Shown here: positions 1-37,095 of the stretch, piece by piece
Position numbering within the stretch: the first letter of the stretch is position 1
How the letters are laid out: each line of letters starts with the position of its first letter
Source of the DNA: an uncultured Pseudomonadota bacterium
GTDB taxonomy: Bacteria; Pseudomonadota; Gammaproteobacteria; Burkholderiales; Rhodocyclaceae
Direction of reading: 5' to 3'
DNA: 37,095 nucleotides
NCBI GenBank assembly: GCA_903888645.1
Contig: CAISUK010000245.1
Location: 1-37,095 of the forward strand
Translations under genes and position numbers: made by a program
Notes under the pieces: model-generated
The model's input: the letters and a program-made list of their open reading frames with translations, nothing else
The model's database searches: none
Told to the model about the DNA's origin: nothing

Positions 1-356
1 CGATCTAGCCTGGCAAAGGCTTCATAAAGCCGGCCGATACCCGTTCGACGCAGCGACTCAATGCTCAATTGATAGTCGCCGCGCGCTTCGTAGAGGCTTA
101 CGAGGCCCTGTGCCTCGACTTGCTGACCCTCTTCCAATCGCCAGGGCAGCATTTGCGCACGACTGCGGAACATGACACTGCGTACTTGAGCAGAGTCATC
201 CTTCAGCGTGAAGTAGAAGTGGCCGGAAGCCGCACGCGTCAGATTGGATATTTCGCCGACCACACAGAGCAGCGGAAAACGTCCCTCGAGCGTTGTTCTG
301 ACCAGGCGATTAAGGGTGGAGACCGATATGACTTGTGGAATCTCGATCGAGGGCAT
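1..356 (-). CDS. xseA: Exodeoxyribonuclease VII large subunit, N-terminal part (runs off left edge)
   Basis: Reverse-strand translation from ATG at 356: [118 protein letters not shown]; matches the XseA OB-fold N-terminus (GEISN..RAASGH.YF.LKD..AQ.R.VMFR). Absent from the ORF track because there is no stop in the window. Confidence 0.92.
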
Positions 357-588
357 CGGTTTCGTTGCCAGCGTGCATACAGGCTGCTGTGAGGGTGGAT
401 CGATTCTACTGGAACAATGTCACGCCTGGCGTCAGGAAAAATTTCCTGCGGAACGCATAACGAGATCAATGGCTTATTCTAAACATATGAAATATAACGA
501 TAATATTATATAGATGCTTTTTTGCGCCGATCAAGAAAAATCCTTTTGCGGAAACCACTTACGCCCTTTATCCGGGCTTAATCCACAT

Positions 589-615
589 GGTTATCCACAG
601 AAAATGTGGATAACC
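589..615. promoter_or_regulatory. Inverted pair of consensus DnaA boxes (GGTTATCCAC-AGAAAAT-GTGGATAACC)
   Basis: TTATCCACA at 591-599 and TGTGGATAA at 605-613; perfect 10-bp arms, 7-nt spacer. Matches the TTATNCACA DnaA-box consensus on both strands. Confidence 0.6.
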
Positions 616-658
616 GTCCCAGAGTGAAAATGACAATGCCACACTGCGCAGGCGAAAA

Positions 659-684
659 AAACCAGCCCGAAGGCTGGTTTCTCG
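659..684 (-). terminator. Rho-independent terminator of the lipoprotein gene
   Basis: On the minus strand: AAACCAGCC-TTCG-GGCTGGTTTTTTTC, a stem with UUCG-type tetraloop and T-run, 15-40 nt after the stop of the minus-strand gene at 699. Confidence 0.8.
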
Positions 685-698
685 AAGCGGAAACCGAA

Positions 699-968
699 TT
701 ACTTCTTCGGCTCTTCCTTCTTCGGCTCGGCAGCCGGAGCAGCACCTGCGGCCGGGGCAGCGGGTGCAGCACCAGCAGCAGGGGCGGCACCAGCAGCTGG
801 AGCACCAGCCGCAGCCGGAGCAGCGTCGGCGGGCTTGGCAGCATCAGCGGGAGCCGGCGCCGGAGCAGCGGCGGCGGGGGGCGGTGTTACAGGCTTGGCT
901 TCTTCTTTCTTGCCGCATGCAGTGAGGGCTACAGCGACGAGCGCAGCAACGAGGAGAGACTGTTTCAT
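699..968 (-). CDS. Small Ala/Pro-rich putative lipoprotein
   Basis: MKQSLLVAALVAVALTACGKKEEAKP...: signal peptide with LTAC lipobox, low-complexity AAPA/AGAAPA tail; terminator follows. Confidence 0.75.
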   Translation of the reverse strand: MKQSLLVAALVAVALTACGKKEEAKPVTPPPAAAAPAPAPADAAKPADAAPAAAGAPAAGAAPAAGAAPAAPAAGAAPAAEPKKEEPKK

Positions 969-1248
969 TTCATTCCCTTTATCGGTGAGGAGTGTTGCGA
1001 TGGATACTTAATGTACCTTTGGCTGAGGTTTATCCCCATCCAGAGCGCGAGTCTACCATAAAGCGGTAACGTCAATCCAGTTGGAAAAGGCGAGGTGGCC
1101 TTGGCCACGAGTGCCCAGTCAGTCGTCGAGGCGTGTTAAAATCCATGCTGGCGTGCGGCTCTGCAGTAGATTTTGGGCAAGGTACCGTGACTTGTCTACA
1201 AACTGCAAAGCTCGCCTGCGACACAACCTGCCGGAAGCGAAATGAACC

Positions 1249-1470
1249 ATGGCTGACACCATTTATTGCTATCACTGTCGGACATACCATCCGAAAGAAG
1301 AAATGCGCCAGATCGAGACGAAAAGCGGCAAGCGCTGGCGTTGCATCAAAAGCATAGAAGCAACCAAACGAGGCCGGGAGGCGCGGGAGGCCTTCGGTCG
1401 CCAGACCACCGACATCAACAAAGCTGAAGCGCAGAGCAAAGCCAGGTTGGTGCTGAACGTAGACCGTTAA
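1249..1470 (+). CDS. Small hypothetical protein with CxxC near N-terminus
   Basis: MADTIYCYHCRTYHPKEEMRQIETKSGKRWRCIKSIEATKRGREAREAFG...; 73 aa with a plausible Zn-ribbon-like Cys pattern. Confidence 0.6.
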   Translation: MADTIYCYHCRTYHPKEEMRQIETKSGKRWRCIKSIEATKRGREAREAFGRQTTDINKAEAQSKARLVLNVDR

Positions 1471-1498
1471 TATCGACAATAGCGGGAGGCCCAAGCCG

Positions 1499-1882
1499 AT
1501 GACTAATGGAGATCGATCTGCAGATGGGTCACCTGTCCGGGCGGGTGGGCCGGCCGATCGGGACTCGTCTTCGCCAGCGAGCGAGTTGACGCAACAGGCG
1601 GCGAACTTGCTGGCCTCGTTGCCGACCGATGTCAGCCCGACTCGCCTGGCGCAAACCTTTCCCCACATTTTTAACAAGATCGCGGAGTTGTGGACCCATC
1701 CACTGCGACTCGATCCCTATTTCGACAGTTTGCTGATCGATCAGCGCGGTGGGCGGCAAGGCTTCTCTCTGGGCGTTGCCCTTGAGATTCTCAGTCTCAA
1801 GGAACATTATCAGACGGTGGTGTATCCGAAAAGGGCCGACATTTGGGATGGGCTGCACCCGAGCAATTCGAAGATTCGCTGA
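1499..1882 (+). CDS. Conserved hypothetical protein
   Basis: 127-aa ORF with compositionally normal C-terminal half (AQTFPHIFNKIAELW...LDPYFDSLLIDQRGGRQGFSLGVALEILSLKEHY). Confidence 0.55.
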   Translation: MTNGDRSADGSPVRAGGPADRDSSSPASELTQQAANLLASLPTDVSPTRLAQTFPHIFNKIAELWTHPLRLDPYFDSLLIDQRGGRQGFSLGVALEILSLKEHYQTVVYPKRADIWDGLHPSNSKIR

Positions 1883-2082
1883 GCGGTTCGTCTGATCGGG
1901 CATGCACGGTAGCGTAGCCGAGATGCGAAAACTCGACAATCGCGTGTATTTCGAAAAATGGCCATTACCGCCTTATCGATACGGTAAACGTCTTTTGGAC
2001 CCTTATCGAGTTGCGTTCTGGCAAGCTTGCAGTTCATCCAAGGCGCGTCGCCTAGCGTCCGCGGGCCATTGTGCAAGGCCTT

Positions 2083-2522
2083 GGGTTTGCCGATATTGAA
2101 CTGCAAGGGGTCATGCTGGCAGGTATCTCGCATGACATTGGAACAATTGGTCAGGCCCTTCAATTTTTTACCCACCGATGTCCGCGGCGACGCGATGAAT
2201 CGTGCCCAGACGGGACAGTCAATATTGCGCTGCATCGGCCAGCTGAAAAATGCAGGGTTGCGAATCCGTCATCAGATCAGGTTGTTGTCGGCGTCTTCTA
2301 CGCGCGCCTGGCGGAAAATCAGAACGTATCTTCAAAGAGTTGCCGAAAAAGCCGCCGCGCCTCTAAGTTGGTATTGAATTGGCACAGGAACTGGTGCATA
2401 AGGAAGGCTATCTGCTTTTGGTCAACAGCTATCGGTTCGAGCCCGAGTTTGTCGCTCAGCTGATGCGCATGAAGGAAACCGAAAGTGACGCCATCACTGT
2501 TTATGTAAGGCAGGTGCCATGA
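2083..2522 (+). pseudogene. Degraded remnant, possibly of an HD-domain protein
   Basis: Fragments in different frames: ...GVMLAGISHDIGTIGQALQFF... (HDIG) and, after a frame change, ...IFKELPKKPPRL*VGIELAQELVHKEGYLLLVNSYRFEPEFVAQLMRMKETESDAITVYVRQVP* ending at 2522, overlapping the response regulator start. Confidence 0.4.
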
Positions 2523-3088
2523 TGAACCGGATCATGATCGTTGATGACGAGGAAAGTATCCTCAATGCATTGCGGCGACTCCTCCTCGTCGCACCCTGCA
2601 GCTATGATCGCGTAATTTATCGGTTCCAGGTTGAGACATTTTCTTCGCCGCTCGCAGCGCTCGAGAAGGCCCGCCATCATGCCTTTGACTTGGTCATTTC
2701 CGACTATCGCATGCCTGGTATGGACGGCGTGGAGTTCCTCACGAAGTTTCGCAGCATTCAGCCGGACGCGCCTCGCCTAATCCTTTCCGGATATGCCGAC
2801 CTCAACGCCCTGATTGGGGCGATCAACGAAGCGCAAATTTTTCGCTTCCTGGCGAAGCCGTGGAGCGATTTCGAGCTGACCTTGACGATAGCGCAGGCCT
2901 TGGGGTTCCGCAATTTATTGCTGGAAAACCAGCGGCTGGCCGATGAGATGCGGGTGCAGCAGGGAAAGCTGAGCAAGCTTGAATTGGAAGTGAAGCGACT
3001 TGAAGCACTGGAGCCTGGAATTACCAAGGTCAATTGGGGACCGGATGGCTCGGTCATCCTCGACGAAGAGTTTCGCGATCTGGATTAG
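2519..3088 (+). CDS. Response regulator (REC domain plus C-terminal coiled coil, no obvious output domain)
   Basis: MMNRIMIVDDEESILNALRRLL...DLVISDYRMPGMDGVEFL...PRLILSGYADLN...FRFLAKPWS: canonical DD, phospho-D, T/S and K residues. Confidence 0.88.
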   Translation: MMNRIMIVDDEESILNALRRLLLVAPCSYDRVIYRFQVETFSSPLAALEKARHHAFDLVISDYRMPGMDGVEFLTKFRSIQPDAPRLILSGYADLNALIGAINEAQIFRFLAKPWSDFELTLTIAQALGFRNLLLENQRLADEMRVQQGKLSKLELEVKRLEALEPGITKVNWGPDGSVILDEEFRDLD

Positions 3089-3097
3089 GGGGAAGCG

Positions 3098-4528
3098 GTG
3101 GAGGCATTCGTTTGGGATGAGCGGTTTGTCACAGGCTTGGCGTCTGTGGACACGCAACACCATCATCTTGTCGATGTCATCAATCAGGTCGGCGACATTC
3201 TTGTCGATGAGAGCATGGCGACATCCACCGAACTACAGAAAGTATTCAAGGGACTCGCCAGTTATGCGCATCACCATTTTCACGATGAAGAAGAGTTGAT
3301 GGCCGAAGCAGGTCTCGATCCTCGTCACGTGGTGGCGCACAAAAAGCAGCATCACGATTTCATAGAGCAACTGGTTTCGATGTGGCGTTCTCGAGACGCC
3401 ATGGCTCGTCCAGCAGAGATTCTGCATGGGTTTCTTGCGGCCTGGCTAACCGTCCATATCCTTGGTGTCGATCTCGCCATGGCGCGCCAGTTAGCGCTTG
3501 TAAGATCAGGCGAGCTGGCCGCTGCGGCCTACGATATCGAGCTGAATCCAGTCAATAGCGCGACCTCGGCGCTGCTTACGGCAATGGAGAATTTGTACCG
3601 CGTTTTGTCGATGCAGAGCCGCGATCTGGCGCAAGCCAATACCAGCCTCGAGGAGAAGGTGACGCTGCGCACAGCGGAGCTCGAAGCGGCAAACGTCGCC
3701 CTGCAGCAGGAGCGGGAAGATCTGCGAATGCTATTGCATAGGGTCGAGGAGGTGCAGAGCCAGTTGCTGCAATCGGAAAAAATGGCTTCGATCGGCCAAC
3801 TGGCTGCCGGCGTGGCGCATGAGATAAACAACCCGGTGGGCTTCGTCAATTCCAATCTGACTACGCTCAATACCTATGTCGGGCAACTATTGAAGTTGAT
3901 CGACGCGCACGAGGCTGGCGCGGTGACAGACGCCTTAAGGCAAGAGGCGGACCTTGATTTTTTGCGTCGGGACATCGCTGACCTGGTCAGTGAGTCTCAG
4001 GACGGACTCGATCGGGTCAAGAAGATCGTGTCCAATCTTAAGGATTTCTCGCACGTTGACGAAGCCGAATGGCAGGAAGCGGATATCAATGCCGGACTCG
4101 AAGGCACGCTGAACGTGGTCTGGAACGAGATCAGGTACAAGGCCGCAGTGGTCCGAGAGTATGGCTCCCTGCCGCCGGTTCGGTGTATCCCCGCGCAAAT
4201 CAATCAAGTCGTGATGAACCTGCTGGTGAATGCCGCGCAGGCGATCGAGCAGCAGGGCACCATCACTTTGCGCTCGGGCATCGAGGGCGACTGGGCGTGG
4301 ATAGAGATTGAGGACACTGGCAAAGGCATGACGCCGGCAGTGACGAAGCGGATATTCGAGCCATTCTTTACCACCAAGCCGGTGGGCAAGGGGACGGGCC
4401 TTGGCCTTTCTCTCTCCTATGACATCGTTGCCAAACATGGCGGTAGTTTCACCGTGCGCAGCGAGCCAGGAAAGGGTTCAAGTTTCCGCATCGTTCTGCC
4501 GGTACGCGGGCCTGGCGGTTCCGCTTGA
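3098..4528 (+). CDS. Hemerythrin-domain sensor histidine kinase
   Basis: N-terminal hemerythrin ligands DTQHHHL, HHHFHDEEELM, HKKQHHDF, HILGVD; C-terminal HisKA (LAAGVAHEINNPVGFV) and HATPase (N..QAIEQQG, EDTGKGM, GTGLGLSLS). Confidence 0.9.
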   Translation: MEAFVWDERFVTGLASVDTQHHHLVDVINQVGDILVDESMATSTELQKVFKGLASYAHHHFHDEEELMAEAGLDPRHVVAHKKQHHDFIEQLVSMWRSRDAMARPAEILHGFLAAWLTVHILGVDLAMARQLALVRSGELAAAAYDIELNPVNSATSALLTAMENLYRVLSMQSRDLAQANTSLEEKVTLRTAELEAANVALQQEREDLRMLLHRVEEVQSQLLQSEKMASIGQLAAGVAHEINNPVGFVNSNLTTLNTYVGQLLKLIDAHEAGAVTDALRQEADLDFLRRDIADLVSESQDGLDRVKKIVSNLKDFSHVDEAEWQEADINAGLEGTLNVVWNEIRYKAAVVREYGSLPPVRCIPAQINQVVMNLLVNAAQAIEQQGTITLRSGIEGDWAWIEIEDTGKGMTPAVTKRIFEPFFTTKPVGKGTGLGLSLSYDIVAKHGGSFTVRSEPGKGSSFRIVLPVRGPGGSA

Positions 4529-4546
4529 TGGTCACGAGCGGAAGGC

Positions 4547-6346
4547 ATGAAGACCATTCTTTACACGATTACTCCATCGCATCCGGCAGCCCATCTTTTT
4601 GCGGTCAGCTGCACTGTTAGCGAGCCAGATCCAGCCGGGCAGCGATTCAGCCTGCCGGCATGGATTCCCGGGAGCTACATGATTCGCGAATTCGCGCGAA
4701 ACATTGTTCGTATCCAGGCCGAATCAATGGGAGAGCCGGTCCGGCTGCGCAAATTTGATAAACACACCTGGCTGGCCGCGCCTTGTTCGGGCCCGCTTAC
4801 GCTGACTTACGAGGTTTATGCTTGGGACATGTCAGTGCGCTGCGCGCATCTGGATACGACAAACGGATTCTTCAACGGCACGCAGGTTTTTCTCGCCGTG
4901 GCCGGCGCAGATGCCTTCGACCATCTGGTCGATGTCCGTCGACCGGCTGACGGGATCGGCGATGATTGGCGGGTCGCGACGACCTTGACCGAGGCTGCCG
5001 GACGCAAGGTCGCCGCGAAACGCGATGGTTTCGGCGTTTACCGAGCGGCCAGCTATGACGAATTGATCGACCATCCCGTCGCCATGGGGCGATTCGCTTC
5101 GGTCAAATTCGACGCCTGCGGCGTCCCTCACGAAGTTGCGATTTGGGGCCGCATCCATGCTGACATGCAGCGTATCGCCGCGGATCTTGCGCGAATTTGC
5201 ACCGCGCACATTCGTCTTTTCGGCGAACCGGCGCCGTTCCCGCGCTATCTCTTTCTTGTCCATGCCGTTGCCGAGGGCCATGGTGGTCTCGAACACCGAA
5301 ATTCGACTGCACTGATTTGCGCCCGCGATGATCTCCCTGCGCCAAATTGCGGCGCCGTGTCCGATCGCTACGCGAGCTTTCTCAGTCTTTGCAGTCATGA
5401 GTATTTCCATAGCTGGAATGTCAAGCGGATCAAGCCAGCCGCATTCGTGCCCTATGACCTTTCCAGAGAAAATCACACCGGACTTCTCTGGGTCTTTGAG
5501 GGATTTACCAGCTACTACGACGATCTGGGGCTACGCCGGTCTGGGGTGATCGACGTTGAGGCCTATCTGGCGCGCTTGGCCAACACGATCAGCAGAGTGC
5601 AACAAGGCAGTGGTCGAAAGAAGCAGACGCTCGCCGAATCGTCGTTCGATGCCTGGATCAAGTATTACCGCCAGGACGAAAATTCGCCAAATGCCATCGT
5701 CAGCTACTATGACAAAGGGGCGCTGGTGGCGCTGTGTCTTGACCTGACATTGCGGATCAGGAGCGGAGGTCGCGTCTCGCTGGATGATGTCATGCGCGAA
5801 CTGTGGCGGTTGTTCGGTCAGACCGGTCGCGGCGTTGCCGAAGATGGCATCCGGCGCGTGGCAGAGTCGTTGAGTGGCCTCGATCTGCGCCGTTTCTTTG
5901 CCGCTGCGGTTGATGGCACAGGCGATCTGCCGGTCAAGCGCTTGCTCGGCGCGGCCGGAATTGCGCAGTCATTCGTGTCGCTATCTTCGACTCCATCGCT
6001 CGCCATCAAGTGCGCAAGCGATGGCAACAACCTGAGAGTCAGCCAGGTATTTGATGACGGTGCAGCCCAGCGCGCTGGCATTTCCGCTGGCGACACGTTG
6101 ATCGCAATTGACGGCTTGCGCGTCAATTCAGGAAATCTCGAGCCGCTGTTGGCCCGCCATCAAGCGGGAGAAAAAATCATCGTTCATGCATTTCGCGGCG
6201 ATGAATTGATGAGCTTTAATGCATTGCTGCAACAGGCAGCCGAGGATGTCTGCAAATTGCGCCCGATGTTGCGGCCGAAACCTGCGCAATTGGCCTTGCG
6301 CAATGATTGGCTTGGGCGCGGCATGGTGACCAATCAGCCCGGCTGA
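4547..6346 (+). CDS. M61 family peptidase (glycyl-aminopeptidase-like) with PDZ domain
   Basis: HEYFHSWNVKRIKP zinc motif, GLLWVFEGFTSYYDDLGLRRSG, C-terminal PDZ (VSQVFDDGAAQRAGISAGDTLIAIDGLRV). Confidence 0.88.
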   Translation: MKTILYTITPSHPAAHLFAVSCTVSEPDPAGQRFSLPAWIPGSYMIREFARNIVRIQAESMGEPVRLRKFDKHTWLAAPCSGPLTLTYEVYAWDMSVRCAHLDTTNGFFNGTQVFLAVAGADAFDHLVDVRRPADGIGDDWRVATTLTEAAGRKVAAKRDGFGVYRAASYDELIDHPVAMGRFASVKFDACGVPHEVAIWGRIHADMQRIAADLARICTAHIRLFGEPAPFPRYLFLVHAVAEGHGGLEHRNSTALICARDDLPAPNCGAVSDRYASFLSLCSHEYFHSWNVKRIKPAAFVPYDLSRENHTGLLWVFEGFTSYYDDLGLRRSGVIDVEAYLARLANTISRVQQGSGRKKQTLAESSFDAWIKYYRQDENSPNAIVSYYDKGALVALCLDLTLRIRSGGRVSLDDVMRELWRLFGQTGRGVAEDGIRRVAESLSGLDLRRFFAAAVDGTGDLPVKRLLGAAGIAQSFVSLSSTPSLAIKCASDGNNLRVSQVFDDGAAQRAGISAGDTLIAIDGLRVNSGNLEPLLARHQAGEKIIVHAFRGDELMSFNALLQQAAEDVCKLRPMLRPKPAQLALRNDWLGRGMVTNQPG

Positions 6347-6456
6347 CTGGAAAAAATCCAGCGGTTCGGGCGACTCGGCAGGAGTTTTGTCATGACGTTA
6401 CGACACTGCGAAATCGGCTAAAATCCGCGCCTGTTCTTCTTGATGAGCATAGCGGC

Positions 6457-7707
6457 ATGGCATTGATTGTGCAGAAATATGGCGGTACGTCCGTCGGCAC
6501 CACGGAACGTATCAAGAATGTCGCCCGTCGCGTGGCGCGCTGGCGCGAGCAGGGCCATCAAATCGTCGTGGTGGTGTCCGCCATGAGCGGCGAAACCAAT
6601 CGACTGATCGCTCTGGCCAAGGAAATTCAGGCCAACCCGGATCCGCGCGAACTGGATGTTGCAGTTTCTACTGGCGAGCAGGTCACCATCGGTTTTCTCG
6701 CCATGGCGCTTAAGGAAATCGGGATACAGGCGAAAAGCTATACCGGCGGCCAGGTGCGCATCCTCACCGACAGCGCCTTCACCAAGGCGCGCATTCTGAG
6801 TATCGACGAGCAGAACATGCGGCGCGATCTGGATGCGGGCAACGTGGTGGTGGTCGCCGGATTCCAGGGCATCGATGTCGATGGCAACATCACGACCCTG
6901 GGGCGCGGTGGTTCCGATACCACCGGTGTTGCCCTGGCCGCAGCCCTGAAGGCGGATGAGTGTCAGATCTATACGGACGTCGATGGGGTTTACACCACCG
7001 ATCCACGCATCGTCCCCGAGGCACGCAAGCTCGAGCGCATTACCTTCGAGGAAATGCTGGAAATGGCCAGCCTCGGCTCCAAGGTTCTGCAAATTCGCTC
7101 CGTAGAATTCGCCGGCAAGTACAAGGTCAAGTTGCGCGTGCTATCCAGTCTTGAAGAACTGGGCCAGGAAACATCAGGCACGCTGATTACTTTCGAGGAA
7201 GACAGCAAAATGGAACAACCGATCATCTCCGGCATCGCCTTCAACCGCGACGAGGCCAAACTTACTGTGCACGGCGTACCCGATCTTCCGGGAATCGCCT
7301 ATCAGATTATCGGTCCCATCGCCGAAGCCAATATCGATGTCGACATGATCATCCAGAACGTCGGCCATGACGGCAGCACCGATTTTTCCTTCACCGTGAA
7401 TCGCAGCGACTTCGCCCGTGCCAAAAAGTTGCTGGAAGAGCAGATCAAGCCGCATGTCGGCGCCCGCGGCATCGATGGCGACAACCGCATCTGCAAGGTT
7501 TCCGCCGTCGGCGTCGGCATGCGTTCGCATCCCGGCGTGGCCAGCAAGATGTTCCGTACCCTGGCTGAGGAAGGCATCAACATCCAGATGATTTCCACCT
7601 CCGAAATCAAGATATCTGTCGTCGTCGATGAAAAATATCTGGAATTGGCGGTACGCGTTTTGCATAAAGCGTTCGAGCTAGAGCAAGTCGCCGCGACTAA
7701 CATCTGA
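6457..7707 (+). CDS. lysC: Aspartate kinase
   Basis: MALIVQKYGGTSVGTTERIKNVARRV..., FTKARILSID, GRGGSDTTGVALAAALKADECQIYTDVDGVYTTDPR, C-terminal tandem ACT domains. ATG 6457 preferred over the track's 6307. Confidence 0.95.
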   Translation: MALIVQKYGGTSVGTTERIKNVARRVARWREQGHQIVVVVSAMSGETNRLIALAKEIQANPDPRELDVAVSTGEQVTIGFLAMALKEIGIQAKSYTGGQVRILTDSAFTKARILSIDEQNMRRDLDAGNVVVVAGFQGIDVDGNITTLGRGGSDTTGVALAAALKADECQIYTDVDGVYTTDPRIVPEARKLERITFEEMLEMASLGSKVLQIRSVEFAGKYKVKLRVLSSLEELGQETSGTLITFEEDSKMEQPIISGIAFNRDEAKLTVHGVPDLPGIAYQIIGPIAEANIDVDMIIQNVGHDGSTDFSFTVNRSDFARAKKLLEEQIKPHVGARGIDGDNRICKVSAVGVGMRSHPGVASKMFRTLAEEGINIQMISTSEIKISVVVDEKYLELAVRVLHKAFELEQVAATNI

Positions 7708-7736
7708 ACCGCTCATTTGGCCAAACCTGGCCAGAC

Positions 7737-9788
7737 CTAACCGACAGCTCGGGCAAGTTCCAGCAGGATTCGGACAAGCCCGGAAATCAGCAGCGCGCCG
7801 CCGACCGAAAGCGCCACGGAGAACCAGGCTTCGCGGCGCCCCAGCACTTTGAGCATGACGGCAAAGGTCGACAAGCAGGGCACGTAGAAGGTCAAGAAGA
7901 CCAGAAACGTAAAGATCTGGACACCGTCGAGCAGTGGCCCGATGTCCTGCGTGCCGAGCGCCTGGTAGATCATCAGCAGCGACAGTTCCTTGCGCAGTAC
8001 ACCGAACAGGATCGGTACGCCCAGCACCACCGGCAAGCCGAGCCACCAGTGAGTGATCGGCGTCAGCGCCGTGTTGATGATGTCATCGGCGCCGAAATGG
8101 TTGAGCAGGGCGAGAACGACACTGCCCAGCACCAGCAGCGGCGTGACAATCGTCACGATGTCGCTGGTTCGTTCCCAGGTTTTGCGCCAGAGTTTGTCCC
8201 AGTGTGGTAGCGAGTAGGACGGAATTTCCTGGATCAGGCCCGGCGCGTTGTCGGCGAAGCGGCGTGCCAGCAGGCGGCCCAGCACGGCGATGACGACCAG
8301 AGTCAACAGAAAAATGGCCAGCACGCCGACGCTGCCGAGGTACTTGCCGCCCAGCGCCAGAATGATGGCCGAGCGCGCCGAACAGGGGACGAACGTGATC
8401 AGCATTGCCGCTACCAGCCGCTCGCGTCCAGACGAGGTGGCAGCCGCTGCCGAGATGGCCGGCACGTTGCAACCGAGCCCGATGAGAAAAGGCACGGCAA
8501 CGCCGCCGTGCAAGCCGATGCGGTGAAAGCCGCGATCCACGACAAACGCTACCCGGTGCATGATGCCCGACTCTTCCAGCGCAACCAGCAACAGCACCAG
8601 CGGCAGCATGTAGGGCAGGACGATGCCGATCAGTCCGACCAGTCCGTCGGCGATGGCGCGGCCGAGCACGCCGCGCAGGCTGGCCGGCTGCCATTCCTGC
8701 ACCCAGGCGCCAAGCGGCGCCGAACTGATAGCATCGATTGAAGTGCTGATCTCGAATACGACGAACAGCACGGCGGCGAAGACGCCGAGACTGCCCAGCA
8801 ATCCCCAGCGCGGATGCAGGAAAAGCTCGTCAAGCCAGCGCTTCCAGGGCGTGCCGGTGTCCGGACCGCGCGGGCTGGTGACGCTTTCGAAAAGCAGTGC
8901 GGCCCGATGGTGGCGATCCGCATGAAGTTCCTCCGATAACGGCCGCGGCAGCCCGGTTTCGGCGGCCTCGCGGGCGGCCACCACAGGTGCGATCAAGGCC
9001 GGGAAGTGGGTGCGTAATTCGCCAAGGAAATAATCGTCATTTTCGGCCAACTGGGCAAGCAGGAGCGGACGCGGTACCTGGAATGCGATTTCGACCTGTG
9101 GGTCAGCCAAAAGGGAATTGAGCGTCGCGAGACTACTCACGATATGCGCGCTCGGCGGCTGCGGCTTCGGACATTGCCGAGCACGCGCTGCCTCCAGCAC
9201 GGCGGCGAATAGCTCCATGATGCCCTTGCCCATGTGCGCGATTGTCGGCACCACGGCGACGCCGAGGCGCTCGGAGAGCATCGCGACGTTGATGAACAGG
9301 CCTTTATCGCGGGCCTCGTCGAGACGATTCAGGGCGATCACCATGGGCCGTCCGAGCAGACTCAACTCGAGACTCAACTCCAGATCGCGCTCGAGGCTGG
9401 TTGCGTCAACGACATGAATCAACACATCCGGTGCAGAAAATGCGGCAACCGGCTGCTGGTCTTCGTGCCGCGCGATCGGTGGCCAGCAATCGCCCCAGAG
9501 GAGATACATCAATACGACGCGGTCATGTTCGCTGAGATGGTGAAGCGAGCCGATCGAGGGCAAATCCACCAGGGAAATCTGGTCGAGACCGACCTCGACA
9601 ACACATTCCTGATAGGAGCCGCCCAGCCCGGCAAGGCGTTCATGGCCTACGGCGGGGCTGGAGGCGGCCTCAAAGATGGTGCTCTTGCCGGCGCGCAGAC
9701 GCCCGATCAGGGCCACACGCGGCCGGCGTTGGCCGCGCAGCAGTGGGCCGCGCAGTGGGATGACGGTTTTTCTGACGATGGTGTTCAT
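7737..9788 (-). CDS. feoB: FeoB-family ferrous iron transporter (divergent G domain)
   Basis: GRLRAGKST G1-like, DLPS G3-like, ALNRLDEA G4; Gate/core region GLGCNVPAISAAAATSSGRERLVAAMLITFVPCSARSAIILALGG and the C-terminal permease portion are FeoB-like. Confidence 0.82.
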   Translation of the reverse strand: MNTIVRKTVIPLRGPLLRGQRRPRVALIGRLRAGKSTIFEAASSPAVGHERLAGLGGSYQECVVEVGLDQISLVDLPSIGSLHHLSEHDRVVLMYLLWGDCWPPIARHEDQQPVAAFSAPDVLIHVVDATSLERDLELSLELSLLGRPMVIALNRLDEARDKGLFINVAMLSERLGVAVVPTIAHMGKGIMELFAAVLEAARARQCPKPQPPSAHIVSSLATLNSLLADPQVEIAFQVPRPLLLAQLAENDDYFLGELRTHFPALIAPVVAAREAAETGLPRPLSEELHADRHHRAALLFESVTSPRGPDTGTPWKRWLDELFLHPRWGLLGSLGVFAAVLFVVFEISTSIDAISSAPLGAWVQEWQPASLRGVLGRAIADGLVGLIGIVLPYMLPLVLLLVALEESGIMHRVAFVVDRGFHRIGLHGGVAVPFLIGLGCNVPAISAAAATSSGRERLVAAMLITFVPCSARSAIILALGGKYLGSVGVLAIFLLTLVVIAVLGRLLARRFADNAPGLIQEIPSYSLPHWDKLWRKTWERTSDIVTIVTPLLVLGSVVLALLNHFGADDIINTALTPITHWWLGLPVVLGVPILFGVLRKELSLLMIYQALGTQDIGPLLDGVQIFTFLVFLTFYVPCLSTFAVMLKVLGRREAWFSVALSVGGALLISGLVRILLELARAVG

Positions 9789-9939
9789 GTCGCTAAGCTA
9801 CTACGCCGGCACCCTGTTGGAAAAGGTTTGAAGCGAAAAACAGCGGAGTTTATTTTTGTCCCCATGTCCGGTTTGGCCGGTGCATCTCGTACTTGATGGT
9901 GAGGAGAACAAAAAATTCTGCCTCCCTTGCCCAACGGAG

Positions 9940-10263
9940 ATGACCGACATGATGATCCAGAGCACTCTTGAACGAACGCCCAAAGCGCCAGAACTCGCGC
10001 CGCGGCAGCAAATAGGTACAGGCGTATTTGTCCTCGCGCTGCTGCTCCTGACGGCCGGCTACACGCTTGTCACGACGCCATCCAAGAGCATCGGCGTAAG
10101 CCTGGTGGTCCGCTGCGAGAGTATTTCAGCCCAGGTCGGCAGAACACTGGTCGAACAGGGTATCGCTGCCGACAGCCCGGAACTGAGGCGCCAGAAACAG
10201 CTGGCTTTCCGCACCTGCGTGGATGACTACGACGCTTTCAAACGGCTGGCTGGAACGGATTGA
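9940..10263 (+). CDS. Hypothetical single-TM protein
   Basis: MTDMMIQSTLERTPKAPELAPRQQIGTGVFVLALLLLTAGYTLVTT...; one predicted TM helix; start 9940 preferred over 9856. Confidence 0.5.
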   Translation: MTDMMIQSTLERTPKAPELAPRQQIGTGVFVLALLLLTAGYTLVTTPSKSIGVSLVVRCESISAQVGRTLVEQGIAADSPELRRQKQLAFRTCVDDYDAFKRLAGTD

Positions 10264-10615
10264 TGCCGACATGGACAGCATGAACGAAACGATTACCTGG
10301 CTCTTTGTGACGGTCAACTCGGCGCGCATGCTTGCGTATCTGCCACAAATCTATAAGGCTTGGCGCTGTACCGACGGCGCTCGCGCAATCTCCCTGGTGA
10401 CTTGGGGTTATTTTGCAGCGGCGCATCTAACCGGCGCTTTTTACAGCCTCGCTGTGGTGAACGATCCGAAATTGGCGGCTGTATTTGCGGGCAATTGTCT
10501 TGCCTGCAGCGCTTTGTTTGCTGTCGTCGGCTGGAAACGATGGAAGCTTGCCAACCGGCAGGAAGAATCGGCGACACAGGAAATCGATCGGATGATTCCG
10601 GTCGTCAGCATCTGA
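10223..10615 (+). CDS. PQ-loop/SemiSWEET-like small membrane protein (start may be 10271 or 10280)
   Basis: SARMLAYLPQIYKAWRCTDGARAISLVTWGYFAAAHLTGAFYSLAV...: PQ-loop motif and three hydrophobic segments. Confidence 0.6.
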   Translation: MTTTLSNGWLERIDADMDSMNETITWLFVTVNSARMLAYLPQIYKAWRCTDGARAISLVTWGYFAAAHLTGAFYSLAVVNDPKLAAVFAGNCLACSALFAVVGWKRWKLANRQEESATQEIDRMIPVVSI

Positions 10616-10654
10616 AACAGCATCTGGCGACAACACGATCAATCGGCAGAAGTA

Positions 10655-11839
10655 TCAACAGAACGCCTGAATGCCGGTTTGGGCGCGACCGAGAATCAGC
10701 GCGTGAATGTCGTGAGTCCCCTCGTAGGTGTTGACTGCTTCCAGATTGACCATGTGGCGGATCACGCCGTACTCGTCTGAAATACCGTTGCCGCCGAGCA
10801 TGTCCCGCGCCGTGCGTGCGATATCCAGCGACTTGCCGCAGGAATTGCGTTTCATGATCGAGGTGATTTCGACCGCTGCAGTGCCCTCGTCCTTCATGCG
10901 CCCCAAGCGCAGGCAGCCCTGCAAGCCCAGCGTGATCTCCGTCTGCATGTCGGCCAGTTTCTTCTGGATCAACTGGTTGGCTGCCAGGGGACGGCCGAAC
11001 TGCTTGCGCTCCATGACGTATTGACGGGCGCGAAACCAGCAATCCTCGGCCGCGCCGAGCGCGCCCCAGGCAATGCCGTAGCGAGCCGAATTGAGGCAGG
11101 TGAATGGCCCCTTGAGACCGGCGCCGCCGGGTAGCAGGTTCTCTTCCGGAACGAAGACGTCGTCCATGACGATTTCCCCAGTAATGGAGGTGCGCAGGCC
11201 GACCTTGCCATGAATGGCCGGCGCCGTCAGCCCCTTCCAGCCCTTTTCAAGAATGAAGCCGCGAATGGTTCCGTCGTCAGTCTTTCCCCAGACGATGAAG
11301 ACGTCAGCGATCGGCGAATTGGTGATCCAGATCTTGGCGCCGGACAGTTGGTAACCGCCATCGACCTGGCGCGCCCGCGTCAGCATGCTGCCGGGATCGG
11401 AGCCGTGGTTGGGTTCGGTTAGGCCAAAACAGCCGATCCATTCGCCGGTCGCCAGGCGCGGCAGGTATTTCTGTTTTTGCGCCTCGCTGCCGAACTCGAA
11501 AATCGGCACCATCACCAATGACGATTGCACGCTCATCATTGATCGATATCCGGAATCGACGCGTTCCACTTCGCGGGCGATCAGTCCATAGCAGACATAA
11601 TTCAGGCCGGCGCCGCCATATTCCGGGGGAATCGTCGCGCCGAGCAGGCCCAGTTCGCCCATCTCGCGAAAGATGGCCGGATCGGTCTTCTCGTAGCGGA
11701 ACGAATCCTGGACGCGCGGCGTCAGGCTACCTTGGCAATACTGTTGCGCTGCGTCGCGGATCATCCGCTCGTCTTCATCGAGTTGGCTGTCCAGAAGCAA
11801 CGGATCGGCCCAGTGGAAGTTCGCTTTATTAGCTGACAT
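10655..11839 (-). CDS. gcdH: Glutaryl-CoA dehydrogenase (acyl-CoA dehydrogenase family)
   Basis: 394 aa; [75 protein letters not shown], characteristic of GcdH. Confidence 0.92.
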
Positions 11840-12015
11840 CAGGTTGTCCTCAAGTACATTTCACGGATGAAAACTGCGCAAATGATAGCGGCTAATTCGC
11901 TTCTCTTCCTGCGGCTCGCAAGTTCTTCGCGACTCGCCATGCAAGCCTGCCGGCTAACGTGGCAAGATATGCACCGACGCCCCGTGTCAGTATTCGTTCG
12001 TTGCAAAAGGAAAGC

Positions 12016-12822
12016 ATGGAACCAATATCCGAAACGCTTATCGAGATCGAAGACCTGCATTTCTCGTTTGGCGAAAAGAAGGTCTTTAACGGCATCAATT
12101 TGCGCATAGCGCGTGGCAAGGTGGTGGCCATCCTCGGTGTCGGCGGTTCCGGCAAGAGCACGCTGCTGCGTTTGATTGGCGGGCAACTGCGCCCGGACAG
12201 TGGCAGCGTGAAAGTTAATGGTCGGGTTGTGCATGAACTCGACCAGACTGAACTTTATGCAATGCGACGGCAGTTGGGCGTGATGTTCCAGGCTGGCGGG
12301 TTGTTCAGCGACCTGTCCGTATTCGACAACATCGCTTTTCCCATGCGCGAGCTTACCGACCTTCCCGAAGAGCTGATCTACGACCTGGTCCTGATGAAGT
12401 TGCATTCGGTCGGTTTGCGCGGCACCATTGACCTGATGCCCAACGAACTTTCGGGCGGCATGGCGCGCCGCGTAGCGCTGGCGCGGGCAATCGCGCTTGA
12501 TCCGATGTTGGCCATGTACGACGAGCCGTTCGCCGGCCTTGACCCCATTTCGCTCAACGTCATCGCGCAACTGATCCGGCGCCTGAACGATGCGCTCGGC
12601 GGGACCTCCATCGTCGTGACCTACGACGTATCGGAATCTTTGAAGGTGGTCGATTATGCCTATCTCATTCATAACGGAGTGGTCGAAGCGGAAGGCGAGT
12701 CAGCGGAACTACTGGCTTCGGCCGAGCCCTTTGTGGATCAGTTTCTCCATGCGCGCGCCAACGGGCCGGTTCCCTTTCACATGAAGACCGTCCCCTATCA
12801 GGCGGATCTGGGTATTGGTTAG
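12016..12822 (+). CDS. MlaF/Ttg2A-like ABC transporter ATP-binding protein
   Basis: MEPISETLIEIEDLHFSFGEKKVFNGINLRI; Walker A GVGGSGKST; LSGGMARRVALARAIALDPMLAMYDEPFAGLDP. ATG 12016 preferred over 11959. Confidence 0.85.
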   Translation: MEPISETLIEIEDLHFSFGEKKVFNGINLRIARGKVVAILGVGGSGKSTLLRLIGGQLRPDSGSVKVNGRVVHELDQTELYAMRRQLGVMFQAGGLFSDLSVFDNIAFPMRELTDLPEELIYDLVLMKLHSVGLRGTIDLMPNELSGGMARRVALARAIALDPMLAMYDEPFAGLDPISLNVIAQLIRRLNDALGGTSIVVTYDVSESLKVVDYAYLIHNGVVEAEGESAELLASAEPFVDQFLHARANGPVPFHMKTVPYQADLGIG

Positions 12823-12852
12823 CTTGATGCGTGCGGCTATGGGAGCCCCTGC

Positions 12853-13650
12853 GTGAACCCTTCAATCCCCAGGCCATACCCGCCGAAGCCGGCCAACGCC
12901 TACCTTTTCGCGACCTGCCTGATCGACCAGTTTGCCCCACAAGCCGGCTTGGACACGGTAAGCCTGCTGCAGCGCGAAGGCATCTCCATTCATTTTCCGG
13001 AAGCGCAGACATGCTGCGGGCAGCCGGCTTATACCAGCGGATATCCCGATGAGGCACGCATCGTAGCGCGTCGCCAGTTGGATCTCTTCCCGCAAGCCTG
13101 GCCGGTCGTGGTCCCGTCAGGATCGTGCGCCGCGATGATGCGTCACCACTATCCCAAATTGTTCGCCAATGACCCGGTTCTTTACGCCAAGGCAAATGAA
13201 CTGGCCGGACGAATCTTTGAACTCACGGAGTTTCTGATTCATGTCGTCGGTTTCAAGCGCGTCGATGTCGGCGGCTCCTGCACAGTCGCCTTGCACACCT
13301 CCTGCCACGCACGACGAGAAATGGGCGTCCATGAGACCAGCGCCGCGCTGCTTGCTGGCCTCACGCAAGTCAAGGTTGTCCGGCAGGCGCGCGCCGAGGA
13401 GTGTTGCGGCTTTGGCGGCACCTTCGCGATGCGTCATCCGGACATTTCGGCGGCCATCGTCAGCGACAAGGTGGCCAGCCTCAAGGAAAGCGGTGCTCAG
13501 CGCGTTGTCAGCGCCGATTGTGGCTGCCTGTTCAACATTCTTGGCCGTGCCGAAAAAATTGACCAGAGCGCAGCGAAGGGGACGCCATCGCTGCCCGGTG
13601 AGCATATCGCCAGTTTCCTCTGGCGTCGCACCAGTGGAGGCGAAGCGTGA
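12853..13650 (+). CDS. lutA: Lactate utilization protein A / (Fe-S)-binding CCG-domain protein
   Basis: YLFATCLIDQFAPQAG, TCCGQPAYTSGY, HTSCHARREMGV, EECCGFGGTFAMRHPDIS, SADCGCLFNI: two CCG domains; followed by lutC and lutB. GTG start. Confidence 0.9.
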   Translation: MNPSIPRPYPPKPANAYLFATCLIDQFAPQAGLDTVSLLQREGISIHFPEAQTCCGQPAYTSGYPDEARIVARRQLDLFPQAWPVVVPSGSCAAMMRHHYPKLFANDPVLYAKANELAGRIFELTEFLIHVVGFKRVDVGGSCTVALHTSCHARREMGVHETSAALLAGLTQVKVVRQARAEECCGFGGTFAMRHPDISAAIVSDKVASLKESGAQRVVSADCGCLFNILGRAEKIDQSAAKGTPSLPGEHIASFLWRRTSGGEA

Positions 13651-14318
13651 GTGCGCGAGAGAATATTCTTGGCCGATTGCGCCGCGCCCCGGCTGGCGCT
13701 CCGGTGCCGTTGCCGGATGTCGCTGCGTGGTTCGCCACAACCCCTGTTGAGGACATCGCCACCCGTGCCACCCGCTTCAAAGCCAATATCGAAGCAGCCC
13801 ACGCGGAAGTCCATGAAACCAATGCTGCTGACTGGCCGTCGCTGCTTCTAGAAATTGCCGTGCAGAAGGGTCTGGGCAGGCTGCTCGTCGGCCACGGGAC
13901 AGCGCAGGCAGAGGTGCTGCGCTCGCAGCCGCAGCATCAGCTCAAGCTGGTCAGCTACGAACAACCGGCTGCGACGTGGCGCAGCGAATTGTTCGAAAAC
14001 ATCGACTGCGCGCTGACCGCTGCGCGAAGTGCCATAGCGTCCACCGGTAGCCTGATTCTCTGGCCTGACGCCAGCGAGCCGCGCCTGATGTCGCTGGTGC
14101 CGCCGGTGCATTTCGTGCTGCTCGACGCCGCGAATATTCACGCTGACCTGCACGCGGCGATGACCAACGAACGCTGGGCAGAGGCCATGCCGACCAATGC
14201 GCTGGTCATTTCCGGGCCGTCGAAGACCGCCGACATCCAGCAAACGCTGGCCTATGGCGCGCACGGGCCGCGCGAACTGATCGTGCTGCTGTGCCACCGC
14301 GGCGCAAAGTCATCGTGA
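13647..14318 (+). CDS. lutC: Lactate utilization protein C (LUD domain)
   Basis: MSARENILGRLRRA...STGSLILWPDASEPRLMSLVPPVHFVLLDAANIHADL...NALVISGPSKTADIQQTLAYGAHGPRELIVLL. Confidence 0.9.
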   Translation: MSARENILGRLRRAPAGAPVPLPDVAAWFATTPVEDIATRATRFKANIEAAHAEVHETNAADWPSLLLEIAVQKGLGRLLVGHGTAQAEVLRSQPQHQLKLVSYEQPAATWRSELFENIDCALTAARSAIASTGSLILWPDASEPRLMSLVPPVHFVLLDAANIHADLHAAMTNERWAEAMPTNALVISGPSKTADIQQTLAYGAHGPRELIVLLCHRGAKSS

Positions 14319-15748
14319 GCCAGAATCAGACGGTCCATTTTCACCCGGCTGAAGGTTTTGCCGAGCGCAGCCGCGCCGCCGTCAATGACGCGCACTTGCG
14401 GCGCAGCTTCCGCGGGGCCATGGATTTCCTCCAGGCCAAGCGACTGTCGCAGTTTCCCGATGCCGATGAGCTGTCGGCGCTCCGCGATCTCGGCAAAGCT
14501 ATCCGCCTCCATGCGCTGGCCAATCTGCCCGACTTGCTTGAACAACTTGAGGCCAAACTGCAGGCGAATGGCATACAAGTCCATTGGGCGGAAACACCCG
14601 ACCAAGCCAACGCCATCGTACTGGACATCGCCCACCGCCATGATGCCAAAAACATGGTCAAGGGCAAGTCGATGGTCAGCGAGGAAATCGGTCTCAACCA
14701 CGCCATGGAGGTGGCGGGCATCGAAGCGCTGGAAACCGACATGGGCGAATACATCGTCCAACTCGCTGGCGAGGCGCCTTCACACATCATCATGCCGGCG
14801 ATCCACAAAACCAGACAGCAGATCGCCGAGCTGTTCGCTGCCAAGGTGCCCGGTGTTGCCTACACGGACAACGTTGACGAGCTGATCCGGATCGGCCGCG
14901 ACGTGCTGCGCAAGAAATTTGCCGCCGCCGAAATCGGACTCTCCGGGGTCAATTTCGCGGTCGCCGAGACCGGCACGCTGTACCTCGTCGAAAACGAAGG
15001 CAACGGTCGCATGTGCACGTCCGTACCGAAGGTCCATATCGCCGTCACCGGCATCGAAAAAGTGGTCGCCAAGCTAGAACACGTGGCGCTGCTCAATATT
15101 CTGCTGCCGCGCTCGGCCACCGGGCAGGCCGTGGAAACCTACCAGAACTTCATCAGCGGGCCACGCAAGCCGGACGAACTCGACGGGCCGGACGAGGTGC
15201 ACCTGATCCTGCTCGATAATGGCCGTACTCAGGCTTATGCCGATGTCCAGTTACGGGCGACGTTGCAATGCATCCGTTGCGGCGCCTGCATGAACCATTG
15301 CCCGGTCTATGCGCGCATCGGCGGTCATGCCTACGGCACAACTTATCCCGGGCCGATTGGCGCCATCATCTCGCCGCACCTGCTCGGCCTCGAGGCGACT
15401 TACGCACTGGCGACGGCGTCGAGTTTATGCGGCGCCTGCGTCGAAGTCTGTCCGGTACGCATCCCGATCACCGACATCCTGATCCGTTTACGCAACGAAG
15501 CCCAGGCCGCCAGCGCCGGTAAATTGCGCGGCGGCGGCAGGGCCCGCAAGCCCTTGCAGAGTTCGATCTGGCTGGTATGGTCGTGGATTTACGGTCAGCC
15601 ATGGCTGTACCGCATCGTGTCTTGGTTGATGAGCCGTGGCCGTGCACTGGCACCCTCGAATCAGGGCGCCTGGACGCGAAGCCGAACGCCGCTCAACCCT
15701 GCGCCGCAGCGGCTCCGCGATTTGCTGCGTCGGCCTGCCAGCGGTTAG
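14315..15748 (+). CDS. lutB: Lactate utilization iron-sulfur protein B
   Basis: GTG at 14315 (GTGA overlap with the lutC stop); HDAKNMVKGKSMVSEEIGLNHAME, AETGTLYLVENEGNGRM, two 4Fe-4S motifs CIRCGACMNHCP and CGACVEVCPV. Confidence 0.92.
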   Translation: MSQNQTVHFHPAEGFAERSRAAVNDAHLRRSFRGAMDFLQAKRLSQFPDADELSALRDLGKAIRLHALANLPDLLEQLEAKLQANGIQVHWAETPDQANAIVLDIAHRHDAKNMVKGKSMVSEEIGLNHAMEVAGIEALETDMGEYIVQLAGEAPSHIIMPAIHKTRQQIAELFAAKVPGVAYTDNVDELIRIGRDVLRKKFAAAEIGLSGVNFAVAETGTLYLVENEGNGRMCTSVPKVHIAVTGIEKVVAKLEHVALLNILLPRSATGQAVETYQNFISGPRKPDELDGPDEVHLILLDNGRTQAYADVQLRATLQCIRCGACMNHCPVYARIGGHAYGTTYPGPIGAIISPHLLGLEATYALATASSLCGACVEVCPVRIPITDILIRLRNEAQAASAGKLRGGGRARKPLQSSIWLVWSWIYGQPWLYRIVSWLMSRGRALAPSNQGAWTRSRTPLNPAPQRLRDLLRRPASG

Positions 15749-15770
15749 CTGAAGTCCTCGCGGCGATGTT

Positions 15771-16241
15771 TCAGGTGCCGTAAGCCACCCTTAATTTGGC
15801 TTGCATGCGGAGCGTTTGACCATCGATGCTCTGCCCGCCGACGCGAATCTCGCCACCAAGGGCTCGGGCAACCTCGATGGCACGCCTTGCTGCCAGCAAC
15901 GTCCCGCCAGCACCCGAACTTCCTGGAGCCGAAGAGTACAGGTTGTCGATCGAATGCACGCCGCCGTGAACGTCGATCTGCGCCACCTTCACGCCATCCT
16001 TCCATATTTCGGCATAGACCGGCGCTATTTCGGGAACGGCACTCTTCGTGCTGGACGGCACAGAAAGCGTGACGCGCACACTTTCCGGGATGCTCTTGGA
16101 ATCGCTTGGTTGGGCGTTGGCGACGTTACCCGGAGGCGATGCGCCATCCAGATTTGGCAAGTTGCCACGACTGCCGTTTGGCGAACTCGTGGCGGGCGGT
16201 AAAACTTGTGGAGACAGGGGCGTGGTCGGCGAAATTGGCAC
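15771..16241 (-). CDS. Hypothetical protein (start uncertain)
   Basis: 156-aa ORF with an ordered C-terminal half (APVYAEIWKDGVKVAQIDVHGGVHS...AARRAIEVARALGGEIRVGGQSIDG...). Confidence 0.5.
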   Translation of the reverse strand: MPISPTTPLSPQVLPPATSSPNGSRGNLPNLDGASPPGNVANAQPSDSKSIPESVRVTLSVPSSTKSAVPEIAPVYAEIWKDGVKVAQIDVHGGVHSIDNLYSSAPGSSGAGGTLLAARRAIEVARALGGEIRVGGQSIDGQTLRMQAKLRVAYGT

Positions 16242-16348
16242 GGTTTTCCGGTCTGAAAATCGATGATTGGTCGATATTCAGCACGGCCCGTGCCAGGTAG
16301 AGATTCGTCATGAAATATGCCTATTTGGATGGCGCCGCCAGTCGCCAG

Positions 16349-16377
16349 ATGCCCGGATAGCGCCGCAATCCGGGCAT
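16349..16377. repeat. Perfect inverted repeat ATGCCCGGAT-N9-ATCCGGGCAT
   Basis: 10-bp perfect arms in the long non-coding stretch upstream of the thiolase operon; no flanking T-run. Confidence 0.7.
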
Positions 16378-16921
16378 GCCGACTTATCAGGTGGCAGGTT
16401 CCGTCTGTTCAATTGCTTCGTTTGCCGGGTGACGTCAGGGTCGCGGCGGCAAGATTGTTCGGCTGAGCGGCAAGATTTTCCTTGGGTGACGTTTGTCGTC
16501 GCGAACCGGACATTGCTTAAGCGATGTTATGCCGTTGGTAAGGTGATAAAGCCTTCGATTCCTGACGAGACAGAGCCAATCGGATCAATGCTTATGGATG
16601 TTGCAATGCACCAAATTTGCGCGTAGGATTATCCGCACTTCTCGTACGGGAATCATTGGGGGTACTTCCCCGTGGCTCGCCTAATCGCTTCGACTGTTCT
16701 TGCTGTAGTCTCAACGGTCAACGTCCTCTCAGAATGTTGCGGTCGCCTGATTGAGGGTCGCCGCACGGGTTCACGTTGCACCCGGCTGCCGACGCGATGT
16801 GCCTCCCCGCTTCTCAGCTTTGCATCGAACGCGGGTTTGGCAATGTGCTTTATCGAGGGTAATCGGCGTTTGCATTTCTCGCCTTCCGCTTCAGTGCGAT
16901 AGATTCCACTTGTTGAAAGGA

Positions 16922-18172
16922 ATGAACATGAGCAAAGTCAGCATCATCGGTGCTTACAACACCGAATTCGGGGCCTTCGTGAATAAGGACAAGGCAACCG
17001 GTCTGGTGACCGATACCAAGACCTACTACGATCTACTGGTCGAGGCCGGGCGCGGCGCCATTGCCGATGCCGGTTTGGAAGCCAAGGACATTGACGCCAT
17101 CTATGTCGGCTCGTGTTCGCCGGCCTCTTTTGCCAATCAGGAGCATGTCGCACCGATCGCGGCGGAAATCCATCCCGATTTACGCTTCAAGCCGATGACC
17201 CGCTGCGAGTGCGCCTGCGCTTCGTCGTCGGTGGCGCTCTACGATGGCATTTATGCCGTCGAGGCCGGCCGCGCCAGGCATGTGCTTGTCATCGGCGTCG
17301 AAAAGATGAACCTCTTGCCGACACCGCAAATGACGCACGTCTTGGCCTGCTGTTCGCACTGGCCGAGCGAAGGCTCGAAGGGCTGGTCATTTCCGGCGCT
17401 GTTCGCCGAATACGCCAAGGGCTATCAGGCTCAATACAAGATTCCGAACTCGGAACTGGAAAAGATGTTGTGGACGGCGGGTGCGCTATGCTACAAAAAC
17501 GGCGCCGAGAATCCGCTGGCGCACGTCCGCAATGGACCGGCGACAGTCGAAGCGATCATGAAGCTCAACGAACTCGATGCGCGCGGCAAGTGCAAGAACA
17601 TGATGATCGCTCCACCATTGCGCCTGCATGACTGTTCGCTCGTTTCGGACGGCGCCGCTGCCTTGGTGATCACCTTGACAACGAACGTCAGCAACCGCCA
17701 GCGTGCCGTGGAAATCGCCGGGATTGGCCATTCAGTGGAGCGCCTGCCGGAGAATGTGCGTCCCAATATGCATGAACTGATGGCTGGCAAGGACGCCGCC
17801 GCCAAGGCCTACAAGGAGGCAGGCATTACGGCGAGCGACATCGATTTTGCCGAAGTCCATGATTGCTTTACGATCAACCAGATTCTGTCGACCGAGGCGC
17901 TCGGTCTTTCTGCAGATGGCCGGGCTGGTTACGACTACCTTGACGGCCGCTTCACGCGGGACGACAAAGTGGCGGTCAACTTGTCGGGCGGCCTGAAGTC
18001 GAAGGGCCATCCGGTCGGTGCCACCGGCGCCTCCATGCACACGCTCATCTACAAGCAACTGATCGGCGAGGCGATTGGCGTCAAGGCGAAGAAGGCGGAT
18101 ATTGGCGTGGCATTCAATGTCGGCGGTTCTGCGGTCACCAACTGTGTCAGCGTATTGAGAAGACTGTCATGA
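16922..18172 (+). CDS. SCP2-type thiolase / acetyl-CoA acetyltransferase family
   Basis: MSKVSIIGAYNTEFG...MTRCECACASSSVALYDGI (active Cys), EVHDCFTINQILSTEALGL, NLSGGLKSKGHPVGATGASMH; RBS-like GAAAGGA before ATG 16922/16928. Confidence 0.88.
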   Translation: MNMSKVSIIGAYNTEFGAFVNKDKATGLVTDTKTYYDLLVEAGRGAIADAGLEAKDIDAIYVGSCSPASFANQEHVAPIAAEIHPDLRFKPMTRCECACASSSVALYDGIYAVEAGRARHVLVIGVEKMNLLPTPQMTHVLACCSHWPSEGSKGWSFPALFAEYAKGYQAQYKIPNSELEKMLWTAGALCYKNGAENPLAHVRNGPATVEAIMKLNELDARGKCKNMMIAPPLRLHDCSLVSDGAAALVITLTTNVSNRQRAVEIAGIGHSVERLPENVRPNMHELMAGKDAAAKAYKEAGITASDIDFAEVHDCFTINQILSTEALGLSADGRAGYDYLDGRFTRDDKVAVNLSGGLKSKGHPVGATGASMHTLIYKQLIGEAIGVKAKKADIGVAFNVGGSAVTNCVSVLRRLS

Positions 18173-18480
18173 AGACGATCACTTACAACGATATCGAATT
18201 CACGATAGTCAAGTCCGGCAAAGGTTGGGAAATCGCCCGCAAACTAACGGATGGAACATTAGCCCAAGTTGGTGCGGGTCTTTTCGAAGGCGTTGCCGAT
18301 GGAGAAGCCGAAGCGCGGGCGGTTGCGCTTGTCAAGACGGTGTTCCCGGTCGGCATCAAATCAGTCGGGCCGGATGTCACGCATCCGAACATGGTTGGCG
18401 ACCTCAAGATCGTCGGACCCGATGTCGCGCATCCGAATTTCATTTATTGGAGCAAGGACAGCACTTCTTTCGCCAGGTAG
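18169..18480 (+). CDS. Small protein with duplicated VGPDV(T/A)HPN motif
   Basis: 103 aa, ATGA overlap with the thiolase stop; internal 16-aa duplication KSVGPDVTHPNMVGDL/KIVGPDVAHPNFIYWS. Confidence 0.75.
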   Translation: MKTITYNDIEFTIVKSGKGWEIARKLTDGTLAQVGAGLFEGVADGEAEARAVALVKTVFPVGIKSVGPDVTHPNMVGDLKIVGPDVAHPNFIYWSKDSTSFAR

Positions 18481-18539
18481 CGAAGAGGTTTAGAGGTCTA
18501 CTTGCGCCGGACCGGCGCATTCATTGAAAAGGGCAAATC

Positions 18540-19334
18540 ATGGAAATCAAAGGTAGCGTAGCTCTCGTGACCGGGGGCGGCAATGGCATCGGCGAGGCCG
18601 TTGCCAAGTTCTTTGCCAGGAACGGCGCCAAGGTTGCCGTCGTCGACATGGTGCAGAAGAACATCGACCGCGTTGTCAGCGAGATCAAGGAAGCCGGTGG
18701 TGAAGTCATCGGCGTGCAGGCCAATGTCACCAGCGAAGCGGATACGGCACGTTATATCAAGGCGACCTTGGAGGCGTTCGGCCAACTCAATATCGCTGTG
18801 GCATGCGCCGGAATCATCCGCGACGGCACCATGCTGACGCTCGACAAGGAAACCGGCAAGGTCTCGCGCAAGATGGGCCTCGACAAATGGCAACCGGTAA
18901 TTGACGTCAATCTCACTGGTACCTTCCTGACTCTGCGCGACGCCGCCGAGGCGATGGTCAATGGCGGATGGGAAGGATTGCTGGTGCCGATTTCCTCGGT
19001 CAACAAGGTCGGTCAGATCGGGCAGCTCAATTACTCTTCGACCAAGGTTGCCGACGCCCTGATGCCCAAGATCATCATCGGCGAATTCCTCATGCGCGGC
19101 ATTCGCAATATCCGCTGCGTCGGCATCGCCCCGGGCTATACGGCGACTCCGATGCTGACCGGCATGAATCAGGAAGCGCTGCGCAGCATCCTGGAGGACG
19201 TGCATATCGGCCGACTGGTCGAACCCGACGAGATCGCCGCCATGATCGGCCACTGTGTTGTGAACGGCGCCCTCAACGCGACGACCATCGAGATCACCGG
19301 CGGCCTGTGCAATTCCAAGGGAATCGCCAAGTAG
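18540..19334 (+). CDS. Short-chain dehydrogenase/reductase
   Basis: LVTGGGNGIGEAVAKFF, NVTS, ISSVNKVGQIGQLNYSSTKVA (Ser/YxxxK), APGYTATPM. Confidence 0.92.
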   Translation: MEIKGSVALVTGGGNGIGEAVAKFFARNGAKVAVVDMVQKNIDRVVSEIKEAGGEVIGVQANVTSEADTARYIKATLEAFGQLNIAVACAGIIRDGTMLTLDKETGKVSRKMGLDKWQPVIDVNLTGTFLTLRDAAEAMVNGGWEGLLVPISSVNKVGQIGQLNYSSTKVADALMPKIIIGEFLMRGIRNIRCVGIAPGYTATPMLTGMNQEALRSILEDVHIGRLVEPDEIAAMIGHCVVNGALNATTIEITGGLCNSKGIAK

Positions 19335-19409
19335 TCCGGTCAATGTTATTTGCCGCACCGAAGCGGCAGGTAGGCGAAGCTAATATCGGCGAATTGGGCA
19401 GGGTACAAA

Positions 19410-21734
19410 ATGACTGAAGTCGATCTGAAAACCTTCTTCCTCGAAAAGGTTCGCCTTTTCGAGAGTTTCTTGGCCGAAAAGGTCGATGAAATCGTCGCGA
19501 GTTCCCGGTTGGCCACTTACGAGGGCAACGAGGCGATCCTTGAGACAGGGGACGAGGGCCGCTTTTTCGGCATCCTGATCACCGGTCACGCCGAGGTTTC
19601 GGTTGCCGACAATACCGGAACCCGCTCCGTCGTCACCCAGCTTGAAGCTGGCGACGTGTTCGGCGTCATGTCCTTGCTAACCGGCGATCGCATCGTTGCC
19701 GATGTCATCGCCGGCAATCGGTGCTTCGTCCTGATGATTCCCCGGGCGATATTCAATAGCCATATCCTGACCAACCCAAAGGCCGTCGGCTACCTTTCCC
19801 GGCTGCTCGCCGAGCGCACGCGGACAATGTCGGTCGACCTCGTAGACGCCCAGGCAAGGGCCGCTGCCAAGTCTGAAGATCCCTATTCACTGTCACTGAC
19901 GACCAATGTTCCGGGCAAAGTCCTGGCGCTCAACGTTGGCATCAGCCAGATTCACTTTGGCATTTACGACACGCATGACCTTGGATCCGATGTCCATGGG
20001 ATTATCGACAACGGCCTCGATAACGTGTCCAGAATACGTGTGACGGTCGGTCCGCATAGCAAAGCTTTCGAGCATCCGCCTTTCCCACTCGCCGACCTTT
20101 TCCGGGTCATGCAGGAGGCGACCAGGCTGCTCGGCGAGGCATTCACCTTTCATCCGGAGGAGGTGACGGCGGTTGGTCACCGGGTGGTCCACGGCGGCAG
20201 CAAGTTCTCCAGCGCCGTGGTCATCACGCCTGCCGTGATCGCCGACATCGAGGCGCTTTCAGTGTTTGCGCCGCTGCACAATCCGGTCAATCTCAACGGC
20301 ATACGCGAGGCGATGAAGCAGTTTCCCGGCGTGCCCCACGTCGCTGTTTTCGATACGGCCTTTCACCAGACGCTCCCACCGTACGCTTATCTCTACGGTC
20401 TGCCTTACGACCTTTACAAGAAGGACGGCATCCGTCGTTATGGGTTTCACGGCACCTCGCACCGCTTCGTCTCGCTCAAGTCGGCCGAGGTGGTCGGTCG
20501 GCCGCTAGGCGAACTGGAGATCGTCTCTTGTCACCTCGGTATCGGTGCGTCGCTCTGCGCCATCGATCATGGCCGCTCGGTTGATACGACGATGGGCATG
20601 ACCCCAACCGACGGACTGATCATGCCGAGCCGTTCAGGCAGCATCGATCCCGCAGTGATGATTCACCTCCTCGATCACCACAAAATGTCACCGGACCAGC
20701 TTTCCGACCTGATCAATACCGAGAGCGGCCTGAAGGGCATTTCCGGCATATCCAGCGACATCCACCAGATCGAGTCTGCTGCCGGCGAAGGTCACCACCG
20801 CGCCCTGCTGGCGCACAAGGCTTTTTGCTACCAGATACGCAAGAATATCGGCGCCTATGTCGCGGCGATGGGAGGCATCGATGTGCTCGCCTTTACCGGC
20901 GATATCGGCGAGACCAGTTCCACGGTGCGCAGCCTGGCCTGTCAGAGCCTTGGCTACATGGGTATCAAGCTGGACGAGGAAAAAAACCGCAACCTCGGCA
21001 AGATCCGCTCCCACGCCGTCATATCGGCGAGCGACTCGCCAGTGACCATCCTGGTCATAGCCAATGACGACGAGCGCCTGGTCGCTTGGGAAACACTGCG
21101 TTCCATCGAGCGTAACAAGCTGATCGTGGCCATGCGCGACGAGCAGGCCGAAGCACCGATCCCGATCGAAATCTCGGCTCACCATGTCCATCTGGCCCAA
21201 GCCGATGTCGACAAATTATTCGGTCCCGGGCACCAGTTGACGCCGGAGCACGAGCTTTCACAGCCAGGTCAGTTTGCCTGTGCCGAAAAATTGCATCTCG
21301 TGGGCCCAAAAGGACGCATCGCCAACATCCGCGTCCTCGGTCCGACGCGCAAGGAAACCCAGGTCGAAATCGCCATGACAGAACAATTCAAGGTCGGCAT
21401 TCAACCGCCTATCCGCGAGTCTGGCGATTTGGCCAACACCCCAGGTGTCACGCTGGAAGGGCCAGCCGGTAGCACAACCATCGAACGCGGCGTAATCTGC
21501 GCCCAGCGGCACATCCATATGTCGCCGGACGATGCCATGCGATTTCGGGTGCGCGACAAATATGTTGTCCGGGTGCGTATCGAAGGCGCCCGCGAACTGA
21601 TTTTTGGCGACGTGGTGGTTCGCGTCAATCCGAATTACCGGCTGGCGATGCATATCGACACCGACGAGGGCAATGCCGCCAATATTCGTACCGGCATGCT
21701 CGGCTACATCGAAGAAATTCAGAGCCGCCGCTGA
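19410..21734 (+). CDS. Fusion protein: cyclic nucleotide-binding domain + acetate/propionate kinase (AckA-like) + PduL-type phosphotransacylase
   Basis: Residues about 1-145 CNB-like (ILETGDEGRFFGILITGHAEVSV...LEAGDVFGVMSLLTGDRIVADVIA). From about nt 19917 AckA-like (GHRVVHGGSKFSS, APLHNPVN, VFDTAFHQTLP, RRYGFHGTSHRFVS, HLGIGASLCAID, RSGSIDPAVM, FTGDIGETSSTVR). From about nt 21150 PduL-like (ISAHHVHLAQADVDKLFGPGHQLTPEHELSQPGQFACAEKL, RVLGPTRKETQVE, CAQRHIHMSPDDAMRF, MHIDTDEGNAA). Confidence 0.92.
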   Translation: MTEVDLKTFFLEKVRLFESFLAEKVDEIVASSRLATYEGNEAILETGDEGRFFGILITGHAEVSVADNTGTRSVVTQLEAGDVFGVMSLLTGDRIVADVIAGNRCFVLMIPRAIFNSHILTNPKAVGYLSRLLAERTRTMSVDLVDAQARAAAKSEDPYSLSLTTNVPGKVLALNVGISQIHFGIYDTHDLGSDVHGIIDNGLDNVSRIRVTVGPHSKAFEHPPFPLADLFRVMQEATRLLGEAFTFHPEEVTAVGHRVVHGGSKFSSAVVITPAVIADIEALSVFAPLHNPVNLNGIREAMKQFPGVPHVAVFDTAFHQTLPPYAYLYGLPYDLYKKDGIRRYGFHGTSHRFVSLKSAEVVGRPLGELEIVSCHLGIGASLCAIDHGRSVDTTMGMTPTDGLIMPSRSGSIDPAVMIHLLDHHKMSPDQLSDLINTESGLKGISGISSDIHQIESAAGEGHHRALLAHKAFCYQIRKNIGAYVAAMGGIDVLAFTGDIGETSSTVRSLACQSLGYMGIKLDEEKNRNLGKIRSHAVISASDSPVTILVIANDDERLVAWETLRSIERNKLIVAMRDEQAEAPIPIEISAHHVHLAQADVDKLFGPGHQLTPEHELSQPGQFACAEKLHLVGPKGRIANIRVLGPTRKETQVEIAMTEQFKVGIQPPIRESGDLANTPGVTLEGPAGSTTIERGVICAQRHIHMSPDDAMRFRVRDKYVVRVRIEGARELIFGDVVVRVNPNYRLAMHIDTDEGNAANIRTGMLGYIEEIQSRR

Positions 21735-21778
21735 ATAGTTGGTCCTTGGATCAATGAACAAACCGAAAGGAGCACGTC

Positions 21779-23545
21779 ATGGTTGCCAAAAGTACAGAGT
21801 CATCTAAGTCACTCCATCACCATCACCATCATGCTCCGGACGGACTCAGAACGATTGAAGGGATGATGACCTCGCTGCAGCAGCGGCTCGATCCGTTTGG
21901 CGTGGCGACATCGTTGCTCAACGCGCAGGTGGCGTGGATGCTGCATCCGCAAGAGCTATCGCGGTCGATCAGCGCCATTTCCGGCGATGTTCTGGCACTG
22001 CAGCAGCACCTTCTGCTGCGCGCCATGGGCATGCCCAGCGAAGCTGTGGTGACGCCTAAGGAGGGCGATGCGCGCTTCGCCGATCCGGTGTGGAGCGAAG
22101 AGCCGACATGGGAGATCATCAAGGAATCGTATCTGGCGATTACCCATCAACTTGAGGACATGCTTTTCGAGACACCCGGGCAGGCCGACAAGGAGCGTCG
22201 CCGCGCCGCTTTCTGGGTGCGCGAATGGCTCAACGCGATGGCCCCGACCAATTTCTTTCTGACCAACCCGGTCGCCATGCGCAAGTATTTCGAGACGCGC
22301 GGCGAAAGTCTGGTCAAGGGATTCGAGCATTTCATGCGCGATGCCAAGGCCAAGAATATTCGCATGGTCGAGGCCGACGCCTTCAAGGTCGGCGTCGATC
22401 TGGCGACTACTCCTGGTCATGTGGTTTTTCGCAACCGAATGGTCGAACTGCTGCACTACACGCCGACCACCGCGCAGGTACACAAGATCCCGATCGTGAT
22501 CATTACGCCGTGGATCAACAAGTTCTACATCCTCGACCTGACGCCAAAGAAGAGCCTGGTCAAATACCTGACAGATCAGGGCTACAGCGTATTCATAACC
22601 AGTTGGAAGAATCCGGACGCCGCTATGGCTGACGTCGCGTTTGACGACTACCTGCTCGACGGTGTCGATCAAGTAGTGGACGCTGCGCGCAAACTCTGCA
22701 AGTCCTCGCAAGTCCACCTGACCGGTTACTGCATCGGCGGCACCCTGGTGGCGACCTACATGGCCTGGGCCAGTCGTCATTACGGCGAAAAGGCGATGCC
22801 GGTCGCGCACTGGACGCTATTCACGACGCTGACCGATTTTTCTTCGCCTGGCGATATCGACGTTTTCATCGACGCAGGGGCGATTGCCGCGCTCGAAGAA
22901 AAGATGGCCAAGACCGGTTATCTCGATGGCGACGACATGGCTTCGAGTTTCCGCCTGTTGCGCTCCAACAGCCTCATCTGGCACTACTTCGAACAGAGCT
23001 ATCTGTTCGGCGAACCGCTGCCGCCTTTCGACGTGCTGTTCTGGAACATGGACACGACGCGCATGCCGGCGGCAATGCACTCCTTCTATCTGCGGCAGAT
23101 GTATCTGCACAACAATTTGATGAAGCGCGATGCGCTAAGCATTGCCGGAGAACTGATCGACCTGGATCTCATTACTCAGCCGCTCTACGCCGTGGCCGCC
23201 GAGGACGACCATATCGTGCCGTGGCGGCAGTCCTATCGGATCCGCAAGTACATCAATGTCGATGCGTCAGTGCGCTTTGTGCTGTCGACCTCTGGGCATA
23301 TCCTGGGAATCGTCAATCCTATGGTCAATCCACCCAAGCGGAGTTTCTGGGTGGCCGAGCCCGAGCGCAACGAACACTTCGAACATTGGTTCGTCCGCGC
23401 CGAGAAGAAGCCCGGCACTTGGTGGGAAGACTGGCTGGCCTGGCTATCGCCGCAATGCGGTCCGCTGGTGGCCGCGCCCAAGCTAGACGCCAAGACCTAT
23501 CCCGATCTCGGACCGGCGCCAGGTACCTACGTATTCGAAAAGTAG
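21779..23545 (+). CDS. phaC: Polyhydroxyalkanoate synthase (class I-like)
   Basis: 588 aa; lipase-like box GYCIGGT, TPWINKFYILDL, VFITSWKNPD, AEDDHIVPWRQSY, STSGHILGIVNP. N-terminus carries HHHHHH. Confidence 0.93.
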   Translation: MVAKSTESSKSLHHHHHHAPDGLRTIEGMMTSLQQRLDPFGVATSLLNAQVAWMLHPQELSRSISAISGDVLALQQHLLLRAMGMPSEAVVTPKEGDARFADPVWSEEPTWEIIKESYLAITHQLEDMLFETPGQADKERRRAAFWVREWLNAMAPTNFFLTNPVAMRKYFETRGESLVKGFEHFMRDAKAKNIRMVEADAFKVGVDLATTPGHVVFRNRMVELLHYTPTTAQVHKIPIVIITPWINKFYILDLTPKKSLVKYLTDQGYSVFITSWKNPDAAMADVAFDDYLLDGVDQVVDAARKLCKSSQVHLTGYCIGGTLVATYMAWASRHYGEKAMPVAHWTLFTTLTDFSSPGDIDVFIDAGAIAALEEKMAKTGYLDGDDMASSFRLLRSNSLIWHYFEQSYLFGEPLPPFDVLFWNMDTTRMPAAMHSFYLRQMYLHNNLMKRDALSIAGELIDLDLITQPLYAVAAEDDHIVPWRQSYRIRKYINVDASVRFVLSTSGHILGIVNPMVNPPKRSFWVAEPERNEHFEHWFVRAEKKPGTWWEDWLAWLSPQCGPLVAAPKLDAKTYPDLGPAPGTYVFEK

Positions 23546-23746
23546 GCGCGGCAGATATCGCCTGAAAGCTGGCCGCCTCGGAGTTTTGCCGATGCGGCCA
23601 AGTGCGCGGCGATTGCTCGGCTCGTTGGCTGATCCCGTTCTGTGTGCCAACGCACAGAGATAGCTTGGGCGTTGGCCGAAAATCCCGTGACGAAAGCGCT
23701 CCTGCGAAGCGCTCGAGTGCATTTGCGCTGCGCACGGGACTTGACG

Positions 23747-26700
23747 ATGACGAAGATCGAAAAAATGGGTGTCGGCATCCCGTTACCGGGGTTACGACAA
23801 ATGGACCCGGAAATCTGGCGTGCGATTTTCGATGCCAGTGCCGATGCGATATTTCTCCACGACGCGCAATCGCGGGTACTGCAGGCCAATCCCGCCTATT
23901 GCCGGGAAGCGGGCATCAGCGACGAGGCCGAGGCACTGGGAAAACTCTATTGGCAAGTGTTCCCGCTGGGCAGCGGGCCGATTCCCGGGCGCATCGTCGG
24001 TTCGAACGCAGCCGGCGACTCCGCAAACGAATTGGACCTGCATGTCGGCATCAGTCACTTTCTCGTGTTACGCCACTCAGTACGCGACGAACAGGGTAAT
24101 TCGCAATACACACTGGTCATATTGCGCGATATCACGGCGCAAAGACTGGCAGAAGAAGAATTGGCAGAGAGTCGGCAAAATGTTCGCCGCGCCATGGAAA
24201 CAGCGCACGATGCCATCATCACAGTCGATCCCGAAAGCAGTCTGGTCACCGGATGGAATCCTGCCGCCGAAGCGGTTTTTGGGCACAGCCGGGAAGAGGT
24301 GATCGGGCACACGCTTTTCGGCTTCCTGGCGCCGGCACAATTCCGCGAACTGGCGCTGCAGGGTATGGCGAATTTTGCCGAAACCGGCGATGCGGCGCCG
24401 CTCACCAAAACCATCGAATTGGTGGCGCTGCACGGTAACGGAACGGCATTCCCCATCGAAATCGTCCTGTCTGCCACCAGCAGTCACGGCAAGTGGTTCA
24501 CTACCGGTATTGTCCATGACATCAGCGAGCGCAACCGGGCGCTGGCATCGGAGAAGCGATATTTTCGCCTCTTTGAGTCGGCCAAGGACGGCATCCTGAT
24601 TCTCGATGCGGAAACAGGCAAACTCGTCGACGCCAATCCGTTTATCACCCAGTTACTCGGCTATCCGCGGGAGGATTTGCTCGGCAAGCATATCTGGGAA
24701 TTGGGCTTCTTCAAGAACGTCGCCGCCAACAAGGCCAAGTTCCTCGAACTGCAGCAGCGTGACTATGTGCGTTACGAGGACCTGCCGCTGGCGACAAGCG
24801 ATGGCAAGACGGTCCACGTCGAGTTCGTCAGCAATGTCTATCTGGTGGACAGCACCCGGGTGATCCAATGCAACATTCGCGACATCAGCGATCGCAAGCG
24901 GGTAGAAGAAACCAGAAAAGCCGCGTCGCAATATGCGCGGAGCCTGATCGAGGCGAGTCTGGACCCTCTGGTTACGATCAGTGCCAGTGGAATAATCACG
25001 GACGTCAACCTGGCGACTGAAAATGTGACCGGTACCAGTCGCGCCAAGCTCATCGGCAGCGACTTTGCCGACTATTTCACCGATCCCGAGCAGGCTCACG
25101 AGGTCTATCGGCGAGTTTTCTCGGAAGGATTTGTGACAGATTATCCGCTGGCGATTCGCCATGTCTCGGGCAACATCACCGACGTGCTGTATAACGCCAG
25201 CATCTATCGTGACGATTGCGGCAAGGTCTTGGGCGTTCTTGCCGCCGCGCGGGATATTACCGAGCGCAAAAGAATCGAGAATGAATTGCGGCAGAGCAAG
25301 GAGTGGTTGGAGGCGGCCGCTTCTGCCGGAATTGTCGGTCTCTGGAGCTGGGATATACCGAACGATTCGCTGGTTTGGGACAGGGTCATGTATCGCCTCT
25401 ACGGCATTGGCCCCGCAGACTTTGGCGGCGCCTATGCAGGGTGGGTAAGCGCTATCCACCCTGATGACAAGGCTCGGACCGAGGTAGAGATTCAATCCGC
25501 TCTGCGCGGCGAGCGGGAATATTGTCCGGAATTCCGCGTCATCTGGCCAGATCGTTCGGTGCACTTCATCAAGGCGGCTTCCCACACCAGCTTTGATCCC
25601 CAGGGCAAGCCACTGCACATGGTCGGCGTCAACTATGACCTGACCGAACGCAAGCAGGTCGAGCAAGCCCTGCTTCGTGAAAGCGAGAAGAACCGGGTGC
25701 TATTGCGCAATGCCAGCGATGGAATTCATATTCTCGATCCCGCCGGCAGGGTCATCGAGGTCAGCGATTCCTTTTGTGCCATGTTGGGCTATCGACGCGA
25801 AGAGTTGATCGGCATGAACGTGGCGCAGTGGGATGCACACCTTACCCAGGAGCAACTCGCTCAGGCAATCAGTCAACCTTTTGCCAATGCTGGGCGCATC
25901 GAATTTGAGACTCGCCACCGGCGTAAGGATGGAACTGTTTTCGATGTTGAGGTCAGCGGCTGTCCGCTCCAACTGGAAGGCCGGCCGGTAATTTTCTACT
26001 CCTCACGCGACACTACTTTGCGCAAGAAGGTAGCGGCGGAACTCGACGCCCATCGCCATCATCTCGAAGAATTGGTCGAAACGCGCACTGCTGCGCTGTC
26101 GCTCGCCAAGCAAGCCGCCGAAACCGCAAACGTATCCAAGAGCGCCTTCCTGGCGAACATGTCGCACGAAATTCGTACGCCGCTCAACGCCATCACCGGG
26201 ATGGCCTACCTGATCCGTCGCTCTGGCGTAACAGCCCAGCAGGCAGACCGTCTGGACAAGATCGATGTGGCCGGAAAACATCTTCTGGAAACCATCAATG
26301 CTGTTCTCCACCTCTCCAAAATCGAGGCCGGAAAGTTTGTATTGGAGGAAACGGCGGTCGTGGTCGGGAGCATCATCGCCAATATCGCATCGATGCTCCT
26401 CAATAAAGCCAGGGCGAAAGGATTGAGGCTGGTCGTGGAGACGGAAAAAAGCTTGCATCATCATCTCCTCGGTGACCCGACCCGGCTGCAGCAGGCGCTG
26501 CTCAATTATGCCGCCAACGCGATCAAGTTTACCGAGAGCGGGACCGTCACCCTGCGCGCCTTGATTGCTGAGGAACTAATCGACAGTGTGCTGGTACGCT
26601 TCGAGGTTCAGGACACCGGCATTGGCATCGACCCGGCCACCCAGCTCAAGCTTTTCAAGGCATTTGAGCAGGCAGACAATTCTGTGACCCGCAAGTATGG

Positions 26701-27271
26701 TGGTACCGGCCTCGGCCTGACCATCACCAGAAAGCTGGCGCAATTGATGGGTGGAGATGCGGATGTCATTAGTGTGCCGGCGCTGGGCAGTACTTTCTGG
26801 TTTACGGCCAGACTCAAGAAAGGCGACCCGAACAACGCTGTGCCGCGCATAGTATTGGCGCAATCTGCCGAGGCGATCCTGAAGCGAGACTACCGTGGGC
26901 GGCGCATCCTCCTGGCTGAAGACGAACCGATCAATCGGGAGATCACCACGGAGCTTCTCCAATACATCGGATTGGTTATCGATTGCGCCGAAGATGGCTC
27001 GCAGGCGGTCGAACTGGCCGGAAAAAACCACTACGACCTGATTCTGATGGACATGCAGATGCCGCGCATGGATGGTCTGGAGGCGACCCAAACGATCCGC
27101 GCATCAGCCAACGGCGGCAAGGTTCCGATCCTCGCGGTCACGGCCAATGCCTTTGCCGAAGACAAGGCACGCTGCTACGCGGCTGGCATGAATGACTATG
27201 TGGCGAAGCCGGTCAATCCGGAGGCGCTGTTTGCCACATTGCTGAAATGGTTGGGTCCGGCAAATAATTGA
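23747..27271 (+). CDS. Multi-PAS hybrid sensor histidine kinase with C-terminal receiver
   Basis: Several PAS domains (e.g. RYFRLFESAKDGILILDAETGKLVDANP), HisKA FLANMSHEIRTPLNAI, HATPase DTGIGIDP/GGTGLGLTITRKL, REC LLAEDEPINREI...LILMDMQMPRMDG...YVAKPV. ATG 23747 preferred over 23642. Confidence 0.92.
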   Translation: MTKIEKMGVGIPLPGLRQMDPEIWRAIFDASADAIFLHDAQSRVLQANPAYCREAGISDEAEALGKLYWQVFPLGSGPIPGRIVGSNAAGDSANELDLHVGISHFLVLRHSVRDEQGNSQYTLVILRDITAQRLAEEELAESRQNVRRAMETAHDAIITVDPESSLVTGWNPAAEAVFGHSREEVIGHTLFGFLAPAQFRELALQGMANFAETGDAAPLTKTIELVALHGNGTAFPIEIVLSATSSHGKWFTTGIVHDISERNRALASEKRYFRLFESAKDGILILDAETGKLVDANPFITQLLGYPREDLLGKHIWELGFFKNVAANKAKFLELQQRDYVRYEDLPLATSDGKTVHVEFVSNVYLVDSTRVIQCNIRDISDRKRVEETRKAASQYARSLIEASLDPLVTISASGIITDVNLATENVTGTSRAKLIGSDFADYFTDPEQAHEVYRRVFSEGFVTDYPLAIRHVSGNITDVLYNASIYRDDCGKVLGVLAAARDITERKRIENELRQSKEWLEAAASAGIVGLWSWDIPNDSLVWDRVMYRLYGIGPADFGGAYAGWVSAIHPDDKARTEVEIQSALRGEREYCPEFRVIWPDRSVHFIKAASHTSFDPQGKPLHMVGVNYDLTERKQVEQALLRESEKNRVLLRNASDGIHILDPAGRVIEVSDSFCAMLGYRREELIGMNVAQWDAHLTQEQLAQAISQPFANAGRIEFETRHRRKDGTVFDVEVSGCPLQLEGRPVIFYSSRDTTLRKKVAAELDAHRHHLEELVETRTAALSLAKQAAETANVSKSAFLANMSHEIRTPLNAITGMAYLIRRSGVTAQQADRLDKIDVAGKHLLETINAVLHLSKIEAGKFVLEETAVVVGSIIANIASMLLNKARAKGLRLVVETEKSLHHHLLGDPTRLQQALLNYAANAIKFTESGTVTLRALIAEELIDSVLVRFEVQDTGIGIDPATQLKLFKAFEQADNSVTRKYGGTGLGLTITRKLAQLMGGDADVISVPALGSTFWFTARLKKGDPNNAVPRIVLAQSAEAILKRDYRGRRILLAEDEPINREITTELLQYIGLVIDCAEDGSQAVELAGKNHYDLILMDMQMPRMDGLEATQTIRASANGGKVPILAVTANAFAEDKARCYAAGMNDYVAKPVNPEALFATLLKWLGPANN

Positions 27272-27309
27272 TGCCATGGAAAGCGGGTCTTCCGTTGCCG
27301 CCCGGTTCA

Positions 27310-27350
27310 TCGGGCGCTGCTTGTCAAGATGCCAAATCAATTTTTTAATG
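27310..27350. repeat. 41-bp direct repeat, left copy
   Basis: TCGGGCGCTGCTTGTCAAGATGCCAAATCAATTTTTTAATG; 35/41 identical to 28801-28841. Confidence 0.85.
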
Positions 27351-27680
27351 TCGTTGGGGCGTCACGGTCAAGCTTGGGCTGTTTTCACAGAAGTGAGGAA
27401 TTTGATGTAACCCTGGCTCCTTTGGTCACCTGCACTGGCGCGAGAACGGTTGCTCTAGATCACGCAGAACGAAGCGTTTGCGCCGATCTACGTCAGGCTG
27501 GCCGTCGCCGAGGAAGTTGCGGCGTAAGCAGCGGATCGCTGACGTTGGCGCTTCGCTCAGCATCGAGTTGGCTTGGCCCTGAAAGCGCCGAAATTCCCCA
27601 ACGATTTCCCGTCTGATGGAATCGACGCAGCGATTCCGGCTTGCCACTTAATTCGAGTCGCTGTGAGGGATAAAACCATT

Positions 27681-27726
27681 GGTAAGGCCCAGAAAGGGAC
27701 TTATCATTCCCTTTCTGGGCCTTACC
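27681..27726. repeat. Perfect 19-bp inverted repeat (GGTAAGGCCCAGAAAGGGA-N8-TCCCTTTCTGGGCCTTACC)
   Basis: Arms 27681-27699 and 27708-27726 are exact reverse complements; lies 10 nt upstream of the likely ATG (27736) of the HTH-nucleotidyltransferase gene. Confidence 0.95.
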
Positions 27727-27735
27727 GACAACATC

Positions 27736-28344
27736 ATGCAGACCCTGCCGCTCAGCGATGTCCTGTTTACTGCGACTCAGCAGAAGGTGCTGGCCCTGCT
27801 GTATGGCAAGCCGGACCAGAGTTTCTACGCTAACGAGATTGCCCGCTGGGCGCAGGTCGGCAAAGGTAGCCTGATGCGCGAACTGGACCGCCTGTATCGA
27901 TCCGGCGTACTGACAATGAACCGCCAGGGCAATCAGACCCACTACCAGGCCAACGCGGAATGCCCGATCTATGCAGAACTGTTGGGCATCGTACGCAAGA
28001 CTTTCGGCATCGGCGAGGCTTTGCGTACTGCGCTGGCGCCCCTGGCCGGGCAGTTGGTGTGGGCCTTCGTCTATGGCTCCATCGCTAAAGGTACGGATCA
28101 TGCCGGCAGCGATATCGACCTGATGCTAATCGGCGAGAACCTCGCCTACGGCGACATGGTGGAGCGCTTGTTGCCTGTGGAAGAGAACTTGAGCCGCAGC
28201 ATCAACCCGACGATCTACACGCCGGCCGACTGGCTGGCCAAGAAGGCCGCTGGCAACAACTTTGTCATGCGAGTGTCAGAGCAGGACAAGATCAATCTGA
28301 TCGGCTGTCCGCCGCCGAAGGAGTCTGCCAATGCGCGCGGATAG
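27736..28344 (+). CDS. HTH-nucleotidyltransferase (MNT-like) protein, putative antitoxin/regulator
   Basis: MQTLPLSDVLFTATQQKVLALLYGKPDQSFYANEIARWAQVGKGSLMRELDRLYRSGVLT (wHTH) + VWAFVYGSIAKGTDHAGSDIDLMLIG (GS...DxD nucleotidyltransferase). Confidence 0.85.
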   Translation: MQTLPLSDVLFTATQQKVLALLYGKPDQSFYANEIARWAQVGKGSLMRELDRLYRSGVLTMNRQGNQTHYQANAECPIYAELLGIVRKTFGIGEALRTALAPLAGQLVWAFVYGSIAKGTDHAGSDIDLMLIGENLAYGDMVERLLPVEENLSRSINPTIYTPADWLAKKAAGNNFVMRVSEQDKINLIGCPPPKESANARG

Positions 28345-28766
28345 CAGTAAGGACAACCTGGAAAATCTGGTGCGCAGTGGCGGCCTCAAGGCGGAGCCGT
28401 CGGACCGCAAGGAGTGCGAAGGCTTGCTGCGTTCCGCCATTGACCGCCTGAAGGATTCCCACAGCCCGGCGCTGTCTTTCGCCAGTCGCTTCGATTTGGC
28501 CTACAACGCCGCCCATGCTCTGGCGCTGACGGCTTTGCGCCTGCAGGGTTATCGATCAGACCAGCGCTATGGTGTTTCAGTGCTTGGTGCATACCCTCGA
28601 CGTGAGTAAAGCGCAGGTTCGCCTGTTCGCCCTGTGCCATGAACGTCGCAATCTGGCGGAATACGAGGGCTACATGGAGATGGACGAAGCCTTGCTGGCT
28701 GAACTGCTTGACGCGACCGACAGCCTTTTGGGTCTGGTGCAAAAAGCCGTGGCCGATGCGGAATAA
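28331..28766 (+). pseudogene. HEPN-like partner gene split by a frameshift near 28565-28572
   Basis: Frame 1: MRADSSKDNLENLVRSGGLKAEPSDRKECEGLLRSAIDRLKDSHSPALSFASRFDLAYNAAHALALTALRLQGYRSDQRY; continues one frame over as MVFQCLVHTLDVSKAQVRLFALCHERRNLAEYEGYMEMDEALLAELLDATDSLLGLVQKAVADAE. Confidence 0.75.
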
Positions 28767-28800
28767 ATGCAGAGCGTGGCCCCAATGGCAGTCGAGTCTT

Positions 28801-28841
28801 TCGGGTGTCGCTTGTCAAAATGTCAAATCAATTGTTTAATG
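28801..28841. repeat. 41-bp direct repeat, right copy
   Basis: TCGGGTGTCGCTTGTCAAAATGTCAAATCAATTGTTTAATG; 35/41 identical to 27310-27350. Confidence 0.85.
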
Positions 28842-29607
28842 CAGTAGGGAAATTGCAGAGGCAGGCTTGAGGTGTTTTCCCATATTCATTGTCACCAAGG
28901 GGCAGTCAGCTATTAATCTTGCGCTTGTCCCGGTGACAATTCTTGCTGAGGATGACCTGACTGCATTTCTCAATAAATGAGTCAATCTCGCAAATGGCAC
29001 ACGTCGCGGAATGCTCCCCACGCTGAAGAAGCTGAAAGACTACAGAGATGAATTGATGGCAGAAAAATCACCAGAGAACGAACGGCTTAAAGCTCTTTCA
29101 GTTGAAATCAGTGAAGAAGTTAGCCACTGCAAAGCACTTGGTGGTACTGCCTACGTTAGCTGTAATAAATCGCCGGCATTGGCCGACAAACGTCGGGAAG
29201 TGGATAGCCTAAACACGACTCTCAAGTCAATGCATGACAAGCAGAGAGATGCTTCTGTTGCCTACACAAACGCCGAGATTGATTACTATGATTTGGGTAA
29301 GGAGGATTTTCTTCTAGCCGGTCTTAATGCTGTACCTGCCCTTGTAAACGTAAAGACAGATGCGGATGGGAAATTCCATGTGCTAGCGTCTGTACCCATC
29401 AATAAGCGGGTCGCAGTTATTGCTAGCGTCAGTTGAGTGGTTGGCGATACGACTGAAAATTACCGCTGGTTCGTATGGAGCGCAGCTAATAAAGAAGGTG
29501 GAAAGTTGGCAATTAACCTTGCCAACGACAATCTATTCGAAACCGACTGCTCATCGTGCGTGTACTATTCGATCCGACTTGAGAATTTCTTGTCTGACCG
29601 GAAGTAG
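28840..29607 (+). pseudogene. Hypothetical gene interrupted by two in-frame TGA codons (28978-28980, 29434-29436)
   Basis: One frame reads ...FPIFIVTKGQSAINLALVPVTILAEDDLTAFLNK*VNLANGTRRGMLPTLKKLKDYRDELMAEK...VPINKRVAVIASVS*VVGDTTENYRWFVWSAANKEGGKLAINLANDNLFETDCSSCVYYSIRLENFLSDRK* with terminal TAG at 29605. The track shows only 29011-29436. Confidence 0.65.
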
Positions 29608-29622
29608 TTCGCTAGCATAAGT

Positions 29623-29638
29623 GGAAATCGCGATTTCC
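29623..29638. repeat. 16-bp perfect palindrome GGAAATCGCGATTTCC
   Basis: Direct reading; 15 nt after the TAG at 29605-29607. Confidence 0.8.
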
Positions 29639-29722
29639 CGATCACTCCCAACGAAAGGCTCGAATCCCAAAACAGTCGGCGCTGGTGAGACGACGGATGC
29701 AAGTTACGGGTTATAGGTCAAA

Positions 29723-29969
29723 GGGTCGCATTTTTTCAAAGAACAGTCCGAGGCCGGCGAGATCAACCGTTTAAAGGAGCCTAAGGGGCCAAGGCCGCAT
29801 TAGTGCCAGAAGTCTATCAGCCCTGGCCCTAATGGTGCTCCGATGGTGCTATTTTATGCATCTCCTGTCCAAGTACATTTAATGGCCAAAGGGGCCAGGG
29901 TCGAAAGGGGCCAGGGTCGAATAGTTTCAAAGAGCCATCCGAGGCCGTTGAGTTCGACCGTTTGACAGG
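29723..29969. repeat. REP/MITE-like repeat-rich intergenic block
   Basis: About 56-bp imperfect direct repeats (29723-29778, 29914-29969; GGGTCG..T..TTTCAAAGA.....TCCGAGGCCG..GAG.TC.ACCGTTT), an exact 16-bp tandem AAGGGGCCAGGGTCGA x2 (29889-29920), and a 12-bp one-mismatch hairpin 29798-29834. Confidence 0.65.
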
Positions 29970-29988
29970 CAGTACGGCGCGTATGGCA

Positions 29989-30017
29989 TTGACAAGATGT
30001 AGCCATTAGGCTACATT
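29989..30017 (+). promoter_or_regulatory. Candidate TA promoter with overlapping operator palindrome
   Basis: TTGACA (29989-29994) - 17 bp - TACATT (30012-30017), overlapped by ATGTAGCC-ATTA-GGCTACAT (29997-30016). Confidence 0.65.
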
Positions 30018-30023
30018 AGCTTC

Positions 30024-30320
30024 GTGATTGAGATTCGCAAAACAACTGTCTTCGCCTATTGGCTCGACGATCTTCGCGACATCCAGGCAAGAGCACGCGT
30101 TCAAGCAAGGATAGAACGGCTCGCTGCCGGAAACCCGGGAGACGTCGAGCCGGTTGGCGAGGGCGTTTCGGAGCTGCGAATCAATTACGGTCCCGGTTAC
30201 CGGGTGTATTTCAAGCAACGAGGGCGAGAGCTGATTATTCTGTTGGCCGGTGGTGACAAGACGACCCAGGCCAAGGACATCAAGACCGCCGTGCACCTCG
30301 CACGAAATCTTTCGGAGTAG
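30024..30320 (+). CDS. RelE/HigB-like toxin (addiction module killer protein family)
   Basis: MIEIRKTTVFAYWLDDLRDIQARARVQARIERLAAGNPGDVEPVGEGVSELRINYGPGYRVYFKQRGRELIILLAGGDKTTQAKDI. Confidence 0.9.
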   Translation: MIEIRKTTVFAYWLDDLRDIQARARVQARIERLAAGNPGDVEPVGEGVSELRINYGPGYRVYFKQRGRELIILLAGGDKTTQAKDIKTAVHLARNLSE

Positions 30321-30325
30321 CCAGC

Positions 30326-30625
30326 ATGACCAAGACTGCAACCACTCGCTATGACGTCACCGAGCACCTCAGAACACCTGAGGAGATGGCAGCCTATTTG
30401 GAAGCCTGCCTGGAGGAAGCCGACGGAGATGCCGCATTCATTGCCAAGGCGCTTGGCGATATTGCTCGAGCCAAGGGGATGTCGCAGGTTGCGCGAGATG
30501 CCGGCTTGTCCCGCGAAAGCCTTTACAAGGCACTTTCCGGCGAACGTAGTCCTGGCTTCGACACCATCCTCAAGGTCATCGGGGCATTAGGACTGAAGCT
30601 CCATGCCGAGGCCAGCGGCGGCTGA
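30326..30625 (+). CDS. HigA-like HTH antitoxin (addiction module antidote family)
   Basis: TRYDVTEHLRTPEEMAAYLEACLEE..DAAFIAKALGDIARAKGMSQVARDAGLSRESLYKALSGERSPGFDTILKVIGALGLKL. Confidence 0.9.
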   Translation: MTKTATTRYDVTEHLRTPEEMAAYLEACLEEADGDAAFIAKALGDIARAKGMSQVARDAGLSRESLYKALSGERSPGFDTILKVIGALGLKLHAEASGG

Positions 30626-30694
30626 GGCGTCCTTCAAGCGGGCCTCGCGCGCAACTCTGCACGAGGCCAGTACCGCGAATTAGAGAGCAATCTC

Positions 30695-31906
30695 TCAGGC
30701 ATAAGCCGGCGCGAACGCTTTCTCTGGATCCTCGGCCGGGCCGTCGCCGTTCCAGTACGGTGACAGCTTGCGCAACTGCGCGGCGATTGGCGGCACGGCC
30801 GCGATGACTCGGTCGATTTCCGCTTCCGTGGTCCACCGCGACAGCGAGAAGCGCGTGGTGCCGTGGGCGGCGGTATAAGGAATACCCATAGCGCGCATGA
30901 CGTGCGAAGGTTCGAGCGATCCTGAGGTGCATGCCGAACCGCTTGACGCAGCGATGCCCATCTTGTTCAGCAGCAGCAGAATCGCTTCGCCTTCGATGTA
31001 TTCGAAAGCGATGTTGCTGGTATTGGGCAGACGATTGGATGGGTCGCCGGTGACGAAGGTATTCGGCACGGCGGCGAGAACAGCGCGTTCCAGTCTGTCG
31101 CGCAGGCGCTTCACTTCGGTGTTTTCCGTGTGCATGTGCTGCAAAGCCAGTTCGGCGGCGACGCCGAGGCCGACGATGGATGCGGCGTTTTCAGTGCCGG
31201 CGCGACGTCCGCGTTCCTGATGGCCACCGCGCAGCAGAGGGCGGAAGCGCGTATTGCGGCGCAGGTAGAGCACGCCGACGCCTTTCGGTGCGTGCAGTTT
31301 GTGGCCCGACAGCGACAACATGTCGATCTTGCTACTCTTCAGATCGATCGGCAATTTGCCGACGGCTTGCACCGCATCGGTGTGGAACATGATGCCCTTG
31401 GCATGAGCGAGTTCAGCCATTTCCTCGACCGGGAAAATCGTGCCGGTTTCGTTGTTCGCCCACATCGCCGAGACGATGGCGACGCGATCGTTGAGCAGCG
31501 ATTTGTATTCGTCGAGATCGAGGCGGCCGCGCCGGTCGACCTTGAGTTTCTGGACGATGATGCCTTCCTTCTCCAGGTAGTCGCACAGCGTCAGGATGGC
31601 CGGATGCTCGACGGTGGTGGTGATGACCTGATTGCGTTCCGGTTGGGCGCGCAGTGCCGAGAGAATGGCGGTCGAATCGGCTTCGGTCCCGCAGGAGTTG
31701 AAAACTATTTCGGTATCGAACTGAGCGCCGAGCAAATTCTGCACACGCGCCCGCGCTTCCTTGAGCGCGAAGCCGACCTTGTTGCCAAAACTGTGCATCG
31801 ACGACGGGTTGCCGAACTGCTCGGTGAAGAACGGCAACATGGCTTCGACCACCGCCGGATCACAGGCCGTGGTGGCGTTGTTATCGAGATAAATCGGCTT
31901 GTCCAT
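30695..31906 (-). CDS. nifS: Cysteine desulfurase NifS
   Basis: MDKPIYLDNNATTACDPAVVEAMLPFF, HTDAVQAVGKLPID, SLSGHKLHAPKGVG, SSGSACTSGSLEPSHVM. Confidence 0.95.
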   Translation of the reverse strand: MDKPIYLDNNATTACDPAVVEAMLPFFTEQFGNPSSMHSFGNKVGFALKEARARVQNLLGAQFDTEIVFNSCGTEADSTAILSALRAQPERNQVITTTVEHPAILTLCDYLEKEGIIVQKLKVDRRGRLDLDEYKSLLNDRVAIVSAMWANNETGTIFPVEEMAELAHAKGIMFHTDAVQAVGKLPIDLKSSKIDMLSLSGHKLHAPKGVGVLYLRRNTRFRPLLRGGHQERGRRAGTENAASIVGLGVAAELALQHMHTENTEVKRLRDRLERAVLAAVPNTFVTGDPSNRLPNTSNIAFEYIEGEAILLLLNKMGIAASSGSACTSGSLEPSHVMRAMGIPYTAAHGTTRFSLSRWTTEAEIDRVIAAVPPIAAQLRKLSPYWNGDGPAEDPEKAFAPAYA

Positions 31907-31908
31907 GT

Positions 31909-32829
31909 TCAGACGCTCGCGTGGGCCAGCATCGCTGCCGGCAGCACCTGCACCAGTTCGCCGAGCGCTTCACAGAGCTTGGTCTGGACGCCGCCGAGCG
32001 TCGCCGCTTCCATCATGCAACCGACGCAGGCGCCCTTGAGATTGACATAGATGTTGCGGCCGACGACTTCGACGATTTCGATGTCGCCGTGGTCACGCTG
32101 CAGCATCGGACGGATTTCCTCGACGACTTCTTCAATCCGGCGCATGCGCTGGAAGTTGGTCATTTTCGGTGCTGCCACTGGCTTACTTGCGTTCATGACT
32201 TCGGGCTTGGCTGGCGGTGCGCAGACCGGCGCCGCCGTGACAATTTCGCTCTCCTGATCGCAGTCGTCAGCGACCATGGCGAGGATTTCCTCGATGCCTT
32301 CGTGGCACGACGAACAGCCGCCGCCGGCCTTGGTGTAGTTGGTGACCTGCTCGACCTTCGTCAGTCCATTGGCGCGCACTACGTCCTCGATCATCACCGC
32401 GTCGATGGCGAAGCATTTGCAGATCAGCGCGCCTTCTTCGTGGTCGTCTTTCCATTCCTCGCCACGGTAGTTGGCGATGGCCGCCTGCAGGGCTTCGCGG
32501 CCCATTACCGAACAGTGCATTTTTTCTGGCGGCAGGCCGTCGAGGTAATCGGCGATGTCCTGGTTACTGACCTTGAGCGCGGCGTCGAGCGTCATGCCCT
32601 TGATGATCTCGGTGAGGGCAGACGAAGAGGCGATCGCGGAGCCGCAACCGAAGGTCTGGAAGTGGGCGTCGAGAATTGTTTCGTTGGCCGGATCGACCTT
32701 GAGCATCAGGCGCAGCGCATCGCCGCATTTGATCGAACCGACATCGCCAACGGCGTTGCTGCCTTCGAGCGGGCCGGCGTTGCGCGGGCTGAAAAAGTGT
32801 TCGCGGACCTTGTCTGAATATTCCCACAT
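31909..32829 (-). CDS. nifU: Fe-S scaffold protein NifU
   Basis: [39 protein letters not shown]; central CKC...GGGCSSC; C-terminal NFU domain CVGCMMEA. Confidence 0.95.
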
Positions 32830-32847
32830 GGCATCTTCCTTTCGTTG

Positions 32848-33171
32848 TCAGGCGGAAAAAGACTGGCCGCAGGCGCACGAGGCGCTGGCATTCGGGTTGC
32901 TGAACTTGAAACCGGTCTGGGTCAGGCTGTCGATGAAGTCGACAGTGACACCTTCCAGCATCGGCCGGCTCATGGGGTCGACCAGCAATTTGCAGCCGCT
33001 GATGTCGAACTCGAAATCGTCCTCGCCCTTTTCCTGTTCGAGGCGCAGGCCGTATTGCAACCCGGAACAGCCGCCTCCAGAAACGAAGATGCGCAGGCCG
33101 ACGACCGGATTCTCGGCGCCCTTGATAAAACGCTGCATGGCTTTTGCGGCACTGGGAGTGAGTTCGATCAT
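32848..33171 (-). CDS. IscA/HesB-family Fe-S assembly protein in nif cluster
   Basis: MIELTPSAAKAMQRFIKG...GGCSGLQYGL...CACGQSFSA; ATG at 33171. Confidence 0.92.
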   Translation of the reverse strand: MIELTPSAAKAMQRFIKGAENPVVGLRIFVSGGGCSGLQYGLRLEQEKGEDDFEFDISGCKLLVDPMSRPMLEGVTVDFIDSLTQTGFKFSNPNASASCACGQSFSA

Positions 33172-33309
33172 TGCGGTTTCTCCTGGGAACGAGGGTTGTG
33201 ACACCGTCGTTGCAATCGGCGTGCCAGAAGCGGGAATCCGCGCAAACCCTTGTGCAGAGCGGGTTGGCCTGATTCGATCAGGGATGGCGGCTTGTCGCCA
33301 ATGCGACAA

Positions 33310-33735
33310 TCAACCCAGAATCACGGTGTAAGCGCGACGTACCAATTCGAGTTCGACAGTGGGCAGACCGCGTGCTTCGGTGATAGCGACGAAACGTCCG
33401 CCGATCGCTTCGGCGGCGTCGAAAGGCGGATCGATGGCGGTGAATTCGGCGAGCAATACCGGCACGGTGCCATGCGGTGTGTCGACTTCAGCGTAGTAAT
33501 CGGCGGTGGCGCGCAAGTCGCCGTGAGCCAAGCCCAGCCGCTGTTCGGCCTGCCGCAGAACCGGCGCTGGATGGGCGACGACGCTGCTTTGCGGAGCGTC
33601 CTCGTCGCGTACCGCCGAAAACGTCGGCAAGGCGGTGAAGGCCAGCAGGGTATCGGCGAAACGCAGGAATCGCGTGCGGGCGCTGGTGGCCTGCTTGTGA
33701 TAAAGAATCAGGCGCGGTGCCAGGGCCGCGCTCAT
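33310..33735 (-). CDS. Hypothetical nif-cluster protein
   Basis: MSAALAPRLILYHKQATSARTRFLRFADTLLAFTALPTFSAV...; in tight minus-strand array. Confidence 0.7.
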   Translation of the reverse strand: MSAALAPRLILYHKQATSARTRFLRFADTLLAFTALPTFSAVRDEDAPQSSVVAHPAPVLRQAEQRLGLAHGDLRATADYYAEVDTPHGTVPVLLAEFTAIDPPFDAAEAIGGRFVAITEARGLPTVELELVRRAYTVILG

Positions 33736-33748
33736 GTCATTGTCAAAC

Positions 33749-34108
33749 TCACTGCGGCATCTCAAGCAGGCGCGGTTCGCATTTCAGCGCCGCCGGCTCG
33801 CCCCAGGCGATGATTGCCTCGACGAACCAGCCCGGCCGCTTTGGATGGGGTGCGAGCAAATCGAACTCGGCATAGACACGGCCATCGGCACGCAGATCGA
33901 TCATGCCGTTGCGCGGATCGCCGCGCCAGCGGGCGATCAGGCTTTCTTCGCCGGAATAGGCATCGCGCTGCAGCGAAAATTGCCCGCTGTCCCATGCCGG
34001 TGTCGGCAACTCCAGGCCGATCTGCGCGGCTTCGCGGCGCAGCCCCGCCAGCACGGTTTCGCCGACCGCGCGGCCGGCGACGATGCGCTGTTCCAGCGTT
34101 GCAGTCAC
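33749..34108 (-). CDS. Hypothetical nif-cluster protein (GTG start, GTGA overlap with fdxB)
   Basis: (V)TATLEQRIVAGRAVGETVLAGLRREAAQIGLELPTPAWDSGQFSLQRD... Confidence 0.7.
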   Translation of the reverse strand: MTATLEQRIVAGRAVGETVLAGLRREAAQIGLELPTPAWDSGQFSLQRDAYSGEESLIARWRGDPRNGMIDLRADGRVYAEFDLLAPHPKRPGWFVEAIIAWGEPAALKCEPRLLEMPQ

Positions 34109-34398
34109 GCCTCGACGGCGGCGTAGGTGTAACAGCCCTTCGGACAAACACGGCCGCAGGCCCCGCAGCCGATGCAGTCGGCGGCGTTGGCGATGGACAT
34201 GACCATGGCGTTGTCGTCATCGTCTTCCCAATCCTCGTCGGCTTCCATGTCTTCGCCGCGTTCGACCAGATCGAGCACCTGGCGCGGGCAAACCTTGTAG
34301 CAGCGGCCGCAGCCGATGCATTTCTTCTGATTCAGGTCGGCGACGAATTCCGGGATCCATTCGAAACCGCCGCGGGTAAGTCCGATAATTGCACTCAT
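34105..34398 (-). CDS. fdxB: Nif-specific ferredoxin III (two 4Fe-4S motifs)
   Basis: CIGCGRCYKVCP, acidic linker, CIGCGACGRVCP. Confidence 0.9.
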   Translation of the reverse strand: MSAIIGLTRGGFEWIPEFVADLNQKKCIGCGRCYKVCPRQVLDLVERGEDMEADEDWEDDDDNAMVMSIANAADCIGCGACGRVCPKGCYTYAAVEA

Positions 34399-34409
34399 GT
34401 TGCTGCTCC

Positions 34410-34619
34410 TTAACCTTGCTGCACGGCAGTGAGGCGGGCGTTGGCCTCGGCCCAGGTCTTGCAGGCGTCATAGGTTGCCTGGGCGATGGCTGGAATGTCC
34501 TGATAGGCCGCCGGCAATCGGTCCTCGATCAGGTCGTGCAGTTCGCCGGCGCGTTCGCTGGCGATGCGCTTCAGCTTCTTGACTTCCCTTTCCAGTTCCT
34601 TGGCGTCTTCTGCGCTCAT
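34410..34619 (-). CDS. DUF683-type nif-associated small protein
   Basis: MSAEDAKELEREVKKLKRIASERAGELHDLIEDRLPAAYQDIPAIAQATYDAC; position between fdxB and DUF269. Confidence 0.85.
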   Translation of the reverse strand: MSAEDAKELEREVKKLKRIASERAGELHDLIEDRLPAAYQDIPAIAQATYDACKTWAEANARLTAVQQG

Positions 34620-34626
34620 GATTGCC

Positions 34627-35097
34627 TCACAGGCCCGCCACTTCGGGATACTTGCCGATGATTTCGATGGCGACGGAGAGATATTTGTCGGCCTCGGTCT
34701 TCATGCGCGACAGGCTTTCGAAGCCGAAGCGATGCACATCGCGTAGCGTGCGATCGAGCACCACCAGCTTGCCGACGGTGATCAGAGTGCGGCCGAAACC
34801 TTCGTGCGACAGGTGAATCATCGGCACCGCCATCAACCCGCATTCCTTCTCGATCAGCACGGCGATACCGTTGTAGAAGGCCTTGACGCGCGCCAAGGTG
34901 ATTTCGTCGGGATCACCGATCAGCGGAATTTCCTTCTTGCGTTCCTTGGTCAGCACAAATGGGCCAAGGATCGTCTCGGGCGGCTTGCCGTCGTACTGGC
35001 CATAGCTATCCAGCGCACGCATCTGGCGCAACATTTCCTTGATGAAATCCGTGTCGAAAATCGGGTCGCGCTCGATAGCGGCGGTTGCGGATGTCAT
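34627..35097 (-). CDS. NifX-associated nitrogen fixation protein (DUF269)
   Basis: FIKEMLRQMRALDSYGQYDGKPPETILGPFVLTKERKKEIPLIGDPDEITLARVKAFYNGIAVLIEKECG; ATG at 35097. Confidence 0.92.
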   Translation of the reverse strand: MTSATAAIERDPIFDTDFIKEMLRQMRALDSYGQYDGKPPETILGPFVLTKERKKEIPLIGDPDEITLARVKAFYNGIAVLIEKECGLMAVPMIHLSHEGFGRTLITVGKLVVLDRTLRDVHRFGFESLSRMKTEADKYLSVAIEIIGKYPEVAGL

Positions 35098-35099
35098 GG

Positions 35100-35552
35100 T
35101 CAATCTCCTGTCAATGAATTCGTAGTGGTGGAATGGGAAGCGGAACTTGAACCGCACACGGCTGGATGCAGGCCGTTGCGGAAAACATGGCGATTGGAAA
35201 AGCGCAGCGCGAGTAGCCCCAAGGTCAGGCCGATGCCGGCGCCAAGTGCGGCCGCCGCGTCGCTGCCAAACCACTCCGAGCCGGCGATGGCACCGCCGAT
35301 TACACTCAACGCTGGCATCAGGTAGCCGAGCAGGGCGCCGCCGGCCACCGTTGCGGCTTCCATCTGCAATGAAATCTCGTCGCCGCTATGCATGCCCGGG
35401 GTCGCATCCACGCGCACGATCTGGGTGTTGGCGGCGGCAGCGGTGCCGCAGCTTTCCTGGCTGCGACAGCTGCCGCAGGCCGAAATGGCGGCGATGCGCA
35501 CGTCCGCCATGCCATCGGCAATGGCGACAATGCGTCCGCGGGTTTCCATCAT
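35100..35552 (-). CDS. RseC/MucC-family (SoxR-reducing-system-like) membrane protein
   Basis: METRGRIVAIADGMADVRIAAISACGSCRSQESCG (C-x2-C-x5-C), two TM segments. Start 35552 or 35549. Confidence 0.78.
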   Translation of the reverse strand: MMETRGRIVAIADGMADVRIAAISACGSCRSQESCGTAAAANTQIVRVDATPGMHSGDEISLQMEAATVAGGALLGYLMPALSVIGGAIAGSEWFGSDAAAALGAGIGLTLGLLALRFSNRHVFRNGLHPAVCGSSSASHSTTTNSLTGD

Positions 35553-36079
35553 TCCTGCCAACCCTCTTCGATCATGCGCTCGAAGCGCTCGCTGCCACCA
35601 CACTGGCGACGGATCGCCTTGTCCACCCAGGGAATGCCGCCGTCACGAACCGCCACGCACAATTGGTCGAGGATCGCTTCGATCGGCTCTTCATCGTCAA
35701 GGCGGATCGGCTGCACGCCGGCAGCAAGCAACTGGCGCACGGCGGAGCCACCGGCGGCCAGGCAGTAAACTGCGGCGCAACCCGTCAGCGCCTGGATCTT
35801 CGCGGACAACTTGTTCTCGTTGCCGTCCATCGATTCGGCGGCGAATTCGGCAACCTCGACCAGCTTGGCGCGTTCGCTGTCGAGGGCAAAAATGGCGAAG
35901 CCCTCGCTGGCGCCGAAGTGCTGATTGACCCGGGAGCGATCATTGCTGGCGAAAGCCACTTTAAGCACGGCCGGCACCAGTTCAGTGGCGGACCAGGCCA
36001 GCGCAAGGCGACGCGTGCTGGACTTCCCACTCGCGGGGGCCGTCCTGCCAGAAGACGGATCGATAGGGAGGGATGTCAT
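35549..36079 (-). CDS. nifX: Nitrogenase cofactor carrier NifX (start uncertain)
   Basis: VLKVAFASNDRSRVNQHFGASEGFAIFALDSERAKLVEVAEF...GCAAVYCLAAGGSAVRQLLAAGVQPIRLDDEEPIEAILDQL. Confidence 0.88.
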   Translation of the reverse strand: MTSLPIDPSSGRTAPASGKSSTRRLALAWSATELVPAVLKVAFASNDRSRVNQHFGASEGFAIFALDSERAKLVEVAEFAAESMDGNENKLSAKIQALTGCAAVYCLAAGGSAVRQLLAAGVQPIRLDDEEPIEAILDQLCVAVRDGGIPWVDKAIRRQCGGSERFERMIEEGWQE

Positions 36080-37095
36080 GGTGATGCCCCAGGATGAGGT
36101 TGGCGAAATCGAACAGGGCTTGCCGCGCGCCGCGATACCCGACCCAGGTGCGGGCATAGCCGCCGACCCAGTCGTACTGCGGAAAGCCGGCGCGCAACAG
36201 GGGAATGCCGAGCCGTTCGGCGGTCGGTGCGGCGTGCGAACTGCCGATAATGAATTGGGCGCCGGCAGCCTTGGCGGCTCGTTCCAGATCTTCCAGATCA
36301 CCGATGCGCACATCGGCGCGAGGAATGTCGGCCAGACAGTCGGCCTTGGCCGGCGCTACCGCGGCGACGATTTCGCAGCCGACGCCGACCAGGAATTGCG
36401 ACAGCGCCAGCAGCAGATCCGCATCGATGCCAATGGCAACCTTGGTGAAGCCGGTCATGAAATGGGTGTCGACCATCGCATCCTGCAACTGGGCGCGTTG
36501 TCGTTCGATGCGCTCGGAAACCGGTTGTCCGGAAATCTGCGCCAGCGCCTGGGTGAAAGCGTCGCAGGCATCGAGTCCGAGCAGGTGATCGAAGCGGTAA
36601 TCGGGCACGCCGGTGCGGGCCTTGAGCAGGTCGGCGGCCTTGGTCAGGGATCGACCGATCACCAAAGTTGCTGTGGATTCGCCGAGGGTTTCGATTTCGC
36701 CCTTAGGCGTGCCGCCCAGCGTCAGAGGCGTCGAATCCTGTTCGGTCAAGTGGCCATCGAGGGAGTCGCCGATGTCGGGCAAGATCACCGGCCGCAGACC
36801 GAACGCCTCGACCCAATCGCGGATCGCCTCAAGATCGCCCGGTGTCAGCATCGATGATGCGAGAATGTTGACCTGCTTGTGGCGACGACCGGCGCAGCGG
36901 GTCTCCGGCACCATAACGTCGATGATCGCTTCGAGCGCCAGCGCGTAGCCGGATTCCAGCGATCCGATGTAGTCCGGGGTATTCACCGGCACCACGGCGA
37001 TGTGCGCAAATTGCGGGTATTTCGTTCGGAACTCCCGGACCAGGCGGCGGATGTCGGTACCCTGCGTCTCAGACAATCCGGTGGTTGGCAGGCCG
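35982..37095 (-). CDS. nifN: Nitrogenase cofactor biosynthesis protein NifN (N-terminus beyond right edge)
   Basis: GLPTTGLSETQGTDIRRLVREFRTKYPQFAHIAVVPVNTPDYIGSLESGYALALEAI...; frame is open to the window edge, so the track's 37076 start is internal. Confidence 0.92.
   Translation of the reverse strand, partial: GLPTTGLSETQGTDIRRLVREFRTKYPQFAHIAVVPVNTPDYIGSLESGYALALEAIIDVMVPETRCAGRRHKQVNILASSMLTPGDLEAIRDWVEAFGLRPVILPDIGDSLDGHLTEQDSTPLTLGGTPKGEIETLGESTATLVIGRSLTKAADLLKARTGVPDYRFDHLLGLDACDAFTQALAQISGQPVSERIERQRAQLQDAMVDTHFMTGFTKVAIGIDADLLLALSQFLVGVGCEIVAAVAPAKADCLADIPRADVRIGDLEDLERAAKAAGAQFIIGSSHAAPTAERLGIPLLRAGFPQYDWVGGYARTWVGYRGARQALFDFANLILGHHHDIPPYRSVFWQDGPREWEVQHASPCAGLVRH

Follow-up and report, generated by a model that had tools for sequence, protein, structure and literature searches.

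A single polypeptide of an uncultured Rhodocyclaceae bacterium joins a cyclic-nucleotide-binding (CNB) domain, an acetate kinase (AckA) and a PduL phosphotransacylase. This CNB-AckA-PduL architecture is real, conserved, mostly restricted to one clade and no artefact, as it was found across 80 loci of other genomes and in our genome samples. The protein resembles an ATP-making enzyme gated by cAMP, but judged from its residues it probably is not one, because the positions that would hold the cyclic nucleotide and ATP are replaced, with the PduL centre left intact. The gene lies in a stretch of 37,095 nucleotides (contig CAISUK010000245.1, assembly GCA_903888645.1), which was analysed at its full length and is called the window here. 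Its features are collected in Table 1.

Table 1. Features of the window discussed in the text, by position (forward strand, +). Residue names without further mention refer to the three-domain protein; residues given as replaced or kept are named first in the numbering of the reference enzyme.
Feature	Position	Strand	Evidence or remark
Thiolase-domain protein, same gene run	16751..18172	+	Pfam/NCBIfam
SDR/FabG-PhaB-like reductase	18540..19334	+	75 bp upstream; Pfam/NCBIfam
CNB-AckA-PduL three-domain protein	19410..21734	+	774 aa; ORF and Pfam/NCBIfam domains
cNMP-binding (CNB) domain, aa 36-118	19515..19763	+	Pfam PF00027, 54 bits, cut-off 27.5
Degenerate phosphate-binding cassette GDVFGVMSLLTGDRIVADVIAGNRC, aa 81-105	19650..19724	+	V86 at the Glu position, I95 at the Arg position
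Acetate-kinase domain, aa 170-559	19917..21086	+	Pfam PF00871, 421 bits
PHOSPHATE1 loop NVGISQIHF (canonical N-x-G-S-S-S-x-K)	19932..19958	+	S10, S12, K14 replaced by I178, Q180, H182
PHOSPHATE2 loop HLGIGAS	20532..20552	+	N211 replaced by I378
LOOP3 MPSRSG	20622..20639	+	G239 replaced by P406; R241 kept as R408
LOOP4	20757..20765	+	D283 kept as D450; R285 replaced by H452
ADENOSINE loop FTGDIGETS	20892..20918	+	G331 replaced by D498, N335 by T502
ANDDE, aa 551-555	21060..21074	+	MtACK E384 replaced by D554
PduL (PTAC) domain, aa 585-759	21162..21686	+	Pfam PF06130, 256 bits; 5cuo match
PduL Zn1 ligands H592, H594	21183..21191	+	mapped on 5cuo H48, H50; invariant
PduL Zn1 ligand E653	21366..21368	+	maps to E109; invariant
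PduL Zn2 ligands H701, H703	21510..21518	+	map to H157, H159; invariant
PduL Zn2 ligand H748	21651..21653	+	maps to H204; invariant
Class I-like PHA synthase (PhaC)	21779..23545	+	44 bp downstream; Pfam PhaC_N; PHA_synth_I 593 bits, just below the cut-off of 623

A genuine three-domain protein of the Rhodocyclales

The initial annotation of the window described an uninterrupted frame of 774 codons, whose thirds match CNB, AckA and PduL. The frame was recovered at exactly its coordinates, with an ATG start and no internal stop, and all three domains were matched above the curated Pfam cut-offs (E-values of 4.4e-126 for Acetate_kinase, 2.1e-76 for PTAC and 1.7e-14 for cNMP_binding). Only the equal sizes did not hold, the parts measuring about 125, 395 and 180 aa. 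NCBIfam likewise recognised the ackA subfamily (406 bits, cut-off 293) and the phosphate propanoyltransferase (260 bits, cut-off 209). A first AF2 model, built with 55 orthologues, was too weak (pLDDT 63). The second, which adds three distant AckA sequences from viral contigs and one partial sequence, reached a pLDDT of 77 and confirms the three predicted domain folds, with an inter-domain placement (pTM 0.59) that is insufficient for active-site distances. Structure searches with the AF2 model led to acetate kinases (6ioy, TMt 0.83), to the PduL of R. palustris (5cuo, TMt 0.91) and to cyclic-nucleotide proteins (Clr, PKG).

At the 80 loci, apart from two cut by contig ends, the whole protein is encoded in one frame, and it is 73-85% identical to that of the window. 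Nearly all of these loci belong to Rhodocyclales (Dechloromonas, Azonexus, Zoogloea, Azoarcus, Thauera, Propionivibrio and metagenome-assembled genomes). Each of the three domains has a dN/dS ratio clearly under 1, for example 0.22 in AckA and 0.11 in PduL. An assembly fusion of separate genes is rejected by the 80 independent contigs, and a chance fusion by the same loci together with the dN/dS ratios, so that the single polypeptide proposed initially proves genuine. In the sampled genomes of the window's family, 26 of 151 carried the three-domain protein, one of them in two tandem copies. It was confined to this family in an order-level sample of 350 genomes and was found nowhere outside it in a class-level sample of 369. 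The phylum-level sample (399 genomes) added one further case, the locus L115 of genome G1113, which belongs to another proteobacterial class and encodes a protein 55% identical to ours; around G1113, a single two-domain relative was found. Among plasmids, no match covered 80% of the query, and the few relatives on viral contigs did not include the three-domain form.

In the open-licence papers we found nothing on the CNB-AckA-PduL form, in line with the initial annotation, to which no characterised protein of such architecture was known. The AckA-PduL fusion without the sensor was already described, together with the idea of channelling, by Erbilgin et al. 2016 (PMC4784909).

The PduL module

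In R. palustris PduL, the metal ligands are H48, H50 and E109 for one metal, and H157, H159 and H204 for the other (PMC4784909). All six are invariant among the aligned orthologues. Furthermore, R103 (R647 in the window protein), Q107, S127, R194, S45 and N211 are kept, and K70, changed to His, is the only altered phosphate or CoA residue. The PduL domain named by the initial annotation is therefore present with its catalytic residues intact. It has the dimetal site, Arg103 and a fold close to 5cuo, and is very likely active as a phosphotransacylase.

The window PduL differs from its R. palustris counterpart in being the C-terminal part of a fusion; it lacks an encapsulation peptide, and no genes for a microcompartment were seen beside it. 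PduL has so far been studied in microcompartments, and the three-domain protein would give it a free-standing, possibly regulated form.

The CNB module

Proteins that bind cAMP or cGMP share a phosphate-binding cassette of the form Gly-Glu ... Arg-Ser/Thr-Ala, in which the Arg holds the cyclic phosphate. The N-terminal module belongs to their fold, as indicated by its Pfam score and by the structural matches to Clr and PKG. However, the Arg at position 95 occurs in no three-domain protein seen, L115 included, and is replaced by I, V, L, T or another residue. The Glu position holds Val in 62 of the 81 orthologues and Glu in only nine; L115 has kept the Glu. With the defining Arg missing from all members and the Glu from most, the allosteric gating by a cyclic nucleotide that was proposed initially finds no support.

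An Arg is often present one residue ahead of position 95, and for this reason another anion could still bind to the cassette. In addition, the family motif DVIAGNRC, in which D98, R104 and C105 are near-invariant, points to some function, not necessarily the binding of a cyclic nucleotide. A similar arrangement is found in the mycobacterial cAMP-regulated acetyltransferase Pat, where a CNB domain also precedes an enzyme of acyl metabolism, and an NCBIfam model links our module to the CNB part of Pat. Nevertheless, the enzyme in Pat is a different one, and the cNMP-binding signature is missing in the three-domain protein.

The AckA module

By family scores and fold, the central module is an acetate kinase. 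Its residues are numbered here after the Methanosarcina thermophila enzyme (MtACK), and 81 orthologues were compared with 20 other AckA sequences, comprising two-domain fusions and plain AckA. On the acyl side, N7, R91, V93, H123, D148, F179, H180, H208, P232 and R241 are kept in all 81 orthologues, and L122 in 78. On the nucleotide side, S10, S12, K14, N211, G239, G331 and E384 are canonical in none of the 81 and R285 in five, whereas each of these residues is canonical in 19-20 of the 20 other sequences. The clade has D or E (once H) for G331, I or V (once A) for N211, and P (in a few cases S or A) for G239. The position of E384, which we take to be an essential glutamate, holds D in 75 orthologues and N or H in six; this Asp might partly substitute for the Glu and could still hold Mg2+. 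Thus, the module has the fold and the acyl-phosphate residues in common with the ATP-dependent MtACK (1tuu/1g99), but not those on the nucleotide side. Among 72 near-invariant columns of canonical AckA, nine are changed in the clade, eight of them in the nucleotide loops (Fisher p 4e-4, with loops that were taken from PMC4390882 but picked after the pattern was first seen).

The names and roles of the PHOSPHATE1, PHOSPHATE2, LOOP3 and ADENOSINE motifs follow PMC4390882, the last also PMC5517563. Single changes at N211, G239 or G331 lower the activity of MtACK about 6- to 200-fold, and G331 is fully conserved in AckA apart from the PPi-dependent Entamoeba enzyme (PMC4390882). We found no description of an AckA with a nucleotide site replaced as in the Rhodocyclales clade in the open-licence papers. 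Taken together, we consider it likely that the AckA module of this clade no longer has normal ADP/ATP use.

Of the 26 genomes that carry the three-domain protein, 25 also encode a separate AckA, nearly every copy of which has canonical motifs, and in the window's genome a canonical AckA lies behind a Pta/Ptb-like reading frame. Therefore, the cell does not need the three-domain protein as its AckA. This bears on the initial model of a bifunctional enzyme, which would convert acyl-CoA + Pi + ADP <-> acid + CoA + ATP, channel the acyl-phosphate and be switched by cAMP or cGMP. The three domains are indeed there, the transfer residues R91, H180, R241 and D148 are kept, and channelling has been proposed for two-domain fusions (PMC4784909). 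Yet with the degenerate CNB cassette, nearly all conserved nucleotide-side residues replaced and a canonical AckA elsewhere in the genome, the ADP/ATP-linked reaction is doubtful, and the model as a whole decidedly improbable.

The module could also have exchanged the nucleotide for another phosphoryl partner, such as Pi/PPi, polyphosphate or another small molecule, like the PPi-dependent AckA of Entamoeba histolytica (EhACK, 4h0o). The transfer residues are kept, and many carriers are sludge genera, some of which are polyphosphate accumulators. Moreover, the clade and EhACK both depart from the canonical residue at positions 211, 239 and 331, although not towards the same residues (PMC4390882), and EhACK is the only AckA reported with an altered G331 (PMC4390882, PMC5517563). 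However, the clade has hydrophobic or acidic replacements (I/V, P, D), which suit a polyanion poorly, and position 331 varies between D, E and R among members. The extra PHOSPHATE2 glycine and the Q-M pair at 331-332 of EhACK (PMC5517563) are absent, the clade having D-I/V and no insertion. The LOOP4 Arg of EhACK, which matters together with an Asp partner, is likewise replaced, R285 being His (PMC5517563). Such a partner is therefore quite unlikely. In the same study, closure of the adenosine pocket did not by itself yield PPi use. A nucleotide-free acyl-CoA/acid switch, in which AckA would pass phosphate to or from PPi, polyphosphate or another acceptor and the CNB would bind a ligand other than a cyclic nucleotide, is improbable as well.

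With the acyl-phosphate pocket and the transfer residues kept and the nucleotide side filled, the module might instead hydrolyse acyl-phosphate, and the whole protein would then be an acyl-CoA hydrolase that frees CoA via acyl-phosphate. The new residues D498, H452 and H182 are conserved close to the place once taken by the nucleotide phosphates and might serve to activate water. They are, however, not strictly conserved (D, E or R at 498), and we know of no precedent for a hydrolase in the AckA family; we regard this reading as unlikely.

Finally, the AckA module could be decaying and without function, so that only PduL matters. Its dN/dS ratio is roughly double the PduL value, and basal members differ from one another in the nucleotide loops. 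Nevertheless, a ratio of 0.22 is far below 1 and indicates that the module is kept, the acyl-phosphate residues are almost totally conserved, and new motifs such as NVGxSQIHFGIYDT are conserved in the clade. Decay is thus very improbable.

Distant members show further changes, with R at position 331 in G125 and N at H208 in G137. The tandem three-domain genes of G144 (L130, G144:C59:58000-70000) are 76% identical to each other, and both have D at N7 of AckA.

Origin of the fusion and of the altered site

The three-domain proteins group as a single clade in the AckA tree (support 100/99), with L115 as sister to the Rhodocyclales part and the two-domain AckA-PduL fusions outside. L115 has the same domain order and retains canonical PHOSPHATE1, PHOSPHATE2, LOOP3 and G331, while carrying E334Q and N335G. 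Since this sister keeps canonical loops, the nucleotide site changed on the Rhodocyclales stem, and the fusion is older than the loss of the site. The Rhodocyclales stem is longer than the L115 branch in the AckA tree (0.91 against 0.50 changes per column), but shorter in the PduL tree (0.156 against 0.277). Therefore, a burst of rapid change, roughly threefold when set against PduL, affected AckA alone, which has since returned to conservation (dN/dS 0.22).

The two-domain fusions of Polaromonas pPNAP02 (WP_011798166) and Paracoccus (WP_127899590), both annotated as acetate/propionate family kinase, also place AckA before PduL in one chain. Unlike the Rhodocyclales protein, they have no CNB domain and their nucleotide motifs are canonical. 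The Polaromonas fusion (L089) lies beside polyphosphate kinase 2, FabI and a DUF3141 protein. On a Sinorhizobium plasmid (L091:5998-7795), the annotation divides the PduL part of such a fusion between two genes. In G106, a relative from the same family, separate canonical ackA and pduL genes are adjacent (L132:3289-5082); this arrangement may represent an earlier step toward fusion.

A possible role and its implications

Tentatively, we favour a phosphotransacylase with a repurposed AckA. PduL would be the working enzyme (acyl-CoA + Pi <-> acyl-phosphate + CoA), and the AckA module, blind to nucleotides, would bind the acyl-phosphate made by PduL, or the acid, and so sense the product or act as a scaffold. 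The degenerate CNB would serve in dimerisation or bind some ligand. Some observations weigh against this proposal. The transfer residues H180, R241, R91 and D148 are kept, although a module that only binds might do without them. The single mutants of MtACK retained some activity, and compensation within the natural site is possible. L115 itself carries E334Q and N335G, and the neighbourhoods of the orthologous loci examined lend no support to a sensor role.

The carriers are wastewater and soil bacteria of the Rhodocyclales. Annotation pipelines would enter their three-domain protein as acetate kinase. In metabolic models built for sludge bacteria (Dechloromonas, Azonexus, Zoogloea, Thauera, Azoarcus), it would stand for acetate formation that yields ATP or for acetate activation that spends it, and the sequence speaks against such an entry. 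If the AckA module is nucleotide-blind, it would be, to our knowledge, the first known repurposed acetate kinase, and L115, with the ancestral state, would make the switch accessible to study by loop exchange.

Genomic neighbourhood

In the window, the gene stands between an SDR reductase and PhaC, separated from both by short gaps, with a thiolase-domain protein in the same gene run. This adjacency recurs at none or almost none of the 80 orthologous loci, where the neighbours are mixed (GGDEF, CRP-type, CBS and response-regulator proteins) and no partner dominates, and a function in a PHA operon, as suggested by the PhaC neighbour, is therefore weakened. Control through an FNR box is rejected, as neither TTGA-N6-TCAA nor its relaxed form was found within 300 nt upstream at 78 loci or in the window.

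Several minor observations were also made. A 10-bp hairpin, CTCGAAAAGG-TTCG-CCTTTTCGAG, lies inside the three-domain frame at codons 11-18 (window 19440-19463). For many of the orthologues, a comparable stem is predicted, in which one paired change occurs (AAG..CTT against CAG..CTG); the hairpin may be a mere consequence of the protein sequence. The PhaC frame starts with MVAKSTESSKSLHHHHHHAPDG (window 21779-21850), which contains a native run of six histidines. Directly after PhaC follows a hybrid histidine kinase of 1209 aa (window 23642-27271) with five or six PAS domains and a receiver. Further upstream, a histidine kinase with an N-terminal hemerythrin domain (window 3098-4528) adjoins a response regulator (2519-3088), and the two are a possible oxygen or redox sensor pair. 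In the basal members L075 (12362-14128) and L076 (12357-14096), the gene that follows codes for a protein with a CBS domain.

Follow-up and report, generated by a model that had tools for sequence, protein, structure and literature searches.

The protein encoded at 19410..21734 (+) of the window (the whole stretch of 37,095 nucleotides that was analysed) carries an acetate kinase (AckA) domain in which the residues for phosphoryl transfer are intact but the nucleotide site is replaced, and this domain is probably no longer an ATP-dependent kinase. The protein is a 774-aa fusion encoded by a single ORF, with three domains each scoring above its Pfam cut-off. From the N- to the C-terminus these are a CNB domain (PF00027, residues 36-118, 19515..19763, +; 54 bits against a cut-off of 27.5), the AckA domain (PF00871, residues 170-559, 19917..21086, +; 421 bits against 22, and 406 bits against 293.4 for TIGR00016) and a PduL/PTAC phosphotransacylase domain with conserved zinc and phosphate ligands (PF06130, residues 585-759, 21162..21686, +). 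The initial annotation had spoken of an AckA half; AckA was indeed present, though as the middle of a three-domain ORF starting at 19410 and not as a half. Full-length homologs of the fusion were present in Rhodocyclales-type genomes. An AlphaFold model of the full-length fusion, built from a shallow alignment, reached a pLDDT of 64.5 and a pTM of 0.48, values too low for pocket geometry.

Residues of the AckA domain were numbered after M. thermophila AckA, whose sequence was taken from the PDB alignment, and the numbering was checked at N7, R91, H123, D148, H180, N211, G239, R241, D283, R285, G331 and E384. The motifs around R91, H123, D148, H180 and R241 were intact as had been claimed, and R258 (R91, 20181..20183), H290 (H123, 20277..20279), D315 (D148, 20352..20354), H347 (H180, 20448..20450) and R408 (R241, 20631..20633), all on the + strand, were kept in 79/79 sequences of the homolog alignment, as was the wider set of phosphoryl-transfer and acetate-pocket residues R91, V93, H123, D148, F179, H180, P232 and R241. 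Alignment to the M. thermophila enzyme gave the changes S10I, S12Q, K14H, N211I, G239P, T240S, R285H, G331D and E384D. The PHOSPHATE1 loop NVGISQIH (19932..19955, +) kept N175 (N7) and had I178, Q180 and H182 in place of S10, S12 and K14; on the same strand N211 of PHOSPHATE2 was replaced by I378 (20541..20543), G239 of LOOP3 by P406 (20625..20627), R285 of LOOP4 by H452 (20763..20765), G331 of the ADENOSINE loop by D498 (20901..20903; Glu in some relatives) and E384, the metal ligand position, by D554 (21069..21071). Eight of the nine nucleotide/metal motif residues of ATP-dependent AckA were replaced and N7 alone was kept. The altered motifs LNVGISQIH, HLGIG, MPSRSGS and FTGDIGE were located where the initial annotation had placed them, and the eight replaced nucleotide/metal-loop columns bore out its assignment of the substitutions to the ATP/ADP site. 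Its list of substituted motifs was real yet incomplete, with R285 to His and E384 to Asp overlooked, and the final Asp to Ser of MPSRSGS proved not to be unusual, being matched by S244 in M. thermophila AckA and by Ser in 12 of 17 canonical AckA of related genomes.

In M. thermophila AckA the beta phosphate is in contact with N211 and with G331, which also reaches the alpha phosphate; G239 forms a bond with N211, and R285 lies flat on the adenine. Single changes of N211, G239 or G331 lowered activity 6- to 200-fold, changes of R285 lowered kcat about 7-9-fold, and the hallmark residues of PHOSPHATE1 are described as strongly conserved among the ACKs of prokaryotes and eukaryotes alike (PMC4390882). 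The loss of the Ser, Lys and Asn contacts, together with the carboxylate gained beside the phosphates, speaks against ATP and would also speak against PPi; the acidic residue at G331 looks unfriendly to polyanions, PPi included.

The altered site was evaluated over 100 CNB-AckA-PduL rows (79 of the homolog set, including the window, and 21 further ones, with the same gene entering twice in some cases) against 58 AckA without a CNB domain, namely 17 canonical copies of genomes that also bear the fusion, 11 copies of related genomes, 29 taken elsewhere in the class (eight AckA-PduL fusions among these) and M. thermophila AckA. Taking at least 97% identity across the 58 comparison AckA as invariant, we obtained 47 invariant columns, of which exactly eight (S10, S12, K14, N211, G239, R285, G331 and E384) were altered in the fusion rows, and the same eight were given by the 79-row set by itself. 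These made up 8/22 of the invariant columns inside nucleotide/metal loops against 0/25 elsewhere (Fisher p=0.001, a post hoc and descriptive value, with the loops defined from literature and the test made after the sites were seen). The replacements were themselves conserved, with a hydrophobic residue at 10 in 100/100 rows, Q12 in 95/100, H14 in 90/100, I/V211 in 94/100, P239 in 91/100, H285 in 92/100, D/E331 in 97/100 and D384 in 94/100; a few members had A or H at position 331. As to whether such substitutions are common in ATP-acetate kinases, none of the 58 comparison AckA, including the 17 of the same genomes, shared any of the eight. It is therefore fair to suppose, as had been proposed, that the phosphoryl donor or acceptor could be something other than ADP/ATP, or that the kinase part is regulatory.

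The dN/dS ratio was about 0.18 for the AckA part, 0.11 for PduL and 0.22 for CNB, and judged from sequence the fusion is under selection and not decaying. A degenerating pseudogene was ruled out by the absence of stops, the dN/dS of 0.11-0.22 and the conserved replacements, and a sequencing or assembly artefact by the occurrence of identical residues in dozens of separate genomes. Phosphorylation of H14 as a universal mechanism was disfavoured by the Arg found at that position in 10/100 rows. A Thauera-type sub-clade (L061, L059, L062 and L065) carries R12, R14, V211, E331 and N384, a charge-shifted version of the site which hints that PHOSPHATE1 and residue 331 touch directly.

In a tree built without the eight altered columns, the altered fusions formed one clade (support 100/100) whose sister was L158, a full-length CNB-AckA-PduL protein that belongs to another class and retains the ATP motifs (clade plus L158, 100/99); the next branch, less well supported (93/70), comprised two-domain AckA-PduL fusions in which the motifs are likewise intact. 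As the sister and the two-domain fusions keep the ATP site, its loss is placed after the domain fusion, and most simply the replacements would have arisen once, after the three domains had been joined. The sister gene (L158 / L162:145-2481), with a canonical ATP site in the distant genome G759, offers a natural control against which to set the window protein. Two more sets of genomes from around that of L158, one of 289 and one of 199, were sampled, and a second canonical three-domain protein was not found in them. One of the two-domain fusions is located on the Polaromonas naphthalenivorans plasmid NC_008758, where it is annotated as an acetate/propionate family kinase.

For the PduL domain, residues were mapped on 5CUO, with the zinc ligands and Pi contacts as defined in PMC4784909. 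All six zinc ligands (H48, H50, E109, H157, H159 and H204) were identical in 79/79 sequences, and so were the equivalents of the phosphate ligands R103 and S127 and of Q74, Q77, Q107 and R194, the Gln77 equivalent being the residue typical of acetyl/propionyl enzymes. From these conserved ligands the PduL part should be an active phosphotransacylase. Canonical cNMP binders have a phosphate-binding cassette with FGE and a phosphate Arg; in the CNB cassette of the fusion (19650-19712, +) FGE has become FGV at residue 86 and Arg94 is present. The cassette Glu was kept in L158 and in 10/79 homologs, those of the L070-L081 group, but is missing from the others; it seems to have been lost later than the ATP site, and a change of CNB ligand may have followed that of the AckA site. 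The profile search also returned a weak match to NF058543, the mycobacterial CNB-acetyltransferase Pat, in which a CNB domain is the regulator of the acetyl-metabolism enzyme fused to it.

The fusion was present in 19 of 121 genomes sampled from the window's family. A second AckA match was detected in 18 of these 19, and all 17 of them that were examined were canonical; in G045 the match is confined to a 126-bp fragment where the contig breaks off. The second AckA adjoined a PTA_PTB-family gene in most fusion genomes examined, and the two AckA genes were separated by about 6 kb in G100 and by about 11 kb in G029. Only the fusion was matched in the window's own assembly (85% complete), where canonical AckA was not found; the contig bearing the Pta/Ptb-family gene of this genome ends at 4339 bp with no AckA start visible there.

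Upstream of the fusion the window encodes, on the + strand, a thiolase-family protein (16931..18172, Pfam; absent beside most relatives), a conserved 103-aa protein without Pfam match (18169..18480) and a short-chain dehydrogenase with profile matches of the FabG/acetoacetyl-CoA-reductase type (18540..19334), and downstream a class I-like PHA synthase (21779..23545, +; 593 bits to TIGR01838, below the cut-off of 622.65), which has a native six-histidine run near its N-terminus, SLHHHHHHAPDG. The 103-aa protein contains a repeated VGPDV(T/A)HPN motif and is 61% identical in L079. That locus (L079:2427-10087) holds both kinds of AckA in the row altered fusion, thiolase, 103-aa protein, SDR, MaoC-like/Ptb-type protein and canonical AckA, the last two identified by eye from translation, with a ThDP-enzyme-like gene upstream on the opposite strand. 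A link to PHB synthesis was rejected as the conserved function in general: of about 80 loci, L079 alone has the thiolase, the 103-aa protein and the SDR as neighbours, and the flanks vary. The PHA-type neighbours of the window (thiolase, SDR and PhaC) were missing beside most homologs. No BMC shell gene was detected among the window proteins scanned with Pfam. Further upstream lie LutA/LutC/LutB-type lactate utilisation genes (12853-15748, +) and, about 6.6 kb from the fusion, an MlaF-like ABC ATPase (11959-12822, +), which is found directly downstream of the fusion in L072 and L153 (83% identical). NifS, NifU and a nitrogenase-component-type (NifE/NifN-like) gene occupy 30695-37094 (-), and the organism probably fixes nitrogen.

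The reading that we tentatively favour, at a little under even chances, is an ATP-independent phosphotransacylase equipped with a retooled, acyl-phosphate- or acetate-binding AckA module and a CNB sensor. The PduL domain would interconvert acyl-CoA + Pi and acyl phosphate + CoA, while the AckA domain would use its intact acyl/phosphoryl pocket to bind acetate or acetyl phosphate, would no longer use ADP/ATP and, as a regulatory module together with the CNB domain, would most likely gate or channel the PduL reaction; ATP-coupled acetate activation would be left to the separate canonical AckA. We infer in this way the loss of ATP use, the ligand binding and the gating in the fusion. Against this reading, most homologs lack the cassette Glu in their CNB domain, a metal could still bind given that N7, D148 and a carboxylate at 384 are retained, and the full conservation of R91, H180 and R241 suggests that phosphoryl transfer may persist, which a pure regulator would not need. 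The same intact transfer residues, together with new residues conserved as though serving a new ligand, speak for an active kinase using another donor or acceptor (PPi/Pi, polyphosphate or a small molecule) and feeding acetyl phosphate directly to PduL. This we consider unlikely, although it has a precedent in the PPi use of the Entamoeba AckA with its altered adenosine loop (PMC5517563) and the lineage includes Dechloromonas, a genus with polyphosphate accumulators (PMC8630035). The Q-M at 331-332 and the extra Gly in PHOSPHATE2 that mark the Entamoeba enzyme are absent, the lost PHOSPHATE1 Ser and Lys, the hydrophobic residue at N211 and the acidic one at G331 all lie near the place where the beta/gamma phosphates or PPi would be, and introducing Q-M in place of G331-I332 in M. 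thermophila AckA conferred no PPi use (PMC5517563).

It is slightly more doubtful that the eight changes are a compensated set and that the protein is still an ordinary bifunctional AckA-PduL working with ATP/ADP, if perhaps slowly or with a strong bias to one direction. The site is canonical in the relatives closest in fusion type, the domain retains N7, D148 and an acidic side chain at 384, and the single mutants of M. thermophila AckA were impaired and not dead; however, all ATP motifs are hit together and the set is fixed, and the same genomes keep a canonical AckA, so that the fusion is not required for ATP-dependent activity. Improbable, in our estimate, is an acyl-phosphate phosphatase in which water would replace ADP with help from D/E331 or H14 and which, with PduL, would turn the protein into a phosphate-dependent acyl-CoA hydrolase, draining acetyl phosphate or releasing CoA without the use of ATP. 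The acidic residue nearly fixed at 331 (D or E in 97/100 rows) does sit beside an intact acyl-phosphate site, but A or H occurs there in a few members, a phosphatase precedent within the AckA family was not found and without tight gating such a drain would be a waste. That the AckA domain is merely a non-catalytic structural remnant, which dimerises the protein or links CNB to PduL, is the least probable of all and would surprise us: the nucleotide site is gone and PduL is still intact, yet the acyl-site residues are invariant in 79/79 homologs under purifying selection and other residues are newly conserved, none of which a scaffold would need.

Acetate kinase is among the most uniform of metabolic enzymes, and the altered clade is a natural test of how the phosphoryl-donor and acyl-substrate sites separate. 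It points to ATP-free sensing or handling of acetyl phosphate in Rhodocyclales-type bacteria (Zoogloea, Dechloromonas, Azonexus and Thauera), among which are bacteria of importance for wastewater treatment. Annotation at the level of TIGR00016 would name the fusion an acetate/propionate kinase and mislead metabolic models. A description of a CNB-AckA-PduL protein or of an AckA pseudokinase was not found in the open-licence literature searched, which is not proof of absence.

Compared with known systems, the AckA domain belongs to the same family as the ATP-dependent AckA of M. thermophila (1TUU/1G99) and T. maritima (2IIR), with a full-length TIGR00016 match and shared phosphoryl-transfer and acetate-pocket residues, and differs from them in its eight replaced nucleotide residues and its position between CNB and PduL. 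The Entamoeba histolytica enzyme (4H0O), described as the sole exception to ATP/ADP use among acetate kinases, likewise has, by its published description, the AckA fold with an altered ADENOSINE loop and changes at 211 and 239; in it Q323-M324 (positions 331-332) occlude the adenosine pocket, PHOSPHATE2 has an extra Gly and PPi/Pi is used (PMC5517563). The analogy with this enzyme drawn in the initial annotation did not hold at the level of residues, as the window protein has D-I at 331-332 and not Q-M (residue 332 stays I/V), HLGIG without the extra Gly and a rebuilt PHOSPHATE1. Its PduL domain shares the six zinc ligands, Arg103, Ser127, Gln74 and Gln77 with 5CUO (rPduL of PMC4784909), but forms the C-terminal part of a fusion and has His at the CoA contact K70. 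Mycobacterial Pat, with an unrelated catalytic domain, offers only an analogy of working principle. The two-domain AckA-PduL fusions (L112-L119, L159, L160 and L163), of the neighbouring clade, have the same AckA-PduL order at 41-51% identity, but are without CNB and, in those aligned, fully canonical at the nucleotide site. The sister protein of G759 (L158/L162) has the same three domains end to end at 55% identity and differs in its canonical nucleotide motifs NCGSSSMK, HLGNG, MGTRSG, NDMR and FTGGIG, in its canonical CNB FGE and in having GIGQG rather than GIGEN.
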